DNA from: Natronorubrum halalkaliphilum
Lineage (GTDB): Archaea; Halobacteriota; Halobacteria; Halobacteriales; Natrialbaceae
Length of the DNA: 64,000 bases
Reading direction: 5' to 3'
Assembly: GCF_009834785.1 (NCBI RefSeq)
Contig: NZ_WUYX01000004.1
Location: 1 to 64,000, forward strand
The position numbers and the translations under genes were made by a program. How positions within the stretch are numbered: position 1 is the first letter of the stretch; every line of letters starts with the position of its first letter. The notes beneath the pieces are model-generated. The model did not search any database and was not told the origin of the DNA. It worked only from the letters and a program-made list of their open reading frames with translations. Of the stretch, positions 1 through 64,000 are shown one piece after another.

Positions 1-76
1 CTTCGCCGAGTCGTCAGCAGCAATGAGATGATCTCACGGGCTCACGCTGTGCCGGCTGTCGAGACCTCGGGGTAAA

Positions 77-158
77 CACATACCTGTAACGATATACCGG
101 TGGGGCCGCGAGTCGTCCTGCGATCCCACCCGAAACGAATTACAGCAGACAGTATCAG
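77..158 (-). repeat. Dispersed palindromic element, copy A
   Basis: Imperfect palindrome of about 82 bp. Read on the minus strand it starts CTGATACTGTCTGCTGTAA and ends TTACAGGTATGTG. The centre (CGCAGGACGACTCGCGG) closely matches the centre of the copy at 6958-7045, so the two form one subfamily. The first TGA of the element is the stop codon of the DUF357 gene that ends at 155. This is the most diverged full copy. Confidence 0.7.
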
Positions 159-439
159 ACCGTAAAAAGGTGGCCGTCAGTAGGCACGTCGAACAGGCCG
201 ACACGCGCCCCTGCATCGAGCCACGCGTGGCCGTAGGAAAACGATGCCAGCGCATTGACGAGGTCGCCTTCCTCCCGAAAGTGGGTTCCGTCCTCGAGAT
301 ACGAGGACGCCATCTCGTAACACTCATCGGCCGCCTCGGCCATTGGCGTTCCCTCCGGCGGTGCGACCGACGCTTCCTCCAGTGCCTCCGCGAGCAACTC
401 CCCGTACCGATCCGTCTTCTCCTCGAGATCCGCAGCCAT
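155..439 (-). CDS. DUF357 family protein
   Basis: A 94-residue acidic, Ala/Glu-rich protein. The central segment EAADECYEMASSYLEDG followed by a second helical stretch (GDLVNALASFSYGHAWLD) is the two-helix pattern of archaeal DUF357 proteins, whose biochemical role is unknown. I took the ATG at 439 (MAADLEEK) because the upstream in-frame extension is Arg-rich and low-complexity, unlike a haloarchaeal N-terminus. The stop codon TGA is the terminal triplet of palindromic element A. The gene is divergent from the Grx-TrxR fusion gene. Confidence 0.8.
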   Translation of the reverse strand: MAADLEEKTDRYGELLAEALEEASVAPPEGTPMAEAADECYEMASSYLEDGTHFREEGDLVNALASFSYGHAWLDAGARVGLFDVPTDGHLFTV

Positions 440-598
440 ACTCGATTCTCGAGCGTCCCCACCGTAAGTGCGTCGTCGTCGAGTTCGTCGACGCAGCGCG
501 ATCCACTGACGGGTAACAGTGCCACCGAACGTCACAGGAACGGTCAGTTCGTTGCTGAGAACGCAAGCGGTTTAGGCACTCTGTCCCAATTCGGTGCC

Positions 599-1924
599 AT
601 GAGCGAACAGCCTCGAGTCGAGATTTATACCAAAGAGGACTGCCCCTACTGTGAAAAAGCCAAGGACCTCTTCGATGCGAAAGGCATCGAGTACGAGACG
701 TACAACGTCACTGGTGACGACGAGCTATTCGAGGAGATGGTCGAACGCGCAAACGGACGCAAAACCGCTCCCGAAGTGTTCATCGACGACGAACTGATCG
801 GCGGCTGGGACGACACCAGCGCGCTCGACGAGACCGGCGAACTGGACGAGAAACTCGGCATCGAGCGCGAGGGCGAGGACGGCGAAGTGCTCGAACACCG
901 CAAACTCATCATCGCCGGCACCGGCATCGCCGGGCTGACGGCAGCGATCTACGCCGGCCGCGGGGACAACGAACCGCTGGTCATCGAGGGCGACGAGCCC
1001 GGCGGCCAGCTCACTCTGACGACCGACGTCGCAAACTACCCCGGCTTCCCCGAGGGAATCGGCGGCCCCGAACTCGTGAACAACATGAAAGAGCAGGCCC
1101 GACAGTTCGGCGCCGAGCTGAAAAACGGCATCATCGAGACCGTCGAGGCCTCGAGTCGGCCGTTCCGCGTCGAGATGACCAACGGCGACGTTTACACCGC
1201 AGATGCCGTCATCGCGGCCTCGGGCGCGAGCGCGCGAACACTCGGTATCCCCGGCGAGGACGAACTCATGGGCTACGGCCTCTCGACGTGTGCCACCTGT
1301 GACGGCGCGTTCTTCCGCGGCGAGGACATGCTCGTCGTCGGCGGCGGCGACGCCGCCATGGAGGAGGCCACCTTCCTCACCAAGTTCGCTGACACCGTCT
1401 ACATCGCCCACCGCCGCGAGGAGTTCCGCGCCGAACAGTACTGGGTCAACCGCGTCCACGAAAAGGTCGAGGAGGGCGAGATCGAGATCATGAAAAACAC
1501 CGAGGTAACCGAACTCCACGGCTCCCAGGAGGAGGGCGTCGACTACGTCACCCTCGTCGAGAACGATAAGGGCCATCCGACGGATCGGCTGGACGACCCC
1601 GAAACCAACGAGTTCGAGTTCGACGTCGGGGCCGTCTTCTTCGCCATCGGCCACACCCCGAACACCGAGTACCTCGAGGGCACCGGCGTCGAGATGGACG
1701 ACGAGGGCTACCTCCGAACGCAGGGTGGCGACGGCGGTGGCCAGACCGAAACCGACGTCCCCGGCATCTTCGGCGCCGGCGACGTCGTCGACTACCACTA
1801 CCAGCAGGCCGTCACCGCCGCCGGGATGGGGAGCAAGGCCGCACTGGACGCCGACGAGTATCTCGAGGACCTCGAGCGCACCGAGTCGACGAGCGACGGC
1901 GAGGTCGTGGCTGCGGACGACTGA
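599..1924 (+). CDS. Glutaredoxin-thioredoxin reductase fusion protein
   Basis: A 441-residue cytoplasmic redox enzyme. Residues 1-85 form a glutaredoxin-like domain with the dithiol motif CPYC (Cys15/Cys18) and the TAPEVFID turn. A short acidic linker leads to a complete thioredoxin-reductase-type flavoprotein with the FAD motif GTGIAGLTAA (about residue 105), the active-site CATC (Cys231/Cys234), the pyridine-nucleotide motif GGGDAAMEEA, HRREEFRAE, and a C-terminal GAGDV FAD segment. The chosen ATG begins the Grx domain; the open frame further upstream overlaps the divergent DUF357 gene and has no domain signature. The fusion suggests electrons pass from NAD(P)H through the flavin and CATC to the tethered CPYC. 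Electron donor and physiological substrate are not deducible. Confidence 0.93.
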   Translation: MSEQPRVEIYTKEDCPYCEKAKDLFDAKGIEYETYNVTGDDELFEEMVERANGRKTAPEVFIDDELIGGWDDTSALDETGELDEKLGIEREGEDGEVLEHRKLIIAGTGIAGLTAAIYAGRGDNEPLVIEGDEPGGQLTLTTDVANYPGFPEGIGGPELVNNMKEQARQFGAELKNGIIETVEASSRPFRVEMTNGDVYTADAVIAASGASARTLGIPGEDELMGYGLSTCATCDGAFFRGEDMLVVGGGDAAMEEATFLTKFADTVYIAHRREEFRAEQYWVNRVHEKVEEGEIEIMKNTEVTELHGSQEEGVDYVTLVENDKGHPTDRLDDPETNEFEFDVGAVFFAIGHTPNTEYLEGTGVEMDDEGYLRTQGGDGGGQTETDVPGIFGAGDVVDYHYQQAVTAAGMGSKAALDADEYLEDLERTESTSDGEVVAADD

Positions 1925-2103
1925 GGGCTGCGGCGGTTGCGACGCGGGCGTTGATTTTGCTGGAGTTCGTGTTTCGGTGGTTGCGATAGTAAATTCGAGT
2001 TTGTTCGAAACACCGAGTGAACCGCCTCGAGGTCCCGTGGTTCGAGAAACGCCGTCTTTACGCAAACGCGAAGCGTTCGCGGATAGCGGGATCCGATGAT
2101 TTG

Positions 2104-2190
2104 CTCATACGGACCGTTGTCGTTCGTTACCGGTGATCGCTGCTCCCGTCGAAACGATCACCGGTAAAACGCTACAACAATCCGTATCAG
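2104..2190 (-). repeat. Dispersed palindromic element, copy B
   Basis: An 87-bp palindrome with canonical termini CTCATACGG and CCGTATCAG. The inner arms TTACCGGTGATCG and CGATCACCGGTAA are perfectly complementary but unrelated to the inner arms of the other subfamilies. It lies directly after the stop codon of the frameshifted PIN gene: that gene's TGA is followed immediately by the element's CTGATACGG. Confidence 0.85.
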
Positions 2191-2876
2191 TCACGCCAAT
2201 CGAAAACCTCCATACGATCCCGAGACACCCGGTCTGCTCCGCCTGTAAACTGTCTCAACGCCTCGTGTGAGACCGGCTGCAATACCCCAAAGGGAGCCTG
2301 ACATCGGTCGTTCGTGTGTCTTAGCGATCGAGCCGTCAATCAGATCTTGCAAAAATACCCGACCTTCGATCACCAACGTCTGGTCCTCGACACCGACTAC
2401 GGAGAGCACATCGCTAATAGCTCGTTTGGCGACCGTATCGCTTACGAAGACGGTGATATGTTGGTTGCGGCTTTCGACATACTGGTAGGCTAACCCGGCA
2501 AGAACGGTATCAGTTTTCTCGATTTCGTCCTCAGTAACGTCATCTGCAGAAAGGTGAAGCATCCGAGTCCGAGTTTTGTCAACGACTTTCGAGACGCGAG
2601 GGACGGAAAAGTCGATCCGTCCTGGTTCGATCCATCCAGCATCCTTGCCGCCTGCAGACGATCGCGTTGATATCCGTATGCTTCCGGACTCTCTCCGAGT
2701 TCTTCAGCTACGTGCTGGGGTACTGTAACCATGATGTTTCGTCGACGGACGAAGCGCTCAAAGGCCCGGTACTTTTCGTTCGACGGTCCTCCCATTGCGA
2801 ATAGCACGCTACTGTCGATGATCGCGGCGCTATCCCTCGGATTCGTTCCGCAGACATTACTTCGGTCGCTCCACAT
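2191..2876 (-). pseudogene. PIN-domain protein, frameshifted (toxin-like partner of the upstream regulator)
   Basis: The N-terminal part reads AAIIDSSVLFAMGG (first PIN aspartate) through QHVAEELGESPEAYGYQRD in one frame. The C-terminal part, ending in the frame of residues VFVSDTVAKRAIS and VIEGRVFLQDL, is in another. Upstream of the internal ATG at 2562 the second frame stays open and reads GWIEPGRIDFSVPRVSK, a sensible continuation. One missing base in the AA/TT pair near 2644 (gcaagg instead of gcaaagg on the coding strand) would rejoin them into a protein of about 228 residues. PIN domains are Mg-dependent ribonucleases. The start (ATG 2876) overlaps the end of the regulator gene by 20 nt, so the two are translationally coupled. 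It could be a real pseudogene or a sequencing error. Confidence 0.75.
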
Positions 2877-3423
2877 ACGGATCGTACGCCGTCGCTTCCG
2901 CAACGACATCCTGCAAGGTAGTGATAACTGTCATCCCCTCGATCCGGTGTACATCGAGTTTGTTCGCCGCAGTTCGCTGAGTCAGTTCGCCGTTCATCAC
3001 TCGGAGTGTGTAGTGAAGGGCAGCGGCCAGTTTTGCAACTCCCTGTCGTTCGACGAAGACGCGGATATCTTCGTTGTCGAGTTGCCGTCCAATCGCATCG
3101 ACAAGCGTCGGCGTCGCGGTCACTTCACCATGATCCGTCTCGATTTCGAGGTGAATCGGGGCAACGGTCACTGTCGCAGCCTTGCCATCGTCGTGCCGAG
3201 TCAACACGTCCATCTCCTCGAGTTGGCCAACGTACTTGTACGTCGTCGAGTGGGCCATCTCGAGATCGCGTTTGATTGCCTCCATTCCGATTGGACCGTT
3301 TTGGAGGATGTAGCTGTAGAGACGGGCAAGCCGGGGCGTATTTAGCAACTCAGCGTAAGTGAGCAGCTCAGTAAACGTCGCTTCGGGGTCGGGAGGGGAA
3401 ACAATGTAGTCGTCCGTCGACAT
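2857..3423 (-). CDS. Winged-helix transcriptional regulator, probable antitoxin or repressor
   Basis: A 188-residue protein. A winged helix-turn-helix spans about residues 30-80: LARLYSYILQNGPIGMEAIK, then HSTTYKYVGQLEEMDVLTR, with a wing rich in charged residues. The C-terminal half is an unassigned alpha/beta region. The gene is directly followed, with overlap, by a PIN-domain gene, an arrangement typical of autoregulated toxin-antitoxin pairs; function as an antitoxin is inference. ATG 3423 is preferred over the adjacent in-frame GTG at 3426. A TATA-like box lies 29 nt upstream. Confidence 0.8.
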   Translation of the reverse strand: MSTDDYIVSPPDPEATFTELLTYAELLNTPRLARLYSYILQNGPIGMEAIKRDLEMAHSTTYKYVGQLEEMDVLTRHDDGKAATVTVAPIHLEIETDHGEVTATPTLVDAIGRQLDNEDIRVFVERQGVAKLAAALHYTLRVMNGELTQRTAANKLDVHRIEGMTVITTLQDVVAEATAYDPYVERPK

Positions 3424-3445
3424 CACAGTACATGTTCTATGGATA

Positions 3446-3457
3446 GTGTATTAAGTC
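3446..3457 (-). promoter_or_regulatory. TATA-like box of the regulator/PIN pair
   Basis: Minus-strand GACTTAATACAC, centred about 29 nt before the ATG at 3423. This is the spacing expected for an archaeal promoter giving a leaderless or very short-leader transcript. Confidence 0.5.
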
Positions 3458-3492
3458 TTTTTCGAGAAAAGTGGCTCACTCGAGCCGGCCGT

Positions 3493-3855
3493 TCACTCCC
3501 GCTCGAGTAACCCGGCGTGAACCCGACAGCCACAGGGGTTGGCCTGGTGGTCGGTCGGGCCCGCGACCGTGACGGTCACGATCCGGGTGTTACCTGGGGG
3601 GCAGGCTGGGAGTGAGTTGGTCGGGCTCTCGTAGCTGTCGTGGCTGTGGACGACCGCTCGGATACGAGTGCGCCGACCACTAACGCGGACTCTACGAGCG
3701 GAGACGACAGCCACGACCTCGAGCCAACGCCCATCTCGAGTGCGTGGCTTCGCTGCTGCTATCGTCGTTGGGTCTCTGAGAAGTAGGCTGCTGTCACTGC
3801 GTCTCGAGTTCGTTCCGTTATCGGTGTCCGTGATTCGAGTCGCTACAACGACCAC
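3493..3855 (-). CDS. Uncertain Cys-containing hypothetical protein, possibly a remnant
   Basis: This reading frame occupies most of the 534-bp gap between the regulator and the S-layer gene. Only its C-terminal half looks protein-like: HSHDSYESPTNSLPACPP, then RIVTVTVAGPTDHQANP and CGCRVHAGLLERE. That half contains three Cys and several His that could bind metal. The N-terminal half is Arg-rich and low-complexity, so the true start is unclear. I do not recognise a family. It may be a genuine small gene with a later start or a decayed one. Confidence 0.3.
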   Translation of the reverse strand: MVVVATRITDTDNGTNSRRSDSSLLLRDPTTIAAAKPRTRDGRWLEVVAVVSARRVRVSGRRTRIRAVVHSHDSYESPTNSLPACPPGNTRIVTVTVAGPTDHQANPCGCRVHAGLLERE

Positions 3856-3957
3856 TATCGACTGATCACGACGGCTGTCGCTGTCGGGTGTAGCGTGCGA
3901 AAGAAAGGAAAGTTCGTCAAGGGCCGGACGAAGTCCGGTGGTTAGTGGGTAGCTGCG

Positions 3958-6312
3958 TTAGTTCTGACGTCGCAGGGCCAGCATGGCGGCTGCGAGCAGA
4001 GCGACGACAGCGACAGCGACGCCAAAGCCAGGCGTACCGTCATCGTCGGAGTCGTCGTCAGAGTCGTCAGAGTCGTCAGCGTCGTCAGAGTCGTCCGAGT
4101 CGTCGTGGTCATCGGAGTCGTCGGTCTTCTCGCCAACGGTCAGCGTACCTTCGTAGGTGTCTTCGGCGTCGTCGGACTCAGCGGTGACGCTGAAGTCGTA
4201 GTCGTCGCCTTCGGCGAGATCGGCGCCGGTCGTGAACGTGTGTTCACCAGCGGAGTCGCCGTCGATCTCGAGTTCCTCGGTCCACTCCTCACCGTCGAGC
4301 TCGAGGGTGAGGTCAGCGGTGATCGAGGAGTCCTTGTTGTTGGTCACGGTGACATCGAAGTCAGCGTCTGCACCAACGTCGATCTGGGATGGGTAGTCGA
4401 CGCTAACGTCGAGGTCCTTTTCGCCAACATCTTCGCCAGCCTCGTCGAGGGTGACATCCGTCAGGACAGCGTCATCTGCAGCGCCGTCACCACTGTAAGT
4501 TTCCTCAGCGGTGATGTCGAAGAGCGAACCAACCTGTTCGCCCTCGAGGTCGAATTCAGCAGCGAACGTGTAGTCGTCTGCAACGACCGTGTCGGTGTAG
4601 TCGACGAAGCCACCTTCACTGCTTGGCGAGTCTGCGTTAGCTTCGAGTTCCGTACCGGGTGCGACGTTCGTCGTACCGGTTGCGGTTGCGTCGGAGTCAG
4701 CTGGGAGCGAGTCGATTGCGTCCCAGTCGATGTTACGTTCCTCGAATTCGAGGTCGAGTTCCGCCTCGTATTCCTCGTCCTCAGCAACGTAGTCGTTCTC
4801 ATCAGTCACCGTGAAGGTAACTGCGTGCGTTGCATCGTCGTAGTTGAACTCGTCAGCACCTTCGTCGATGCTAACTGCAAAGACGAGGTCACCGTCGTAC
4901 TCGTCAACGTCGTCGCTGACAAGATCAACGGTAAGGTTGTAGTCGCCGCCTTCGTCCGTGCTGTTATAAGTAACGACATCATCATCGATCAGACCAGCCT
5001 TCTCCTGGGTAATCTCGACAACGAAGTCATCTTCGTCAAGGTGGTCGATTGCGCCGTCAGCACCGAAGTCCTCGAGGGTCATGAGGAGCTTGTCGCCCTG
5101 TGCGATGGTGTCCGCTTCGGTAGCGTACTCATCGAAGTCCTCGAGATCGTCGACGTCTTCGTCAGCTGGTGCAACGGAGGAGACCGTGTCACCGAAGCCA
5201 TCGTGAGCGTCGACAACAAGTCGGTCTCGGTCGAAGTCGTTGAAGTCGGTCACGTTGACCGAGTTGTCGGTAGTATCCAGACCAGCGTTATCGGATGGGC
5301 CGATGTTCAGATCCCAGTTGTGGTTGGGAAGTGGCTGGTCGATGTCCTCATCAGCGCTAAAGGCATCGGTTACCTCAGCATCGTAGTCATCGTGGACACT
5401 CCATGCCTCAGCGTCACTGGGTGCGTGCGTGTTGTAGAGAAGAACGACTTCGTCATCCTCGATGTCGCTCACCTGAACAGCGGAGGCGAAGTCGAGGCTC
5501 TCTTCGTGAATAACGACAGCGGCACTGTCAACCTGGTCGACACCGATGGTGATCTCTGCGAAGTCACCCTGGTCGACATCTTCGACGTTAACGAACTCGT
5601 AGTCCGCGTCGTCGTCAGTCACAGTGACCGACGCGTTGTCGGAAGCCGTCGTGTCAGTCACGTCGAACGTGAATTCGTAGTCGCCAACGTCGCTTTCGGC
5701 GAAGTCAGCTTCGATCTGGTCGGAGTCGTTGAGACCCTCAATCAGAACAGCATCATCATCATCGTGGTCGACGCTGTCACTGAAGATCTGGTCGAGGTCA
5801 CTGTCGCTGAGTGAGTCACCTTCGAGTTCACCAGTCACCAGGACATCAGCGTAATCCTCAGCGTCGTCGCGTGGGATGTCGCTAACGTCTTCGTAGCTGA
5901 TGGTAGCTGGGGCATCCTGGGAAGCGACACTGGAGTCGAATTCAGTCTCGACTTCGTGTTCGTTCACCCAGAAGGAGCCGGTATCGGTTCCGTTGTTGTC
6001 GATGTAGTACCGGCCGTCGTCGAGTTCACTCGTGTCAACAGTAGCGTTTCCGCTGTCGTCGACACGGAGGTTATCGACCGTGTCCCCGCCCTGCATCAGG
6101 TCAGAGGGGTCCTCAAGGTTCGTGAATTTAACCGTCTGTCCGATCCATACGTCATCGCCTGACAGACTGTCCGCGTCAAGCGTCTTATCAGCATCACTGT
6201 CGGCCGCCGCCGCACCCGCAAACGCTGCGGACATGGCGACAACAGACAGTACCATAAGCGCGGCCAGGGCCACTGCGCGACCCTTTTCGCGGAATGAAGT
6301 TTCGTTTGTCAT
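3958..6312 (-). CDS. csg: S-layer / major cell surface glycoprotein with PGF-CTERM anchor
   Basis: 784 residues, extremely Asp/Glu-rich. The N-terminus FREKGRAVALAALMVLSVVAMSAAFAG is a Sec signal peptide of the type seen on haloarchaeal surface glycoproteins, with cleavage likely before AAADSDADK. The body shows repeated beta-sandwich-like segments and several N-glycosylation sequons (NAT, NGT). Near the C-terminus a Ser/Asp repeat tract (DDSDDSDDADDSDDSDD) precedes TPGFGVAVAVVALLAAAMLALRRQN, a PGF-CTERM motif plus membrane helix plus basic tail. Known family behaviour is cleavage and lipid attachment by archaeosortase A. It would form the outer protein lattice of the cell. Its length is close to known haloarchaeal S-layer proteins. 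Transcribed alone, from a promoter about 120 nt upstream. Confidence 0.92.
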   Translation of the reverse strand: MTNETSFREKGRAVALAALMVLSVVAMSAAFAGAAAADSDADKTLDADSLSGDDVWIGQTVKFTNLEDPSDLMQGGDTVDNLRVDDSGNATVDTSELDDGRYYIDNNGTDTGSFWVNEHEVETEFDSSVASQDAPATISYEDVSDIPRDDAEDYADVLVTGELEGDSLSDSDLDQIFSDSVDHDDDDAVLIEGLNDSDQIEADFAESDVGDYEFTFDVTDTTASDNASVTVTDDDADYEFVNVEDVDQGDFAEITIGVDQVDSAAVVIHEESLDFASAVQVSDIEDDEVVLLYNTHAPSDAEAWSVHDDYDAEVTDAFSADEDIDQPLPNHNWDLNIGPSDNAGLDTTDNSVNVTDFNDFDRDRLVVDAHDGFGDTVSSVAPADEDVDDLEDFDEYATEADTIAQGDKLLMTLEDFGADGAIDHLDEDDFVVEITQEKAGLIDDDVVTYNSTDEGGDYNLTVDLVSDDVDEYDGDLVFAVSIDEGADEFNYDDATHAVTFTVTDENDYVAEDEEYEAELDLEFEERNIDWDAIDSLPADSDATATGTTNVAPGTELEANADSPSSEGGFVDYTDTVVADDYTFAAEFDLEGEQVGSLFDITAEETYSGDGAADDAVLTDVTLDEAGEDVGEKDLDVSVDYPSQIDVGADADFDVTVTNNKDSSITADLTLELDGEEWTEELEIDGDSAGEHTFTTGADLAEGDDYDFSVTAESDDAEDTYEGTLTVGEKTDDSDDHDDSDDSDDADDSDDSDDDSDDDGTPGFGVAVAVVALLAAAMLALRRQN

Positions 6313-6957
6313 TTATGTTGTCTTGTGTTTCGTGTTTCGTTGGTTTGCGTGCGATTCGGTCGGAGTGCGAGCGAGCGACCAGCGTGTATCGACACGCTGC
6401 CTCGCACCGGGTAGGGGTAATACAACGTATAAAGCATCCCGTAATAAGTTTTCTGGATATCCTATTGCTCCATTGACTCGAGTAATCACCCACAAAACCA
6501 CCAGACGAGAGCCCGATAGCCGGCTCCAGACGCCGATTCTCACGGATTCCTGAATGTCGCTACTAAATGAATATTACTGCCGAATGCCCCCAGTATCGAC
6601 GATCGTAATCCGGCTTTCCGCGAGGAAAGACGCGACTGGTCGACACCCATCCCGTCTGCCACAAGCCGTCTCCCGGTCGTAATACGACCTTACCGGCCTC
6701 GAGACGGCCGATCGATCCGAAGCCGACCGGCTAAGCGCGGGCTCGCTGCGGGCGAGAATCCCACCTCCAATGCGAAGTCCGAAATACTGCCAATACTCTC
6801 GAGTCGCCAACTCCTGGGCGGTGTCGCCCTACAGAAACGATACCGAGCCGATCATCAACACGAACTGAACGTAAGGCTGCGATCGAGTTCCCCACCCGAT
6901 CACAACCCGAAAATGAGCCCGCAGATCACTCACACCAAAACCGCGACGTCCGACCGA
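6313..6957. other. Long intergenic region upstream of the S-layer gene
   Basis: 645 bp without a convincing gene. The proximal 250 bp is AT-richer than the genome and holds the S-layer promoter and leader. The remainder (6560-6957) has G+C like coding DNA, but its reading frames are Arg/Ser-rich and lack recognisable motifs. The region ends at palindromic element C. Confidence 0.6.
6427..6434 (-). promoter_or_regulatory. Probable S-layer gene TATA box and A-rich leader
   Basis: Minus-strand CTTTATAC. Transcription would start near 6403 and give a 5' leader of roughly 90 nt, unusually long for a haloarchaeon. The leader nearest the start codon is almost free of G/T pairs and rich in A/C (ACACGAAACACAAGACAACA), with no Shine-Dalgarno sequence. 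A second AT-rich stretch (AACTTATTAC) lies 15-20 nt further upstream. TSS position is inferred. Confidence 0.45.
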
Positions 6958-7045
6958 CTCGTACGGTTTGCGGTGACGGTTTACCGGTGCAACCGCAAGT
7001 CGTCCTGCGGTTGCGCCGGAAATGACTTACAGCAGACCGTCTCAG
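6958..7045 (-). repeat. Dispersed palindromic element, copy C
   Basis: 88 bp, from CTCGTACGG to CCGTCTCAG. The inner arms CCGGCGCAACCGCA and TGCGGTTGCACCGG pair with one mismatch around the loop GGACGACT, a loop almost identical to copy A. The terminal TGA (minus strand CTGAGACGG) is the stop codon of the VOC gene ending at 7042. Confidence 0.85.
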
Positions 7046-7833
7046 AACGGGAACAGCGAGTCGGCCTCGAGGTCGCGCTCGAGCAGTTCGATCTCGTGGC
7101 CGTCCTGATCTTTCGTAAAGGCGTACATGTTGTCGTTGCTCTCGGGGTCGCGATAGTCGGGTGCCTCGCGCTCGAGGAGCTGGTCCCAGTCCTCGGCGAG
7201 GTCGTCGACGCGGATACAGAGGTGGCCCCAGGCGTCGCCCATGTCGTAGGATCGGCCGTCGTAGTTGTAGGTGAGTTCGAGCGACATCGCTTCGTCGGCG
7301 GCGTCCTCGGGCTCGACGAAGTAGTTCGCGAAGGTGTCGGACTCCCAGCGACCGACCTCTTGGTACTCGAACTTGCGGGTCCAGTAGCCGAGCGCTTCGT
7401 CGGCGTCCTCGACGCGGATCATGGTGTGGTCGAGCGACCACGTCGCCCCCTGATCGCGCTGGACGATCTCGATCTCGTGGCCGTCCGGGTCCTTGACGAA
7501 CGCGTAGCGCCCGCCGCAGGACTCGGGATCGCGGTAGTCCTCGACGCCTTCGTCCATCAGCTGCTGGTAGTGCTCCTCGAGTTCGCCGTCGGGGACGCGA
7601 ACCGCGACGTGGCCCCAGGCGTCGCCGACCTCGAGGTCGTCGGTCCCTTCGTTGTGGGTGAGCTCGAGCAGGGCACCCTCCTCGTGTACGTCCTCGGGCC
7701 CGAGGTAGACGATGGTGAAGTCGTCGCCCTCGAAGCGGTCTTTCTCCTCGTACGCCAGATGCGTCTGGTACCAGTCGAGGGATTCCTCCAGATCGGTGAC
7801 GCGGATCATCGTGTGGTCGAGCGTTCCGTCCAT
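7042..7833 (-). CDS. VOC-superfamily protein with two glyoxalase domains
   Basis: 263 residues made of two tandem vicinal-oxygen-chelate modules. Module 1 (about 5-120) starts LDHTMIRVTDLEESLDWY and ends with the metal-ligand region FVKDPDGHEIEIVQR. Module 2 (about 132-255) starts LDHTMIRVEDADEALGYW and ends FTKDQDGHEIELLER. Each keeps an N-terminal His and the GHE glutamate expected for a divalent-metal site. This fits lactoylglutathione-lyase-like or dioxygenase-like enzymes; substrate is unknown. ATG 7833 is chosen because the first module starts there. The last codon and stop run into element C. Confidence 0.88.
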   Translation of the reverse strand: MDGTLDHTMIRVTDLEESLDWYQTHLAYEEKDRFEGDDFTIVYLGPEDVHEEGALLELTHNEGTDDLEVGDAWGHVAVRVPDGELEEHYQQLMDEGVEDYRDPESCGGRYAFVKDPDGHEIEIVQRDQGATWSLDHTMIRVEDADEALGYWTRKFEYQEVGRWESDTFANYFVEPEDAADEAMSLELTYNYDGRSYDMGDAWGHLCIRVDDLAEDWDQLLEREAPDYRDPESNDNMYAFTKDQDGHEIELLERDLEADSLFPF

Positions 7834-7881
7834 ACACGAATCGTCTGCTGCGGGCGGCAAAAACGTGGCGAAGGCGGCGGT

Positions 7882-9555
7882 CTACTCGTCTCGCCGGTCG
7901 CTCTCGCCGGTCTCCTCGAGCGTCTGGGACGCAATCGGGTGGAGCCCCTTTCGGCCGGCGTCGAGTTCTGACAGCCCGCGGACGAGAACGACGAGCAAGA
8001 CGACGCCCAGCGGGAGGAACAAGACGGGCGAAACGCCGAGATAGCCGTAGAGCAGGTAACAGACCACGACGACGGCCATGACGGTCGTGGCATAGTAAAA
8101 CTGCGTGCGCACGTGATCGATCAGATCCGCGCCGGTAAACGTCGACGAGAGCACCGAGGTGTCCGAAATCGGCGAGGTGTGATCGCCGAAGATCGCCCCC
8201 GAGAAGACGGCACCGACGACGACGGGCATGAGTTCGAACGATCCCGTCAGCCCGTATGCGATTTCGATGGCCAGCGGCGTCACGATCCCCATCGTCGCCC
8301 ACGACGACCCCATCGTGAACGCGATGAAGGCCGCGACGAACAGGATGATGACGGGGAAGATTTCGACCGGGACGGTGTCGCCGACAGCACCAGCGACGTA
8401 GTCGCCCGTCTCGAGGGCCGACGCGACGTCGCTGATCCCCCACGCGAGGATGAGGATCGTCACGGCCGTCACCATGAGCTTGAACCCGTCGAGGACGGTA
8501 TCGACGCCGTCACCGGTGTCGAAGAGGTCGTAGACGACGCCGATCGCGATCGCGGCCGCGACCATGGCGAAGGATCCCCAGACCAGCGCGCCGGCAAAGT
8601 CGCCCGCGCCGACGATATCGACGAGCACCTGCACCAGCCCCGCATCGTCCGCGGCGGCTCCGATGGTCGTCGCTTCGCCCGCTTCGGCCTGCTCGCCGAC
8701 CCACGCGTCGTAGCCGGTCCAGAACGCACCCGCCAGCGTGACCGCGATGAGGACGACGACGGGCGCGAAGAACGTTCGCAGCATCGGGCGGTCCTCGATC
8801 GGCTCGCCGAGGTCTTTCTCGACTTCCTGGAGTGGCTGGGCGTCCTCGCGGCTGACCTTGCCGGTCGTCCACGCGCGGTGTTCCGCGTCCAACATCTCGC
8901 CGTAATCCCGTCGCGTGTAGACGATAATACCGACCATCGCAATCGCCAGCAGCGAGTAGGTGTTGTAGGGAATCGACCAGACGAACGTCTCGAACGCCGA
9001 GGGAGACTCGTCTTCGACGCCGAGGTCTTCGTACCCGGCGGCGATCAGCGACAGCTGAAACGCGACCCAACTCGAGAGGCCGATCGTCGCGACGGGGGCA
9101 GCCGTCGAGTCGACGATGTAGGACAGCTTCTCGCGGGAGATCCGCAGCTGATCGGAGATTTCGCGCATCGTGCTTCCGACGATGGCCGTGTTGGCGTAGT
9201 CGTCGAAGAACATCAGCAGTCCCAGGAGCCACGTTGTCAGTCCGACCTTCCGCTGGGTCTCGAGTCGTCCCATCGCCCAGTTGCGAACGGCGATCGCGCC
9301 GCCGAGTCGCCAGATGAGCGCGACGCCCGATCCCAACAGGAGCGTAAACAGGAGGATCTGGACGTGAAAGCCGTCGTCGGCGATGATCGCGCCGACGATC
9401 CAGTCGAACGTCTGTGCGATACCGAGACTCTCGGTGTAGATGATCGCACCCGACCAGATGCCGAGAAACAGCGACAGCATCGGTCGCCGAGTGACGATCG
9501 CGAGGAGGATCGCGAGCAGCGGCGGAACCAACGACAGTGCACCGAATTCGGACAT
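7882..9555 (-). CDS. nhaC: NhaC family Na+/H+ antiporter
   Basis: 557 residues with about 11-12 hydrophobic helices. Family hallmarks are LLGLLMFFDDYANTAIVGS (about residues 115-133, with the paired Asp), DSTAAPVATIGLSSWVAFQ and the symmetrical FMGSSWATMGIVTPLAIEIA region. An inserted soluble loop lies around residues 235-260. It would exchange Na+ for protons or an organic solute at the membrane; related proteins include malate/lactate antiporters, so the cargo is not certain. It follows the VOC gene's start by 48 bp in the same direction but probably has its own promoter. Confidence 0.9.
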   Translation of the reverse strand: MSEFGALSLVPPLLAILLAIVTRRPMLSLFLGIWSGAIIYTESLGIAQTFDWIVGAIIADDGFHVQILLFTLLLGSGVALIWRLGGAIAVRNWAMGRLETQRKVGLTTWLLGLLMFFDDYANTAIVGSTMREISDQLRISREKLSYIVDSTAAPVATIGLSSWVAFQLSLIAAGYEDLGVEDESPSAFETFVWSIPYNTYSLLAIAMVGIIVYTRRDYGEMLDAEHRAWTTGKVSREDAQPLQEVEKDLGEPIEDRPMLRTFFAPVVVLIAVTLAGAFWTGYDAWVGEQAEAGEATTIGAAADDAGLVQVLVDIVGAGDFAGALVWGSFAMVAAAIAIGVVYDLFDTGDGVDTVLDGFKLMVTAVTILILAWGISDVASALETGDYVAGAVGDTVPVEIFPVIILFVAAFIAFTMGSSWATMGIVTPLAIEIAYGLTGSFELMPVVVGAVFSGAIFGDHTSPISDTSVLSSTFTGADLIDHVRTQFYYATTVMAVVVVCYLLYGYLGVSPVLFLPLGVVLLVVLVRGLSELDAGRKGLHPIASQTLEETGESDRRDE

Positions 9556-9646
9556 AGTAGACGAGCCATCGAGCTAGCGAATAACGCTAGTCGATCGGAA
9601 CGGTACACTCTTCCTGATACGTAATTCTGCGGCGGCTGAACGAACA

Positions 9647-9655
9647 GGGGGGGGG
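9647..9655. repeat. Homopolymer run of nine G
   Basis: Nine consecutive G in the intergenic gap between the antiporter start and the GTPase stop. It is non-coding, but it is the longest homopolymer noticed in the window and a useful gauge of indel reliability given the frameshifts elsewhere. Confidence 0.9.
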
Positions 9656-9727
9656 ACAGTCGGTCGAGTCGACTCCGCGTCCGGGCGACGGCAATCGAGG
9701 CCGCCGATCCGCGTGGAACGACGGGAG

Positions 9728-10837
9728 CTACCGACGCAAAATCAGTTTCAGCACGTCCTCGTCCTCGAGAACGTGATCCTTGCCGACCTGCTGTTGGTCG
9801 TGGGTCGCGCTGGAGCCCGTGACGCGGGCGAAGCGGAACCGCTCTTCCATCTCGCCGCCGAGTTTCTCGATGGCTTCACCGACGGTGGTTCCCTCCTCGA
9901 TGACCAGCGGCTCCTCCCAGTCGATGCCGCGACCGGGTTTTTCCATGTAGACGCGGATGAGCCCGAGATTCTCCCAGATGCGATCTTTGAGGACGTCGAG
10001 GCCCTTCTCCTGTTCGGCGCTGATGAAGGTGACCTCCTCGGGGTCGAGATTTCGCTCGCGAAGTTGTTCGTCAACCTGCTCCTTGTAGTCGGGTTCGATC
10101 AGATCGACCTTGTTCACGCACGTGATCGACGGGATGTACTCGCGGTTTTCCATCAGGCCGTCGATCAGCCGGTCGATGGTGACCGTCTCCTGTAAGTTCA
10201 GATCGGCGTTGACGTAGCCCTGATCGCGAAGCACGTCCGAAATCGTCTCCTCGTCTAACTCCTGTTCCGCACTCGAGGTGATCTTGATGCCGTCTTTGAT
10301 CTTCGGACGGACCGTGACCCGCGGCGGTTCCTGATCGACGCGGATATTGATGTCGTACAGCTCCTCTTGGAGGCGCTCGTACTGGTCGATCTCGAATACC
10401 GACAGCATGAAGATGATCAGGTCGGCGTTGCGGACCACCGCGAGCACCTGCTGCCCGTCGCCTTTCCCCGACGCCGCGCCCTCGATGAGCCCGGGGACGT
10501 CCAGCAGCTGGATGTTCGCTCCGCGATGGTTGAGCATGCCTGGGTTGACGTCCAGCGTCGTGAACTCGTAGGAGCCGGTCTCGCTCTCGGCGTTGGTCAA
10601 CGAATTCAGCAGCGACGACTTGCCGACGCTGGGAAACCCGACCAGCGCAACCGTCGCGTCCCCGTGTTTCTCGACGGAGTAGCCGGTGCCGCCGCCCGAC
10701 GAACTCTGGTTCTCGAGTTTCTCTTTTTTCTCCGCAAGCTTCGACTTCAGCCGGCCAATGTGGGCCTCCGTCGACTTGTTGTAGGGCGTATTCGCAATTT
10801 CGTCTTCGATCTCTTCGATCTCCTCCTCGAGCCCCAT
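9728..10837 (-). CDS. DRG-family GTP-binding protein (OBG/HflX-like, TGS domain)
   Basis: 369 residues. The N-terminal helical segment (EEIEEIEDEIANTPYNK, rich in Lys/Glu to residue 45) is the DRG coiled region. G1 is GFPSVGKSS (67-75), G3 is LDVPGLIEGA, G4 is VNKVDL. A C-terminal TGS domain (about 295-369) begins with IRVYMEKPG. DRG proteins are conserved in archaea and eukaryotes and associate with ribosomes. ATG 10837 was chosen because the coiled region starts there; the upstream extension is Cys/Arg-rich and atypical. Confidence 0.93.
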   Translation of the reverse strand: MGLEEEIEEIEDEIANTPYNKSTEAHIGRLKSKLAEKKEKLENQSSSGGGTGYSVEKHGDATVALVGFPSVGKSSLLNSLTNAESETGSYEFTTLDVNPGMLNHRGANIQLLDVPGLIEGAASGKGDGQQVLAVVRNADLIIFMLSVFEIDQYERLQEELYDINIRVDQEPPRVTVRPKIKDGIKITSSAEQELDEETISDVLRDQGYVNADLNLQETVTIDRLIDGLMENREYIPSITCVNKVDLIEPDYKEQVDEQLRERNLDPEEVTFISAEQEKGLDVLKDRIWENLGLIRVYMEKPGRGIDWEEPLVIEEGTTVGEAIEKLGGEMEERFRFARVTGSSATHDQQQVGKDHVLEDEDVLKLILRR

Positions 10838-10999
10838 TTGTCTGTACCCAACCGCCCACGCCGAAAAACACTTTCGAGACGCACGGCAAGTGGGATCCTT
10901 CGTCGTGGTTCGCATCGGCTCGCGAGCGGCGGCTCCGAACGGTTGAGGCGAGCGCAGATGAAAAATGGCTTCGGAAGAGAGTGTAAAACGAGGGCGGTA

Positions 11000-13882
11000 C
11001 TATCGTATCTCCCCGTAACTTCTGACCAACTCTCCCGCAACGTACCGTCGCTGTTCGAATCCGAGGGCGTTGCAGATCAGGGTGTGGCCCATGAACGACA
11101 CCGCGTAGTCGCCCATGCCGAACGGATGAAGCTCGGTCTGTTGGGCCGGCGGCAGGACGGAGCCGAGGACGTTGATCTCGCTGTCGCCAGCGGCGAGCCG
11201 CCCGGCGCCGACGCCCTCGCCACCGATCGTTCCGGCGACTTCACCGTCAGCCGTCTCGAAGGCGTCCTCGTCGACGACCGTCGCCGGCTGGTCGACGCCG
11301 GTCGTGTAGCCGAGCTGTGACCCCTTCCACATCTCCTGTTGCCGGGGACGGATCCCCGCGAGGAAGTCGTGGTCGAAGTCGCGGTCCTCGAGGTTGGCGA
11401 ACTGAACCTCGATGTCGTCGACGTCCTCGGTGTCGATGTCGGCGGCGTCGCCGACGTCGAGAACCCCGAGGAGGTTGACGCCCCCGTCGGTCAACACCAG
11501 GTCGCCGCCGGCCTCGACGAACTCTTCGATGGCCGAGATGTATCGAGAATCGTCGATGCCGTCGTCGTGAGAGACGACCAGCTTATCGTAGTGGCGCTGC
11601 CCGGAATTACCTCGGAGCAGTCGCCCGCGGCTGACGTGGTGGACGCTCATTTCGTCCATCGCGCCGTCTTCGACGTACGGCTCGAGGTCGGCGAAGAACT
11701 GCATCGGGTTGACCTCGTACTCGGTCTGTTCGTACCCCAGGGTCTCTTCGGGGTCGGGGATCCCTTCGGACTCGAGGAGGGTCAACTGGACGTCGACGTC
11801 GGCGTCGGCGTCGGAATCGACCTCGACGCTCCAGTCGCCAGCTTCGGGACGTTGGACGAACCAGTCCTCGAAGTCGGTGCTGCGGACGTCCCGCTCCGCG
11901 AGGTCGACCTCGCGGACGACGTTCCCGCCGGGATTGACGAGTCGGGCCGTCCCCTGGCTGGCGCTTTCGAGTCCCTGGAAGTGGACGAACAACGAGTGTC
12001 CGGACTCGCTGGCGTGCGCGTGGACGTGCCCCCGACCGGGCTGGACGGTCTCGTGGTGCCGACTGACTTGCGTTCCACCCGCTCCGGGACCGCCCGCGTG
12101 GGCCGGCGGGCCGCCCGCGTGGCCCTTACGGGGACCGCGTTCCGGCTCCGGTGTGTGTGGAAGGTCCCCGGACGAGCGCGTCAGCGTCTCGGTGGAGACG
12201 TAGGCGGTGTCCTGGCCCTCGGTCGCCACGGTCGCCTCGGTCTCCGCGGCGGTCATTCGGGCGTACTCGCGCATCGACAGGCGGTAGGCCGTCTCGTAGT
12301 GACGCGACCAGTAGGGCTTCCACTGTTTGATGGCTGACCCGAAGTGATTCGAGATAATGACCTCGGGAGCGACGGTGACCGCGCCGAGCCCGCCGAACTC
12401 TTCGGGCTGGCCGGCCCAACCCAGGAACGCGCCGGTCACCTGGTAGGAGAGCGAATCGTAGATCGTCCCCCAGTCGAGCAGGCCCTCGTAGCTGTCGCCT
12501 TCGGGCAGGAACGGGGCTCCGTACTCGGTTTCACCAGCCGCCATGATGTCGGATGCCAGCGGTTCGTTCTCGATCGAACCCCACTCGTCGGCCATCGCCT
12601 CGCCGATCTGGATGCTCACCTCGTCCAAGTCGTGGGTCTTGTCGTGGGTGAACGGGGCGTTCGTCTCGAGGTTGAACACCATGTGGTCGGCGGTGTACAT
12701 CCCGTGGTAGTCACAGAGGAATTCCACGTTGTCGTAGTCGCGGAAGTGCTCGACGATGGCCAGCGAGTCAGGGACCATCTCGTGGTACCCCCGACCCTCG
12801 GGATCGCCGGGACGCACGTCAGGCGTATCCTCGGGTTCGGCGGGCCAGAATGACGGGTCCGTCCAGCCCATGGTCGGGTACTGTCGATTCGTGTCGAGAC
12901 CCGACGCGTTCCCTCGCTGGAAGTTCCAGTCGTGACCCCCGACCCACGGGATCTCGGTCTCGGGCTTCCGTGAGACCCATCCGTCCGGGTTCGTGAACAG
13001 GAAGAGGAGGACGACGTCGTCGAGTAGTTCCTCGAAGTCGGAGGCCTCGCCGTAGGCGATGTCCTCGATGATCCGACAGCCGGCCTCAGTGCCGGCTCGC
13101 TCGTCGCCGTGGATGTTGAGCGAGTAGACGACCTTCTCCTTCTCGGCGAACGACGCCTCGTCGTCGACGTCGTTCGTGACCTCGGCGACGTAGACGTCGC
13201 TCGGGTCGGGGTTCACTTCGGTAAACTGGTTATTCCAGCCGGGAGACTCCCCGATCGAGTAGAAGTCGATCCGGTCGGGTGCGACCGCTTCTTCCAGGTA
13301 CCTGATGCCCTGGACGGACTCCTCGAACGAGAGCCAGTCGCGAGACTCCTCGACGGGCGGGAAGACGCCGTCGGCGTAGGGGTCCTCCAGGTGCCACCAC
13401 GGATTGGCCCCCATGGAGTAAGCGGCCTCCTCGATGTCGTCCCCGAACTCCTCGAGGACCGACTCGAGTTCCTCGGCGTCGAGACGGGCGTGGGCCGCCG
13501 GCGTCGGCTCGCTTCGAGTCACGGCCGTCGGCGGGGCGGTCTGGTCGTCGACGTCCCAATCGGGTTCAGTGTACTCCGCTTCGAAGTCCGTCGGAACGCC
13601 GTCCTCAAATTTGATGACGAGTGGTGTCTCGTACTCATCCGGAGTTGCGTTGACGACGAAGGCGGCCCTCTCCGTCAGCACATCGTGCTCGGCAGTAGCC
13701 GATACCGTACTCGGCAGCGCGAGTGCCGCACCGGTTGCCGCCGCAACGCTCAAGAAGGTGCGCCGTCCGACGCTACCGCCGTCGAATGCGCTTTCGTCGA
13801 GTTCCGCGGCTTCTTCGTGGGTGTAGCGTTCCTGATCGTCGTCCCGTATCGCTCGGTCGGAATTGTCTTGTTCAGTGCTCAT
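11000..13882 (-). CDS. Tat-exported M14 zinc carboxypeptidase with extra C-terminal domains
   Basis: 960 residues, far longer than a bare M14 peptidase (about 300). Twin-arginine signal GRRTFLSVAAATGAALALP at about 39-58 directs folded export. The peptidase domain (about 190-560) carries the zinc pair in IHGDERAG (His258 and Glu261 by position) and a later ligand in FLCDYHGMY. A His/Gly/Ala-rich linker follows, then a jelly-roll-like segment and a C-terminal part with LVVSHDDGIDDS and GGDLVLTDGGVNLLG, which resembles a class-I glutamine-amidotransferase-like (ThuA-type) fold. It would degrade peptides outside the cell. An AT-rich island lies upstream. Confidence 0.9.
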   Translation of the reverse strand: MSTEQDNSDRAIRDDDQERYTHEEAAELDESAFDGGSVGRRTFLSVAAATGAALALPSTVSATAEHDVLTERAAFVVNATPDEYETPLVIKFEDGVPTDFEAEYTEPDWDVDDQTAPPTAVTRSEPTPAAHARLDAEELESVLEEFGDDIEEAAYSMGANPWWHLEDPYADGVFPPVEESRDWLSFEESVQGIRYLEEAVAPDRIDFYSIGESPGWNNQFTEVNPDPSDVYVAEVTNDVDDEASFAEKEKVVYSLNIHGDERAGTEAGCRIIEDIAYGEASDFEELLDDVVLLFLFTNPDGWVSRKPETEIPWVGGHDWNFQRGNASGLDTNRQYPTMGWTDPSFWPAEPEDTPDVRPGDPEGRGYHEMVPDSLAIVEHFRDYDNVEFLCDYHGMYTADHMVFNLETNAPFTHDKTHDLDEVSIQIGEAMADEWGSIENEPLASDIMAAGETEYGAPFLPEGDSYEGLLDWGTIYDSLSYQVTGAFLGWAGQPEEFGGLGAVTVAPEVIISNHFGSAIKQWKPYWSRHYETAYRLSMREYARMTAAETEATVATEGQDTAYVSTETLTRSSGDLPHTPEPERGPRKGHAGGPPAHAGGPGAGGTQVSRHHETVQPGRGHVHAHASESGHSLFVHFQGLESASQGTARLVNPGGNVVREVDLAERDVRSTDFEDWFVQRPEAGDWSVEVDSDADADVDVQLTLLESEGIPDPEETLGYEQTEYEVNPMQFFADLEPYVEDGAMDEMSVHHVSRGRLLRGNSGQRHYDKLVVSHDDGIDDSRYISAIEEFVEAGGDLVLTDGGVNLLGVLDVGDAADIDTEDVDDIEVQFANLEDRDFDHDFLAGIRPRQQEMWKGSQLGYTTGVDQPATVVDEDAFETADGEVAGTIGGEGVGAGRLAAGDSEINVLGSVLPPAQQTELHPFGMGDYAVSFMGHTLICNALGFEQRRYVAGELVRSYGEIR

Positions 13883-14271
13883 GTTTCACTTGGTAACTCT
13901 CCGCACAGTCGGCTATCACAGAGTATTATAATATCATGACTATCTCTTTCAGATTAACGTGTCTGACGCAATACTTATTGGAAATAAATAACTACATCAA
14001 AGAATGGAGCCATCGAATATGATGATGTTACAACAAGTTATCCAAAGAGAATGATAATGAATATATCATTTAATAGGTTTCAGTATTGAGTAATTAGCCT
14101 GTTGCCGATACTCATCCAACCGTATCACTGGTGAGATATTCACTAAACCTACTTTTTCGGAAAAACGCTCGCTCGAGAACCGTCCCCCGAGCGATGGTAC
14201 CGCTTGTTACGATTACCATTCGCAACGGTTTTCGACACGCATAAACGACACGCACGTCATCAATCGAAACG
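13883..14271. other. AT-rich intergenic island
   Basis: From about 13915 to 14110 the sequence is only about one third G+C by eye, against well over 60 percent elsewhere. It has runs such as ATTATAATATCATG and GAATATATCATTTAATAGG. No reading frame of note and no transposon ends are visible. It lies between the starts of the divergently transcribed M14 peptidase and the small gene at 14272, so it can hold both promoters. Confidence 0.75.
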
Positions 14272-14475
14272 ATGCCAGACGCGACGCGGCTGCGCGATAG
14301 CACGCAGCTCGTGCTTCCGCGAGAGACCCTCGAGGAACTCGAGCCGCCGCTGGACGAGGAGTTTACCCTGACCGTCGTCCCCGAAGGCGAGAAGTACTAC
14401 CGGATCATCGGTAGCCCCGTCGAGATCAAAGCGGCAAGCGAGTTTCTTGCTCGCCGCGGGATCAGTATCCAGTGA
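14272..14475 (+). CDS. Small conserved-looking hypothetical protein
   Basis: 67 residues, acidic, with a compact beta-rich pattern (STQLVLPRETLEELEPPLDE, EFTLTVVPEGEKYYRIIGS) and a C-terminal helix VEIKAASEFLARRGI. Codon use matches neighbouring genes. I do not recognise a family; the layout resembles small haloarchaeal regulatory or RNA-binding proteins, but nothing proves it. It converges with tiaS (67 bp apart). Confidence 0.65.
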   Translation: MPDATRLRDSTQLVLPRETLEELEPPLDEEFTLTVVPEGEKYYRIIGSPVEIKAASEFLARRGISIQ

Positions 14476-14542
14476 GTTAAACGGCGATGGACACCGGGTT
14501 TCGCGACGACTGTGCACTCGGTGTCTCCCATTCGCCCGAGAG

Positions 14543-15856
14543 CTACCGCTCGGGATGTACTGACGCGTCGAACCCGCCGCGAACCAGCGGCTTTGCGATG
14601 TGTCTTCGCGCACACGGGGGCACCTCGTACCAGCCCGCTTCCAGATCGCGCTCGAGATCGCGCGCTACTTTTCCGTCCGCGCTCGTCCCACAGTCCCGAC
14701 AGCGATACCCCTGATTCCGACCGGCGCTCTCCATCGTTCGCTCGCAGTCGGGACAGGTCGGCGTCACGTATTCGCTCGTGACGAGGTCGCGGACCGCGAA
14801 CTTCTCGAGTTTGAGCGTTCCGCGAGAGACCTCGCCGCAGGCGGTAATTCGATCTCCGACTCGGAGCGCTCGAACGCGGTCGCGAAAGCGTTTGGTCGGT
14901 TCGAAGGCGGCACACTCGAGGCGCGATTCGGGCCGCATTCCGGCTTCGCGGTTGTTCTCGCCCCCGTCGTCACGCTCCGCCTCGAGTTCGACGAATACGT
15001 GCCCGCCTCGCCGCGTCTCGGGGTCGCTCGCCACCCGTCCCGAAACGCGATAGGCGTAGCCGTCCGCGATCGACTCGAGGGTACCATCCTGCAGATGGAT
15101 ATCCGTCCCCTGGTTGGTCACGAACAGCCGGCTCGAGGCGACGGGTTCGCTCTCGATCCGCTCCGCCACGCGTCGAACGGCGTCGGGATTGTCGCCGCGG
15201 ATCCCGTACAGGATCGGGCCGGGGGTGTGGGGCACGCAGACGGTCTCGTCCTCGCCGCGGTCGACCGTATCCCACACGTCCGGATACCCCCAGTCGGCCG
15301 CAGCGAAGACGCTCTCGCGGTCGACGTCGCGCGGGGTCCCCCACCGGCTCGAGTCGCGATAGGAGATGTATTCGTAGGTCCACTCGGGGAGTGCACGCCA
15401 GCTGCCGACGGCGGCCAGCGCTCCGATCCGCCCGCGGCCGTTACCGGTGTGCCAGGAGCGGTAGCCGTGGCGCTCGAGCAGAGCCGCGGCGTCGTCGATC
15501 GCGAGGTGTTCGCGGATCGCTCGCGTGGCGAACGTACGCACGTCGTCGGGCGTTTCGTCGAGGTCGGTCTCGGTCACGACGAGCCCCGGGTGGGTCCGCT
15601 CGTCGGCGGTTTCCGCGAGCGACTCGAGGCGGTCGCGGGCGACGGCGAACGCCGTCTCCGGCTCGGCGTCGGTGTGGATCGCGAGCGCGGCGTTCCCCCG
15701 GGTCTTGTACTCGACGGCCGGGTTGAGTCGGACGAGGAGCAGTCGTGTGACCGAACTCCCCTCTCGGCGCAGTCGCTCGGCGATCCGCGCGGCGACGTAG
15801 GTCGTACACATTCCGCGTTCGCGGGAGTCCGTATCGTCGATCCCGACGACAGTCAT
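14543..15856 (-). CDS. tiaS: tRNA(Ile2) 2-agmatinylcytidine synthetase TiaS
   Basis: 437 residues. Family layout is clear: an N-terminal catalytic region starting MTVVGIDDTDSRERGMCTTY, a middle region with the SRWGTPRDVD segment, an OB-fold (YRVSGRVASDPETR onward), and a C-terminal zinc ribbon with two Cys pairs (CPDC and CRDC). TiaS attaches agmatine to C34 of tRNA-Ile2 so that it reads AUA; it is archaea-specific and normally essential. ATG 15856 is used because family members start at this motif, though an in-frame ATG seven codons upstream is possible. Confidence 0.93.
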   Translation of the reverse strand: MTVVGIDDTDSRERGMCTTYVAARIAERLRREGSSVTRLLLVRLNPAVEYKTRGNAALAIHTDAEPETAFAVARDRLESLAETADERTHPGLVVTETDLDETPDDVRTFATRAIREHLAIDDAAALLERHGYRSWHTGNGRGRIGALAAVGSWRALPEWTYEYISYRDSSRWGTPRDVDRESVFAAADWGYPDVWDTVDRGEDETVCVPHTPGPILYGIRGDNPDAVRRVAERIESEPVASSRLFVTNQGTDIHLQDGTLESIADGYAYRVSGRVASDPETRRGGHVFVELEAERDDGGENNREAGMRPESRLECAAFEPTKRFRDRVRALRVGDRITACGEVSRGTLKLEKFAVRDLVTSEYVTPTCPDCERTMESAGRNQGYRCRDCGTSADGKVARDLERDLEAGWYEVPPCARRHIAKPLVRGGFDASVHPER

Positions 15857-16046
15857 CGGCCGCCTTTGGGCCGGCACCGAGTAACCCCTTTCGGACGGTA
15901 ACCGATCCGTACCACCGGCACGGATCGAAACGGAGAATCACTCGACACGAGCCATATTTCCTACCGGACGGGAAAACCAGTATAAAAGTATACCCCCGGT
16001 ACAGTAGCGAACCGCGTCACGGCACCCGGATATCCCGGGGAAAACG

Positions 16047-16054
16047 TCTTATAC
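16047..16054 (+). promoter_or_regulatory. TATA-like box of the COG1395 regulator gene
   Basis: TCTTATAC centred 26 nt before the ATG at 16077, giving a leaderless transcript. A second TATA-like run (AGTATAAAAGTATA) lies near 15979-15992 and could serve the divergent tiaS gene or an upstream start. Confidence 0.55.
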
Positions 16055-16076
16055 GAGGAATAGCTTACATCCCCCT

Positions 16077-17048
16077 ATGTCCCGCTCCGCACTGGTCGGC
16101 AACGTGACCGCGATGTTAGAGGACGCGGGCTTCGTGGTAAGCGACCGGTGTGCGATCCGGCCGAAGAGTTTCGACATCGCAGCCCGCCGCGGTGAAGACC
16201 TGATTCTGGTGAAGATTCTCGGCAACATCGACGCGTTCAACGAGGCAACGGGCCACGAGATGCGTCGTCTGGGGACCTACCTCAACGCGACGCCGCTCGT
16301 CATCGGCCTGCGTAGTCGCGACGAGGACCTCAAGCCCGACGTCGTCTACTTCCGACACGGCGTCCCCGTGTTCAGTCCCGATACGGCGTACAACCTGTTC
16401 ATCGAAGACGTCCCGCCGCTGATTTACGCCGCACCCGGCGGCCTCTACGTCAACATCGACGGCGACCTGCTCGCCGACGAACGCGAGGACAGAGACTGGA
16501 GTCTCGGCCAACTGGCCAGCGAACTCGGCGTCTCCCGACGGACCGTCTCGAAGTACGAAGACGGGATGAACGCCTCCGTCGAAATCGCGATGGCGCTTCA
16601 GGAACTGTTCGACGCGCCGCTGACGAGCCCAGTCGACGTCCTCGAGGGAGCCGACGAAGTCCACGAGACCGACGCGACGCCCGACGATCCCGAGGCAGAT
16701 CCGGACGACGAACAGGTCGTCGCCGTCCTCACTCGAGCCGGCTACAACGTCCACCCGACGCTTCGGTCGCCGTTCAAGGCCGTCAGCCGCGACGATGAGG
16801 ACGACGACGAAGACGTCGTGCTCACCGGCCACTCCGAGTTCACGAAGGCCGCCGAGAAACGCGCCCGAATCATGAGTTCGATCGGCCACGTCACCCACAC
16901 GCAGTCGGTCTACGTCGTCGACCGCGCGAAACAGGAGTCCGTCGACGGCACGGCACTGGTCGAACGCGACGAACTCGCGGAACTCGGCGACGCCGCAGAA
17001 CTCCGGAAGGTTATCCGGGAGCGCGCCGAACGCGAAGAAGCGGCCTGA
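16077..17048 (+). CDS. Archaeal HTH-type transcriptional regulator (COG1395 family)
   Basis: 323 residues. The N-terminal domain (1-115) has the [21 protein letters not shown]-type strand pattern of a nuclease-like fold. A Cro/C1-type helix-turn-helix follows at about 140-175 ([24 protein letters not shown]), then an acidic linker and a C-terminal domain repeating the first fold. This order matches the putative HTH regulator family conserved across Euryarchaeota. Target genes are unknown. It is divergent from tiaS. Confidence 0.88.
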
Positions 17049-17199
17049 ACGAGACGACACCTCGGATTCGAACTCGTCAGTAGCCGCGGTGGACTCGTCG
17101 CGCCCAGCCTGCAGTTCTCGATAGTCAACAGCGACTCGAGAGCATCGACTCGAGACGGTCAGAAAGAGGCTCGAACGGGACGACAAAACAAATGCCGAT

Positions 17200-17445
17200 T
17201 CAGGCGTACGTTTCCTCGAGATACTCGACGATATCGTCGCTTTCGGACATCCCTTCCACGCCCTGGGACTCGTCGGTGATGACGGGGACGCCGGTCTGTC
17301 CGCTTACGTTCTCCACTTCCGTCCGCTCGTCGTGTGACCGGGGAACTTCGATGATGTCGTACTCGAGGTCCAGGTCGTCGAGTTTCGTGCGGACTTTCGC
17401 GCAGTACGGACAGCCGGGGAGTTCGTACATCGTGATGTCAGCCAT
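17200..17445 (-). CDS. Glutaredoxin-like protein
   Basis: 81 residues. MYELPGCPYCAKVRTKLDDL carries the CPYC dithiol (Cys12/Cys15), TGVPVITDES is the cis-proline loop, and SESDDIVEYLEETYA is the terminal helix, also typical of GST N-terminal domains. It would be a cytoplasmic thiol-disulfide exchange protein. Haloarchaea use gamma-glutamylcysteine rather than glutathione, so the partner thiol may differ from that of bacterial glutaredoxins. Confidence 0.92.
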   Translation of the reverse strand: MADITMYELPGCPYCAKVRTKLDDLDLEYDIIEVPRSHDERTEVENVSGQTGVPVITDESQGVEGMSESDDIVEYLEETYA

Positions 17446-17553
17446 GGGCGAGGATAGTCGACTGAGGCCTAAGAGGCCACCGGTCGGCCCCTCGATTGCC
17501 GGAATCGAGAACGCAGCCGGAACCGGCCTCGGAGCGCCGAGGGAGCGGACCGA

Positions 17554-18990
17554 TCAGAACGTGATCTGCCCCGCTTCGACGGCGAAATAGACGACGAAGT
17601 AGCCGATAAAGGAAAGCGCGAGTACCCACTGGCCGGGCGTCACGTCGCGGGTTTCGCCGATAGCGGCCTTGATGACCGGATAGCTGATGATCCCTGCAGC
17701 CAGCCCGTTCGCGATCGAGGCGGTCAGCGGCATGATCGTGATCGTCAGGCCGGCGGAGATGGCCCAGACGGGGTCCTGCCAGTCGATGTCGGCGACGCCC
17801 CGGAGCATGATAATCCCGACGACGACGAGCGCGATGTACGTCGCGTACTGGGGAATCGCTCGCATGAGCGGGACGAAGAACAAGGCGAGCAGGAAAAAGA
17901 CGCCGACGATGAGGGCGGCAAAGCCGGTTCGGCCGCCCTCCTCGATCCCCGTCGACGACTCGATGTACGTCGTCACCGTCGACGTCCCGATCATCGCACC
18001 GAAGGTCGTCCCGACCGCGTCAGCCATCAGCGGGCGCTCGATCTCGGGGAGGTCACCCTCCTCGTCGAGGAAGCCGCCGATCTGCGAGACGCCGATGAGC
18101 GTCCCTGCGGTATCGAAGAAGTCCACGAAGAAGAACGTGAAGACGACGAGCGCGAAGACGAGCGGATCGTCGGTCATCATCCCGAGGCCGTCGATGAAGC
18201 CCGAAATCAGCGGGGTGATATCGTACTCGACGGAGAGCAGCATGCTGACAAGACCGTCGTTCGTGACCTGTTCGTAGGCCGGTGCCGGCGCTAACGTGCC
18301 GGGCGAGACGACGTCGAGAACCGTCAGAAGCCAGCCCGCGATTGCCGTCGTCAGAATGCCGATGATGATCGAGCCACGGATGCCGCGAGCGTAGAGGAAA
18401 AAGGTCAATCCGAGTCCCGCGAGCGAGAGCGCCGCGACGGGGCTCTCGAGGACGTTTCCGAGCGTCAGCAGCGTCGCCTCGTAGCCGACGACGACCTGCA
18501 TCTCCTGGAGTCCCAGAAAGAGGAGGAAGACGCCGATACCGGCCCCGACGGCGAACTTGACGGGTTCGGGAAAGAGTTCGATGACGTACTTGCGGGCCCC
18601 GACGGCGGTCAGTGCGATGAAGATGATCCCCTCGACGAAGACGGCGGCGAGCGCGAGTTCCCACGGCACGCCGAGAATGATCACGACGGTAAAGGCGAAG
18701 AAAGCGTTGAGTCCCATCCCCGGAGCCAGGCCGAACGGTCGGTTCGCCCAGAACGCCATCACGCCGATCGCCAGGACGGAAGCGAGAATCGTCGCGATCG
18801 CGAGCACGTCCCGCGTCTGGGCGTCGGTGTAGCCGTCGATAGTGATGGCTTCGGCCAGAATCGCGGGGTTGACCACGATGATGTAGGCCATCGCCAGGAA
18901 CGTCGTCACCCCGGCGAGCGTTTCTGTTCGATAGTCGGTCTCGTGTTCGTCGAATCCGAAGTAGTCCGCTATTGTGTCGGAAGCCCCCAT
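17554..18990 (-). CDS. NCS2 family purine (adenine/guanine/hypoxanthine) permease
   Basis: 478 residues with about 12-14 membrane helices. It begins with a soluble lead (YFGFDEHETDYRTE), then TLAGVTTFLAMAYIIVVNPAILAEA, the AzgA/PbuG signature. Other hallmarks are APGMGLNAFFAFTVV, FFVDFFDTAGTLIGV (substrate-site Asp region) and the GTSTVTTYIESSTGIEEGGRTG segment. It would import purine bases by proton symport. Confidence 0.93.
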   Translation of the reverse strand: MGASDTIADYFGFDEHETDYRTETLAGVTTFLAMAYIIVVNPAILAEAITIDGYTDAQTRDVLAIATILASVLAIGVMAFWANRPFGLAPGMGLNAFFAFTVVIILGVPWELALAAVFVEGIIFIALTAVGARKYVIELFPEPVKFAVGAGIGVFLLFLGLQEMQVVVGYEATLLTLGNVLESPVAALSLAGLGLTFFLYARGIRGSIIIGILTTAIAGWLLTVLDVVSPGTLAPAPAYEQVTNDGLVSMLLSVEYDITPLISGFIDGLGMMTDDPLVFALVVFTFFFVDFFDTAGTLIGVSQIGGFLDEEGDLPEIERPLMADAVGTTFGAMIGTSTVTTYIESSTGIEEGGRTGFAALIVGVFFLLALFFVPLMRAIPQYATYIALVVVGIIMLRGVADIDWQDPVWAISAGLTITIMPLTASIANGLAAGIISYPVIKAAIGETRDVTPGQWVLALSFIGYFVVYFAVEAGQITF

Positions 18991-19016
18991 ATTGGACGTT
19001 CGAGCATAACCAGAGT

Positions 19017-19029
19017 GCTTAGTTAAATG
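19017..19029 (-). promoter_or_regulatory. TATA-like box of the NCS2 permease gene
   Basis: Minus-strand CATTTAACTAAGC, centred about 33 nt before the ATG at 18990. It is the only AT-rich patch in this gap. Confidence 0.5.
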
Positions 19030-19277
19030 TTCCCGTCCGAGTCCGTCCAGAGGTTAGGCACGTTCGTGTATAACAGTACAGCCCATCGTTTCTATCGACG
19101 ACGACTACAGTCAATCAAACCGTACCGGACGATGAATCGGCCCCTCGAGTTTTACCCGTATCGCGGAAAACACTCGAGTATGGGATTTGAGCCGGCTGTT
19201 CGGGACGACGCTGGACCGTCGAAGCCGACAGCGGACGGGACGTACCGACTCGCGAAGGTAGTTTCGGGTGGTTGTGC

Positions 19278-20597
19278 GTGATTGCGAACCGAGAACGGGT
19301 AGCGACGACCGGCGCACGCGACGTCGCACTCGCTTGCATCGAGGCGGGAATCGAGGCCGGCCAGCCGCGGCGCGTGGTCCGCGAGGCGGTCTCCCTCGAC
19401 GGGGACACCCTTCACGTCGCCGAAACGACAATCGACCTCTCGAAATACGACGAAGTCGCGGTCCTCGGCGGCGGAAACGCCGCCGCCCACGTCGCCGCGG
19501 CGCTCGAGTCCGTCCTCGGCGACCGGATCGACCGCGGCGTCGTCGTCACTGACGATCCCGTCGAAACCGAATGTGTCTCCGTACTCGAGGGCGATCACCC
19601 GGTTCCGAGCGAGCGCGGCGTCGAGAGCACCCGAGAACTGCTCGCGGCCGCCGATGCGGCGACCGACCGAACGCTCGTGCTGGCGGCGATTACGGGCGGC
19701 GGCAGCGCGCTCATGCCCGCACCCGCGGGCGACGTCTCGCTCGAGGCGCTCCAGCGAACCACGACCGCACTGCTCGAGAGCGGGGCCGACATCCACGAGA
19801 TCAACGCCGTCCGAAAGCACTGTTCGGCCCTGAAAGGCGGCCGGCTGGCCCGTCGTGCGACCCCGGCGACGGTCGTCTCGCTGGTCCTGAGCGACGTCGT
19901 CGGCAACGACCTGAGCGCCATCGCGAGCGGTCCCCTCGCAGCCGACGAGTCGACGTTCGCGGACGCGCTCGCGGTTCTCGAGCGCTACGCGGTCGCCGTT
20001 CCCGACGCCGTCCGGACCCACCTCGAGCGCGGTGCAGTCGGCGACCGTCCCGAAACGCCGGGGCCCGACGATCCCGTCTTCGAGAACATCTCGAATCACG
20101 TTATCGCGGACGGCACGACGGTGCTCGAGGCGGCTCGGGATGCAGCCGCGAAACGCGGGTACGATCCGCTCGTGCTCTCATCCCGCGTTCGTGGGGAGGC
20201 CCGCGAGGCGGCGATGACCCACGTCGCCATCGCGGAAGAGGTGCTGGCCACGGGAACGCCGGTCTCGCCGCCGGCCGTCCTCCTCTCGGGTGGCGAGACG
20301 ACCGTGACGGTCACCGGCGACGGCACCGGCGGGCCGAACCAGGAGTTCGCGACGAGCGCGGCCCTCGAGTTGGAACGCGGAATCACCGTCGCCGCCGTGG
20401 ACACGGACGGAATCGACGGCGCGACCGACGCGGCGGGTGCGATCGTCGATGAGGCGGCCGTCGAGGACGAGGCGACGGCCCGCGCGGCGCTCGAGGCGAA
20501 CGACGTGTACCCGTTCCTCGAGGACCGCGATTCGCTCGTGGTGACCGGTCCGTCGGGAACGAACCTGAACGATCTGCGGATTCTCGTCGTGGAATGA
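19278..20597 (+). CDS. Glycerate 2-kinase (MOFRL family)
   Basis: 439 residues. An N-terminal GckA/TtuD-type domain contains AVLGGGNAAAHVAAALE, GDHPVPSERGVEST (nucleotide-loop region), TGGGSALMPAP and INAVRKHCSALKGGRLA. The C-terminal MOFRL domain contains LLSGGETTVTVTGDGTGGPNQE and VDTDGIDGATDAAGA. It converts glycerate to 2-phosphoglycerate, feeding lower glycolysis in haloarchaea. No ATG is available; GTG 19278 is favoured over the TTG two codons upstream, so the exact N-terminus is uncertain. Confidence 0.92.
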   Translation: MIANRERVATTGARDVALACIEAGIEAGQPRRVVREAVSLDGDTLHVAETTIDLSKYDEVAVLGGGNAAAHVAAALESVLGDRIDRGVVVTDDPVETECVSVLEGDHPVPSERGVESTRELLAAADAATDRTLVLAAITGGGSALMPAPAGDVSLEALQRTTTALLESGADIHEINAVRKHCSALKGGRLARRATPATVVSLVLSDVVGNDLSAIASGPLAADESTFADALAVLERYAVAVPDAVRTHLERGAVGDRPETPGPDDPVFENISNHVIADGTTVLEAARDAAAKRGYDPLVLSSRVRGEAREAAMTHVAIAEEVLATGTPVSPPAVLLSGGETTVTVTGDGTGGPNQEFATSAALELERGITVAAVDTDGIDGATDAAGAIVDEAAVEDEATARAALEANDVYPFLEDRDSLVVTGPSGTNLNDLRILVVE

Positions 20598-20788
20598 GCG
20601 CCAGGTGCGGATCATCGGACGGAGTCACCGTTCGGCGATTGTGTGCTCTTCGACCAACTCGACGGCCGTTCCCGACGTGAGCAGCTCCGAGTTCGGCGAA
20701 TAGGCCTTCGGTTCGGGCCTCTTCGAAACAACCAGTTGACCGAGACATCGAGCCAACGTATTTCACCTCGGGCGTGCACAGTAGTACC

Positions 20789-21451
20789 ATGAGATTCGTC
20801 ATCGTGGGTTACGGACGCGTCGGCTCGCGGACAGCGCGTATTCTGACCGAAGAGGGACACGACGCTATCGTCGTCGATACCGACCTCGATCGGATCGAAC
20901 GGGCCGAGGGCGACGGTTTCGAGACGTTCCAGGGTGACGGGGCCGACGAGGACGTCCTGATGGACGCCGGGATCGACGACGCCGACGCCATCGGCGCGTT
21001 CACGCCCGACCTCAACGTCAACTTCGCGGCCTGCATGGTCGGCGATCACCACGGCTGCCGCACGGTCTTGCGAATCGACGAGGACTACCGCGAGGACATC
21101 TACGAGAAGTACGCTGCGGACGTCGACGAGATCGTCTACCCCGAACGGCTCGGTGCCGCGGGGGCCAAGACCGCCATGCTCGGCGGCGACTTCAACGTCG
21201 TCGCAGATCTCGCCACGAACTTGCAGCTGACCGTCCTCGAGATCAGGGACGGCTCGCCGGCCGTCGGCAAGCGAATGAGCGAACTCGAGTTGCCCGAGGG
21301 GGCGCGGATCTACGCGCACGGACGCGAGCGCGAGTCACTGACGATTCCGCTCCCGGGGACGGAACTCGCCGTCGGCGACGAGGTCGCGGTGATTACCGAG
21401 ACCGATCGGGCGGAAGAGGTCCGGTCGACGCTACTGCCGGCGAGCGCCTGA
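20789..21451 (+). CDS. trkA: TrkA-type K+ channel/transport regulatory protein (RCK_N + RCK_C)
   Basis: 220 residues. An RCK_N Rossmann domain (MRFVIVGYGRVGSRTARIL, then IVVDTDLDRIE with an acidic ligand for NAD) spans 1-125. An RCK_C domain (about 140-218) has the AVGKRMSELELPEGARI and PGTELAVGDEVAVIT pattern. Such proteins sit on the cytoplasmic face of K+ uptake systems and gate them by nucleotide. No membrane subunit is adjacent. Confidence 0.93.
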   Translation: MRFVIVGYGRVGSRTARILTEEGHDAIVVDTDLDRIERAEGDGFETFQGDGADEDVLMDAGIDDADAIGAFTPDLNVNFAACMVGDHHGCRTVLRIDEDYREDIYEKYAADVDEIVYPERLGAAGAKTAMLGGDFNVVADLATNLQLTVLEIRDGSPAVGKRMSELELPEGARIYAHGRERESLTIPLPGTELAVGDEVAVITETDRAEEVRSTLLPASA

Positions 21452-21721
21452 TCGGTCGTCGGAATGGTGTACTGTTTTCGAAATTGCGAGTGCGGCGAGC
21501 GGCGAGCGCGGACGGACGCCTCGTGTGGCACACGGATCGTCCGAAAGCGCGAGCGAAGTGAAACGCAAAAACGGAAGGGAGCGGGAGTGAGAGGTGTGCT
21601 GGCGCGCGGGTGGGGTGGAGTGGGATGGGGAATGCCTCTGACAGTGCGCGCCGATTGAATCAAAGGTCGTTCGGACAAATAAAACCGCGTCAGACATTCG
21701 GCTGACGCGAACACAATCGGG
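21452..21721. repeat. Purine-rich quasi-repetitive intergenic stretch
   Basis: Between trkA and the methylase gene the plus strand is strongly purine-biased: GCGAGTGCGGCGAGCGGCGAG, AGGGAGCGGGAGTGAGAGG, GTGGGGTGGAGTGGGATGGGG. It encodes nothing convincing and looks like degenerate expansion of short GA/GC motifs. Similar runs occur near 22866, 43191, 43981 and 50485. Confidence 0.5.
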
Positions 21722-22792
21722 TTACTCGTCGGCCTCGGGGCGAAAGACCAGTACGTTCTGGTGGACCATCGACGGCACGAACGAGAACGGATAGCCGTAG
21801 ACGTGCAGGTCCTTCGTGGGATCGTACCAGATCAGGTTCGCCGCGAGCGTCACCGGCGCGGTCGATTCGATCGCTCGAGCGAGATCGGCCGAGAGGAACT
21901 CGTAGGACTGCTCGCGGTACATATCGCCGATGAAGACGACGAGATGGCCGTCGGGCGCGACCGCGTCGGTGAATCGGCCGAACTTTGCGGCCATGTCGGC
22001 CAGCCACTCGGCTTTGGTCTGCGTTTCTGCGTCGGCGTCGTCGCCACCGTCGCTTGCGGACGCCGTATCGCCGGCCGATTCGTCGGCGTCGTCCCCCTCG
22101 AACGATCCGAGTTTGCTCTCCCGCGTCGCACGTTCGTTTCGGGTCTGCTCGAGTTCGTCCATGTTCCAGTAGGGAACGTCCGTCAGCAGGAGGTCGACCG
22201 AGCCCTCGGGGACGTCCGCGATCAACTCGGCGCAGTCGCCGTGGCGGATGTCCTGTTCGGCAAGCGGTGGATCGCCGCGGGCGCGACGGGCGTCGTTCTC
22301 GCGCTCGAGAACGGTCTCGTAGATTTCGATCCAGCGTCGGGTCTGCTCGAACCCGATCGCCTCGCGCAGTCCCGTCCCTTCGTGCTCGCAGAAACTCGCC
22401 CCGAGCAGCGTCCCGCCGACGCCGGCGAACGGATCGAGGACGGTGTCGCCGGCCTTGCTGAACCGGCCGATCAGCTCGGCACAGAGCCGCGGCGGCTTCT
22501 GTCCGCCGTGTTCGCTGCGCAGGTCGTGTTGAACGTCGGGCGGATAACGCTCCGCGATCACCGATTTCGTGGCGTACTTCCACTCCTTGCCCGTGAGGTC
22601 GTTGACCCGGTTTCGCTCGTCGTAGACGCCCCGACCCTCGAGATAGCGCTGGTGGTCGGCCAATTCGTCCGTGTCGATCACCTCGCCGTCCTCGACCGGG
22701 AGCGACTCGTCGCGAGCGCGCTCGGCGTCGAATTCACCGTCATCGTCCGTGAACAGCCGACTCTGACGATGCCGGTCCCCGTCGTCTGGCAT
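21722..22792 (-). CDS. Orphan DNA methyltransferase (N4-cytosine/N6-adenine type)
   Basis: 356 residues. Motif I is VLDPFAGVGGTLLG (118-131); the catalytic motif is TDVPYW (204-209), a DPPY variant with Val in place of the first Pro. A charged low-complexity insert (EGDDADESAGDTASASDGGD) follows the catalytic motif. The C-terminal segment VVFIGDMYREQSYEFLSADL through HQNVLVFRPE completes the Rossmann fold. ATG 22792 is chosen; upstream codons are Arg-rich. No restriction endonuclease is nearby. It could instead modify RNA: similar architectures occur in tRNA guanosine methylases, so the substrate is open. Confidence 0.8.
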   Translation of the reverse strand: MPDDGDRHRQSRLFTDDDGEFDAERARDESLPVEDGEVIDTDELADHQRYLEGRGVYDERNRVNDLTGKEWKYATKSVIAERYPPDVQHDLRSEHGGQKPPRLCAELIGRFSKAGDTVLDPFAGVGGTLLGASFCEHEGTGLREAIGFEQTRRWIEIYETVLERENDARRARGDPPLAEQDIRHGDCAELIADVPEGSVDLLLTDVPYWNMDELEQTRNERATRESKLGSFEGDDADESAGDTASASDGGDDADAETQTKAEWLADMAAKFGRFTDAVAPDGHLVVFIGDMYREQSYEFLSADLARAIESTAPVTLAANLIWYDPTKDLHVYGYPFSFVPSMVHQNVLVFRPEADE

Positions 22793-22865
22793 ATACCTCG
22801 AGTGGTTCTTGCGGGTTCTTAAAGCCGTGTTTCTCGGCGACGGGTCTCGACAGCGGATAGTGTCC

Positions 22866-22945
22866 AAACGAACGCGTACGAGGAACGAACGACAAAGCAG
22901 GAGAACCGAGCACCGAGAAACGAACAACGAGCGACGGCAACCGCT
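22866..22945. repeat. Quasi-repeat of GAACGA/CGAG motifs
   Basis: Intergenic run such as CGAGGAACGAACGACAAAGC and GAGCACCGAGAAACGAACAA, built from loosely repeated GAACGA, CGAG and ACCGAG units. No coding potential. It resembles the run at 43191-43233 (GAACAAGGCACCACGAACAA). Confidence 0.5.
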
Positions 22946-23002
22946 CCGTCGCCGCTCGAGCCGCCCGGACCCTTTTGTCGATTCCCGGAGACGCACGAAC
23001 GG

Positions 23003-24090
23003 ATGGCAGTTGTCGGCAACGTCGTACTGATCGGTGGCAGCGTTATCGCCCTCTGGGTCGGGGCTCGGTGGCTCGTAGGCGGTGCCTCGAGACTCGCAGG
23101 TGCGGCCGGCGTCTCCCCGCTCGTCGTCGGACTCACCGTCGTCGCCTTCGGGACGTCCGCTCCGGAACTCGCCGTCTCGACGACCGCCGCACTCGGGGGG
23201 AGGGAGACGTTTCGGTCGGCAACGTCGTCGGCTCGAACGTCTTCAATCTCGGCGTGATCCTCGGCATCGTCGCCGTTCTGGCACCGTTTCGCGTGACGAC
23301 GACGCTACTGCATCGTGATGCCCTCGCGATGGCCGGCGCGACGGCGATCGCGGCGGTCGTCCTCGCGAATCAGGTCGTATCGCGGCTCGAGGGTGCGCTG
23401 CTCGTCGGACTGTTGCTCGGCTATTTCGCCGCGATCGGGTTGGCGGTCCGCCGCTCGTTGGCCGGCGACGGATCGGGTGATGACGACGGCACTGGCACCG
23501 GTTCCGACTCCGTCTCCGATTCAGCCGCCGAAACGAGCCCTGGCCCGACTGTCGAGACCGGTGAGTCGGCATCCGACCTCGATGATGACGCGACACGGAC
23601 GGTCGATGCACCGGTTGCTGTCGATCCACGCGTCAATTTCGCTCGCGAGAGCGTCCGCCTCCTCGCAGGCCTCGCCCTCGTCGTCGTCGGTGGACGGCTG
23701 CTCGTCGACGCGGCGACGGCAGTCGCCCTTTCGCTCGGCGTCTCGCCGTGGCTCGTCGGTGTAACGATCGTCGCCGCCGGGACCTCACTGCCGGAACTCG
23801 TCACCGCGGTCGTCGCGGCCCGACGAGGTGACGTCACTATCGCAGCCGGCAACGTCGTCGGCTCGAACGTCTTCAATCTCCTCGGCGTACTCGGACTCGC
23901 CGCGGTCGTGTCTCCGCTGGCCGTCGACCCCGCCGTTCTCCCCGGTATCGGCTGGCTGCTCGCACTGACCGTCATCGCGACGGCGCTCATCGCAACCGGG
24001 AGACGCGTAACCCGACTCGAGGGGGCCGTCCTCGTCGCGATCGGCGCGGGGTACTGGCTCGCGAGTGCAGTCGGGTATAGTAGCTACTGA
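23003..24090 (+). pseudogene. Na+/Ca2+ exchanger family protein, frameshifted
   Basis: The first alpha-repeat reads MAVVGNVVLIGGSVIALWVGARW through SPLVVGLTVVAFGTSAPELA in one frame. After the run CTCGGGGGGAGGG near 23206 the protein continues in the next frame as GEGDVSVGNVVGSNVFNLG through the second alpha-repeat (VGVTIVAAGTSLPELVTAV, AAGNVVGSNVFNLLG). Adding one G to the six-G run restores a normal CaxA/YrbG-type protein of about 363 residues. Both GTS(A/L)PEL and GNVVGSN motif pairs are intact. An acidic Ser/Thr-rich loop of about 55 residues separates the halves. The break may be a sequencing error. Confidence 0.85.
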
Positions 24091-24285
24091 AGGTCAATGC
24101 ACACCTGATCCCACGACGGGAGCGCGGTTCGAAGCCCGAAGGGTGAAAACTGCGGACAGTGCGATCAGTGTGTAACTAGTTTCAGTTGTTGCTATCGGAA
24201 CCACCACCGTGTGCCGACGCGTCGCTGCCCCGGTAACACGCGTGTCAGCGAGGTCCTTTGTACCCTCCAGCCCGTATATCCGCGT

Positions 24286-25356
24286 ATGAATATGCTTATC
24301 GACGGCGAGTGGCACACGGACGCCGGTGAGTACACCGACGACGACGGTTCCTTCGAACGCCAGGAAACGTCGTTTCGGGACCGTGTTCGGGACGACCCCG
24401 ACGCGGAGTTCCAGCCCGAAGCGGGACGCTACCACCTCTACGTCTCCTACGCCTGTCCGTGGGCGCACCGAACGCTCGTAATTCGCGCGCTCAAGGGTCT
24501 CGAAGACGCCATTTCGGTCTCGGTAGTCGACCCCTATCGCGACGAAGACGGCTGGCAGTTTACGCCCGAAAAGGAGGGGTGTACCCGCGACCCGGTCCTC
24601 GACGCCGACTATCTCCGGGAGCTGTATGTCGAGGCCGATCCGAACACGACGGGCCGCGTGACGGTGCCGGTCCTCTGGGACACCGAGACCGGGACGATCG
24701 TCAACAACGAGTCGAAGGAAATCATGCGGATGCTCGACACCGAGTTCGACGACATCGCCGCCAACGACGTGGACTGCTACCCGGAGGGGTATCAGGACGA
24801 GGTCGACCGGATCCTAGACGATATCTACGATCCGATCAACAACGGCGTCTACCGGGCCGGGTTCGCCACGAAGCAAGGTCCCTACGACGAAGCCGTCGAA
24901 GACCTCTTCGCGGCGCTCGAACACTGGGACGAGGTGCTGGAAGAGCAGCGCTATCTCGCCGGCGACCGGCTCACGGAAGCCGACATCGCGATGTTCACGA
25001 CGCTGGTTCGGTTCGACAACGTCTATCATACCCACTTCATGTGCAACGTGCAGTACATCCGCGAGTTCGACAATCTCTGGCCGTATCTACGCGATCTGTA
25101 CCAGACTGGCACCGCCGACCGACGGGAGGGGACGCCGAACGACCGAGCGGAGAGTGAAACCAGCCGTGACTCCGGCGTCGCCGGAACGGTCAACATGGAC
25201 CACATCAAGGAGCACTACTATACGACCCATCCCGACGTGAATCCGCATCGGATCATCGCCCAGGGCCCCGACCTCGCGTTCGACGCCCCTCACGACCGCG
25301 ACGAGTTACCGGGCGGCCCGCCGTCGGCACTGACTGCGACGAGTGCGGACGACTGA
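24286..25356 (+). CDS. Glutathionyl-hydroquinone reductase (xi-class GST)
   Basis: 356 residues. Catalytic motif YACPWAHRTL with Cys57; VSVVDPYRDEDGWQF and TVPVLWDTETGTIVNNES match the thioredoxin-like domain. A helical C-terminal domain contains YLAGDRLTEADIAMFTTLVRFD and the family-typical HFMCNVQYIREFDNLWPYLRDLYQ. Family members remove thiol adducts from quinones using a low-molecular-weight thiol; in haloarchaea that thiol is probably gamma-glutamylcysteine (inference). An insert near 290-315 (DRREGTPNDRAESETS) is Natrialbales-like low-complexity. Confidence 0.93.
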   Translation: MNMLIDGEWHTDAGEYTDDDGSFERQETSFRDRVRDDPDAEFQPEAGRYHLYVSYACPWAHRTLVIRALKGLEDAISVSVVDPYRDEDGWQFTPEKEGCTRDPVLDADYLRELYVEADPNTTGRVTVPVLWDTETGTIVNNESKEIMRMLDTEFDDIAANDVDCYPEGYQDEVDRILDDIYDPINNGVYRAGFATKQGPYDEAVEDLFAALEHWDEVLEEQRYLAGDRLTEADIAMFTTLVRFDNVYHTHFMCNVQYIREFDNLWPYLRDLYQTGTADRREGTPNDRAESETSRDSGVAGTVNMDHIKEHYYTTHPDVNPHRIIAQGPDLAFDAPHDRDELPGGPPSALTATSADD

Positions 25357-25375
25357 CGATCGAAAAACGAGTCGC

Positions 25376-25597
25376 TCAGGATCCGTTTCGCGGTTTCCCC
25401 GACTGTTTGCGCCACGATTCGAAGCTGTGCTCGACCTTCTCGCCCGCGAAAAACGCCCGCCAGATGATGTATGCGGGAACGAGTACCGGCAACAACGGGA
25501 GGGCCAGAACCACGAGGATGGCCGCCATGATATACCCGAACGCGGACATCTGGAAGTTTGGCCCGTAGCCCGTCGATTCGGCTACCTTTGTGGACAT
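25376..25597 (-). CDS. Small membrane protein
   Basis: 73 residues. A polar N-terminus (MSTKVAESTGYGPNFQ), one long or two short membrane helices (FGYIMAAILVVLALPLLPVLVPAYIIWRAFFAG), and a basic/polar tail. Codon use and position support a real gene. Function unknown. Confidence 0.75.
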   Translation of the reverse strand: MSTKVAESTGYGPNFQMSAFGYIMAAILVVLALPLLPVLVPAYIIWRAFFAGEKVEHSFESWRKQSGKPRNGS

Positions 25598-25688
25598 ATG
25601 TCTCGATACGTACCTGTCGCTATTCGGTCTTACGGTCCCGTGATCGACTGCCCGTGGACGGGGCCGGACGCTTGCGACGCCTGTCCAC

Positions 25689-26462
25689 TCATGAGCCTAA
25701 CACGTCTTCCGAGTCGTCCTGTGGCCGGTACCCCAATTCGAGCATCGTTTCCGACAACGAGAGGAATCGTTCGGAGTTGTCCGAGATACCGTGGGCCGTC
25801 ATCGGTGCTGACTCGAGACTCGCCGTCGCTGCGGCCTCGATCACCCGTCGGCAGTCCCCGGGGCTGAGCCACATCGCACGGGCGTAACGCTCGCCCGAAG
25901 CGTCGCGATTCGCGACTTCCTGCTCGAGTTCGTCTTCCGAAAGTAACCAGCCGATCCGCAGGTTCACCACGTCCATTCCGTGGCGCTTCGCGTAGTAGTG
26001 GCCCATTGCCTCGCCGAAGACCTTGGTGACGCCGTAGTAGGTATCCGGATCCATCCCGTCGTCCGGTCGGACGATATCCGGTTTCCCAATCGTCGACTCC
26101 GGTCGGATCGGCGAGACCGCGTTCGACATGTTGACCGCGTGGTTCGAACTCGAGAAGACGACTCGCTCGAGGTTGTTCTCGGCGGCCGCCGCGTAGGCGT
26201 TGTAGAGGCCGTCGACGTTCGGTCCCGACACGGCGTCCCACTCGGCCCGCGGATCGGGGTTCGCCGCGAGGTGTATCAGTACGTCCTGTCCCTCCAGAAC
26301 GTCGACGAACTCGTCTCGGTCGGCGATATCGATCGGCTGCGTGTCCAGGTCTTCGGTCTCGCTGTGGGAAAAGAGCGTGAGATCCGCATCGGCGTCCGAA
26401 AACGCTTCGATAGCCTCTCTCCCGACCCGTCCGGATGCGCCGGTGATGGCGATGTTCGTCAT
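25689..26462 (-). CDS. NAD-dependent epimerase/dehydrogenase (extended SDR)
   Basis: 257 residues. N-terminal NAD motif ITGASGRVGREA; IHLAANPDP; catalytic Ser in VFSSSNHAVNM; YYGVTKVFGEAMG is the YxxxK active site. Size and layout match the uronate dehydrogenase / NAD-dependent glucose-6-phosphate dehydrogenase branch of haloarchaeal sugar SDRs, but the substrate cannot be fixed from sequence alone. ATG 26462 begins at the Rossmann motif. Confidence 0.88.
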   Translation of the reverse strand: MTNIAITGASGRVGREAIEAFSDADADLTLFSHSETEDLDTQPIDIADRDEFVDVLEGQDVLIHLAANPDPRAEWDAVSGPNVDGLYNAYAAAAENNLERVVFSSSNHAVNMSNAVSPIRPESTIGKPDIVRPDDGMDPDTYYGVTKVFGEAMGHYYAKRHGMDVVNLRIGWLLSEDELEQEVANRDASGERYARAMWLSPGDCRRVIEAAATASLESAPMTAHGISDNSERFLSLSETMLELGYRPQDDSEDVLGS

Positions 26463-26828
26463 ACGCGTTGGACACCACAACGCGGGAAATAGGTCGGGCC
26501 AGCGCGTTCCGGCTACGGTGACGACCGGACCTGTTTACGAACCGATCACACAGCGTCGCTCGCGGGTCGTCAGCGTTCGCAGTCCACGGTTCTCACCGTT
26601 CGAACTCCGAATCGCACAGTCGTCCCGCGATCGGGTGGCCACTCGTTTCAGGTGGCTACGATAGTCGCCGTTTGTTACAACGGCGCCGACGAGACCAGCA
26701 AGAAACGTCGCAACCAGCGACAACATCCTGGCTCCGCTAGGCACCGTCCGCGCTGTCCCGGACCTCGCTTCGATTCTCGGACTTCGGTCAGGAGTCCGTG
26801 CCCGGGGCCGGGACCGAGCTCGGGACTG
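26463..26828. other. Intergenic region without a convincing gene
   Basis: 366 bp. The only candidate is a minus-strand frame at 26535-26744 with a possible membrane helix (MLSLVATFLAGLVGAVVTNG) followed by an Arg-rich tail. It has no clear promoter and the tail looks non-coding, so I do not call it. Confidence 0.5.
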
Positions 26829-27560
26829 TTACACCGACGTCGTCTCGTCGGTGCCGATCACCTCAACGGACGTTTCGGCCGCGTCCGTCGCTCCCTCGAC
26901 CCTGGCCGGGAACGTCTGGCTGGAAGAGACCGTCGCCGTCTCGAACTCGAGCGTGACGGTTTCGGTGCCGTCGACCGTCGTCGAAGTCTCGTCGACGACC
27001 GCCGGATCGTGACCGACGACGAGGTCGACGGCCGCCGTGGCTTCCACCTCGCTCTCGAGTGCAGCCGTTACCTCGAGCGTGTCGCCCGCGTCGACGGGCG
27101 CGTTCGTCTCGAGCAGTTGGATGTCGACTCCGCCGTCGCCGTCTCCGTCCTCGCCGTCGGAGCCACCCTCGCCCTCGAACGCGCGGTCGAACGACTGGTA
27201 CTCATCCCAGAAGGGCTGGGATCCCCCCTCCCCCGCACCCAGATCGATCCCGTGGTAGCGGGCCTGCTCGGGGTCGTCCCAGACCGTAAGCGGCCACGGT
27301 TCGTCAACGCCGTCTTCGATCATCGACGCCTCCGTGTGGACGTCGGTCGAAACCGCGTGACTGATTCCCTCGAGGTAGCCGTCGTAGAACTCCCGAAGCA
27401 TCTCGGCCGCCCGTTCGTGATCGGCGGCGGTCACCTGCGACTGGGTCTGGGACTGCGTCCCCGTCCGGGCACCGGTGGCAGAACTGCCGGCGAGCGAGAC
27501 GAGCGCCGCGGCCGCAGCACCTTTGAGGACGGTTCGTCGTCGTGAGTCGTTTTCGTCCAT
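26829..27560 (-). CDS. Tat-exported protein with CARDB-like domain
   Basis: 243 residues. Twin-arginine signal SRRRTVLKGAAAAALVSLAG at 5-24; no lipobox, so secreted or loosely bound. A helical domain (ADHERAAEMLREFYDGYLEG...) follows, then a Gly/Asp/Glu-rich linker and a beta-rich CARDB/adhesion-like domain (VDIQLLETNAPVDAGDTLEV to the end). It ends without a membrane anchor. The partner is unknown. Confidence 0.8.
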   Translation of the reverse strand: MDENDSRRRTVLKGAAAAALVSLAGSSATGARTGTQSQTQSQVTAADHERAAEMLREFYDGYLEGISHAVSTDVHTEASMIEDGVDEPWPLTVWDDPEQARYHGIDLGAGEGGSQPFWDEYQSFDRAFEGEGGSDGEDGDGDGGVDIQLLETNAPVDAGDTLEVTAALESEVEATAAVDLVVGHDPAVVDETSTTVDGTETVTLEFETATVSSSQTFPARVEGATDAAETSVEVIGTDETTSV

Positions 27561-27973
27561 ACCCCATCTCGCGACGATCGGGACTGAAAAGCTACCAGAA
27601 CGTTGCACTGCCCGCCGCGCCGTTAATATAGAATTAGCTGAAAATCCGATTCGAAACGAACGGAGGTCGCCAGTCGCTTTCCGGGACGGGATGTCGACGG
27701 CTATTCTGACGGCGATAGCTATCGGAAACAATCCAGGATAGTGGCCGTTTCGCTCGGTGTCCCGCGAGGGTTGCTCGACGGTATCGAACGCGGAACGAGT
27801 CGTCGATCGAACCGGATGGCCGTCACTACTGTTACTCAATAATCTCTTTCCACTACGTTGAACTCACCGAAACGGGCTCAGTGATTCGTAGGCGACCACG
27901 AGCAGCGACGGCTACCGGCGATGGGTCTCGAGCGACCGCAGTCAGCACGGCTATCGATCTCATCCGACCGCAG
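27561..27973. other. Intergenic region, nothing recognised
   Basis: 413 bp between the Tat protein's start and the stop of the HD-domain gene. It holds one AT-rich patch (CGTTAATATAGAATTAGC near 27619-27637) that could be the promoter of the Tat-protein gene with a leader of about 35-50 nt. No frame shows domain signatures. Confidence 0.5.
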
Positions 27974-29206
27974 TCAGTCCACGAACTGATCCAGCGTCGT
28001 GTCAAGCCCGTCTCGCACTTCGCTCACCAACGTTCCTTCGATGTCCAGACCGAGGACGTCGACGGCCGTCCGTCCGATGCGATCGCGCAGTTCTGGCGGC
28101 GAGTAGACGCCGAGTCGCCACTGGGAGTACTGGGCCGCTCGAAGCGCTTCGACGAGCGGCGACTGCTGACCGAGTCGGCGCACGTCACCGTTGACCATCA
28201 CGCGCGTGGTCGATTCCGTCATCGACGGCCGTCCCGGCACGTCCAGGATGACGCATTCCGGATCGACATCGGCGTCGGCCGCGATCTCTCGCTCGAACTC
28301 GCGGACCGCCTCGTGTTCGGCCTCGATGATCCCGCCGGGAACGTCGTCGATCTCGGCCCACACCGCTCGCTTGTACAGCGCCCGCTGATCCAGACGTCGC
28401 GAAAACTCGCTCGTCGCCTCACTCGAGCGCAGAGTGGCGATCAGATCGTGATCGTCCATTCGCTGGAGGGTGTCGGCGTCGACCGACGTCTTCGGCGCGT
28501 CGAGCAATCGTTCGGCCGCCCGTCGGAGCATCGCTTTACTGATTCGAGCGACGCTGTGGCTGTATACGGTGGGGTTCATCAACGCTCGGGCGACCAGCAG
28601 GCTCTCGGCGGCCTGGACGTTTCCCTCCGCGAGGACGAGTTCGTCGTCGACGAAGGCGAGTTCGCGGACCAGTCGTCCGTGGTCGATCGTCCCGTAGGGA
28701 ACCCCCGTGTGATGGGCGTCGCGAACGAGGTAGTCCATGCGATCGACGTCGAGTTCGCCCGAGACCAGCTGTCCGAACCGCCCTTTGCCCGCGACCAGAT
28801 CCGCGACGCGACCCGGATCGAGGTCGTGATCGCGCAACACGTCACCGACGTCGCCATCGACCAGTAGCCCGTGGACGTCGTCGTGGTAGCGCCCCGTCCG
28901 CCGATAGGTTAGCGCCTCGAGGTTGTGACTGAACGGACCGTGGCCGACGTCGTGGAGGAGCGCCGCGGCGTGGACGTGTTCGGCCTGTCGGCCGTCGACG
29001 CCGAGATCGGCGAGGGCTTCGCAGGCGAGGTGGTAGACGCCGAGACTGTGCTCGAAGCGCGTGTGGTTGGCCGACGGGTAGACCAGCGAGACGGTCCCGA
29101 GCTGTCGAATCCGACGGAGCCGCTGTACTGCCGGCGTATCGAGGAGATCGCGCGCAACCCCGTCGATCCGAATGTGGTCGTGAACACTGTCCTTGATCGT
29201 TTTCAT
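27974..29206 (-). CDS. HD-superfamily phosphohydrolase (dNTPase/SAMHD1-like, COG1078)
   Basis: 410 residues. The HD core has FEHSLGVYHL (His53), LLHDVGHGPFSHNLE (His85-Asp86) and the distal DVDRMDYLVRDAHHTG aspartate, giving the full H...HD...D metal site. LRRIRQLGTVSLVYPSANHTR is the standard lead-in. Family members hydrolyse nucleotides or dNTPs. The true start is the ATG at 29206 (MKTIKDSVHDHIRIDG), the conserved N-terminus. Confidence 0.92.
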   Translation of the reverse strand: MKTIKDSVHDHIRIDGVARDLLDTPAVQRLRRIRQLGTVSLVYPSANHTRFEHSLGVYHLACEALADLGVDGRQAEHVHAAALLHDVGHGPFSHNLEALTYRRTGRYHDDVHGLLVDGDVGDVLRDHDLDPGRVADLVAGKGRFGQLVSGELDVDRMDYLVRDAHHTGVPYGTIDHGRLVRELAFVDDELVLAEGNVQAAESLLVARALMNPTVYSHSVARISKAMLRRAAERLLDAPKTSVDADTLQRMDDHDLIATLRSSEATSEFSRRLDQRALYKRAVWAEIDDVPGGIIEAEHEAVREFEREIAADADVDPECVILDVPGRPSMTESTTRVMVNGDVRRLGQQSPLVEALRAAQYSQWRLGVYSPPELRDRIGRTAVDVLGLDIEGTLVSEVRDGLDTTLDQFVD

Positions 29207-29377
29207 ATCCGCCACTTTGGCGCAATCACACAAAAACCGTCGTAAAAACGGCGTATCTAAGCATCACTGGGCGAGCCGTCGACCGGCAGTCTCATCGGCG
29301 AGAGCGAGGACACATAAGCGGCCGTCAATTGACGCGCCGCTGCTTACCCGCGTGGCTGTTGTGCTCTCGGATTGACA

Positions 29378-29632
29378 ATGACCGAACTCGATATCCCGCC
29401 CGACGCCGACGAAGAACAGACCGCGAAGCTCGTCCGCGAACACGTCACCGTCGGCGACGTCGTTCAGATCTGGGAGAAAAAGCGGGCCAGCGGTATGGAT
29501 CCGGAGCTGACGGGCGAGGTGACGGGAATTGAAACAGGATATATCGAACTCGAGGGGCAGTCCCCGGAGGACGGGAGCGTTCGATACGACGAAATCGGGA
29601 CGGTGATCAGGGTCGAACCGGCCGAGGAGTGA
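29378..29632 (+). CDS. Small acidic hypothetical protein
   Basis: 84 residues. Helical N-terminus (DEEQTAKLVREHVTVGDVVQIWE), then a small beta domain (LTGEVTGIETGYIELEGQSP, SVRYDEIGTVIRVEP) reminiscent of SH3/Sm-like folds; no assigned family. ATG 29378 preferred over the TTG six bases upstream. Its stop codon TGA is followed directly by TACGGTCTACTGT, the terminal half of the dispersed palindromic element. Confidence 0.75.
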   Translation: MTELDIPPDADEEQTAKLVREHVTVGDVVQIWEKKRASGMDPELTGEVTGIETGYIELEGQSPEDGSVRYDEIGTVIRVEPAEE

Positions 29633-29658
29633 TACGGTCTACTGTGTGTCACTATCGC
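29630..29658 (+). repeat. Half copy of the dispersed palindromic element
   Basis: TGATACGGTCTACTGTGTGT then CACTATCGC aligns with one arm of the 34474-34561 copy, with roughly 24 of 28 positions shared by eye. The other arm is missing. The element's TGA is the stop codon of the gene at 29378-29632, and the convergent SHOCT gene stops inside it. Confidence 0.65.
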
Positions 29659-30107
29659 TCCCGCTCGTACTGGCGGCCGGTCCGTTCGTTTCGGTCGGCC
29701 GTAGCCGTCTCCGTCGATGCCCCGTCAATAAACACCTCGTCGGGAAGGTCGTCGACCGCCACGAGCCGCTCGAGTCGATGCTCGAACTCGTCGTCGTCGA
29801 TTTTCCCCTCCGCGTATCGGCGCTTGAGTTCGTCGATGGCGTCCGGCTTCGTTTCGGATTCGGGATCGGATCCGGTCTGCCCCCCGCGTGCCGGCTCCGT
29901 CCGTCCCTCGTCGTCGATCAGCAGCGTCGCGATTTCTTCGCCCCAGAACAGGAAGATCGGCGCGAGCAGGAACCAGCCGATGATCGTGATCGCCCCTGCG
30001 AGGCCCTCGAACCCGGCGAGTCCGGCGAGACTGATGAGGACGAACGTGACGAGTCCGATCAAGAGCCAGAGATCCTCGGCGACGAATTCCTGCAAGCTGT
30101 TCGACAT
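29652..30107 (-). CDS. SHOCT-domain membrane protein
   Basis: 151 residues. Two membrane helices at about 13-35 and 38-60 (LWLLIGLVTFVLISLAGLAG, AITIIGWFLLAPIFLFWG), an acidic linker, then a SHOCT helix pair (DAIDELKRRYAEGKIDDDEFEHRLERL, about 90-115). SHOCT domains are short oligomerisation modules in many haloarchaeal membrane proteins. It converges with the small gene at 29378. Confidence 0.85.
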   Translation of the reverse strand: MSNSLQEFVAEDLWLLIGLVTFVLISLAGLAGFEGLAGAITIIGWFLLAPIFLFWGEEIATLLIDDEGRTEPARGGQTGSDPESETKPDAIDELKRRYAEGKIDDDEFEHRLERLVAVDDLPDEVFIDGASTETATADRNERTGRQYERER

Positions 30108-30209
30108 TGTGATCAGATAGTTCGACCGGACGGCATATAGTGGTTCTGACGGATCGTAGCGGTCGTCGTACCGCTCGAGCGGCCCGATTCGGTCCGGCGG
30201 CCGACGCCG

Positions 30210-31382
30210 TCACTCGAGCGAAACCCACTCGCGCTTTGCGTCGCTCTCCTCGATCGCCGCGAGGACGCGCTGTGCCGCGAGTCCGTCCTCGAAACTCGGC
30301 TCGAACTCGTCGCCACCGTCGGCAGTTTCGCCGCCTCCCGCTCGAGACGGCTCCGACGCCTCGCTGACGGCCCGCAGGAACTCGTAGTTCTCGTGGACGA
30401 AGGTGTGTTCCCACCCGAGGACGTGGCCCGGCGGCCACCAGTTCTCGACGTAGGGATCGTCCTCGTCGGTCACCAGAATCGTCTCGTAGCCGCGGTTCTC
30501 CGCGACTCGCATGACCTCGAGTTCGTTCAGGCGCTCGAGGGAAAACCGAAGGCTCCCCTTCGAGCCGTGGATTTCGATCGTGTGGTCGTTTTTGTGCCCC
30601 GTCGCGAACCGGGACGCCTCGAGCGTCCCCATCGCGCCGTTTTCGAACTCGAGTTGCGCGGAGTAGGCGTCGTCGACGGTCACGGGCCGCGTTTCGTTTT
30701 CCTCGGGAACGGGCCGCTCGTCGACGAACGTCCGCAGGTGTCCGCTGACGCGTTCGATATCGCCGGCGAGTCGCTCACTGCCGACGAGGAACCGAACCAG
30801 ATCGACCGTGTGCGCACCGAGGTCGCCGAGAACGCCCGACCCCGCCAGCTCCGCATCCAGACGCCAGGACCACGGTGCCTCCGGATCGGCCAGCCAATCT
30901 TGTAGATATCGCCCGCGGACGTGATGGATCTCGCCCAGTTCGCCCGCCTCGAGCAGTTCCTTCGCGTACCGAATCGCGGGCACGAACCGGTAGTTGAACG
31001 CACAGCCGGCGGGGACGCCGTCTCCCGCGTTCCGTGCCGCCTCGGCCATCTCCTCAGCCTCCTCGAGGGTCGGCGCGAGCGGCTTCTCACAGAAAACCGG
31101 CGTGCCGGCCTCGAGGGCGGCGATCGACGGCTCGGCGTGGACGTGGTTCGGCCCGAGATTGTAGAAGACGTCGACGTCGTCGACGACGTCCGCCCAGTCG
31201 GTCGCGATGGACTCGAACCCGAGTCGGTCCGCCGCGTCGGTCAACGCATCCTCGTCGCGGCCGACGAGGACGCTGCGCTCGACGTCCGGCGCGTCCGGGA
31301 AGAACATCGGCAGCCGCGCCATCGCGTTTGCGTGTGCTTTGCCCATGAACCGATAGCCGAGAACGCCGACCTCGAGTGTCAT
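30210..31382 (-). CDS. Gfo/Idh/MocA family oxidoreductase
   Basis: 390 residues. N-terminal Rossmann domain starting MTLEVGVLGYRFMGKAHANA, FYNLGPNHVHAEPSIAALEAG, and the EKP motif in VFCEKPLAPTLEEAEEMA. The C-terminal alpha/beta domain has SGVLGDLGAHTVDLVRFLVG, where GAHTVD holds the catalytic His region. It is an NAD(P)-dependent sugar or polyol dehydrogenase of unknown substrate. A truncated paralogue lies immediately upstream. Confidence 0.92.
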   Translation of the reverse strand: MTLEVGVLGYRFMGKAHANAMARLPMFFPDAPDVERSVLVGRDEDALTDAADRLGFESIATDWADVVDDVDVFYNLGPNHVHAEPSIAALEAGTPVFCEKPLAPTLEEAEEMAEAARNAGDGVPAGCAFNYRFVPAIRYAKELLEAGELGEIHHVRGRYLQDWLADPEAPWSWRLDAELAGSGVLGDLGAHTVDLVRFLVGSERLAGDIERVSGHLRTFVDERPVPEENETRPVTVDDAYSAQLEFENGAMGTLEASRFATGHKNDHTIEIHGSKGSLRFSLERLNELEVMRVAENRGYETILVTDEDDPYVENWWPPGHVLGWEHTFVHENYEFLRAVSEASEPSRAGGGETADGGDEFEPSFEDGLAAQRVLAAIEESDAKREWVSLE

Positions 31383-31407
31383 ACCTGCTCATTCACAATG
31401 TGTGTAG

Positions 31408-31575
31408 TTAGTGGTTTTCGTCGCGAGGGCGTTCTCCGGGGTCGTCGGGTTCGCCCGACCGTCCGTTCTCGCTCGAGCGGTAGATCCCGTCGACGATCCG
31501 CTGACGTCAACGCCGCCTCGTCGCGGCCGACGAGCACGTTGCGTTCGACGCCCGGCACAATCCGTTGCGTCGCTG
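31408..31575 (-). pseudogene. Remnant of a second Gfo/Idh/MocA oxidoreductase gene
   Basis: Minus-strand translation gives two pieces of a Gfo/Idh protein in different frames. One is PGVERNVLVGRDEAALTSA, nearly the same as PDVERSVLVGRDEDALTDA in the intact neighbour (about residues 33-51). Directly abutting it is RIVDGIYRSSENGRSGEP, ending with a TAA at 31410, which has the typical C-terminus of the family. Everything between (about 300 residues) is deleted. It starts 26 bp upstream of the intact gene, so a tandem pair probably collapsed. Confidence 0.75.
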
Positions 31576-31717
31576 TCCGGCCGCTCCGAGCGCTCCTCGA
31601 GGGCCGTCCCCTCTGTGACGACGAGTTGACGATCAGTCGCTCGAGCCGTTCGTACACGTTTAGGAGAGAATATAGTTTCCCGCTCGAGACACGTAGTCGA
31701 ACCGAGCACGAGAGCCC

Positions 31718-32304
31718 ATGAGCGTTACACTCCAATTGACCGATACCGACAGCATCCACCTAACCGATGAACGTATCGAACGACGGTCGCCGGGCCATAT
31801 CGAGTTTGCCGTAGCGGGAACGCTATCGCTAACCGAAGCAGTGTTGGCCGCGTTCGAGGGAGCGACGCTGAACCCCGCACAGGCGACGATCGCCATCGAC
31901 GAGGGGCGGACGGTCGATATCGACCTCACCGACGAGGCGTCACTCCGACTCGAAACGATCGACGTCGGCATCGCGTCCCCCGACCCGGACGACCTCGTTC
32001 CGGAGAGCGATCCGATCTCCGCCGTCGCGGACGACGATCCGGCATCGGCCGCACCGTCACCCGACGTGCTCGCGTTTACCGTCGAGGGCGTGATCCGAGG
32101 GGTTTCGACGGAGGCGATCGAAGCCGTCGCGGCCGGCGATCCGGAGTTCGCGTCGCTCACGTTTACGGTCGACGACCTCGAACCGACGGGGGATCGAAAT
32201 CGGACGTGGTCCTCGAACTCGCGCTCTTCGGGTACGGCATCGTCGTTCGCCGGAACGGACGGACGACGATCGGGACGAGCCGAGCGGGTGATCGCGAGGA
32301 GTGA
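31718..32304 (+). pseudogene. Hypothetical acidic protein, apparent frameshift near the C-terminus
   Basis: The first 155 or so residues (MSVTLQLTDTDSIHLTDE... through SLTFTVDDLEPTG) have normal acidic composition. They then turn abruptly Arg/Ser-rich in the original frame. One extra G in the five-G run near 32188 would give GSKSDVVLELALFGYGIVVR then an Arg/Gly tail and a TGA at 32302-32304, a sensible end just before the convergent membrane-protein gene. Without the correction the frame runs into that gene. I do not recognise the family. Confidence 0.65.
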
Positions 32305-32342
32305 GCGCGACCGAGCGGAGGGACGGCTGCTCCCCGGGCCCG

Positions 32343-33371
32343 TTATTCGTCCCAGTCGATCGCGTCCGTTCGCTCCGCGTGCCGCAGGATGAACGGCCCG
32401 AGCGAGCCCGTCCGTTTCGAAATCGTCGCGATCCGAAGCACGTAGGCCGCGAGCAGGAGAAACGGGACGAGCGCGACGGTCGTGCTGGCGCTGACTACCC
32501 ACACCATGTTGTCTACGCCGAGCATCGTCCCCGGCACCGACGCCGGCTCGAGGTACAGCACCGTCGCCGTCGCGACGACCACGCCCGGCAGCCCGGCATA
32601 GACGATCGACCGCGTGAGGTGGACCAACTCCCACTGGAAGTACAGCGATTTGAAGTGCTCGAGCGCCGGCCCGAACAGCGTCAGGACGTCGATAAGCTCG
32701 TCGAACGCCTCGCGTTCGTCGTCGTCGAGCGCGTCCTCGTGCTCGTGGCGCAGCCGCCGAACGGCGTAGATCTTCCAGGAGTAGTTGTAGTTCAGCCCCG
32801 ATCGGAGGACGCCGAACTCGCCGAAGTCGGACGTCTCGAGTTGCGAGTAGATCTCGTCGGAGTTTCGGCAGACGTTCTCGACCAGTCGCTCGGTCCGACG
32901 GTGGAGCACGTCGTCGTCGCTGTCGGCGACGGCCGCTTGCAGATCTTCCGCCCGGTCGCTGCTCGTCTTGACGAGCGCCTGCAGGAACTGCGAGGGATCG
33001 GGCGGGCCGACCGATCCGAACAGGGCCTCGACGTTGCGTCGGTACTCCATCGCCTCGTTCATCCACTGCTGCTGGTCGCCCAGCCGCCCGAGTTCCTGCG
33101 AGAGCACCAGCTGATTGATCGAGACGACCAGCGTTACGCCCGTGAGAATCGCGGCGATCAGGCCCTGAAACGCCGTGTCGACCGGCGTCCCGTGCTCCAT
33201 CGCCTCGCGAAGCGGCACGGCGACTGCACCGAGCGCGACGAACGCGGCGAACACGACGGCGGACAGCAGTCCAGCGAGGAACCACCGGTTCGCATCGAGC
33301 AGGAACCAGTGAGCAACCCGACTCTCGCCGGTTCGTCCCCGGAGCGTATCGGTCGAGAACGGATCGTCCAT
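32343..33371 (-). CDS. Hypothetical integral membrane protein
   Basis: 342 residues. Two N-terminal membrane helices (WFLAGLLSAVVFAAFVALGA and FQGLIAAILTGVTLVVSINQ), a long soluble helical middle of about 170 residues (QELGRLGDQQQWMNEAMEYR onward), and two C-terminal helices (IVYAGLPGVVVATATVLYL, ASTTVALVPFLLLAAYVLRI). This 2+2 layout with a cytoplasmic helical body recurs in haloarchaeal proteins of unknown function. No catalytic motif is visible. Confidence 0.8.
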   Translation of the reverse strand: MDDPFSTDTLRGRTGESRVAHWFLLDANRWFLAGLLSAVVFAAFVALGAVAVPLREAMEHGTPVDTAFQGLIAAILTGVTLVVSINQLVLSQELGRLGDQQQWMNEAMEYRRNVEALFGSVGPPDPSQFLQALVKTSSDRAEDLQAAVADSDDDVLHRRTERLVENVCRNSDEIYSQLETSDFGEFGVLRSGLNYNYSWKIYAVRRLRHEHEDALDDDEREAFDELIDVLTLFGPALEHFKSLYFQWELVHLTRSIVYAGLPGVVVATATVLYLEPASVPGTMLGVDNMVWVVSASTTVALVPFLLLAAYVLRIATISKRTGSLGPFILRHAERTDAIDWDE

Positions 33372-33453
33372 ACGGACCGTTCAGGACGCGGCCGAAAAGC
33401 GGTTGAGCCTGAACGCGGTCTCGAGCGATCTTCGGACGAGGTGACGAAAACGG

Positions 33454-33541
33454 CTCATACGGATTGCTGTAACTATGTACCGCCGATCACCAGGGACGAA
33501 GTCGGTGATCAGCGGTAATTGACTCCAGTAACCCGTATCAG
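33454..33541 (-). repeat. Dispersed palindromic element, copy D
   Basis: 88 bp with termini CTCATACGG/CCGTATCAG. Inner arms GCCGATCACC/GGTGATCAGC surround AGGGACGAAGTC. Nearly identical to copies E and F. Its terminal TGA is the stop codon of the methyltransferase gene ending at 33538. Confidence 0.9.
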
Positions 33542-34323
33542 AGACGGATCGCGCGAAACCGCAGCCGACGATAGTCCGCCGTCCACGTCTCCTCATCCCG
33601 GTCGTACAGGGCCGGCTCGAGTCGGTCCTCGACGGCGTCGATCACCGCCGTTCGTTCGGCTGCCGGCACTGACTCGAAGAGGCTGTCACCGAACATGCCG
33701 AGCCAGTTTCGAAGCCCCGCGTCGCCGCCCTCGAGTTCCGTCGGTCGATCGAACAGCCTCGCGAACCGAACTTCGAACCCGTGATCCTCGAGTCGGGTCG
33801 CGTACTCGCCGACGCTCGGGAAGTACCACGGCGATTCGGCCTCGTAGCCGCGGGCCTCGAGTTCCGCGACCGTCGCCTCGACGATCCGTTCGACGTTCCC
33901 CGTTCCGCCGAGCTCGGCCACGAATCGACCCGTTCCGGAAGAAAGCGCCTCCCGGACTGACGAGAGCACGGCCCCCTGATCCTCGTCGGGGATCCAGTGT
34001 AAGGCGGCGTTCGAAAAGACCGCGTCGAAGGGGCCCTCGAACGACATCGTCCGCGCATCGGCGTGAACGAACGTTCGGTCCGGATGCGTCTCCCGTGCCT
34101 GCTCGATCATCTCCGGTGCGCTGTCGACGCCGACGACGGTCGCGTCGCTGCTCGCGATTCGGTCCGTGAGATGGCCCGTTCCACAGCCCAGGTCGAGAAT
34201 CCGTTCGCCCGGTTCGGGATCGAGCACTTCGAGAACGTCGCTTCCGTACTCGTAGACGAACGAGTGGTCCTCGTCGTAGTCGTCGGCGTTCCAGCTGTTC
34301 GATCGTGACTCGTCGCGACCCAT
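33538..34323 (-). CDS. Class I SAM-dependent methyltransferase
   Basis: 261 residues. Motif I ILDLGCGTGHLTDRI (about 42-56), acidic loop VGVDSAPEMI, and FDAVFSNAALHWIPDEDQ, the post-motif II region typical of trans-aconitate/malonyl-type small-molecule methyltransferases. The C-terminal cap has EYATRLEDHGFEV. Substrate unknown. The gene sits exactly between palindromic elements D and E; its stop codon lies in D and its start is 150 bp from E. Confidence 0.9.
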   Translation of the reverse strand: MGRDESRSNSWNADDYDEDHSFVYEYGSDVLEVLDPEPGERILDLGCGTGHLTDRIASSDATVVGVDSAPEMIEQARETHPDRTFVHADARTMSFEGPFDAVFSNAALHWIPDEDQGAVLSSVREALSSGTGRFVAELGGTGNVERIVEATVAELEARGYEAESPWYFPSVGEYATRLEDHGFEVRFARLFDRPTELEGGDAGLRNWLGMFGDSLFESVPAAERTAVIDAVEDRLEPALYDRDEETWTADYRRLRFRAIRL

Positions 34324-34473
34324 ACAGCGTCCGTTCGGCGGGCAGGGGGGAAAGAAGTAGGGGGTGATTGCTCAAAACGGCGCTATCGAACTGGCTTGGG
34401 CGTCCGCCGTTCCGAGTTATCGATGCAAGCGCGTTCGCCGGCGGTTAGACCGGCACTGACGGACGGGGTCCGT

Positions 34474-34561
34474 CTCATACGGACTGCTGTAACTATGTAC
34501 CGCCAATCACCAGGGACGGGGTCGGTGATCGGCGGTAATTGACTACAGTAAACCGTATCAG
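34474..34561 (-). repeat. Dispersed palindromic element, copy E
   Basis: 88 bp and the best-preserved full copy. On the minus strand it starts CTGATACGGTTTACTGTAG, has inner arms ACCGCCGATCACC and GGTGATTGGCGGT, and ends AGCAGTCCGTATGAG. The terminal TGA is the stop codon of the methionine synthase gene ending at 34558. Confidence 0.92.
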
Positions 34562-35634
34562 TCGTCGGCCGGCGTCGGCGCACCGCGTTCGACGTCGATG
34601 TTGCCCTCGTCGAGGTCGGCCTCGACGTTGCGGGCCGCTTCGACCATGTTCGCCATCTTGCCGTAGGCGACCTCCCGGGGAAGCAGCTTCACGCCGCAGT
34701 CCGGCGAGACGACGAGCTGTTCCGGCGGGACGACCTCGAGCCCTTTCTTGATGTTCTCCTCGATCTGTTCGACGGATTCGACCTCGGCGACGTGGGCGTC
34801 GGTGACGCCGAGCGCGAGGTCCTTCGAGAACTCGGGGTCCTTGAAGACGTCGAGCTGGTCGTAGTCGCCGTTCGCGAGTTCGAGGTCGAACTCGTCGACG
34901 GGGAACTCGAGGATCTCGGGGTAGATACGCGAGTAGTCGCCGTAACAGACGTGCAGACCGATACGGACGTCCTCGTCGATGTCCTCGACGATGTGTTCCA
35001 GCGCCTCGCCGACGATGGCGTGGTCGTCGGGCGTCGTCGCGAGCGCGGGCTCGTCGATCTGGATGTAGCGCGCGCCGGCGTCGACGAGCTTCTCGATCTC
35101 CTCGTTGACGAGGTCGGCGAGCTCGAGCGTGAGCTCGTCGTCGTCGTCGTAGGCCTCGTTGAACGACCAGTTGGCGAGCGTGTAGGGACCGGTGATCGGG
35201 ACCTTGACGGGACGGTCGCTCGCGTCGGCGGTGAACTCGTACTCGTCGACGAGCCAGCTCTCGTCGTACTCGACTTCGCTGACGACGGAGGGCTTGTCGA
35301 AGTAGTTGTGTCCCCACACCTTGACGGGGCCGTTGAACTCGTAGCCCTCGATCCGGTGGGCGAAGAACTCGACCATCTCGTTGCGCCGCATCTCGCCGTC
35401 CACGACGACGTCGAGACCCGCGCGCTCGTGTTCGTTCGTGATGAGCCGCGAGGCGTCGTCTTTGGCCTCCTGATAGTCGTCCTCGTCGAACCCGTGATCG
35501 GGGTCCTGATAGAGCTCTTTCGCGCGGTTGAGCCACTTGGGCTTGGGGTAGGAGCCGACGACGGTCGTCAGCAGGAAGTGGTCGTTCGCGTGGTCGTCCG
35601 GTCGGAACTGGTCTTTGTTCTCGTTCGTGCTCAT
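34558..35634 (-). CDS. metE: Cobalamin-independent methionine synthase, catalytic subunit
   Basis: 358 residues, corresponding to the C-terminal half of bacterial MetE. Zinc ligands are visible as His228 and Cys230 in GLHVCYGDY and Cys313 in SPDCGVKLL; the fold signature YIQIDEPALAT is at 190-200. TTVVGSYPKPKWL is the usual start of this domain. It transfers a methyl group to homocysteine; the archaeal methyl donor is uncertain because the tri-glutamate folate domain is absent. The start overlaps the stop of the upstream MetE-like gene by 4 nt (ATGA), so the two are co-translated. The stop codon is provided by element E. Confidence 0.93.
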   Translation of the reverse strand: MSTNENKDQFRPDDHANDHFLLTTVVGSYPKPKWLNRAKELYQDPDHGFDEDDYQEAKDDASRLITNEHERAGLDVVVDGEMRRNEMVEFFAHRIEGYEFNGPVKVWGHNYFDKPSVVSEVEYDESWLVDEYEFTADASDRPVKVPITGPYTLANWSFNEAYDDDDELTLELADLVNEEIEKLVDAGARYIQIDEPALATTPDDHAIVGEALEHIVEDIDEDVRIGLHVCYGDYSRIYPEILEFPVDEFDLELANGDYDQLDVFKDPEFSKDLALGVTDAHVAEVESVEQIEENIKKGLEVVPPEQLVVSPDCGVKLLPREVAYGKMANMVEAARNVEADLDEGNIDVERGAPTPADD

Positions 35635-36635
35635 GGGGCTGTCACCTCCGCGAGGTCCGCGGCTTCGGCGAGGACCTCGAGTTTCTCGACGTACTTCCCG
35701 TAGGGCAGGTAGAACGTCTCCGTATTTGTGGTCAGATAGGTCGTTTCGAACTCGGTTACCTGCAACTGATCCGCGACCCAGTCGACCCGGTCGCGAATCG
35801 CTTCGGGGTCCTCGACGAGCGTGTTCTGCCCGTCCGCGAGCCCCAGCGAGATGTCGCCGGTTGCGCCGTACTCCTGAAGGTTGTAGATGTTGTCGTCCTG
35901 ATTCGCGACGAAGTCGAAGCCGACCGCGTCGATATCGGCGTCGAGCAAGTGGGCGTAGACCTTCTCCTCGAGTGCGCCCCAGTAGGGCTGAACGACGACG
36001 TCGGCGTCGATGGCGCTTGCAACCCGATCGATCGCCTCGCTCGCGCGTTCGTCTTCGCCGTCTTCGGGCGGCTCCTCGACGAGGGACGGCTCGAGCAGGA
36101 ACAGCGTCTCGACGTCGGGGAAGGCGTCGACCTCGCCCGCGAGGAACTCTGCAACTGCGCCGAGGAACTCGGCGTCGTCGCCGTAGTGTTCGTCGGTCGC
36201 GAGGTCGGCCAGCGAGTACGGGCCGGGGAGAACGGCCTGCAGATCGTCGCCGTCAGCGAGTTCGGCTGCCGTCTCGAGTTCGCTCGCGACGTCGCCCGAG
36301 AACTCGAGGTCGCCGCTGACGACCGGCTCTCGGTAGAAGTTGTTGTTGTCGTAGTAGCGGACGATGCCGCGGGTTTCGACGGCGTCGTGGACGGCCAGCG
36401 GGTGGGCGAGCATGTCGTCCCAGCGCAGTTGCCCTTCGACGACGCGGTCGAGTCCGGCCGACTGCTGGACGTCGATCACGTCCTCGCGTGCCTCCTCGTA
36501 GGCCGCGGTGATCGCCTCGTCCTCGTCGCCGCTGATGAGGTCGTGTTTCTGGTGGCCCTTCAGATCCGAGAGGTCGTCTTTCGCCCAGTCCGGGAGCGGA
36601 AAGAGCCCCGGCGTGGTCGAAACGTACTCAGTCAT
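35631..36635 (-). CDS. MetE-like methionine synthase partner subunit, lacking zinc ligands
   Basis: 334 residues with the same barrel pattern as its downstream partner (TTPGLFPLPDWAKDDL, LPGPYSLADL, LFLLEPSLVEEP, QPYWGALEEKV). The positions equivalent to the zinc ligands are non-metal residues: QPYWG replaces the His-x-Cys segment and there is no DCG motif. It is therefore probably a structural or substrate-binding half of a split MetE. First gene of the pair, with a 4-nt overlap. ATG 36635 fits the conserved start (MTEYVSTTPGLFPLP). Confidence 0.88.
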   Translation of the reverse strand: MTEYVSTTPGLFPLPDWAKDDLSDLKGHQKHDLISGDEDEAITAAYEEAREDVIDVQQSAGLDRVVEGQLRWDDMLAHPLAVHDAVETRGIVRYYDNNNFYREPVVSGDLEFSGDVASELETAAELADGDDLQAVLPGPYSLADLATDEHYGDDAEFLGAVAEFLAGEVDAFPDVETLFLLEPSLVEEPPEDGEDERASEAIDRVASAIDADVVVQPYWGALEEKVYAHLLDADIDAVGFDFVANQDDNIYNLQEYGATGDISLGLADGQNTLVEDPEAIRDRVDWVADQLQVTEFETTYLTTNTETFYLPYGKYVEKLEVLAEAADLAEVTAP

Positions 36636-36662
36636 CGTGACTCCGGCTAGGCTATACCGACG

Positions 36663-36673
36663 CTTAATATTTT
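36663..36673 (-). promoter_or_regulatory. TATA-like box of the methionine synthase operon
   Basis: Minus-strand AAAATATTAAG centred about 33 nt before the ATG at 36635, in the only AT-rich patch of this gap. No riboswitch-like structure is evident. Confidence 0.5.
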
Positions 36674-36837
36674 CCATCCAAGTTAATGCTCCACAGTAAT
36701 TTTGTCCGACTCGACCCGGATCGAGCGCGCCCTCGAGTGGCGACCCGCGACACATCCGCCGACCGAGAAGCGAATCGAGCAACTACTCGAGGTGGTCTCG
36801 GCTACGGAGAGAACGGGAATCCACGAACGGCGGGCTC

Positions 36838-37416
36838 CTATCGAACGAGTTCGAGCACCGTCAGCGTCTCGAAGGGGAACGAGTCGTCGGCGACGGCGAC
36901 GGCGCTAAATCCTTCGTCGCCCGCCCGTTCGACCACTTCGTCGACGCCTGTGAGACTGCTGACGAGCAGGTAGACGACGCCGTCGGGCGCGAGCACGCGA
37001 CCGACGCGGGCGAGAAACGGATCGATGACGGCTCGGCCGTCCTCGCCGCCCGAAAGGGCCCGTTCCATCCAGTCGTCCCACTCGTTTTCGGGGTCGGTCG
37101 GGAGATACGGCGGATTGAACGCGACCGCGTCGAACGCTTCGTCGGCGAACGGGGAAACCAGATCCGCACGAACCGTCTCGACGCCCTCAGCACGGGCCTG
37201 TCGAACGGCGTGCGGGTTCAGATCCGACGCGACGACGCGGGCGGCCGTCTCGTCGGCGATCCGGCCCGCGACGTACCCCGATCCGGTGCCGACCTCGAGA
37301 ACGAGTCGCTCCTCGGCGTTGCCGAGCCGATCGCAGGCGGCTTCGGCGAGCAGTTGGGAATCCTCCGCTGGCTGGTACACGTCGGCCTGATCGTCGCGCT
37401 GATCTCTGAGTGTCAT
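36838..37416 (-). CDS. HemK/PrmC-type methyltransferase (HemK2-like)
   Basis: 192 residues. Begins YQPAEDSQLLAEAA, then motif I VLEVGTGSGYVAGRI, VVASDLNPHAV, and the catalytic FNPPYLPTD. Size and the YQPAEDS lead match archaeal/eukaryotic HemK2 (Mtq2), which methylates the Gln of the GGQ motif in release factor aRF1. It starts 7 bp after the stop of mscS, so it is the last gene of that cluster. Confidence 0.92.
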   Translation of the reverse strand: MTLRDQRDDQADVYQPAEDSQLLAEAACDRLGNAEERLVLEVGTGSGYVAGRIADETAARVVASDLNPHAVRQARAEGVETVRADLVSPFADEAFDAVAFNPPYLPTDPENEWDDWMERALSGGEDGRAVIDPFLARVGRVLAPDGVVYLLVSSLTGVDEVVERAGDEGFSAVAVADDSFPFETLTVLELVR

Positions 37417-37423
37417 TTCGTAG

Positions 37424-38605
37424 TTAGTCGTCCTCCGATGGCATCTCGCGTCGCGTCTCGTGGCGTTGGTCTTGGACCTGTTCGCCGGAGCGGCCCTCGC
37501 CCATCGACCGAGTCCCGTCGTCGGCGACCTGAAACCCGCCGGTTTCGGCTCGTCCGGACAGTTCCCGCTGGGGATACGGGATCTTGATCCCTTCGTCCTC
37601 GAACCTCGCTTTGATCGCGTGAATCGCGGCCGTACGCGCCTTCGAGAACCGCCTGGCGCTCGGGTTGTCGATCCAGAACCGGACGCCGAGAACGACGGCC
37701 GAGTCGCCGAATTCCTTGGTGATGACCCGCGGCGAGGGAGCGGTCAGTGACTCGTCGAGGTCGGCGACGACCGTCTTCGCGATGTCGCCGGCCCGTTCGG
37801 GATCGGACGCGTAATCGACCCCCACGTCGACCTCGACCCGCAACCGGCCGCGTTTCGACCGATTCGTCACCATACTCGAGGCGATGACGTCGTTGGGGAT
37901 CATGATGTACTCGCCGTCGAACGACTGGAGTCGCGTGTTGACGATCGAGATGTCGGTGACGATCCCCTCCTCGTCGTCGACTTCGATCCAGTCGCCGATC
38001 TCGAACGGCCGATCGAACATCAGGACGAACCCGGAAAGGACCGTCCCGAGGGTTTGCCGGGCGGCCATACCGATGACGATGCCGGCGAACCCGGCCCCGA
38101 CGAGCAGCCCGCCGAGGTCGTCGATCCAAAGACCGAGGATAACGATGAGCGACAGCGACCAGATGATCACCTGCGAGGTACGGTGGGTGATTTCGCGCTG
38201 GTGATCCGTGACGGCCGAGGCCGAGCCGAGCACTTCGTCGAGGACTCGCTTGACGAATCGTGTGACGATGAGCGTCCCGACGACGAAGATGAAGGAGACG
38301 GCCGCCTGCACGATGATCTGGTCGCCGAGGCCGAGGGTCTCGGTGTAGATATCGTAGAGTTCGTCCGTCAATCCCCAGACGCCGAGCACCAGAGCAAGCG
38401 TCGCCGCGCAGGTACCGATGAGGACCGTCGTCGACACGATATCGCTGTACAACGGTTTGGTTCGCTCGTTGAGCCAGCCCTGTAGTTGCCGATAGGACAG
38501 CAAAACGATCAGTAACAGTCCGACCGCCGCGATCGTTACCGCGATCTGGAAATTCGTCCCGAACGCGTCGGACAGCCGATCGAGTGCGGTCAGTAACACG
38601 GACAT
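37424..38605 (-). CDS. MscS family mechanosensitive channel
   Basis: 393 residues. Helices at about 18-38, 60-80, 100-120 and 150-175, then the pore-lining GLLVGAGFAGIVIGMAARQT and the beta-domain start LGTVLSGFVLMFDRPFEIGDWIEV, which is diagnostic for MscS. The C-terminal cytoplasmic domain ends in a charged tail (SGEQVQDQRHETRREMPSEDD). It would open under membrane tension to release solutes on hypo-osmotic shock. Confidence 0.93.
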   Translation of the reverse strand: MSVLLTALDRLSDAFGTNFQIAVTIAAVGLLLIVLLSYRQLQGWLNERTKPLYSDIVSTTVLIGTCAATLALVLGVWGLTDELYDIYTETLGLGDQIIVQAAVSFIFVVGTLIVTRFVKRVLDEVLGSASAVTDHQREITHRTSQVIIWSLSLIVILGLWIDDLGGLLVGAGFAGIVIGMAARQTLGTVLSGFVLMFDRPFEIGDWIEVDDEEGIVTDISIVNTRLQSFDGEYIMIPNDVIASSMVTNRSKRGRLRVEVDVGVDYASDPERAGDIAKTVVADLDESLTAPSPRVITKEFGDSAVVLGVRFWIDNPSARRFSKARTAAIHAIKARFEDEGIKIPYPQRELSGRAETGGFQVADDGTRSMGEGRSGEQVQDQRHETRREMPSEDD

Positions 38606-38742
38606 AGATCAGTCCTCGTCTCTCTCGAGCGAATGATCCGCGCAGCTATGAGTATCCGTCGGTCGTGATCGGTACTGGGATCGAGTCCCGTGCGTTCGGA
38701 CGGGGCGGTCACAACGCGACCCGTAACGCCGATTCTGAGGCC

Positions 38743-39585
38743 TCACTGTCCGTCGCCAATTTCGCTAACGTCGGCCGCAAGCTGGGCCAGCGCCGCGAAC
38801 TCGGCGGGCGTCATCGCGCCGGCTCGTTTCCGCAGAATATCCTCGTCGGCCGCTTCGACGACCGAATCGGGTTCCTCGAGCCCCGAGATATGGGCCGTGT
38901 TCCGGATCGCGTTGCGGATCGTCTTCCGGCGCTGGGTGAACAGCGCCTTTACGAACCGCAGGAAGAAGTCCTCGTCGTCGACCTCGTAGTCGGGGTCGCG
39001 TGGCACTAGCCGAACGACGGCGCTCTGGACCGCCGGCGGCGGCGAGAACGCCTCCTTCGGGATCGATTCGACGAGTTCGGCCTCGGCATAGTGCTGGGTC
39101 GACACGGAGAGCCGGCCGTACTCCGAGCTGCCGGGTTCGGCGACCATCCGCTCGGCGAACTCCTGTTGAAACATCAGGACGAGCGGCCGCGTTTCGGGCA
39201 GCAGTCGGAACGTGATCTCGCTCGAGACGCCGTAGGGAAGGTTCGAGACGGAGGCCGTAAAGTCGGGGAGGTCGACCTCGAGGGCGTCGCCCTCGATCAC
39301 GGTCAACCGGCCGGCGTCGATCTCCTCGGCGAACTCCTCGCGCAGGAACGCGGCGAGGTCGCGGTCGCGCTCGACGACGGTGACCTCGTCTGCGATCGCC
39401 AGCAGCCGATCCGTCAGTGCACCGGTTCCGCCCCCAATTTCGAGCAGGTGATCGGTGTCGGCGTCTATTTCGTTCAGATAGGTCGGCAGCCGATCCAACA
39501 CGCGATCGTCGACGAGAAAGTGCTGGTCGCGGTCCGGATCGCCCCGGACGCCCGCCCGGGCGATCAGTCCGTCTGGATCTCTCAT
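38743..39585 (-). CDS. rsmA: 16S rRNA dimethyladenosine transferase RsmA (KsgA/Dim1)
   Basis: 280 residues. DQHFLVDDRVLDRL is the conserved N-terminus, HLLEIGGGTGALTDRLL is motif I, VVERDRDLAAFL the acidic SAM loop, and VSNLPYGVSSEI the NLPY catalytic motif. It dimethylates two adjacent adenines near the 3' end of 16S rRNA. It follows DUF655 by 81 bp in the rpl21e-rpoF-DUF655-rsmA order that is widely conserved in Euryarchaeota. Confidence 0.95.
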   Translation of the reverse strand: MRDPDGLIARAGVRGDPDRDQHFLVDDRVLDRLPTYLNEIDADTDHLLEIGGGTGALTDRLLAIADEVTVVERDRDLAAFLREEFAEEIDAGRLTVIEGDALEVDLPDFTASVSNLPYGVSSEITFRLLPETRPLVLMFQQEFAERMVAEPGSSEYGRLSVSTQHYAEAELVESIPKEAFSPPPAVQSAVVRLVPRDPDYEVDDEDFFLRFVKALFTQRRKTIRNAIRNTAHISGLEEPDSVVEAADEDILRKRAGAMTPAEFAALAQLAADVSEIGDGQ

Positions 39586-39666
39586 TGGCCGGGTTTCGGT
39601 GGGCGTCGGTGTAAACGCACCGTCTCGGCTGCGGGAGAAGAGGTCTTGCTCCTGGTACTGTTCCCG

Positions 39667-40257
39667 TTACTGCTCTTGTTCGTGTCGGCCGACGAACGTC
39701 TGATATTTCAGGTCGTCGTCGCGCAACTCCTCGAGAATCCGCTCGACGAGAATTTCATCGGGGTCGTGGAGCCCGGAAACGCGCTCGGACAGTTCCTCGA
39801 AGCTCTCGAAGGGCTTGCGTTTACGTTCGTCGAGGATGCCGTTGCGGAGTTTCTTCCCGATACCCGGCAGGAGATTCAGCTGGTGGAGCCGCAGCGTGAT
39901 CGGTTGGGCGTCGTTGTAGAAGTCGACAAACCGCTGTTCGTCCTCCTCGACGAGGTCGGCGACGACGTACTCGAGTTCCGACTGGGCACCCGAGGAGAGA
40001 TCCGCGTAGTCGACGCGGTGTGCTTCGGTGACGATCTCGCGTTCGTCGCGGGGTTCGATAACGACCTCGCTGCCGATCGTGAGTCGCTCGTCTTCGTCGA
40101 AGGCGACCTGATAGAGCTGAAAATCGCCGGTTTCGAGGACGTAACCTGCCGGTGACTTCTGGTACTGAGGACGACCGTCGTCCGAGAGCCCGTGGGCGAG
40201 ATAATCCAGTACGACTGCGTGACGAGTGTCCGTCCCGTCGATATCGTCGCTACTCAT
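39667..40257 (-). CDS. DUF655 family RNA-associated protein
   Basis: 196 residues. An OB-like beta domain (about 45-120) is followed by a helix-hairpin-helix-like segment LNLLPGIGKKLRNGILDERK and FESFEELSERV. DUF655 proteins are archaeal and always sit between rpoF and rsmA; a nucleic-acid role is inferred from the HhH. Starts 46 bp after the rpoF stop. Confidence 0.9.
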   Translation of the reverse strand: MSSDDIDGTDTRHAVVLDYLAHGLSDDGRPQYQKSPAGYVLETGDFQLYQVAFDEDERLTIGSEVVIEPRDEREIVTEAHRVDYADLSSGAQSELEYVVADLVEEDEQRFVDFYNDAQPITLRLHQLNLLPGIGKKLRNGILDERKRKPFESFEELSERVSGLHDPDEILVERILEELRDDDLKYQTFVGRHEQEQ

Positions 40258-40303
40258 TGTGTCACGATACGGTGACGGCGTACTTAAAGAGTCGGCCCCG
40301 GCC

Positions 40304-40660
40304 TCAGACGTACTGCGCGATGACGTTGAGGATCTCGTCGAGTTCGTCCCCCGACAGCGAGTACCGTTGCTGTGCGTACACCGATCGGAGTTCGTCCCGG
40401 TTGCGCGGGAGGAGGTTAGCGATCTTGTAGGCCGTCGGCTCGTCGACCTTCTCCATGTCTTGGAGGTCGTCGACGAGGTCCTGTGCCTCCGCGGGCTCTA
40501 AGACCGCGAATCGGTTCGCGTGTTCGATCGCTCGTGCGAGCTCGTAGCGGAGCTCGCGGTCCTCGTCCATCGCGCGTTCGGCTTCGATGTCGGCGAGCAG
40601 CTCCTTCGTTTCCGAGACCGTCAGGAACTCCTCGTCGACGATCTCTTTGAAGATCGTCAT
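40304..40660 (-). CDS. rpoF: DNA-directed RNA polymerase subunit F (Rpo4/Rpb4)
   Basis: 118 residues. MTIFKEIVDEEFLTVSETKE, an alpha-helical body, and LQDMEKVDEPTAYKIANLLP followed by YSLSGDELDEILNVIAQYV, the HRDC-like Rpb4 core. It pairs with subunit E (Rpo7) to form the RNA polymerase stalk. It begins 6 bp after the rpl21e stop. Confidence 0.94.
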   Translation of the reverse strand: MTIFKEIVDEEFLTVSETKELLADIEAERAMDEDRELRYELARAIEHANRFAVLEPAEAQDLVDDLQDMEKVDEPTAYKIANLLPRNRDELRSVYAQQRYSLSGDELDEILNVIAQYV

Positions 40661-40666
40661 CCTGAC

Positions 40667-40975
40667 TCAGATCCGGGACTTCTCCTGGTTCTGGGCGCGC
40701 ATGTGCGCGGCGGTGACGATCAGCGTCTTCTCCTTCCCGGAGTCGCTGATCTGAACCTTGAACGCATCGCCCTGTTTACCGACGACTTCGCCGGTCTGTC
40801 CGTCGAAGCGCGGGTGGAAGCGTCCCTTAGGGACGCTCGGGTCGATCTTCAGGTGGACTTTTTCTCCTTCTTCGTACTCCTGAATCGCTCGCTGTGGTGG
40901 CGAGGAGCCGCGATCTCGAGGCTTGTTTGCGAGTTTTCTCCGCGTTCCCTGACGAGGGCCATTAGAGTTCGGCAT
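40667..40975 (-). CDS. rpl21e: 50S ribosomal protein L21e
   Basis: 102 residues. [60 protein letters not shown] are near-universal for archaeal L21e. It is the first gene of the informational cluster. ATG 40975 gives the conserved N-terminus. Confidence 0.96.
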
Positions 40976-41002
40976 AGTCGTACGACGCTCTTGATCGGTG
41001 AC

Positions 41003-41013
41003 GGTTATAAAAC
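41003..41013 (-). promoter_or_regulatory. Promoter of the rpl21e operon
   Basis: Minus-strand GTTTTATAACC, a strong haloarchaeal TATA box centred about 33 nt before the rpl21e ATG. Confidence 0.65.
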
Positions 41014-41237
41014 GCACGTCTTGGCGCGCCTCGAATACCGGAGCCAGTCAGGGAACCGGTTGAATGCGGGCTGTTACCCCTCCCCGTTCCGTTCGAACAC
41101 GAATCGAGAGCCGAGCCGTCGTCCCATTCTCCCGTTTTCAAGCCGCAAATCGTCGGTTCTCGCCGGTTCCCGAAAGGAGGGGTTAACCGGTTCTTTGTCC
41201 ACGGATAGTTATCAGTCGCCGGCTCGCGTGCAGAAAC

Positions 41238-41927
41238 ATGCGCCACTACGACGTTCGACTCTCTCCGGCGGACGGATGGTTTCATCCGTTCGAAAAGCGA
41301 CTCGAGCGAGCGGAGCGGGTCAGACGCGTCGCGATTCACAGGATCCGTCTCATCGGCGACGAACTGGGGGTGGTGCTGTACGAACTGGCGGGTGACATCG
41401 ACCGGATCGAGCGACTCGTCGAGGAAGAACTCGGCTCGCTGGGCTACTGGATCGACGAGTTCGACGGCCGGATATTCCTCTGTTCGCTGTTCGTCCCGAA
41501 CGACACCGTCCGCGAACTCCTCCGCGTGACGCGGGAATTTCGCGTGTTCCTCGACCCGCCGCTGACCTACACCCGGAACGGCGACCTACAGGTGACGTAC
41601 TTCGCCACCGAACAGTCGTTCCAGCGGGCGGTGGACATCATCCCCGACGATATCGACGTCACCCTCGAGACGAAACAGGCGTTCGACCCCACCGAGAACG
41701 TCTTTCTCGCGAAACTCACGACGCGACAGCGCCGGCTGTTCGAGACGGCCATCGATCTCGGCTACTACGGCTCACCGCGGGACGCGACCTACGAGGAGAT
41801 CGGTCGAGAGGTCGGAATCGCCGGCGGAACGGTCGGTGAACATCTCCGGAAGATCGAGGCGAAACTCGTCGATCACATCGTATCCGCGTCGGTTACGGAC
41901 CCGATGGAACGCAAACGGATCCAGTGA
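41238..41927 (+). CDS. Bacterio-opsin activator (Bat)-type HTH regulator
   Basis: 229 residues. The N-terminal sensor-like domain (1-150) contains VLYELAGDIDRIERLVEEE. The C-terminal HTH_10 domain (about 165-220) reads LTTRQRRLFETAIDLGYYGS, PRDATYEEIGREVGIAGGTV, GEHLRKIEAKL, diagnostic of the family. Target unknown, but the next gene downstream in the same direction, 72 bp away, encodes a sulfur-amino-acid enzyme. Confidence 0.9.
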   Translation: MRHYDVRLSPADGWFHPFEKRLERAERVRRVAIHRIRLIGDELGVVLYELAGDIDRIERLVEEELGSLGYWIDEFDGRIFLCSLFVPNDTVRELLRVTREFRVFLDPPLTYTRNGDLQVTYFATEQSFQRAVDIIPDDIDVTLETKQAFDPTENVFLAKLTTRQRRLFETAIDLGYYGSPRDATYEEIGREVGIAGGTVGEHLRKIEAKLVDHIVSASVTDPMERKRIQ

Positions 41928-41999
41928 GGACGGCGTCGGCACAGACGGCCGCGCCGACGGAAAGCAAGAGTAACCCTACTCGAGTGCATTGGCCTCCGC

Positions 42000-43181
42000 A
42001 TGGACGATTCAGACAGTCACGACGGCGACGATTTCCGGATCGAAACCCGCTCGATCCACGCCGGACAGGAACCCGACGCGGAGACGGGCGCACTGATGAC
42101 GCCGATCCACGCCAACTCGACGTACGAACAGGACGCCCCCGGGGAACACCGCGGCTACGAGTACTCCCGGACCGGTAACCCGACCCGAACCGACCTCGAG
42201 GCGAACCTCGCGAGCCTCGAGAACGCCGAGTATGGCCGCGCGTTCGCCAGCGGCATGGCCTCGATCAACACCGTGCTCAACCTGCTCGAGGCCGGCGACC
42301 ACGTCGTCACCGGCAACGACGTCTACGGCGGCACCCACCGCATCTTCACGCAGGTGTACGAGGACTACGACCTCGAGTTCTCCTTCGTCGACATGACCGA
42401 TCTCGAGGAGATCGAGGCCGCGTTCCGGGAGAACACGGCGCTGCTCTGGCTCGAGACCCCGACGAACCCGCTCATGTCGATCGTCGACATCGAGGGCGCA
42501 GCCGAAATCGCCCACGCGCACGACGCGCTGTGTGCGATCGACAACACGTTCGCGACGCCGTACCTCCAGCGGCCGCTGGATCTCGGCGCGGACATCGTCT
42601 CTCACTCCCTGACGAAGTATCTGGGCGGCCACTCGGACGTCGTCGTCGGCGCGCTCCTGACCAACGACGAAGAACTGGACGAGCAACTCGGCTTTTACCA
42701 GAACTCCGTCGGCGCGACGCCGGGGCCCTTCGACTCGTTCCTCGTCCTTCGGGGAACCAAGACGCTTCCCGTTCGCATGGATCGTCACTGCGAGAACGCC
42801 CGCGCGATCGCCGAGTGGCTCGACGACCATCCCGACGTCGACCGTGTCTTCTACCCCGGTCTCGAGTCCCATCCAGGCCACGAGATCGCCGCCGAGCAGA
42901 TGGACGACTTCGGCGGCATGCTCAGCTTCGAACTCGACGCGAGTCTCGAGGAGGCGAGCGAAGTCGTCTCGAGGACCGAGGTCTTCACCCTCGCTGAGAG
43001 CCTCGGCGGCGTCGAGAGCCTGATCGAACAGCCCGCGCCGATGACCCACGCGGCGATCCCCCGCGAGGAGCGCGTCGAGGCCGGCCTCACGGACGGCCTG
43101 ATCCGCGTCAGCGTCGGCATCGAGCACGTCGACGACCTGATCGGGGATCTCGAGCAGGCGATCGAGTCGGTCCTCGAGTAA
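42000..43181 (+). CDS. metB: Cystathionine gamma-synthase / Cys-Met metabolism PLP enzyme
   Basis: 393 residues. FRIETRSIHAGQEPDAETGA, EYSRTGNPTRTDLEANLASLE, AFASGMASINTVL (PLP phosphate site), AIDNTFATPYLQRPL and the Schiff-base lysine K206 in SLTKYLGGHSDV. C-terminal SLGGVESLIEQPAPMTHAAI is typical of the gamma-synthase/lyase group. Synthase versus lyase versus sulfhydrylase activity cannot be settled by sequence. Confidence 0.9.
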   Translation: MDDSDSHDGDDFRIETRSIHAGQEPDAETGALMTPIHANSTYEQDAPGEHRGYEYSRTGNPTRTDLEANLASLENAEYGRAFASGMASINTVLNLLEAGDHVVTGNDVYGGTHRIFTQVYEDYDLEFSFVDMTDLEEIEAAFRENTALLWLETPTNPLMSIVDIEGAAEIAHAHDALCAIDNTFATPYLQRPLDLGADIVSHSLTKYLGGHSDVVVGALLTNDEELDEQLGFYQNSVGATPGPFDSFLVLRGTKTLPVRMDRHCENARAIAEWLDDHPDVDRVFYPGLESHPGHEIAAEQMDDFGGMLSFELDASLEEASEVVSRTEVFTLAESLGGVESLIEQPAPMTHAAIPREERVEAGLTDGLIRVSVGIEHVDDLIGDLEQAIESVLE

Positions 43182-43190
43182 CGGGCGAGG

Positions 43191-43233
43191 TGCCGAAATA
43201 CGGCGGCGAACAAGGCACCACGAACAACGAACG
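43191..43233. repeat. Quasi-repeat of GAAC/GGCAC motifs
   Basis: Short intergenic run (CGGCGGCGAACAAGGCACCA, CGAACAACGAACGAT) resembling those at 22866-22945 and 50485-50533. Not coding. Confidence 0.4.
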
Positions 43234-43264
43234 ATCTTTCCTGCTGGCGGTAAACGGCTCGTCT

Positions 43265-43960
43265 ATGGGAACTGATCAGTCGAACGAAGAACGCGACGCG
43301 GGCGTCCACACGCTGCCGATGACGGTCGAGTTCGCGGGCAGAGAGCTGACGATCACGCCGACGCTCGTCGAGTCCGAGCGCGGACTCGTCCTGATCGACG
43401 TCGGCCCGGAGGGTACCGTCGACCCGCTCCGAACGCACCTCCGCTCGCTCGGCTACGCGCTCGAGGACATCTGGCTCGTCGTCCTGACACACCACGACGC
43501 CGACCACGCCGGCGGCGTCGCGGCCCTGCTCGAGCACGTTGATGCTGTCGTCGCGACCCACCGGGAGGAAGCGCCGTACGTGACGGGCGATCGCGATCCC
43601 CTCAAGGGCGACGGCAATCGGTATCCGCCCGTCGACGTCGATCTGGAACTCACCGGCGGTGTCCGGATTCCGACGCTCGCGGGGCCGATGGACGTCGTCG
43701 ACACGCCCGGGCACGCGCCTGGACACATCTCGCTGCACTTCCCCGAAGACGGGCTGTTGCTCGCCGGCGATGCACTCGTCGCGGATGGAAACGACCCGCT
43801 ATCCGGGCCGAAACCCGAGTTCACGCCCGACATGGATCGCGCACTCGAGTCCGTCAGCACACTCGCCGACCTCGAGATCGAGCACGTCGTCTGTTTCCAC
43901 GGCGGCTACGTCGACCGCAGTAGCGAGCGGCTTCGAGAGATCGCTGCGGACCGAGCGTGA
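43265..43960 (+). CDS. MBL-fold metallo-hydrolase
   Basis: 231 residues. LVLIDVGPEGTVDPL, the zinc motif LTHHDADHAGGVAAL, HAPGHISLHFPEDGLLLAGDAL and a final VVCFHGGYV supply the expected His/Asp ligands. A GLX2-like stand-alone hydrolase of unknown substrate. ATG 43265 is chosen because the upstream in-frame part is the quasi-repeat DNA. Confidence 0.9.
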   Translation: MGTDQSNEERDAGVHTLPMTVEFAGRELTITPTLVESERGLVLIDVGPEGTVDPLRTHLRSLGYALEDIWLVVLTHHDADHAGGVAALLEHVDAVVATHREEAPYVTGDRDPLKGDGNRYPPVDVDLELTGGVRIPTLAGPMDVVDTPGHAPGHISLHFPEDGLLLAGDALVADGNDPLSGPKPEFTPDMDRALESVSTLADLEIEHVVCFHGGYVDRSSERLREIAADRA

Positions 43961-43980
43961 TTTCGGGTGTGAGATTCAGG

Positions 43981-44030
43981 TTGTAGGTTGCAGACCGCAG
44001 ACTGCAAACTGCAGATGGCAGGTTGCACCC
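43981..44030. repeat. Quasi-repeat of TTGCAGA/CTGCA motifs
   Basis: TTGTAGGTTGCAGACCGCAG followed by ACTGCAAACTGCAGATGGCA and GGTTGCACCC: repeated GCAGA/CTGCA units spaced 7-9 bp apart, partly palindromic. It lies between two convergent genes and could form small hairpins acting as a shared terminator. Confidence 0.55.
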
Positions 44031-44037
44031 CTCGAGA

Positions 44038-45222
44038 TCAGTCCGGTCGAAGCCTGACAATCGGCGCATCGGCGTCGTCGACGGCGACGTAGAGCGATCC
44101 CGTATCGGGGGCGACCGCCACGTCGCGGATCCGCCAGCCGCGGCCCTCGAGCAACTGGTCGGCCTCCTCGACGTCCGTCCCGTCGACGTTGAAGCGACCG
44201 AGGTACTCGCCGGCGAGATTCCCGACGAGCAGATCGCCCCGCCAGTCAGCGAATGCGTCGCCGTCGTAGAACGTCATGCCGGCCGGCGGGAACCCGCCGC
44301 TGGTGCACTCCCAGTAGTAGACCGGCTCCACCACGTCGTCGCGGTCGAAGGGGTCGTCGCCGACCGGCGTCTCGGTCCCGTACTCGCAGCCGGTGTGGGC
44401 GATCGGCCAGCCGTAGTTCCCGCCGCCCTCGACGACGTTGAGTTCGTCGCCGTCCTCTTCGCCGTGCTCGCTCTGCCAGAGGTCGTCCGTCTCGGGGTGG
44501 ACGGTCATCCCCTGGGCGTTCCGGTGCCCGTAGCTAAAGAGGGAGTCTGCCCCTTCCTCGTCGCCGACGAACGGGTTGTCGTCGGGGATCGAACCGTCCG
44601 GCTCGAGACGGAGCGTGGCCCCGAGTTCGTTCGTCGTCTCCTGCGAGACGTGGTCCGGGCCGAACTCCGTGGACTGGCGATCTCCCGTCGTCACGTACAC
44701 CGCCTCGTCCGGGCCGAAGACAACGCGAGAGCCGAAGTGGCCGTCGGAGTCGACGAACGGGTCGGCGACGTGGAGTTCCTCGAACTCCTCGAGCGACCCG
44801 TTCCCCTCGTCGAGTCGGCCCCGTCCCAGGTGGGTAGCCGACTCGCCGTCTTCGTTCGCCGCGGCGTAGGTCAGGTAGACCCACGGCTCTTCGTCGAAGT
44901 CGGGATGGAGCGCAACGTCGAGCAGGCCGCCCTGACCCGCCGCGTACACCTCGGGGGTTCCGTCGATCGGTTCGACGGTGCCGTCCGCTCGATCGACGAG
45001 GGTTAACTGTCCCTCCCGTTCCGTGACGAGCAACCGGGACTCGTCCGGAACGAACTCGATAGCCCAGGGGTTTGCAAAGCCCTCGGCGACCGTTTCGACC
45101 GTCCCGGGGAAGTCGTCGGCGTCCAGCAATCCGGTACAGCCGGCAACGGAGAGCGTCCCCGTTCCTGCGCCGGCTGCCAGGAACGATCGTCGGGTGTGTT
45201 TGGGCGTGCAGATGGTACTCAC
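44038..45222 (-). CDS. Tat lipoprotein, PQQ-dependent sugar (aldose) dehydrogenase family
   Basis: 394 residues. Tat signal HTRRSFLAAGAGTGTLSVAG with lipobox AGC, so exported folded and lipid-anchored. A six-bladed propeller follows: NPWAIEFVPDESRLLVTERE, GQGGLLDVALHPDF, YSYGHRNAQGMTVHP, SEHGEEDGDELNVVEGGGNYGWP, GLLVGNLAGEYLGRFNV-like repeats. These match soluble glucose/aldose sugar dehydrogenases. GTG 45222 puts the Tat motif near residue 11; another GTG at 45249 is possible. PQQ synthesis genes are not visible, so the cofactor is inferred. Confidence 0.88.
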   Translation of the reverse strand: MSTICTPKHTRRSFLAAGAGTGTLSVAGCTGLLDADDFPGTVETVAEGFANPWAIEFVPDESRLLVTEREGQLTLVDRADGTVEPIDGTPEVYAAGQGGLLDVALHPDFDEEPWVYLTYAAANEDGESATHLGRGRLDEGNGSLEEFEELHVADPFVDSDGHFGSRVVFGPDEAVYVTTGDRQSTEFGPDHVSQETTNELGATLRLEPDGSIPDDNPFVGDEEGADSLFSYGHRNAQGMTVHPETDDLWQSEHGEEDGDELNVVEGGGNYGWPIAHTGCEYGTETPVGDDPFDRDDVVEPVYYWECTSGGFPPAGMTFYDGDAFADWRGDLLVGNLAGEYLGRFNVDGTDVEEADQLLEGRGWRIRDVAVAPDTGSLYVAVDDADAPIVRLRPD

Positions 45223-45392
45223 CCGCTCGAATACTACCGGCCGAAGCACTGTTAAGGGCGGGCGCTACGTTGCCGGGCGGATCGATCCGCGGACCGAAGA
45301 TCGAGATTCGCCGACCTGGACTCCGCGGACCGAGGGTCAGGATTCCACGAACGGTGTTCCCTGTCCATAGTTCGGGCCCCCGGCGACCGCCC

Positions 45393-46520
45393 TCACTCCT
45401 GTACGACGTGGCCCTCGAGGTAGTTTCTGGTCTTGTCGTTGGTCGACTGGGTCCGTTTGCAGAACGTACAGACGCGATCACCGTCCTCGCGGCGGTCGTC
45501 CTCGATTTCGATCTGGAGCCCCTGTCCGCGGAGGTGCTCGAGTAGGACGTCGACGGTCTCCGGACCGGCGCGGACGGTGTGGCGCTCGCCGACGGAGTCG
45601 CCCGCCTCGACGGTCCGGATCGTCTCGCGCATCGAGAGCAGGATCGCTTCGCCGAGTTCGTGGGCGCGCTCGCGGGCGTCCGCGTCGGACTCGTCCCACT
45701 CGACGGACTGGAACGCCTCCCTGAGAAGTCGCCGGAACATGAACGGCTGGCCGTAGTCGAACGGCAGCGAGAACGCGTACGCCAGATCGCCTCGATTCGA
45801 GGCCGACGTCGTATACTTCAACTGTGCCGTCCCGTCCGGTGATTTCATCACGACGCCCTCCCGCCCGTCGGCGTCCAGGTCATCGACGAGCGCCCGGATC
45901 TCGGCGGCCTCGTCGACCGGGTAACGGCCGAACGAGCGAGTTTGTGGCACGTCGAAGGAGTCGTAGCGCTCGCGGCGCTCATCGACGGCCAGCGGCTCGC
46001 CGGACTCGCGGTCGCGCCAGTCGAACGCACGGAACGCGAGGGAGTCCACGCCCGGATAGTCGTGAGCCGTGTAGGGGTTCTCCGGACCGACCATCTCGCC
46101 GCAGAGCATCGCCCGCGGATACTCCTCGAACACCGACTCAAGATCGACCAGTCGCTCGAGCATTCGGGTGGTGAACGGACAGACGATGCCGCTGCGCGAG
46201 ACGGCGAGGATATCGCCGCCGATCCGTGCCACGCGGACGTTGTACCCGTTTACCTTCTCCTCGACGACGATCCGATCGCAGCCGTGGTCGTCGAAGTGCG
46301 TCGGGACGCCCGTCGAGAGGACGAGCGTCCGCGGAACCTTCGGGAACCCGCGGACGACCTCGCCGTCGATTAAGACGGTGCCGCGCTCGATACCGCGACG
46401 ATAGTCCGGCACGTGTCGGTACTCGAGACCCTCGTAGTTTCGGTGCTCGAGCAGCTCCTCGAGGCCCTCGAACGCCGGTTGCCCGATCCCGAGCCGTCTG
46501 TGGTACTCGGTATCACTCAT
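45393..46520 (-). CDS. ATP-dependent RNA ligase (archaeal Rnl3 / Pab1020 type)
   Basis: 375 residues. Nucleotidyltransferase motif I is VVEEKVNGYNVR with the adenylated Lys89; motif III AMLCGEMVGP; motif IV GREGVVMKSPDG; motif V AQLKYTTSAS. A C-terminal helical domain ends in a CTFC metal-binding pair. Known family members circularise or join RNA in archaea. ATG 46520 is chosen because the family starts with this short acidic lead. The gene for its usual companion, the RNA ligase partner protein, lies 1.2 kb away on the opposite strand. Confidence 0.92.
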   Translation of the reverse strand: MSDTEYHRRLGIGQPAFEGLEELLEHRNYEGLEYRHVPDYRRGIERGTVLIDGEVVRGFPKVPRTLVLSTGVPTHFDDHGCDRIVVEEKVNGYNVRVARIGGDILAVSRSGIVCPFTTRMLERLVDLESVFEEYPRAMLCGEMVGPENPYTAHDYPGVDSLAFRAFDWRDRESGEPLAVDERRERYDSFDVPQTRSFGRYPVDEAAEIRALVDDLDADGREGVVMKSPDGTAQLKYTTSASNRGDLAYAFSLPFDYGQPFMFRRLLREAFQSVEWDESDADARERAHELGEAILLSMRETIRTVEAGDSVGERHTVRAGPETVDVLLEHLRGQGLQIEIEDDRREDGDRVCTFCKRTQSTNDKTRNYLEGHVVQE

Positions 46521-46626
46521 CAGTCCGAACGACGACGTGAAACCGGAAGAAACGCGACCCAACTGATAAGGAATCCAACGCGATGAGGACGGCCTACCCG
46601 GTATTTCGAACGGATCTGGGAGCCGA

Positions 46627-47164
46627 GTGAGTACACCCACTCGACGAGGCGAACGATGGAATCGTATTGATTTGTCCAGCACACGGTCGAAAGAACTCGG
46701 CGCTATCGTTCACCCAATCTCTCACGTGTTGGACATTGGCGGTGATACGGCGCTAACGATCGGTGTGGAATACGAGATCGACGACCAAGAACCGGTGAGT
46801 GTTGCGGTTCTTCTCGCGGTGAGTTCGATAAGAGGGTGTGATCCGAACGCGCTCCCGCCACTATACGAGGCGATCGATCCGGATGCGTTAGAAATCGTTC
46901 TCGAGTTTCCACTTGCTTCCACTCGCTTTCGGCTGAACGGGCGGCACCTATCGTCGTTGATCGATCGAAGTCGGATACACCAATCGGCAATAGCGGCCAT
47001 TCGAGCAGTTGCGTCGCCACAGCGGATCGCCCGAAGCCTGCACGGCGTTCCCGTTCGACCCTTCCCGTCGCCCGTCTCGAGTTCCTCCGAGCAGTCGACC
47101 GCCCAGCGCCGCCGAGAACACCGAAGCGGAATTCTCATCGGTGTCCGGTCACAAGTCGATCGTA
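46627..47164 (+). pseudogene. HalOD1 output-domain gene, probably decayed
   Basis: The stretch VSVAVLLAVSSIRGCDPNAL, PPLYEAIDPDALEIVLEF is the core of a HalOD1 domain, normally a stand-alone protein of about 90-110 residues. Here the usual Val/Phe-rich end is replaced by Arg/Ser-rich sequence, and no stop codon appears where the domain should end; the frame stays open to 47610, through the next gene. The start is uncertain (GTG at 46627 is the earliest candidate). I read this as a gene that has lost its 3' end. Confidence 0.5.
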
Positions 47165-47599
47165 ATGCGACTCGAACTTCGCGTCTGCCAGCACTGTCTC
47201 GAGGGCGACGACGGTCACGGCGGCCATCAGAAGTCGGCGCTCCTGCAGGATATGGTCCAGTGTGCAGAACGGATTCAGGAACACAAGGACGTCCTCGACC
47301 TCGACGCCGTCCACATCCGGCGGGTTCGAGACGACGAGCAGGGGAAACCGGAAGCGCTGCCCGTCGTCGCGGCGACGATCCAGAACAACCAGATCGTGCT
47401 CAACGATACCCAACTCGTCGCGGAAGGAGAGGACGGAAACATGCTGTTGTACGCGAATCCGGACGACATTCTGACGGTACTCGCGGGCAACGTCGACGAG
47501 ATCAGCAAGGCCGTCCACGAAGACGTCACCGTCGACCTCTCGCCGAAAGGCGCGGAGATCATCTCCGAGGCCGGCCTCGGCGCGGATCGCGAGCAGTAA
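47165..47599 (+). CDS. Conserved-looking haloarchaeal hypothetical protein
   Basis: 144 residues. N-terminus MRLELRVCQHCLEGDDGHGG has a CxxC plus His that may bind zinc. The middle is a mixed alpha/beta region (DVLDLDAVHIRRVRDDEQGK, VVAATIQNNQIVLNDTQLVA) and the end HEDVTVDLSPKGAEIISEAG. No family recognised. ATG 47165 begins a clean protein-like segment; the upstream frame belongs to the decayed HalOD1 region. Confidence 0.75.
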   Translation: MRLELRVCQHCLEGDDGHGGHQKSALLQDMVQCAERIQEHKDVLDLDAVHIRRVRDDEQGKPEALPVVAATIQNNQIVLNDTQLVAEGEDGNMLLYANPDDILTVLAGNVDEISKAVHEDVTVDLSPKGAEIISEAGLGADREQ

Positions 47600-47606
47600 T
47601 GCTCCA

Positions 47607-47634
47607 GTGATACGGCGCTCCGACAGTGTCTCAC
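47607..47634 (+). repeat. Possible degenerate half copy of the palindromic element
   Basis: GTGATACGGCGCTCCGACAG followed by TGTCTCACG keeps the TGATACGG terminus only. It starts 8 nt after the TAA of the gene ending at 47599 and is followed 8 bp later by full copy F. Weak evidence on its own. Confidence 0.35.
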
Positions 47635-47641
47635 GCACCGA

Positions 47642-47729
47642 CTCATACGGATTGCTGTAACTATGCACCGCCGATCACCAGGGACGGGGTCGGTGATCGG
47701 CGGTAATTGACTACAGTAAACCGTATCAC
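47642..47729 (-). repeat. Dispersed palindromic element, copy F
   Basis: 88 bp, nearly identical to copies D and E. CTCATACGGATTGCTGTAAC at one end, ATTGACTACAGTAAACCGTA at the other, inner arms ACCGCCGATCACC/GGTGATCGGCGGT. Unlike the others it lies between two plus-strand genes, and its terminal TGA is not a stop codon of a neighbour. Confidence 0.9.
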
Positions 47730-47766
47730 ACTCCACTTATTTGCCCGCTCGTACCGAACAGCCGGT

Positions 47767-48441
47767 ATGGCCAGCGAGGCGTTCAAACAACGGTTCGTCC
47801 TCGATACGTCCGTCTTTCTCACCGACGAGATCCGCCACGACGGCGAGTCACTCGAGGACGCCCTCGACCGGTTTCTCGAATTAATTGCGAACGCGCGACT
47901 CAATCTCGGCATCTCCTGTTACGTCCCGCCGACGATCCACGACGAACTCACGACGATGCTCGAGGCTCGCGACGTCGACGACGACATTTACTCGAAACTG
48001 AACACGTGGGTGATCCGCAAACACCCCGATCGGTACGCGGTGTCGATCCCGGCGAACGTCGTCTACAGCTTCGTCGACGAGATGAGTGAACGCGTCGATC
48101 GTGGTCTACGCGTCTCCGAGAAGGCCGTCCGAGAGGCCGAACAGCGCGGCGACGAACCGCTCGAGGATCACGACCACAAGACCGAGACCGACGCCGTCAT
48201 CTCGGATCTCCGCGATAAGTACCGTTCGGCGTTGCGAACCGGCGTCCTCGACTCCCGCGAGGATTTCGACCTGCTGATCCTCGCGCGCGAACTCGAGGCC
48301 GGCGTTGTCACCGAGGACAATGGTATTATCGCCTGGACCGAGGACTTCGGTCTGCGATACATTCGCGGACGGGAGTTCCCCGACCTGCTCGAACAGTATC
48401 TCACCGCGGTCGATCCCGAGTCGAAGCGGACGATCGACTGA
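47767..48441 (+). CDS. RNA ligase partner protein (PIN-like, UPF0278)
   Basis: 224 residues. [20 protein letters not shown] begins the PIN-like fold; [36 protein letters not shown] and [14 protein letters not shown] carry further acidic residues of the putative active site. The family is named from its co-occurrence with archaeal Rnl3-type RNA ligases, and here the ligase is 1.2 kb away. A ribonuclease or end-processing role beside the ligase is inference. ATG 47767 is supported by the conserved start. Confidence 0.9.
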
Positions 48442-48456
48442 TGTGGAGGTCTCCAC

Positions 48457-49767
48457 TCACGAACTCGAGCGCGCCGAACTCGCGGCTGCCGCGCCGTTTC
48501 GCTCGCGGACGATCAGCCAGCACGACGCTAAGAAGCCGACGATGACGGTCCCGGTGAGGATGGCGAACGCGATCCGGTAGCCGAACTGGGTGTAGGCGAC
48601 GGTGCCGCCGACGATTTCGCCCGTCTGGTAGGCGTCGAGTGCCATTCCCATCACCGTCGGGAGGATCGTGCCGCCGATGAATCCCGCCGTGTTGACGGTC
48701 GCCGTTGCGACGCCGCTTGCACCCGCGGGATATCGTTCCTTGACCACTGACAGAGAGAGCATCGCGGACCCGAACAGGAAACCACAGGCCAGATAGGAGA
48801 CGGCGATGACGGCCAGCGGCGGCTGGCCGAAGACGGGAACGGTACCGAGTGCGACGGCGAACAGTCCGATTCCGACCGCCATCGGAACCAGTCGCCGCTC
48901 GAGTCTGTCCGAGAACCAGCCGATGGTCATCGGTCCGATCAGGACTCCGACCGACGCGAGGAGGGTAAAGTAGGAGGCCGTCGTCACGTCGAGTTCGTAG
49001 ACCACGACGATGTACGGAACACCCCACATCCCGACGAGCGTCAGCATCGCCCCGTTGCCCGCGAAGAAGACGATCGACAGCAGCCACTGATCGAGGTCCC
49101 GGGCGAGCGTCCGCAGGTGACCGCCCAGCTCCGCGAGCGTGATCTCGGGTTGTTCCGGGACGCCCTCGATCGGCTCGAGGCCGGCGGCGGCCGGCGACTG
49201 GCGTGCGAGGACGAAGACGGCGCCGGCGGCGATCATTCCGACCAGACCCAGGCCGATAATCGTCGGCCGCCAGCCGACCCAGTCGACGGTGACCGCCAGC
49301 GGCGTCGTCGCGAGGATCGCACCGAGGCCGGCGATGCTGCCGGTTAGCCCGGTCATCGTCGCGAACTCGTCGGCGCGATACCAGTTGGCACAGAAGCGAA
49401 GGATCGAGACGAAGATGACGCCGCTGCCGAGGCCGATGAGCGCCCGCGACGCGAACGCGGCGAGGTAGCCGTCGCTGAGCGCGAAGCCGATTGCACCGAG
49501 ACTCAACACGACGCCCCCGATCGAGCCGACGTAGCGCGGTCCGACCCGGTCGGCGAGGACGCCGGTCGGAATCTGGATGGCGGCGTAGATGAGGAAAAAC
49601 GACGCGTGAAGCGTTCCCAGCTGTGCCGCCGTCGTCTCGAAATCGGCGGTCAGCCGTTCGGACAGGACGGCCGTCGAGAGTCGGTGGAGATTGACGAGTA
49701 GAAAGACGATCGCCAGCGCAGCCCACGCGAGCCACCGCCGTTTGGTGGGATCCGACAGGACGTTCAC
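48457..49767 (-). CDS. MFS transporter
   Basis: 436 residues, 12 predicted membrane helices. The MFS motif A variant GVLADRVGPRYVGS follows helix 2, with a matching WFSDRLERRLVPM in the second half. Helix 5 has LGAILATTPLAVTVDW. It resembles the nitrate/anion-cation symporter branch only loosely; substrate unknown. Converges with the RNA ligase partner gene 15 bp away. Confidence 0.9.
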   Translation of the reverse strand: MNVLSDPTKRRWLAWAALAIVFLLVNLHRLSTAVLSERLTADFETTAAQLGTLHASFFLIYAAIQIPTGVLADRVGPRYVGSIGGVVLSLGAIGFALSDGYLAAFASRALIGLGSGVIFVSILRFCANWYRADEFATMTGLTGSIAGLGAILATTPLAVTVDWVGWRPTIIGLGLVGMIAAGAVFVLARQSPAAAGLEPIEGVPEQPEITLAELGGHLRTLARDLDQWLLSIVFFAGNGAMLTLVGMWGVPYIVVVYELDVTTASYFTLLASVGVLIGPMTIGWFSDRLERRLVPMAVGIGLFAVALGTVPVFGQPPLAVIAVSYLACGFLFGSAMLSLSVVKERYPAGASGVATATVNTAGFIGGTILPTVMGMALDAYQTGEIVGGTVAYTQFGYRIAFAILTGTVIVGFLASCWLIVRERNGAAAASSARSSS

Positions 49768-49916
49768 GCTGGATACGTTTCTCGAGGGGCGTGGTAAGCG
49801 TTATGAGACCGGTAAGGGAGGAACGACCGGTCGATCGGCGCTGTAGCGCGACGAATATGCCGTGTCGCTACTCGAGTGGCTACGGACCGAAAAACGGCCG
49901 AAAAGGGGTCTCCGTT

Positions 49917-50183
49917 TCAGATACGGCCGACGTTCTCGACGCCGACGCTTTCGACGCCTTCGACGTCCGAGAAGTTCTCCTCGACGGTTTCCGTGCCGCC
50001 CGCGCCGTCCGGGACGATCACGGTCGGGTAGAGGGCGACGAGGCCGAACGCGACTTCCTCACGTTCGACGCCGTTGATCTTCGCGCCCTCGGGGAGGGCG
50101 CTCTCGAGACGCTCCTGAAGGGCGTCCAGATCGATTTCGGGGCTGTCCGGCATGACCTTGACTTTGGCAGCTACTTTTCCCAT
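49917..50183 (-). CDS. ef1b: Translation elongation factor aEF-1 beta
   Basis: 88 residues. [20 protein letters not shown], the [19 protein letters not shown] strand pair and the C-terminal [13 protein letters not shown] are standard for the archaeal nucleotide-exchange factor of EF-1alpha. Starts 12 bp after the stop of the zinc-finger gene, so the two form an operon. Confidence 0.95.
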
Positions 50184-50195
50184 CGTTCGAACACC

Positions 50196-50375
50196 TTATG
50201 GGCCGGTGAACCCGCAGTCGGGGCACTCGTAGAGGTTGCTCTGCTTGCGGCACTTGGCACAGCGGTAAATCTGGGCGCCACAGTCAGGACACTTGAACGC
50301 GGCGGCGTTCGTTCCGGCGATGTTGATCCCGCAGGACACGCAGGACCGTCTCTGCTGATCGTCCGTCGTACTCAT
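50196..50375 (-). CDS. Small two-zinc-finger protein upstream of aEF-1 beta
   Basis: 59 residues, read directly from the minus strand. It has four CxxC knuckles: SCVSCG, KCPDCG, RCAKCR, ECPDCG, giving two zinc-binding sites, then the end FTGP. This matches a short archaeal zinc-ribbon protein of the HVO_2753 type, conserved next to aEF-1beta. It is probably RNA-binding or translation-linked (inference from location). Start ATG at 50375. Confidence 0.9.
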
Positions 50376-50396
50376 ACCCCTCCCTTCCCGCCCGGC

Positions 50397-50407
50397 GTTT
50401 TTAAACT
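50397..50407 (-). promoter_or_regulatory. Promoter of the zinc-finger/aEF-1 beta operon
   Basis: Minus-strand AGTTTAAAAAC centred about 28 nt upstream of the ATG at 50375, giving a leaderless transcript. Confidence 0.6.
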
Positions 50408-50785
50408 ACTCGATAGCAGAATCCCCTGTGGTTCCGTCACAGCGGTAGTCGGTCACTCGATAGGTGGATCGGGCGTGTGGGGGTTTCGAGGCACAAGGCA
50501 CGAGGTTCGAGGTGCGACGTGCAGTGTGCGGTGGTCTCCGGCTACCGGGATCGGTTAGCGAAGCCAGCCCAGCGTTTTCTGAGCCAGAAAATCCACTTCC
50601 GGATACATTACGTTCCCCCCGAAAGGGAGACGTGAGGTTCGGCGGGCGACGCCCGACCGGACCTCTGCCTCTGACATTCCTGCCGGCCATCGATACGCTC
50701 GTCTCGAGGAATTCCCGTCCGAGAGTGCTCGAATTGTCCGTTAGACGCCGAATCGGTCTGTACCCTCTCTCCGCCGTTCGCTGTG
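50408..50785. other. Intergenic region with a quasi-repeat tract
   Basis: 378 bp without a convincing gene. At 50485-50533 it carries TTCGAGGCACAAGGCACGAG, GTTCGAGGTGCGACGTGCAG, a run of loosely repeated GGCAC/CGAGG units like those elsewhere in the window. The rest shows no domain-bearing frame. Confidence 0.5.
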
Positions 50786-52657
50786 TTAATCGTGCGGATG
50801 GAACCGCCGAACCGCCGCGGCGACCGCGTCCTCGCGGCCGAGGAACGTCACCTTGTCGCCCGCCTCGAGAACGGTGTCCGCGCTGGGGACGGACGTCTCG
50901 CCGTCGCGGGCGATGACGGCGACGATACAGCCGTCGGGGATCTCGGCGTCGAGTTCGGCGATGGTCGAGCCGCCTAGATCCTCGGCGGTGACCGAGATCT
51001 CCTGTGCGTCGTGGCCCTCGCCGAGTTTCGTCATCCACTGGGCGAGCGCGGGTCGTTCGATCTGGTTGTCGAGCGACCACGCGGTCGCGCTCGAGACGTC
51101 GATCGCGCGGACGTCGAGCGTCTCGAAGGCGTCGACGTTATCCGGTTTGTTCACGCGAGCGACGACCGTTTCGACGTCGTACTTCGTCCGGGCAAGCTGG
51201 CAGACCAGCAGGTTCGTATCGTCGTCCGCAGTCGTCGCGACCGTGATCTTGGCGTCCTCGACCCCTGCAGCCCGTAACGTCTCGTCGTCGGTGCCATCGC
51301 CCTCGCGGGCGGTAAATCCGTCCTGCCGAAGGCTATCGACGATCTCGGGGTTTTCGTCTATCAGGACGACGTTTTCGCCGCGTTTCTCCAGCCGTGTGGC
51401 GAGCGCCCGGCCGACCCGGCCGCCGCCGACGATAATGGTGCGCATTGGAATGACCTCGAAGTACTCCGCGATCTGGCGGGCGAGCCCCGCCTGCAGCACG
51501 ACCGTGATGAAGATGACGAGAAAGACGGTTCCCGCGAGCGTCTGGGCGGCCTCGAACTGGCCCGCGGCCTCGAGTTCGATGGCGAACAGCGTCGCCACCG
51601 ACGCCGGGATGATCCCGCGGGGACCGACGAAGGAGAGGAACAGCCGTTCGTCCCGGCTGAACTGGCGATCCGTCGCCGAGAGCGCGACGAGAATCGGTCG
51701 CACGAAGAGCGTGACCGCGACGACGACGGCGATGCCGCCGGTGCCGAGCCCGAACAGCGAGTCGAAGTCGATCAGCGCCGCGAGCGAGATGAACACGAAC
51801 GAGAGCACGATCAGCGTGAGGTCCCGGTTGAACTCGAGGATCTCCTCGCGGTGTGGGAGATCGACGTTCCCCAGGACGAACCCGGCGGTCGCGGCCGCTG
51901 CGACCCCGGTCTCGGAGAACACCGACTCGGCGAGGCCGAACGCGACGAGCGCACCGGTGAGCGTCACAAACCGTGCCATCTGCGGCGCGTTGCCCGCGGG
52001 CGGCCTGACGTGAACGAGGACGGTGCGAACGACGATCGCGACGACGATGCCGATCCCGACGCCCGCCGCCAGCCGCTGGAGAAACGCCGGCGGGATCAGT
52101 TCCGGCGAGTCCGCCACGACGAGGACCTCGAAGATGACGATGGCGAGGACGGCCGCGGTCACGTCATTGAAGATCCCTTCGGCCTCGAGGGCCGTCTCGA
52201 CGTGTTCGCGGACGGTCAGCACCTCGAGCAGGGGCGTGATCACCGTCGGCCCGGTCGCGATCAGCAACGCGCCGATCAGGAAGGCGATGTCCCAGTCGGT
52301 TCCCAGGAAGAACCGGACCGCGATCGCCGTGCCGACGAACGTCAGCGCCGCACCGATCGTCATCAGTCTGAGAACCGTCTGCGGAGCCTGTTCGAGCTTT
52401 TCGCGGCGCAGGTGAAAGGCCCCGTCGAAGATGATGATGGCGACGCTGACGCCGACGACCGTCGAGAGCCCGTCGCCGAAGGTTTCGATGGTGACGAACC
52501 CGAATCCCTCCGGCCCGACGACCACGCCGATGACAATCAGAAAGAGCACGCTCGGCACCTGGAGTCGCTTTGCGAGCACCTGCGCGCCGATGCCGAGCGC
52601 GAAGATGGCGATCACGACTGGCAGGATCTCCACGGGTGTCCGGATCTCACCACGCAT
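50786..52657 (-). CDS. Monovalent cation:proton antiporter with TrkA_N and TrkA_C domains
   Basis: 623 residues. About 12 membrane helices to residue 390 with the CPA signatures VIIFDGAFHLRREKLEQAP, LIATGPTVITPLLEVL and GIFNDVTAAVLAIVIFE (the ND aspartate). A Rossmann TrkA_N domain follows (MRTIIVGGGRVGRALATRLE) and then TrkA_C (GSTIAELDAEIPDGCIVAVI). This KefB/NhaP-like layout suggests nucleotide-gated Na+/H+ or K+/H+ exchange. Confidence 0.93.
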   Translation of the reverse strand: MRGEIRTPVEILPVVIAIFALGIGAQVLAKRLQVPSVLFLIVIGVVVGPEGFGFVTIETFGDGLSTVVGVSVAIIIFDGAFHLRREKLEQAPQTVLRLMTIGAALTFVGTAIAVRFFLGTDWDIAFLIGALLIATGPTVITPLLEVLTVREHVETALEAEGIFNDVTAAVLAIVIFEVLVVADSPELIPPAFLQRLAAGVGIGIVVAIVVRTVLVHVRPPAGNAPQMARFVTLTGALVAFGLAESVFSETGVAAAATAGFVLGNVDLPHREEILEFNRDLTLIVLSFVFISLAALIDFDSLFGLGTGGIAVVVAVTLFVRPILVALSATDRQFSRDERLFLSFVGPRGIIPASVATLFAIELEAAGQFEAAQTLAGTVFLVIFITVVLQAGLARQIAEYFEVIPMRTIIVGGGRVGRALATRLEKRGENVVLIDENPEIVDSLRQDGFTAREGDGTDDETLRAAGVEDAKITVATTADDDTNLLVCQLARTKYDVETVVARVNKPDNVDAFETLDVRAIDVSSATAWSLDNQIERPALAQWMTKLGEGHDAQEISVTAEDLGGSTIAELDAEIPDGCIVAVIARDGETSVPSADTVLEAGDKVTFLGREDAVAAAVRRFHPHD

Positions 52658-52854
52658 CGAACCATAACGTCTCGGGCGAGTACGGCACGTGAGAGTGGCC
52701 GCGAGCTACCGGTATTACTGGTGTATCACGCGGCATCGAAGGTACGTGGCAGTGAAGTCGTACGGCGTCACCTCGAGAAAGTGAGAGGCGCGCTCCGGAC
52801 CGTCGCCGTCCCACAACTCAACATTCAAACCTGATCGGTCCGTACAGCCAGTGA

Positions 52855-54156
52855 ATGCGCCTCGACGACTACATCGAGGACCTCGAGCCGGACGAGGAAG
52901 CCGAGCGGCGGCGACTCGCCAAGGAGAAATCCTACGCGATCACGGACCACCTCGAGGAGTTCGAGCAGCGATTCGACGACGCCCTCAGCGGCGACTCCCT
53001 TGTGGGCTCGACGGCCCCCTCGATCTTCGTCGGCCGCTCGAACTATCCGGACATCCCCGTCGGTCTGCTCTCGCCGGTCGGCGACGAGGACGCCGCCGAT
53101 GAGTACGTCACCGACGGCAACTGGTACCAACAGGAGTACGGGATCAGCGACGTGCTCCAGCGACGGACCGGTCTGCTGAACTCCAGCAAGCGCGCGAACG
53201 TCGACTCGCCGAGCATCGCGAGCCGGCTGACCCCCTCCGTGCACGACACGTGGGACGGGTTTGTCGGCGTCCAGCGGGAGGTCGCGATCGCCGGCCGACC
53301 AGTCGACTTAGAGATCGGGCTCGACGCGAAACCGGATCTCGGGCTCGACGCGGGCACGGACGTCGCGACCCCGCGCGGCCCGCGTGCCACCGCTCGGAAC
53401 GCAGAACTGCGCGAGAATCCTTACGTCCCGAAGCCGGTCAAGAAGACCTTAGAAGACGACGACTGGCAGGCCCAGGGCGCGATGACCTACCTCTACCGCC
53501 GCGGGTTCGACGTTTACGAGATCAACTCGATCCTCTCGGCGGGCGCGCTCGGCGAAACGAAACAGCGCCGACTCGTGCCGACGCGCTGGTCGATCACCGC
53601 CGTCGACGACACCGTCGGACAGTTCCTCCGCGGAAGCATCCGGACCGAGCCCAGCATCGACGAGGTACAGGTCTGGGCCAACGAGTACATGGGGAACCGA
53701 TACTGGATCGTGCTCGCGCCGGGCAACTGGGAGTTCGAACTCGTCGAGATGAAAGCCCCCGGCAGCATCTGGAACCCCAACCCGGGCGACGACGTCTGGC
53801 TCCAGAGCGCTAGCGAGGGGTACGAGGGCCGCTCGAGCTACGTTGAGGAGACCGCCGGCGCCTACTACGCGGCGCGGCTGGCCGTCCTCGAGCACCTCGA
53901 GTCGATCGGTCGCCAGGCGAAGTGTCTGGTCCTCCGGGAGGTGAGCGACGACTACTGGGCACCGGTCGGCGTCTGGCAAGTTCGCGAGAGCGTTCGGAAC
54001 GCCTTCGAGGGAGAATTCGGCGAAGCCGAGACGTTCCACGGGGCGGTCTCGGAAGTAGCGACGCAACTCCCCGTCTCTTACGCCCGCCTCCGGCGCAAGT
54101 CGGAGCTCGCGGCGGGACTGCAGTCGAACCTCAGCGCCTTCGGTAGCTCCGGATAG
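52855..54156 (+). CDS. nreA: DNA repair protein NreA
   Basis: 433 residues. PSIFVGRSNYPDIPVGLLSP, the WDGFVGVQREVAIAGRPVDL segment and GAMTYLYRRGFDVYEINSIL are typical of archaeal NreA. The protein ends GLQSNLSAFGSSG: QxxLxxF at 423-429 is a PCNA-interacting (PIP) motif, which NreA proteins are known to use. It functions in DNA damage response in haloarchaea (established for the family); catalytic activity is undefined. Confidence 0.93.
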   Translation: MRLDDYIEDLEPDEEAERRRLAKEKSYAITDHLEEFEQRFDDALSGDSLVGSTAPSIFVGRSNYPDIPVGLLSPVGDEDAADEYVTDGNWYQQEYGISDVLQRRTGLLNSSKRANVDSPSIASRLTPSVHDTWDGFVGVQREVAIAGRPVDLEIGLDAKPDLGLDAGTDVATPRGPRATARNAELRENPYVPKPVKKTLEDDDWQAQGAMTYLYRRGFDVYEINSILSAGALGETKQRRLVPTRWSITAVDDTVGQFLRGSIRTEPSIDEVQVWANEYMGNRYWIVLAPGNWEFELVEMKAPGSIWNPNPGDDVWLQSASEGYEGRSSYVEETAGAYYAARLAVLEHLESIGRQAKCLVLREVSDDYWAPVGVWQVRESVRNAFEGEFGEAETFHGAVSEVATQLPVSYARLRRKSELAAGLQSNLSAFGSSG

Positions 54157-54227
54157 CTCGTCACAATCGGCAGCGACCGCCACAGGACCCCATCAAGCGT
54201 TTTATGTGTCCGCGTTGATGTCTTCAT

Positions 54228-54548
54228 ATGATTCCGTTCGATCCGTTATTCGTACCCGGTGCGCCCGGGGGGCCGGAACTCCTGATCATGCTGTTCATGC
54301 TGGTGCTCTTCGTCGTCGTTCCGGTCGTCGTCATCGTGCTCGTCATTCAGCAACTCACCGGCGATGGTGGTGGAAGTGGCGGGAGTGGTGCCGGCGAACG
54401 ACGTCCGACGCGCGACGCCGGTCGTTCCGCGAGCGATGCTGATCCCGCCCTCGAGCGGCGAGTCGCGACGCTCGAGCGACAGGTGTCGACGCTCGAACAA
54501 CGCGTCGAACGCCTCGAGTCAGACGACAGCGAACTGAACGGGCGCTGA
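54228..54548 (+). CDS. Membrane-anchored coiled-coil protein
   Basis: 106 residues. One long N-terminal helix (LLIMLFMLVLFVVVPVVVIVLVIQQL), a Gly/Ser linker, and a leucine-heptad coiled coil (VATLERQVSTLEQRVERLES). Topology: anchored with a cytoplasmic coiled coil. Function unknown. Confidence 0.8.
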   Translation: MIPFDPLFVPGAPGGPELLIMLFMLVLFVVVPVVVIVLVIQQLTGDGGGSGGSGAGERRPTRDAGRSASDADPALERRVATLERQVSTLEQRVERLESDDSELNGR

Positions 54549-54686
54549 ACGGAGCGCTGTTCGTCAGTTCCGGTGTGACCGCGACCCGTCCTGCGGCCGC
54601 GTCGGGGACCCGGTACAGCGTTCGGTATGGCGGAACGGCATTGCAGAAACCCTGGTGTCTAAACCGTCCGAACGCGTATACGGAGT

Positions 54687-54887
54687 ATGTGGCTCGCGCT
54701 CGTCAGTCCCGAATTTCTCACCGCGGTAGTGATGATCGTACTACTCATCGGGATGCCGCTGTTCGTTATCGCCGTCACCGCGGTCGTCTCCGCGTACATC
54801 CAGTACGACGCCGAGCAACGGCTCGAGGAACTCGAGGAGACCGACGGTAACCGACCTCCCGATCCGATCGAAGAGAGCGATAGATAG
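54687..54887 (+). CDS. Small membrane protein
   Basis: 66 residues. Single long hydrophobic helix (FLTAVVMIVLLIGMPLFVIAVTAVVSAYI) then an acidic tail (YDAEQRLEELEETDGNRPPD). Same direction as the coiled-coil gene upstream; function unknown. Confidence 0.75.
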   Translation: MWLALVSPEFLTAVVMIVLLIGMPLFVIAVTAVVSAYIQYDAEQRLEELEETDGNRPPDPIEESDR

Positions 54888-55007
54888 CTGTTTTTCATAC
54901 TGTCGGGCAGAAGTCAATGAGAAGTCGGTCGCGAATTCGCGGCCGTCATCCCCGAGGCGGCCGCAGTAGCGCGACCAATCTTCGAATAGTTCTGTCCGGC
55001 AGTATCA

Positions 55008-55157
55008 ATGGCCACCGCGGCGGGCATCCCGACGCCGTCGTACGCACCGTACTACCTGTTCGGCATCCTGTCGCCGGTGGTGCTGTTTGCGGTAGCGCTG
55101 ACTGGCTTCGGCGTGCCGACGCTGCGCCGGACCGAAACGGGACGGACGGCGGACTAA
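55008..55157 (+). CDS. Very short membrane protein
   Basis: 49 residues from ATG 55008 to TAA. IPTPSYAPYYLFGILSPVVL, FAVALTGFGVPTLRRTE: one membrane helix with a basic-then-polar tail. It sits alone in a 424-bp gap, and codon use resembles genes rather than spacer. I do not recognise it; it may be a small subunit or a remnant of a larger membrane gene. Confidence 0.5.
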   Translation: MATAAGIPTPSYAPYYLFGILSPVVLFAVALTGFGVPTLRRTETGRTAD

Positions 55158-55311
55158 GGCGAAGCGGAAGGGCCGCTACGGTTCGGTATCGCTTGGTTTC
55201 CGCAGGTTTCTGTCCCGCTGTTTTCCGGAACACGGCTCGCTCGAGCCGTTCGTCGACGTCCCACCGCATGGGGAACGGACCGACGACCGAAATTCGTGAC
55301 GGCCGGTACGA

Positions 55312-56388
55312 TTATTCCGACTCAGCGAGTCGTCCGTCGGGTGCCGTCTCGGATCGCTTCGCGTTCTGGCGCTCCGCAGCGAAGTCCATTCTGCTGAAGA
55401 CGTTCAATCCGGCCTTGAGCACTGCCAGCAGAACGGGTCCGAGGAACAGCCCCATGATCCCGAGCAGGTAGATGCCGCCGATGACGCCGACGAGGACGAC
55501 CGCCGGATGGAGTCCCGAACTTCGGTCGACGAAGATCGCCCGCAGGTAGTTATCGACCACCGAGAGGACGGCGACTCCGTACAGCAACAGCGCGACCGCC
55601 GAGACCGGGTCGGCCGTGATACCGAGATAGACGACCGCGGGCCCCCAGACCAGCCAGACGCCGATCGCCGGAAGAAAGGAGACGACAATCATGATAACGG
55701 TCCAGAACGCCACGTTCGGGACACCGAGCAGGTAAAATCCCAGTCCGCCGAGTAGCCCCTCGACCAGCGCCACGAGGACGTGACTCTGGATCACGGCCCA
55801 GGTGACGACCTCGACCTCCTCGAACAGTTCCTCACGAACCTCCTCCTCGAGCGGCAGGATATCGCTGAGCCAGGCGACGAACTGCGGGCCGTCGACCAGC
55901 AGGTAGTAGAGGAGAAAGACGAGCACGAGCAGGCCGAAGCTCATCTGAATGCTCGCGTTCAGCAGGCCGATCAGTTCCTGTAAGGCGATCTCGACGGCCC
56001 CGGAGAGCGAGCCTTCGATTTCGGTGATGAGTTCGGTTTCGATCTCGTCGAGTACCTCGGCTTCGACCCCGAGATCGAGTGCGGCCGTTCGAAGTCCCTC
56101 GACCGCTGCCAGTTCGTCGAAGTCGTCGAGAAAGGAAAAGACGGTCTGCAGAATGACGATCGAGAAGTAGAGAATCGGGACAACTGCGGCGACGATCGCG
56201 AAACCGGTAAGCGTCAGCGCCGATAGTCGATTTCCGAGTCGTTCGGTGAGTCGCTCGTGGAGGGGAAAGAGCACGAACGCGAGGAGGGCTGCAGCCATCA
56301 CATACTGTAACAGCGGCGCGACCAGCAGTGCTGCGATCGCACCGAGAGCGACGAGTAGGAGGGCGAAAAACGCGGTTCGAACGTCCAT
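55312..56388 (-). CDS. AI-2E family (UPF0118) permease
   Basis: 358 residues with about 8 membrane helices and an extended soluble helical loop (about 90-140). FLLYYLLVDGPQFVAWLSDILP and GVPNVAFWTVIMIVVSFLPAIG are family hallmarks, as is the RSSGLHPAVVLVGVIGGIYL end. Members export various small molecules or Na+/H+; substrate unknown. ATG 56388 preferred; the upstream frame is low-complexity. Confidence 0.9.
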   Translation of the reverse strand: MDVRTAFFALLLVALGAIAALLVAPLLQYVMAAALLAFVLFPLHERLTERLGNRLSALTLTGFAIVAAVVPILYFSIVILQTVFSFLDDFDELAAVEGLRTAALDLGVEAEVLDEIETELITEIEGSLSGAVEIALQELIGLLNASIQMSFGLLVLVFLLYYLLVDGPQFVAWLSDILPLEEEVREELFEEVEVVTWAVIQSHVLVALVEGLLGGLGFYLLGVPNVAFWTVIMIVVSFLPAIGVWLVWGPAVVYLGITADPVSAVALLLYGVAVLSVVDNYLRAIFVDRSSGLHPAVVLVGVIGGIYLLGIMGLFLGPVLLAVLKAGLNVFSRMDFAAERQNAKRSETAPDGRLAESE

Positions 56389-56611
56389 GTCTCGAGGTGA
56401 TCCGTTCAGCACGTAAATGTTGACATTTTTGATTGTCACGTAGCGCTGCCGTTTGCAACGGCGCGGCCCGGAGAACGACGGTCGCGACTACCGACGCCGG
56501 AAACTGCTGCGAGAAACGCCACGAAGCGGTCGATACCGGTCACACGGCCGTACTGGAGAGCACACAGTTATCCACGTACAGCTTCTGTAACCGGCCTCGA
56601 GAGCGATCCGA

Positions 56612-57076
56612 TCAGTCCGTTACTTCGGTCTCGGCCGACTCGAGTCGCTCGAAGGTCTCTTCGGTGAGGTCGCCGGTGGTGTCGATGATCTCGGCCCACT
56701 CGTCGTTGTCCGGTGCCGTGCCGAGCAGACGAGCGATCTTCATGATCGAGACGTGGTAGACCCGCTGACGACCCGGCTCTTCCTCCCAGACGATCATGTT
56801 ACAGGGGAAGAGGCCGCCGATTCGCATCGTTTCGTCGAGCGCCTGATTCGCGATCTCGGGGTTGCAAGCGCCGAGGACGTAGTAGGGGTCGCGATCCGCG
56901 TCGACCTTCTCGTTTAACAGCTCCGAGGGCGAGAACTCGACGGGGATGCCGAACCCGACGTCCTCACAGACCTCGCGGACGTGTTCGATCGCCTCCTCGT
57001 GGTCCATCTCGAGGACGGCCTGTTTCTCACCGAAATCCTCCGGGTCGATCGCGGCAGGGTCGATTGGGAGACTCAT
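56612..57076 (-). CDS. DUF302 family protein
   Basis: 154 residues. Central alpha/beta DUF302 core: HEEAIEHVREVCEDVGFGIP, YYVLGACNPEIANQALDETM (the conserved CNP-ANQAL turn) and GLFPCNMIVWEEE. The two Cys in ACNP and PCNM could hold haem or a thiol ligand, but that is speculation. Function of the family is unknown. Confidence 0.9.
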   Translation of the reverse strand: MSLPIDPAAIDPEDFGEKQAVLEMDHEEAIEHVREVCEDVGFGIPVEFSPSELLNEKVDADRDPYYVLGACNPEIANQALDETMRIGGLFPCNMIVWEEEPGRQRVYHVSIMKIARLLGTAPDNDEWAEIIDTTGDLTEETFERLESAETEVTD

Positions 57077-57272
57077 GCGTGAGTCGTTCGTCGTCACGCC
57101 CCTTAACCTACCACCTCGTTTCCCGAGGGAGCAACGAATACCGGGGCTGTGCCGGAAGGGGGACAAACGGAAGAAAACGGCAGAAAATGGGCTCAAAACG
57201 GATTCAAACCACTGAAAAACGGTGATACGACCGTACCAGTTTAACTCGGTGAGTGTCCACCTTCCTGTCGTA

Positions 57273-57545
57273 ATGAAACGCTTCGCACTCGCTCTCGTCG
57301 TCGCGTTCGCCGTCCTCTTCGGAGCGACGGCCGCGGCAGCGGCACAGCCCGGAAACCAGCACGCAGCGGACGGAGACGGGCCACCGGTCGAGTTACCGGA
57401 ACCGGTTCCGGAATTCGTCACGGAACTCCTCGACACGATTACCGACTTCGTCACGGGCGTGATCGGTGCGCTCGGTGAGGCCGTTCGGACTGTCGTTTCA
57501 GACGTCGGTGACGTTGCACCCGGCGTTCCTTCACACGTTCACTGA
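57273..57545 (+). CDS. Small secreted hypothetical protein
   Basis: 90 residues. Signal peptide MKRFALALVVAFAVLFGATAAAAA followed by a mature region of about 65 residues with an amphipathic helical stretch (FVTELLDTITDFVTGVIGAL). No lipobox. Unknown function; the first of several envelope genes in a row. Confidence 0.7.
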   Translation: MKRFALALVVAFAVLFGATAAAAAQPGNQHAADGDGPPVELPEPVPEFVTELLDTITDFVTGVIGALGEAVRTVVSDVGDVAPGVPSHVH

Positions 57546-57691
57546 CCTGATCGAAACGGGTTACACGAACGCTAGTGTTGGGGATTTTACTTTTCGTCCA
57601 CTTCGATATCGCGGCCTTTATTGGACTCAGTCGACGATATTTTCCGATATGCGCTATTTATACATTATATTTGATATGTATGGGTTCGGTT

Positions 57692-57700
57692 ACTTTAAGA
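57692..57700 (+). promoter_or_regulatory. TATA-like box of the membrane-anchored regulator gene
   Basis: ACTTTAAGA centred about 27 nt upstream of the ATG at 57723, within an AT-rich 100-bp stretch (57630-57700) that stands out from its surroundings. Confidence 0.55.
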
Positions 57701-57722
57701 ACTTCGAGTCAGAGGCCTCAGT

Positions 57723-58826
57723 ATGAATTTCCGGACCGGGCTCCTGATCGTGCTCGTCGTTATCGGGGCCGCTACCGGATTCGGACCGACCGCAGCCGTC
57801 GAACCGACACAGGATGACTCGATGACCGCCGTGGGAGCCCCCGAAGAGATCGATGCCGACGAGACGCGACTCGAGGTCTCGCTACAGTCCGACGGGAGCG
57901 CAGAATGGACCGTCCAGTACCGGATGCGACTCGATGACAACGAGAGCGTCGACGCCTTCGAATCGCTTCGCGAGGACATCGCCGACGATCCCGACGCGTA
58001 TACGGCCCAGTTCGTCGACCGAATCGACGCCACCGTCGAAACGGCTCGGGACGCGACCGACCGGGAGATGTCCGCCGACGGGTTCGCCGTCGAAACCAGC
58101 CGTCAGACGCTGGGAACCGAGTACGGTTTCGTCACGTATTCGTTCCACTGGCACGGGTTCGCCGCCGCCGACGGTGACGAACTCCACGCGGGAGATGCGA
58201 TCGAAGGGATCTACCTCGGTGATGATACCCGACTGTCGATTGACTGGCCGGACGACTACGACCTCGTCTCGGTCGAACCGGAGCCGGACGACCGACGCGA
58301 TAATCTGGTTATTTGGCACGGAAGTCAGACGGAGTTCGTCTCTGACGAGCCCAGCGTGGTCGTCTCGACCGGCGGTATCGGGATCGAAGGGATAGCGATA
58401 GGTGCGGGACTCCTCGCCATCGTCGTGGCCGCCGTCGGCGGAGCGTGGTGGTACCGGACGCGATCCGAGACAGGGGCGACCGACGACGGTACCCCATCGA
58501 GAGCAGCCGTCGGCCCCGACGACGCGAAAACGGAGGTCGGATCTGGTTCCGGTCCCGCGCCCACAACCGACTCCGGTCCCGATCCGCGAGGCGATCTGCT
58601 CAGTAACGAAGAACAGGTCCTTCGTCTACTCGAGGAGTACGACGGACGGATGAAACAGCAGGCGGTCATCGAGGAACTCGAGTGGACCGACGCAAAGACG
58701 AGCAAAGTCGTGAGCGGACTCCGCGAGGAAGGGAAACTCGAGTCGTTCCGCCTCGGTCGCGAGAACGTCCTAACGCTTCCGGACGATCATTCCGCGTCTG
58801 ATCGGGATCCAGTGCGGAACAATTGA
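57723..58826 (+). CDS. Membrane-anchored protein with cytoplasmic winged-helix domain
   Basis: 367 residues. A signal-like N-terminal helix (FRTGLLIVLVVIGAATGFGP), an extracytoplasmic beta-rich domain (about 45-215) that starts with the DGSAEWTVQYRMRLDD pattern, a membrane helix (IAIGAGLLAIVVAAVGGAWW at about 225-245), a disordered acidic linker, and a C-terminal winged helix (NEEQVLRLLEEYDGRMKQQA, VIEELEWTDAKTSKVVSGLR, about 295-350). It can carry an external signal to transcription; target unknown. First of three neighbouring envelope genes. Confidence 0.85.
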   Translation: MNFRTGLLIVLVVIGAATGFGPTAAVEPTQDDSMTAVGAPEEIDADETRLEVSLQSDGSAEWTVQYRMRLDDNESVDAFESLREDIADDPDAYTAQFVDRIDATVETARDATDREMSADGFAVETSRQTLGTEYGFVTYSFHWHGFAAADGDELHAGDAIEGIYLGDDTRLSIDWPDDYDLVSVEPEPDDRRDNLVIWHGSQTEFVSDEPSVVVSTGGIGIEGIAIGAGLLAIVVAAVGGAWWYRTRSETGATDDGTPSRAAVGPDDAKTEVGSGSGPAPTTDSGPDPRGDLLSNEEQVLRLLEEYDGRMKQQAVIEELEWTDAKTSKVVSGLREEGKLESFRLGRENVLTLPDDHSASDRDPVRNN

Positions 58827-58990
58827 CAGCGATTCGACCGTCGGTTGACGGTGTCCGATCGACGGGCAAAAACGGGCGAAATCGAAAGACAGCAACGGTT
58901 CGAAAATCGCGTTAACTGTCGTCAACGATCGTTGAACCGGAGTAATCATCTCGAGTGTATATCACGTCGAGGAATAGATACCCTGGTGTG

Positions 58991-59803
58991 ATGCAACGAC
59001 GAACGACAGTCACGCTGATGATTGCACTGATGGTCGCGCTGGCAGCGGTACCGTTCGGTGCAGCGGGGGTACTCGCGAGCGAACACGAACAGGAAACCGA
59101 GTCCGACGCCGGCTCGGTTTCGCCGGGCGAACAGCTCTCCGGCGTCATCGGGGTGCAGGAAGCGGAGGTGAACGGTGAGCTCTCGGAGCGAACCTACGGT
59201 ATCAAAATTGCGAACGCGGAGAGCGACGACGAGCGCGCCGATGTCGTCGACGATCAACTCGCCGACGTCGAGGAACGACTCGCGGAACTCGAGCAGCGAC
59301 TCGACGAGCTCGAGGACGCCCGAAACGATGGCGAAATCACCGAAGGACAGTATCGTGCCGAAGTTGCGACGGCTGCCGCCGAAAAGGCGACGGTCGAACG
59401 CAACGCCGAGGCCGCCCAAACGAACGCGGATGAGCTCGACCCAGAATTGCTCGAGGAGCGAGGGATCGATCTCGAGGCGATCGAAGACCTACGAGACCGG
59501 GCGAGCGAACTCGGCGGTGAGGAGGTCGCAGCGATCGCACAGTCGATCGCCGGTAACGCCGTCGGACAGTCGCCTGCCCCCGACCGCGAACCGGGTGCCC
59601 CGATAGAGACCGGCGGCCCGGACCGAACTGATGACAGTCCTGAAGACCGAGCCGGCGGTCCCGATTCGGACCGGTCGGACGATGCTGACGAACACGACGA
59701 CGATTCGACCGCCGACGATGGCGAGCACGACGATTCCGAATCGTCTGAGAACGACACCGACACCGACACCGACACCGAAACCGACGACCACTCCAACGAC
59801 TAG
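58991..59803 (+). CDS. Secreted coiled-coil envelope protein
   Basis: 270 residues. Signal peptide (MQRRTTVTLMIALMVALAAV, cut near VLASEHEQ). A helical coiled-coil body (DDQLADVEERLAELEQRLDE, LEDARNDGEITEGQYRAEVA) is followed by an acidic, Asp/Ser/Thr-rich C-terminal tail of about 90 residues (DNDTDTDTDTETDD type) that could be glycosylated or cell-wall-like. No anchor motif is present. The next gene starts 2 nt after its stop, so they are co-transcribed. Confidence 0.8.
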   Translation: MQRRTTVTLMIALMVALAAVPFGAAGVLASEHEQETESDAGSVSPGEQLSGVIGVQEAEVNGELSERTYGIKIANAESDDERADVVDDQLADVEERLAELEQRLDELEDARNDGEITEGQYRAEVATAAAEKATVERNAEAAQTNADELDPELLEERGIDLEAIEDLRDRASELGGEEVAAIAQSIAGNAVGQSPAPDREPGAPIETGGPDRTDDSPEDRAGGPDSDRSDDADEHDDDSTADDGEHDDSESSENDTDTDTDTETDDHSND

Positions 59804-59805
59804 CG

Positions 59806-60525
59806 ATGCGACGGGCATTCGGAGTTACACTCGTGGTGTCGATGCTCCTCGTCAGCGGGCTGGCGATGCCGGTCGCCGGTTCGAGCGCAGTCACCGACGA
59901 GTCGATCAACGGGCCTGCGGTCCACGTCGCCCTCGAGGCCGACGGGGACGCGACCGTGACGCTCGTGTCGGTCTACGATTTGACTGACGAGGACGAGCGG
60001 GACGCGTTCGAGACGCTTCGCGAGGACGAGAAGACGCAAGCTGATCTCCTCGAACGGTTCAGCGAGCGCCTCGAAGGGGTCGCAGACGATGTCGACACCG
60101 ACGCGGACCGCGAGAAGTCAGTAGAGAGCAAATCGGTCGACGTGCGAACGAACGAGGACAGCGGTATCGTTACGTTCTCGGCGTTCTGGGACGAGTTAGC
60201 CGCCGTCGAGGGCGAAACGGTCGTCCTCATGGAGCCGTTTGCGAGCGGGTTCGAAAGCGACCGATCGCTGATCGTTACGATTCCAGACGGGACGACGATC
60301 GAGTCGGTGACGCCCGAACCGACGATTCACGAGGAATCGGCGGTGAACTGGGACGGCGAAACGGAACTCGACGGCTTCGAACTGACGGCTTCGACCGCAA
60401 CGAACGACGAGTCGAGTGTCGACGCGAGCGAGACGACAACCGACGGCGTTCCCGGGTTCGGTCCGATCGGAGCGATCGTCGCGCTGGCCACCCTCCTCGT
60501 CGCGATCAGCGCCAGTCGCCGGTAA
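59806..60525 (+). CDS. Envelope protein with PGF-CTERM anchor, paralogue-like to the upstream sensor
   Basis: 239 residues. Signal peptide (FGVTLVVSMLLVSGLAMPVA). The ectodomain (HVALEADGDATVTLVSVYDL, TDEDERDAFETLREDEKT) follows the same pattern as the ectodomain of the protein at 57723 (LQSDGSAEWTVQYRMRLDD, ESVDAFESLRED), indicating a shared domain. C-terminus GVPGFGPIGAIVALATLLVA followed by ASRR is a PGF-CTERM anchor. It therefore looks like a version of the sensor ectodomain without the cytoplasmic half. Confidence 0.85.
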   Translation: MRRAFGVTLVVSMLLVSGLAMPVAGSSAVTDESINGPAVHVALEADGDATVTLVSVYDLTDEDERDAFETLREDEKTQADLLERFSERLEGVADDVDTDADREKSVESKSVDVRTNEDSGIVTFSAFWDELAAVEGETVVLMEPFASGFESDRSLIVTIPDGTTIESVTPEPTIHEESAVNWDGETELDGFELTASTATNDESSVDASETTTDGVPGFGPIGAIVALATLLVAISASRR

Positions 60526-60596
60526 CGAGTCGAATCGGATCACGAAATCGCGCACTGTTTTTGCCGCGCGAATGCGGGTTCCGAATTCCGCTCGAG

Positions 60597-61295
60597 TCAC
60601 AGCGGTACCGGGAGCCACTCGAGGGACTCCAGAAACGGCATCGGATCGAACAGCGGATCGTGAAGGACGAGCCAGTCGAGTAAGACGAGTCCCGCGCCGT
60701 GGGCGATCACCGACGGCAGGATGGAGTTCGACTCGTAGTCGACGGCGCCGAACAGGACGTCGGTCGGTCCCGAGAGCAGGAACTCGATCGGCGGTTTCCC
60801 CGCGTGGTGGATCATGTAGACGACGGGGCTGATGAGCACCGCCTTACGGCCGATCTCCTTGACGCCGACACAGAGCAGCCCGCGATAGTAGGTTTCGGCG
60901 GCCAGCGCGAGCGTGAACAGTTGGAGCGCGTGCGGGATGAACTCGCCCGGCGCAGCCGAGGTTTCCCACATGGGATAGTACGCGCGAATCGTCGGCAGCG
61001 TCGAGCCGACGAGATAGAACGGCAGGACGAACAGCGAGAGCAAGACGGCGTTTCGAACGGCGACTCGGTTGACGTTCCAGCCGATGTGATTGCCGTGTGT
61101 GAGTCCGAGCGCGAGCGGGCCGCCGATCAGCAACACGCTGTCGACGACGGTTCGGCGGCTCAACTCGCCGGGAACGAACTGCATCCACAACAGCGTCAAA
61201 ACGGCGCCGGTCAGCAGCGACTTCTGGAACCAGGAGAGTCGATCGAACTGGTCACGAAGCCAGCGACCGCCGCTTCGGACTCCCTCCGTCGCCAC
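60597..61295 (-). CDS. CPBP-family (CAAX/Rce1-like) membrane protein
   Basis: 232 residues with 5-6 membrane helices. The motif normally reading EExxxR is AETYYRG (E134), so the first glutamate is Ala; later motifs are MIHHAGKP and VIAHGAGLV, with the His positions kept. The family contains intramembrane proteases, but loss of the first Glu makes activity doubtful. Starts 6 bp after the upstream DUF gene and is probably co-transcribed with it. Confidence 0.78.
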   Translation of the reverse strand: MATEGVRSGGRWLRDQFDRLSWFQKSLLTGAVLTLLWMQFVPGELSRRTVVDSVLLIGGPLALGLTHGNHIGWNVNRVAVRNAVLLSLFVLPFYLVGSTLPTIRAYYPMWETSAAPGEFIPHALQLFTLALAAETYYRGLLCVGVKEIGRKAVLISPVVYMIHHAGKPPIEFLLSGPTDVLFGAVDYESNSILPSVIAHGAGLVLLDWLVLHDPLFDPMPFLESLEWLPVPL

Positions 61296-61301
61296 AGGTA
61301 G

Positions 61302-61586
61302 TTACTCGTCGGCCGTTGGAATCGGTCCGGTGCCGATGACCGTTCGAACGTGGGCCTCGAACTCCTGGTGGCGCTGGAAGTACGTCTCGTCGACGTCCTC
61401 GAGGACAGTCGACAGCTCCCGCGGGCCGTCAGGGGTTCGGATGACGCTGTCTCCCTCAAGTCGGTCGATCTCGCTCTTTTCTTTGGGCCAGGTCAGCCGC
61501 GACGTGACGCGGGCGAGCGGAGCGCCCTCGACGGGAGTCTCTGTTCCGAGCGTCACGGCCGGCTCTTCGTCGTCCTCGTCGCTCAT
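61302..61586 (-). CDS. DUF5789-like small protein
   Basis: 94 residues, acidic. LARVTSRLTWPKEKSEIDRL, EGDSVIRTPDGPRELSTVLE, then DETYFQRHQEFEAHVRTVIG. The WPxEKSEI core and terminal helix match a small haloarchaeal DUF. Directly precedes the CPBP gene. Function unknown. Confidence 0.75.
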   Translation of the reverse strand: MSDEDDEEPAVTLGTETPVEGAPLARVTSRLTWPKEKSEIDRLEGDSVIRTPDGPRELSTVLEDVDETYFQRHQEFEAHVRTVIGTGPIPTADE

Positions 61587-61708
61587 GTTACTGGTCGTTT
61601 GCGTGCCCGTCGATTCAAGCTTTCGTTTCGCTCAGTCGAACACTGCCGTCGGCGGTCGCGATTCGAGGAACGCCGTGCTCGAGTGCTGAGTCCCCCTCTC
61701 GATCGGGC

Positions 61709-62887
61709 TCACCACCAGCGGTTCTCGACCAGCCGATCGACGGCCTCCCGGATGGTCGACTCGTTGCGCGAAAACGTAAACCGAATCCAGTCCGCTTCGG
61801 CGTCGGGATCGGTGTAGAAACTGCTCCCGGGGACGGCCGCGACGCCCGCCTCCCGTATCAGCCGGTAGCAGAACTCGATATCGCTCTCGTCGGTCGGATA
61901 GCGAGTCATGACGTAGTACGCGCCGTCGGGTTCGACCGGATCGAGTCCGGCCTCGCGGAGCCCCTCACAGAGCAGTTCACGACGCACTTCGTAGGACTCG
62001 GCAAGTTCCTCGTAGTAGGAGTCGGGCAGCGACAGCGCCTCGACGCCGGCCCGCTGGAACGGCGTCGGCGCGCAGATACTCGTGTAGTCGTGGATCTTCC
62101 GCAGTTCCCGCGAGAGGTACTCGGGGGCGAGACAGAAGCCGACGCGCCAGCCGGTGACGCTGAACGTCTTCGACATGCCGGTACAGACGACCGTCCGTTC
62201 GGCGAGGTCGCCGACCTCGACCGGGCTCACGTAGTCGTCGGTGTAGACGATGTGCTCGTAGATTTCGTCGGTCAGGACGATCAGGTCGTGTTCGAAGACG
62301 AGCTCCTCGATCCGCTCGAGTTCCTCGCGGGTGAACACCTTCCCGGTCGGGTTCATCGGCGTGTTGAGCACGAGGATGCGCGCCCGTTCGGCCGCCTCGG
62401 CCAACGCCTCGTAGTCCGGCTCGAGTCCGTCCGTCATGTCGAGCGGAATCGGCGTCGCGCCGGCGAACTGACTCGCCGGGATGTAGCTCTCGTAGACCGG
62501 CTCGAAGTAGATGACCTCGTCGTCCGGCCCGGCGAGTGAGAGCATCGTCGACATGATCGCCTCGCTGGTACCGCTGGTGATCGTCACCTCCGTCTCGGGG
62601 TCGTACTCGACGCCTTTCCACTCGGCGTACCGTTCTGAAACGGCCTCCCTGAGCTCCGGCAGCCCCCAGGTGATCGTGTACTGGCTGTCGGTGTCGATCG
62701 CCGCTTTCGCGGCGCGTTTGATCTCCGGCGGGGTTTCGTCCTCGTCGGGAATCCCCTGCGAGAGGTTGATCGCGCCCTGGCTGATCGCCTCGCGAGTCAT
62801 CTCCCTGATGACCGACTCGGCGACGCCGTCCGTTCGTCCGGTCCCGACCGTTCCGTCGGGCAGTGGTCTGTTGTTCGGTGGTGTCAT
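61709..62887 (-). CDS. PLP-dependent class I/II aminotransferase
   Basis: 392 residues. INLSQGIPDEDETPPEIKRA, YTITWGLPELREAVSERYA, NTPMNPTGKVFTREELERIE and the Schiff-base region CTGMSKTFSVTGWRVGFC (Lys near 239) with a final WIRFTFSRNESTIREAVDRL (the substrate Arg). Aspartate/aromatic or kynurenine-type specificity cannot be told apart. Confidence 0.93.
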   Translation of the reverse strand: MTPPNNRPLPDGTVGTGRTDGVAESVIREMTREAISQGAINLSQGIPDEDETPPEIKRAAKAAIDTDSQYTITWGLPELREAVSERYAEWKGVEYDPETEVTITSGTSEAIMSTMLSLAGPDDEVIYFEPVYESYIPASQFAGATPIPLDMTDGLEPDYEALAEAAERARILVLNTPMNPTGKVFTREELERIEELVFEHDLIVLTDEIYEHIVYTDDYVSPVEVGDLAERTVVCTGMSKTFSVTGWRVGFCLAPEYLSRELRKIHDYTSICAPTPFQRAGVEALSLPDSYYEELAESYEVRRELLCEGLREAGLDPVEPDGAYYVMTRYPTDESDIEFCYRLIREAGVAAVPGSSFYTDPDAEADWIRFTFSRNESTIREAVDRLVENRWW

Positions 62888-62960
62888 CTGACTGTTGCTC
62901 CTTTCGTGTCTCGCATCTGTCTCGTACCGGTGCCTGCGATCTCCATCGGTTTGCGACGGA

Positions 62961-63971
62961 TCACTCCGCGAACGCTCGCTCGAGCAGCGTGACCAGCAGG
63001 TACGCCGCGAGTCGTTGGGTTCCCTCCGTCGAATCGTAGCGCGGGGCGACCTCCATCAGGTCGGCCGCGCCGACGGCGTCGTGCGCGCCGAGGACTTCCA
63101 TCGTCTCGAGGGCCTGCTGGGCCGAGAGCCCGCCGGGGATCGGCGTCCCGGTTCCCGGCGCGACGCTCGGATCGACGCCGTCGATGTCGAAGCTGACGTA
63201 GACGGCGTCCGTGTCCGCGGCTGCCGCCTCGATCGCGTCCGTGACGACCGAGCCGATCCCGCGCTCGTCGACCTCCCGCATCGTGTAAAGGTTCAGGCCG
63301 GTCTCGTCGGCGAACTCGAAGAAGTCGGGCGACTCGTACCCCCTGATCCCGACCTGGCTCACGTTCTCGTAGTCGACGTACGGCGAGTCCGCGATCAGCG
63401 CGGTGCTCGAGCCGTGGAAATCGGTTCCGAAGACGGGGCTCTCGGAGACCGTGTCGGTGTGGGCGTCGATCTGGACGAATCCCACGCTGTCGTGGTCCGC
63501 ACCTTCAGCGAAGCCGCGGACGGACGGGAACGTACAGTAGTGGTCGCCGCCGAGCAGGACGGGAAACGTCTGCGAGGCGACCGCCGCGACGTGGGACGTG
63601 ATGCTCTCGGCCGTCGTCTCGTGGTCCATCGGGAAGATCGGGACGTCGCCGCAGTCGGCGACGGAGAGGTCGTCGAAGTTGACGGTCTTCCCGGTCTGCA
63701 TGTTCGTCAGCCCACCCTTGTAGTCCGAGATATACGCCCACCAACCGCTGGCCTCCCGGATCGCCGCCGGGCCGTATCTGCTTCCCGGTCGGTTGGAGAC
63801 GGCACCGTCGTAGGGCGCGCCGAGGACCGCCGCGTCGACGTCCCCGACGTCGTCAACCTCCCGCTCTTCGCCCTTCAGAAACCGATTGAAGCCGGCGTAG
63901 GCGAGTTCGACGTCAGCGCCCGTCGTCGACTCGCGAAACGCCGCCGCGCGCTCCCGCTGTCGATTACGCAT
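62961..63971 (-). CDS. speB: Agmatinase/ureohydrolase family enzyme
   Basis: 336 residues. Manganese-binding motifs LLGGDHYCTFP, FVQIDAHTDT and SFDIDGVDPSVAPG are all present; RPGSRYGPAAIREAS is the typical N-terminal signature. Ureohydrolases cleave agmatine, arginine or formimidoylglutamate. The extended N-terminus and absence of obvious hut genes within the window favour agmatinase, but the upstream gene is cut off, so the pathway is uncertain. The start overlaps the preceding gene by 8 nt. Confidence 0.85.
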   Translation of the reverse strand: MRNRQRERAAAFRESTTGADVELAYAGFNRFLKGEEREVDDVGDVDAAVLGAPYDGAVSNRPGSRYGPAAIREASGWWAYISDYKGGLTNMQTGKTVNFDDLSVADCGDVPIFPMDHETTAESITSHVAAVASQTFPVLLGGDHYCTFPSVRGFAEGADHDSVGFVQIDAHTDTVSESPVFGTDFHGSSTALIADSPYVDYENVSQVGIRGYESPDFFEFADETGLNLYTMREVDERGIGSVVTDAIEAAAADTDAVYVSFDIDGVDPSVAPGTGTPIPGGLSAQQALETMEVLGAHDAVGAADLMEVAPRYDSTEGTQRLAAYLLVTLLERAFAE

Positions 63972-64000
63972 CCGCTACCTCCGCCTCGAGGGCCTCCTCG
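63964..64000 (-). CDS. Partial gene at the window edge
   Basis: Only the last residues EEALEAEVADA and a TAA are visible. Its stop lies 8 nt inside the agmatinase-family gene, so the two are translationally coupled. The product cannot be identified. Confidence 0.5.
   Translation of the reverse strand, partial: EEALEAEVADA

Follow-up and report, generated by a model that had tools for sequence, protein, structure and literature searches.

The palindrome at positions 2104–2190 of the window (the 64,000-nucleotide stretch of Natronorubrum halalkaliphilum DNA that was analysed) very probably belongs to a family of non-autonomous, MITE-like elements of ~80 bp that is distributed across the Natrialbaceae and presumably moved by a transposase. 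A palindromic MITE family that combines a target at which stop codons are rebuilt with recurrent inversion of the loop appears to be new. Among the papers searched, none contains the end sequences of the element and none links Natrinema or Haloterrigena to such a MITE. A sequence-only reading of the window had proposed that the hairpin, as RNA or as cruciform DNA, is what is maintained. Covariation of the inner arms agrees with part of this proposal, while the unit that is maintained is a transposed element and not a fixed hairpin.

Seven copies of the element in the window

A covariance model, R1, was built on 30 diverse copies and used to search the window. The search recovered seven copies of a near-complete palindrome of ~80 bp, five of which still fold well. 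They comprise the six copies that the sequence-only reading had listed and a further, decayed copy at 54548–54627 on the minus strand (31.6 bits, E 5.6e-7).

Copy B occupies 2108–2186 on the minus strand (69.4 bits, E 1.6e-18), is bounded by TACGG...CCGTA, and carries the inner arms TTACCGGTGATCG and CGATCACCGGTAA, as the earlier reading had described. Its predicted DNA fold has an energy of −25.2 kcal/mol (z −7.1), which none of 200 shuffled sequences equalled, and the same sequence folded as RNA gives a z of −6.9 against shuffles. The copy is flanked by target-site duplications of TCA at 2105–2107 and 2187–2189 on the plus strand, assigned by the 3-bp rule derived below from 82 of 95 copies, and sits one base past the stop of a small ORF (2191–2562, minus strand). 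The subfamily with TTACCGGTGATCG arms has few members and is common to several species of the genus; another member lies in this genome (contig C48, 155017–155097) and others in the congeners G009 (C2:625346) and G001 (C1:787549).

Of the plus-strand copies, copy A (77–154; 38.4 bits, E 4.7e-9) has GGTGGG-type arms and is decayed, and copy C (6962–7041; 61.6 bits, fold z −5.6) has GCAACCGCA/TGCGGTTGC arms and a decayed duplication (TCG/TCA). Copy D (33458–33537; 84.5 bits) is flanked by TCA at 33455–33457 and 33538–33540, copy E (34478–34557; 87.6 bits) has its right duplication at 34558–34560, and copy F (47646–47725; 92.7 bits) is intergenic with a TCA/TCA duplication. Measured against shuffled DNA, the folding advantage persists in copies B, C, D, E and F (z −4.1 to −7.3) and is gone in copy A (z −0.8) and the 54.5-kb copy (z −0.5). 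The arm sequences quoted in the earlier reading are correct, subject to this loss of folding and to one broken pair in the inner stem of copy D and another in that of copy E.

The surroundings of copy B differ from those in related genomes. Matches to congeners break off near 1934, and nine congeners lack, in the corresponding position, the segment 1935–3430, which runs from a glutaredoxin/thioredoxin-reductase-like gene to 3.4 kb. This segment encodes a DUF7437/TrmB-like regulator and small ORFs; it has the look of a small island, on whose edge copy B would lie. A stretch of ~31 bp around GAGGTCCCGTGGTTCGAG (2014–2051) is found again at several sites of congeners, replicon C2 of G006 being a frequent location; it resembles the 3′ end of a tRNA and may be what is left of an attachment site. 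ARAGORN places a tRNA-Phe at 1730–1803 on the minus strand, antisense within the thioredoxin-reductase-like coding region, which is probably a false call.

Insertion at a palindromic target duplicates three base pairs

The element is non-coding, with terminal inverted repeats TACGG...CCGTA and arms of 34 bp. The 5-bp ends, TACGG, are almost invariant among copies. Inside them lies a lower stem that is conserved in sequence and carries fixed differences between its left and right sides, namely A.A at position 6, G.T at position 9 and an asymmetric internal loop at positions 15–20, all of which are kept by every subfamily. The upper stem (positions 21–34) varies freely in sequence and stays complementary, and encloses a loop of ~12 nt.

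Immediately outside the ends, most copies have C-TSA on one side and TSA-G on the other, where S is C or G. In 82 of 95 copies the same triplet, always TCA or TGA, stands on both sides, and in no copy does the identity extend to four bases; the duplication is thus exactly 3 bp long. Copies in three other genera show the same (22/23, 19/22 and 17/23; 58 of 68 together). The S base is independent of the orientation of the element interior (30, 19, 17 and 14 copies in the four combinations), which shows that the target, rather than the element, supplies the triplet. When all sites are oriented to have TGA on the top strand, the flanks reveal preferred insertion at a palindrome that approximates CGWC-TSA-GWCG and of which the central TSA is duplicated. 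This preference is present in non-coding and gene-end copies alike and differs from the background around TGA.

Insertions rebuild stop codons

In about half of all copies the duplicated triplet is a TGA stop codon. Stop codons were assigned by a codon-usage score trained on the long genes of the window, not by annotation. Among copies whose left flank is coding, the duplicated TGA is the in-frame stop of the gene in 41 of 50; for control CTGAG sites the corresponding figure is 27 of 174 (p 3e-18). The excess persists when only non-disruptive sites, that is stops and non-coding sites, are considered (41/72 versus 27/128, p 5e-7), and among copies from other genomes the duplicated TGA lies at a stop codon in 48 of 53.

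Two copies in the window illustrate this arrangement. The right TCA of copy D (33538–33540) is the TGA stop of a minus-strand methyltransferase gene (33538–34323; Pfam Methyltransf_25), and the right duplication of copy E (34558–34560) is the TGA stop of a minus-strand methionine-synthase-like gene (34558–35634; Pfam Meth_synt_2) ending in ...GCC-GAC-GAC-TGA. For the copy E locus, the one at which an empty orthologous site is known, all nine congeners have the gene with the same last codon followed by TGA or TAA and no element, the gene ending in ...GACGAC-TGA/TAA or close variants. The exact empty target, GACGACTGAGAC, is present in one of them, G009, as GACGACTGAGACC; the occupied site in this genome, ...GACGACTGA followed by the element and TGAGAC, matches it. 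These empty sites indicate that insertion at copy E rebuilt the stop codon and left the protein unchanged. More generally, where the duplicated triplet is a stop codon, insertion regenerates it and the protein stays intact.

The preferred target matches the ends of haloarchaeal genes (...GAC-TGA-G...), so that the bias towards stop codons would arise from target preference combined with loss of harmful insertions.

The element is abundant throughout the Natrialbaceae

The 4.56-Mb draft genome to which the window belongs (G000; the window is positions 1–64000 of its contig C57) contains at least 97 copies with the strict end pattern, compared with none for a reversed control pattern. A model search of the same genome lists at least 150 matches, some of which are the two strands of one copy. 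Among 61 genomes tested, 34 contain the element, including all ten of the genus and most other genera of the Natrialbaceae, and the element also reaches a few genomes from elsewhere in the order; many of the 34 have at least 70 matches. Hosts include Natrinema, Natrialba, Natronococcus, Natronolimnohabitans, Natrarchaeobius, Salinadaptatus, Halobiforma and Natronosalvus, and the element is also found on two N. bangense plasmids, one of them NZ_CP031306. Among viral contigs, 76 have a 17-bp match to an end, and none of these has a full element.

Many nearly identical copies occur in one genome, G026 (loci L224–L243), which suggests recent activity. At two loci (L306:5443–5600 and L045 at ~1583–1663) copies stand in tandem and have one TGA in common (...CCGTA-TGA-TACGG...), apparently because a second element landed in the target duplication that an older copy had made. 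Pairs of neighbouring copies that flank a gene are, by estimate, about as numerous as expected from chance spacing.

Inner arms co-vary beyond shared ancestry

In the 30 diverse copies, 91.6% of cells are paired, and the covariation score is 0.325, compared with 0.148 for shuffled sequences and at most 0.138 for slid controls. We then mapped changes onto a tree of 180 distinct copies, all chosen for an intact duplication. The inner stem shows 18 changes from one Watson-Crick pair to another with both partners changing on the same branch, compared with 0–2 for partners shifted by 1 to 3 columns, whereas the outer (lower) stem shows no pair-to-pair changes and keeps its sequence. In a tree built without the loop, 13 inner-stem co-changes remain, on eight branches, and four of the 13 fall on one deep branch that splits the two main subfamilies; all these trees rest on 80 bases and are poorly resolved. 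The difference between subfamilies maps in part (4 to 6 pairs) to a single branch, which indicates that these pairs were replaced together and not compensated one by one. The earlier observation that arms differ between subfamilies and stay complementary is thus sustained on the tree, and the inner arms co-vary beyond what shared ancestry explains, so that either arm pairing matters or it is actively restored.

The pattern of broken pairs and of loops bears on how complementarity is kept. On the tree, 47 of the changes that break an inner-stem pair lead to A.C and 40 to G.T, and raw counts over copies are 68 G.T and 59 A.C in the inner stem and 29 and 16 in the lower stem. Identical arms enclosing exactly inverted loops occur in three genera (this genome, G020 and G026); one set of arms, for instance, encloses GCCGTCCGGGTCGC in some copies and GCGACCCGGACGGC in others. 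On the tree, loop orientation changes 39 times, about as often as when its labels are shuffled (39.4), and the two orientations number 121 and 43, not the 1:1 of a free flip. Arm complementarity therefore looks like a property of the DNA: A.C as frequent as G.T, taken with the inverted loops, points to interaction of the arms by cruciform formation or template switching, and either process can itself restore pairing.

Is complementarity selected or copied?

In RNA genes, template switching between the arms of a hairpin is reported to invert loops and, unaided, to create compensatory changes (PMC8794818). Compensatory change accordingly need not imply that the hairpin is under selection, the inverted loops being a footprint of template switching or of cruciform resolution. 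That the complementarity is purely mutational, with template switching copying arms and inverting loops in the absence of selection on the hairpin, is a real possibility, although one we lean slightly against; it is compatible with mobility of the element. The exact inversions between identical arms, the label-like scatter of loop orientation and the multi-pair replacements on single branches all fit this explanation, as does the documented mechanism. It accounts less well for the lower stem, whose fixed mismatches are kept although copying should erase them. Moreover, pair-breaking changes lie mostly on tips (97 of 119, with 22 on internal branches), whereas of the 18 pair-to-pair changes 10 lie on tips and 8 on inner branches, as if copies with intact stems were the ones to spread; the trees, built from 80-base copies, are poorly resolved. 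Because pair breaks are concentrated on tips and lower-stem mismatches persist, selection on intact stems may act beside mutation.

A selected RNA element placed after stop codons, such as a terminator, a stabiliser of mRNA 3′ ends or a small RNA, would explain the frequent position directly behind stops, the strong RNA fold and the significant covariation. We consider it improbable nonetheless, and the RNA form of the proposed hairpin was rejected as the main reading, because the inner stem has no excess of G.U-type over A.C mismatches, copies lie in either direction with respect to the gene without bias (77 to 93, p=0.25) and Rfam 15 gives no match in the window. The hairpin has no U tract on its 3′ side, and clean 3-bp duplications and empty orthologous stops likewise speak against it.

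Search for the transposase and comparison with known elements

For the MITE-like family, the data suggest that the palindrome would fold, or be copied across, during replication or transposition; such folding or copying would restore arm complementarity, and copies with good hairpins would then spread. A more specific version is a fold-back element in which the extruded hairpin is the intermediate: a haloarchaeal transposase would read the mismatched lower stem, require a paired inner stem of any sequence, flip the loop during processing, much as the terminal hairpins of parvoviruses flip, and integrate the element with a 3-bp stagger at CGWCTSAGWCG, rebuilding stops. As a whole, the fold-back version appears unlikely.

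The family has the MITE features of short length, no coding capacity, high copy number, terminal inverted repeats, a fixed 3-bp duplication and, at one locus, empty orthologous sites. The remaining feature, ends in common with an autonomous transposon, was sought down to about 14 bp of shared end: every end site inspected in 15 low-copy genomes belongs to an ~80-bp element, complete or decayed, and no longer element with these ends lies in the 1.8 Mb of related DNA scanned. One 2.8-kb candidate, L267, was rejected as the autonomous element, being a decayed 60-bp copy next to a chance end. Counting against the MITE-like reading, besides this negative result, is the strictly kept length of 80 bp together with the conserved internal mismatches, since MITEs that arise by internal deletion seldom show either.

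Among palindromic elements of bacteria, ERIC and RUP are MITEs present in many intergenic copies, ~100-bp imperfect palindromes that duplicate TA. Going by this general description, the haloarchaeal element resembles them in its imperfect palindrome, high copy number and intergenic location, and is set apart by duplicating TSA and not TA. With PIF/Harbinger and Tourist-type elements it has in common the 3-bp duplication, MITE amplification and a target whose triplet is centred in a palindrome. A 3-bp target duplication is described for PIF/Harbinger and Tourist-type elements (PMC2213677). A PIF/Harbinger transposase was nevertheless rejected as the mover, as DDE_Tnp_4 (PF13359) was found in none of the 61 genomes.

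In Haloquadratum walsbyi, HqIRS MITEs have the ends of known transposons and almost always lie within IS605-type transposons or PATEs (PMC3119063). They are likewise short, non-coding and numerous, with terminal inverted repeats, a target duplication and no transposase of their own; unlike them, the present element is almost wholly palindromic, prefers gene ends, and has no partner with matching ends among the DNA searched. The SMR-A and SMR-B elements of the same species reportedly produce no target duplication and target other mobile elements (PMC3119063). They resemble our element in size (80–110 bp), prominent inverted repeats, ends unlike those of known transposons and enigmatic mobilisation, but it makes an exact 3-bp duplication at a palindromic chromosomal target, and the duplication in 82 of 95 copies rules out an SMR identity.

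A Y1 (HUH) tyrosine transposase that moves the element in single-stranded form, as for REP/REPIN-type elements, would account for a short, high-copy palindrome with a conserved foot, conserved mismatches and an intergenic or gene-end location. The 3-bp duplications are not a product of IS200/IS605-type transposition, and REP/REPIN-RAYT elements are not known to make a target duplication. REP/REPIN sequences, which are thought to be miniature transposons used by RAYT transposases, carry a GTAG or CGTC tag at the foot of the palindrome (PMC3733652), whereas the present element has neither. Furthermore, the Y1 transposase domain (PF01797) was found in 27 of 37 genomes and in the controls, and not in this genome, although a transposase formerly present and since lost may also fit its absence. 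A REP/RAYT identity was rejected on the duplication, the tag and the missing domain, and Y1 mobilisation seems very hard to credit.

Implications

Copies of the MITE-like family stand at the 3′ ends of many Natrialbaceae genes, where annotation could mistake them for terminators or small RNAs. Hundreds of natural copies also offer a setting in which two usually confounded causes of compensatory change, selection on a hairpin and copying between arms during replication, can be separated. If the interpretation is true, the family is a clear case of an archaeal mobile element that limits harm by landing on, and rebuilding, stop codons in about half of its copies, a habit that spans a whole family of halophiles.
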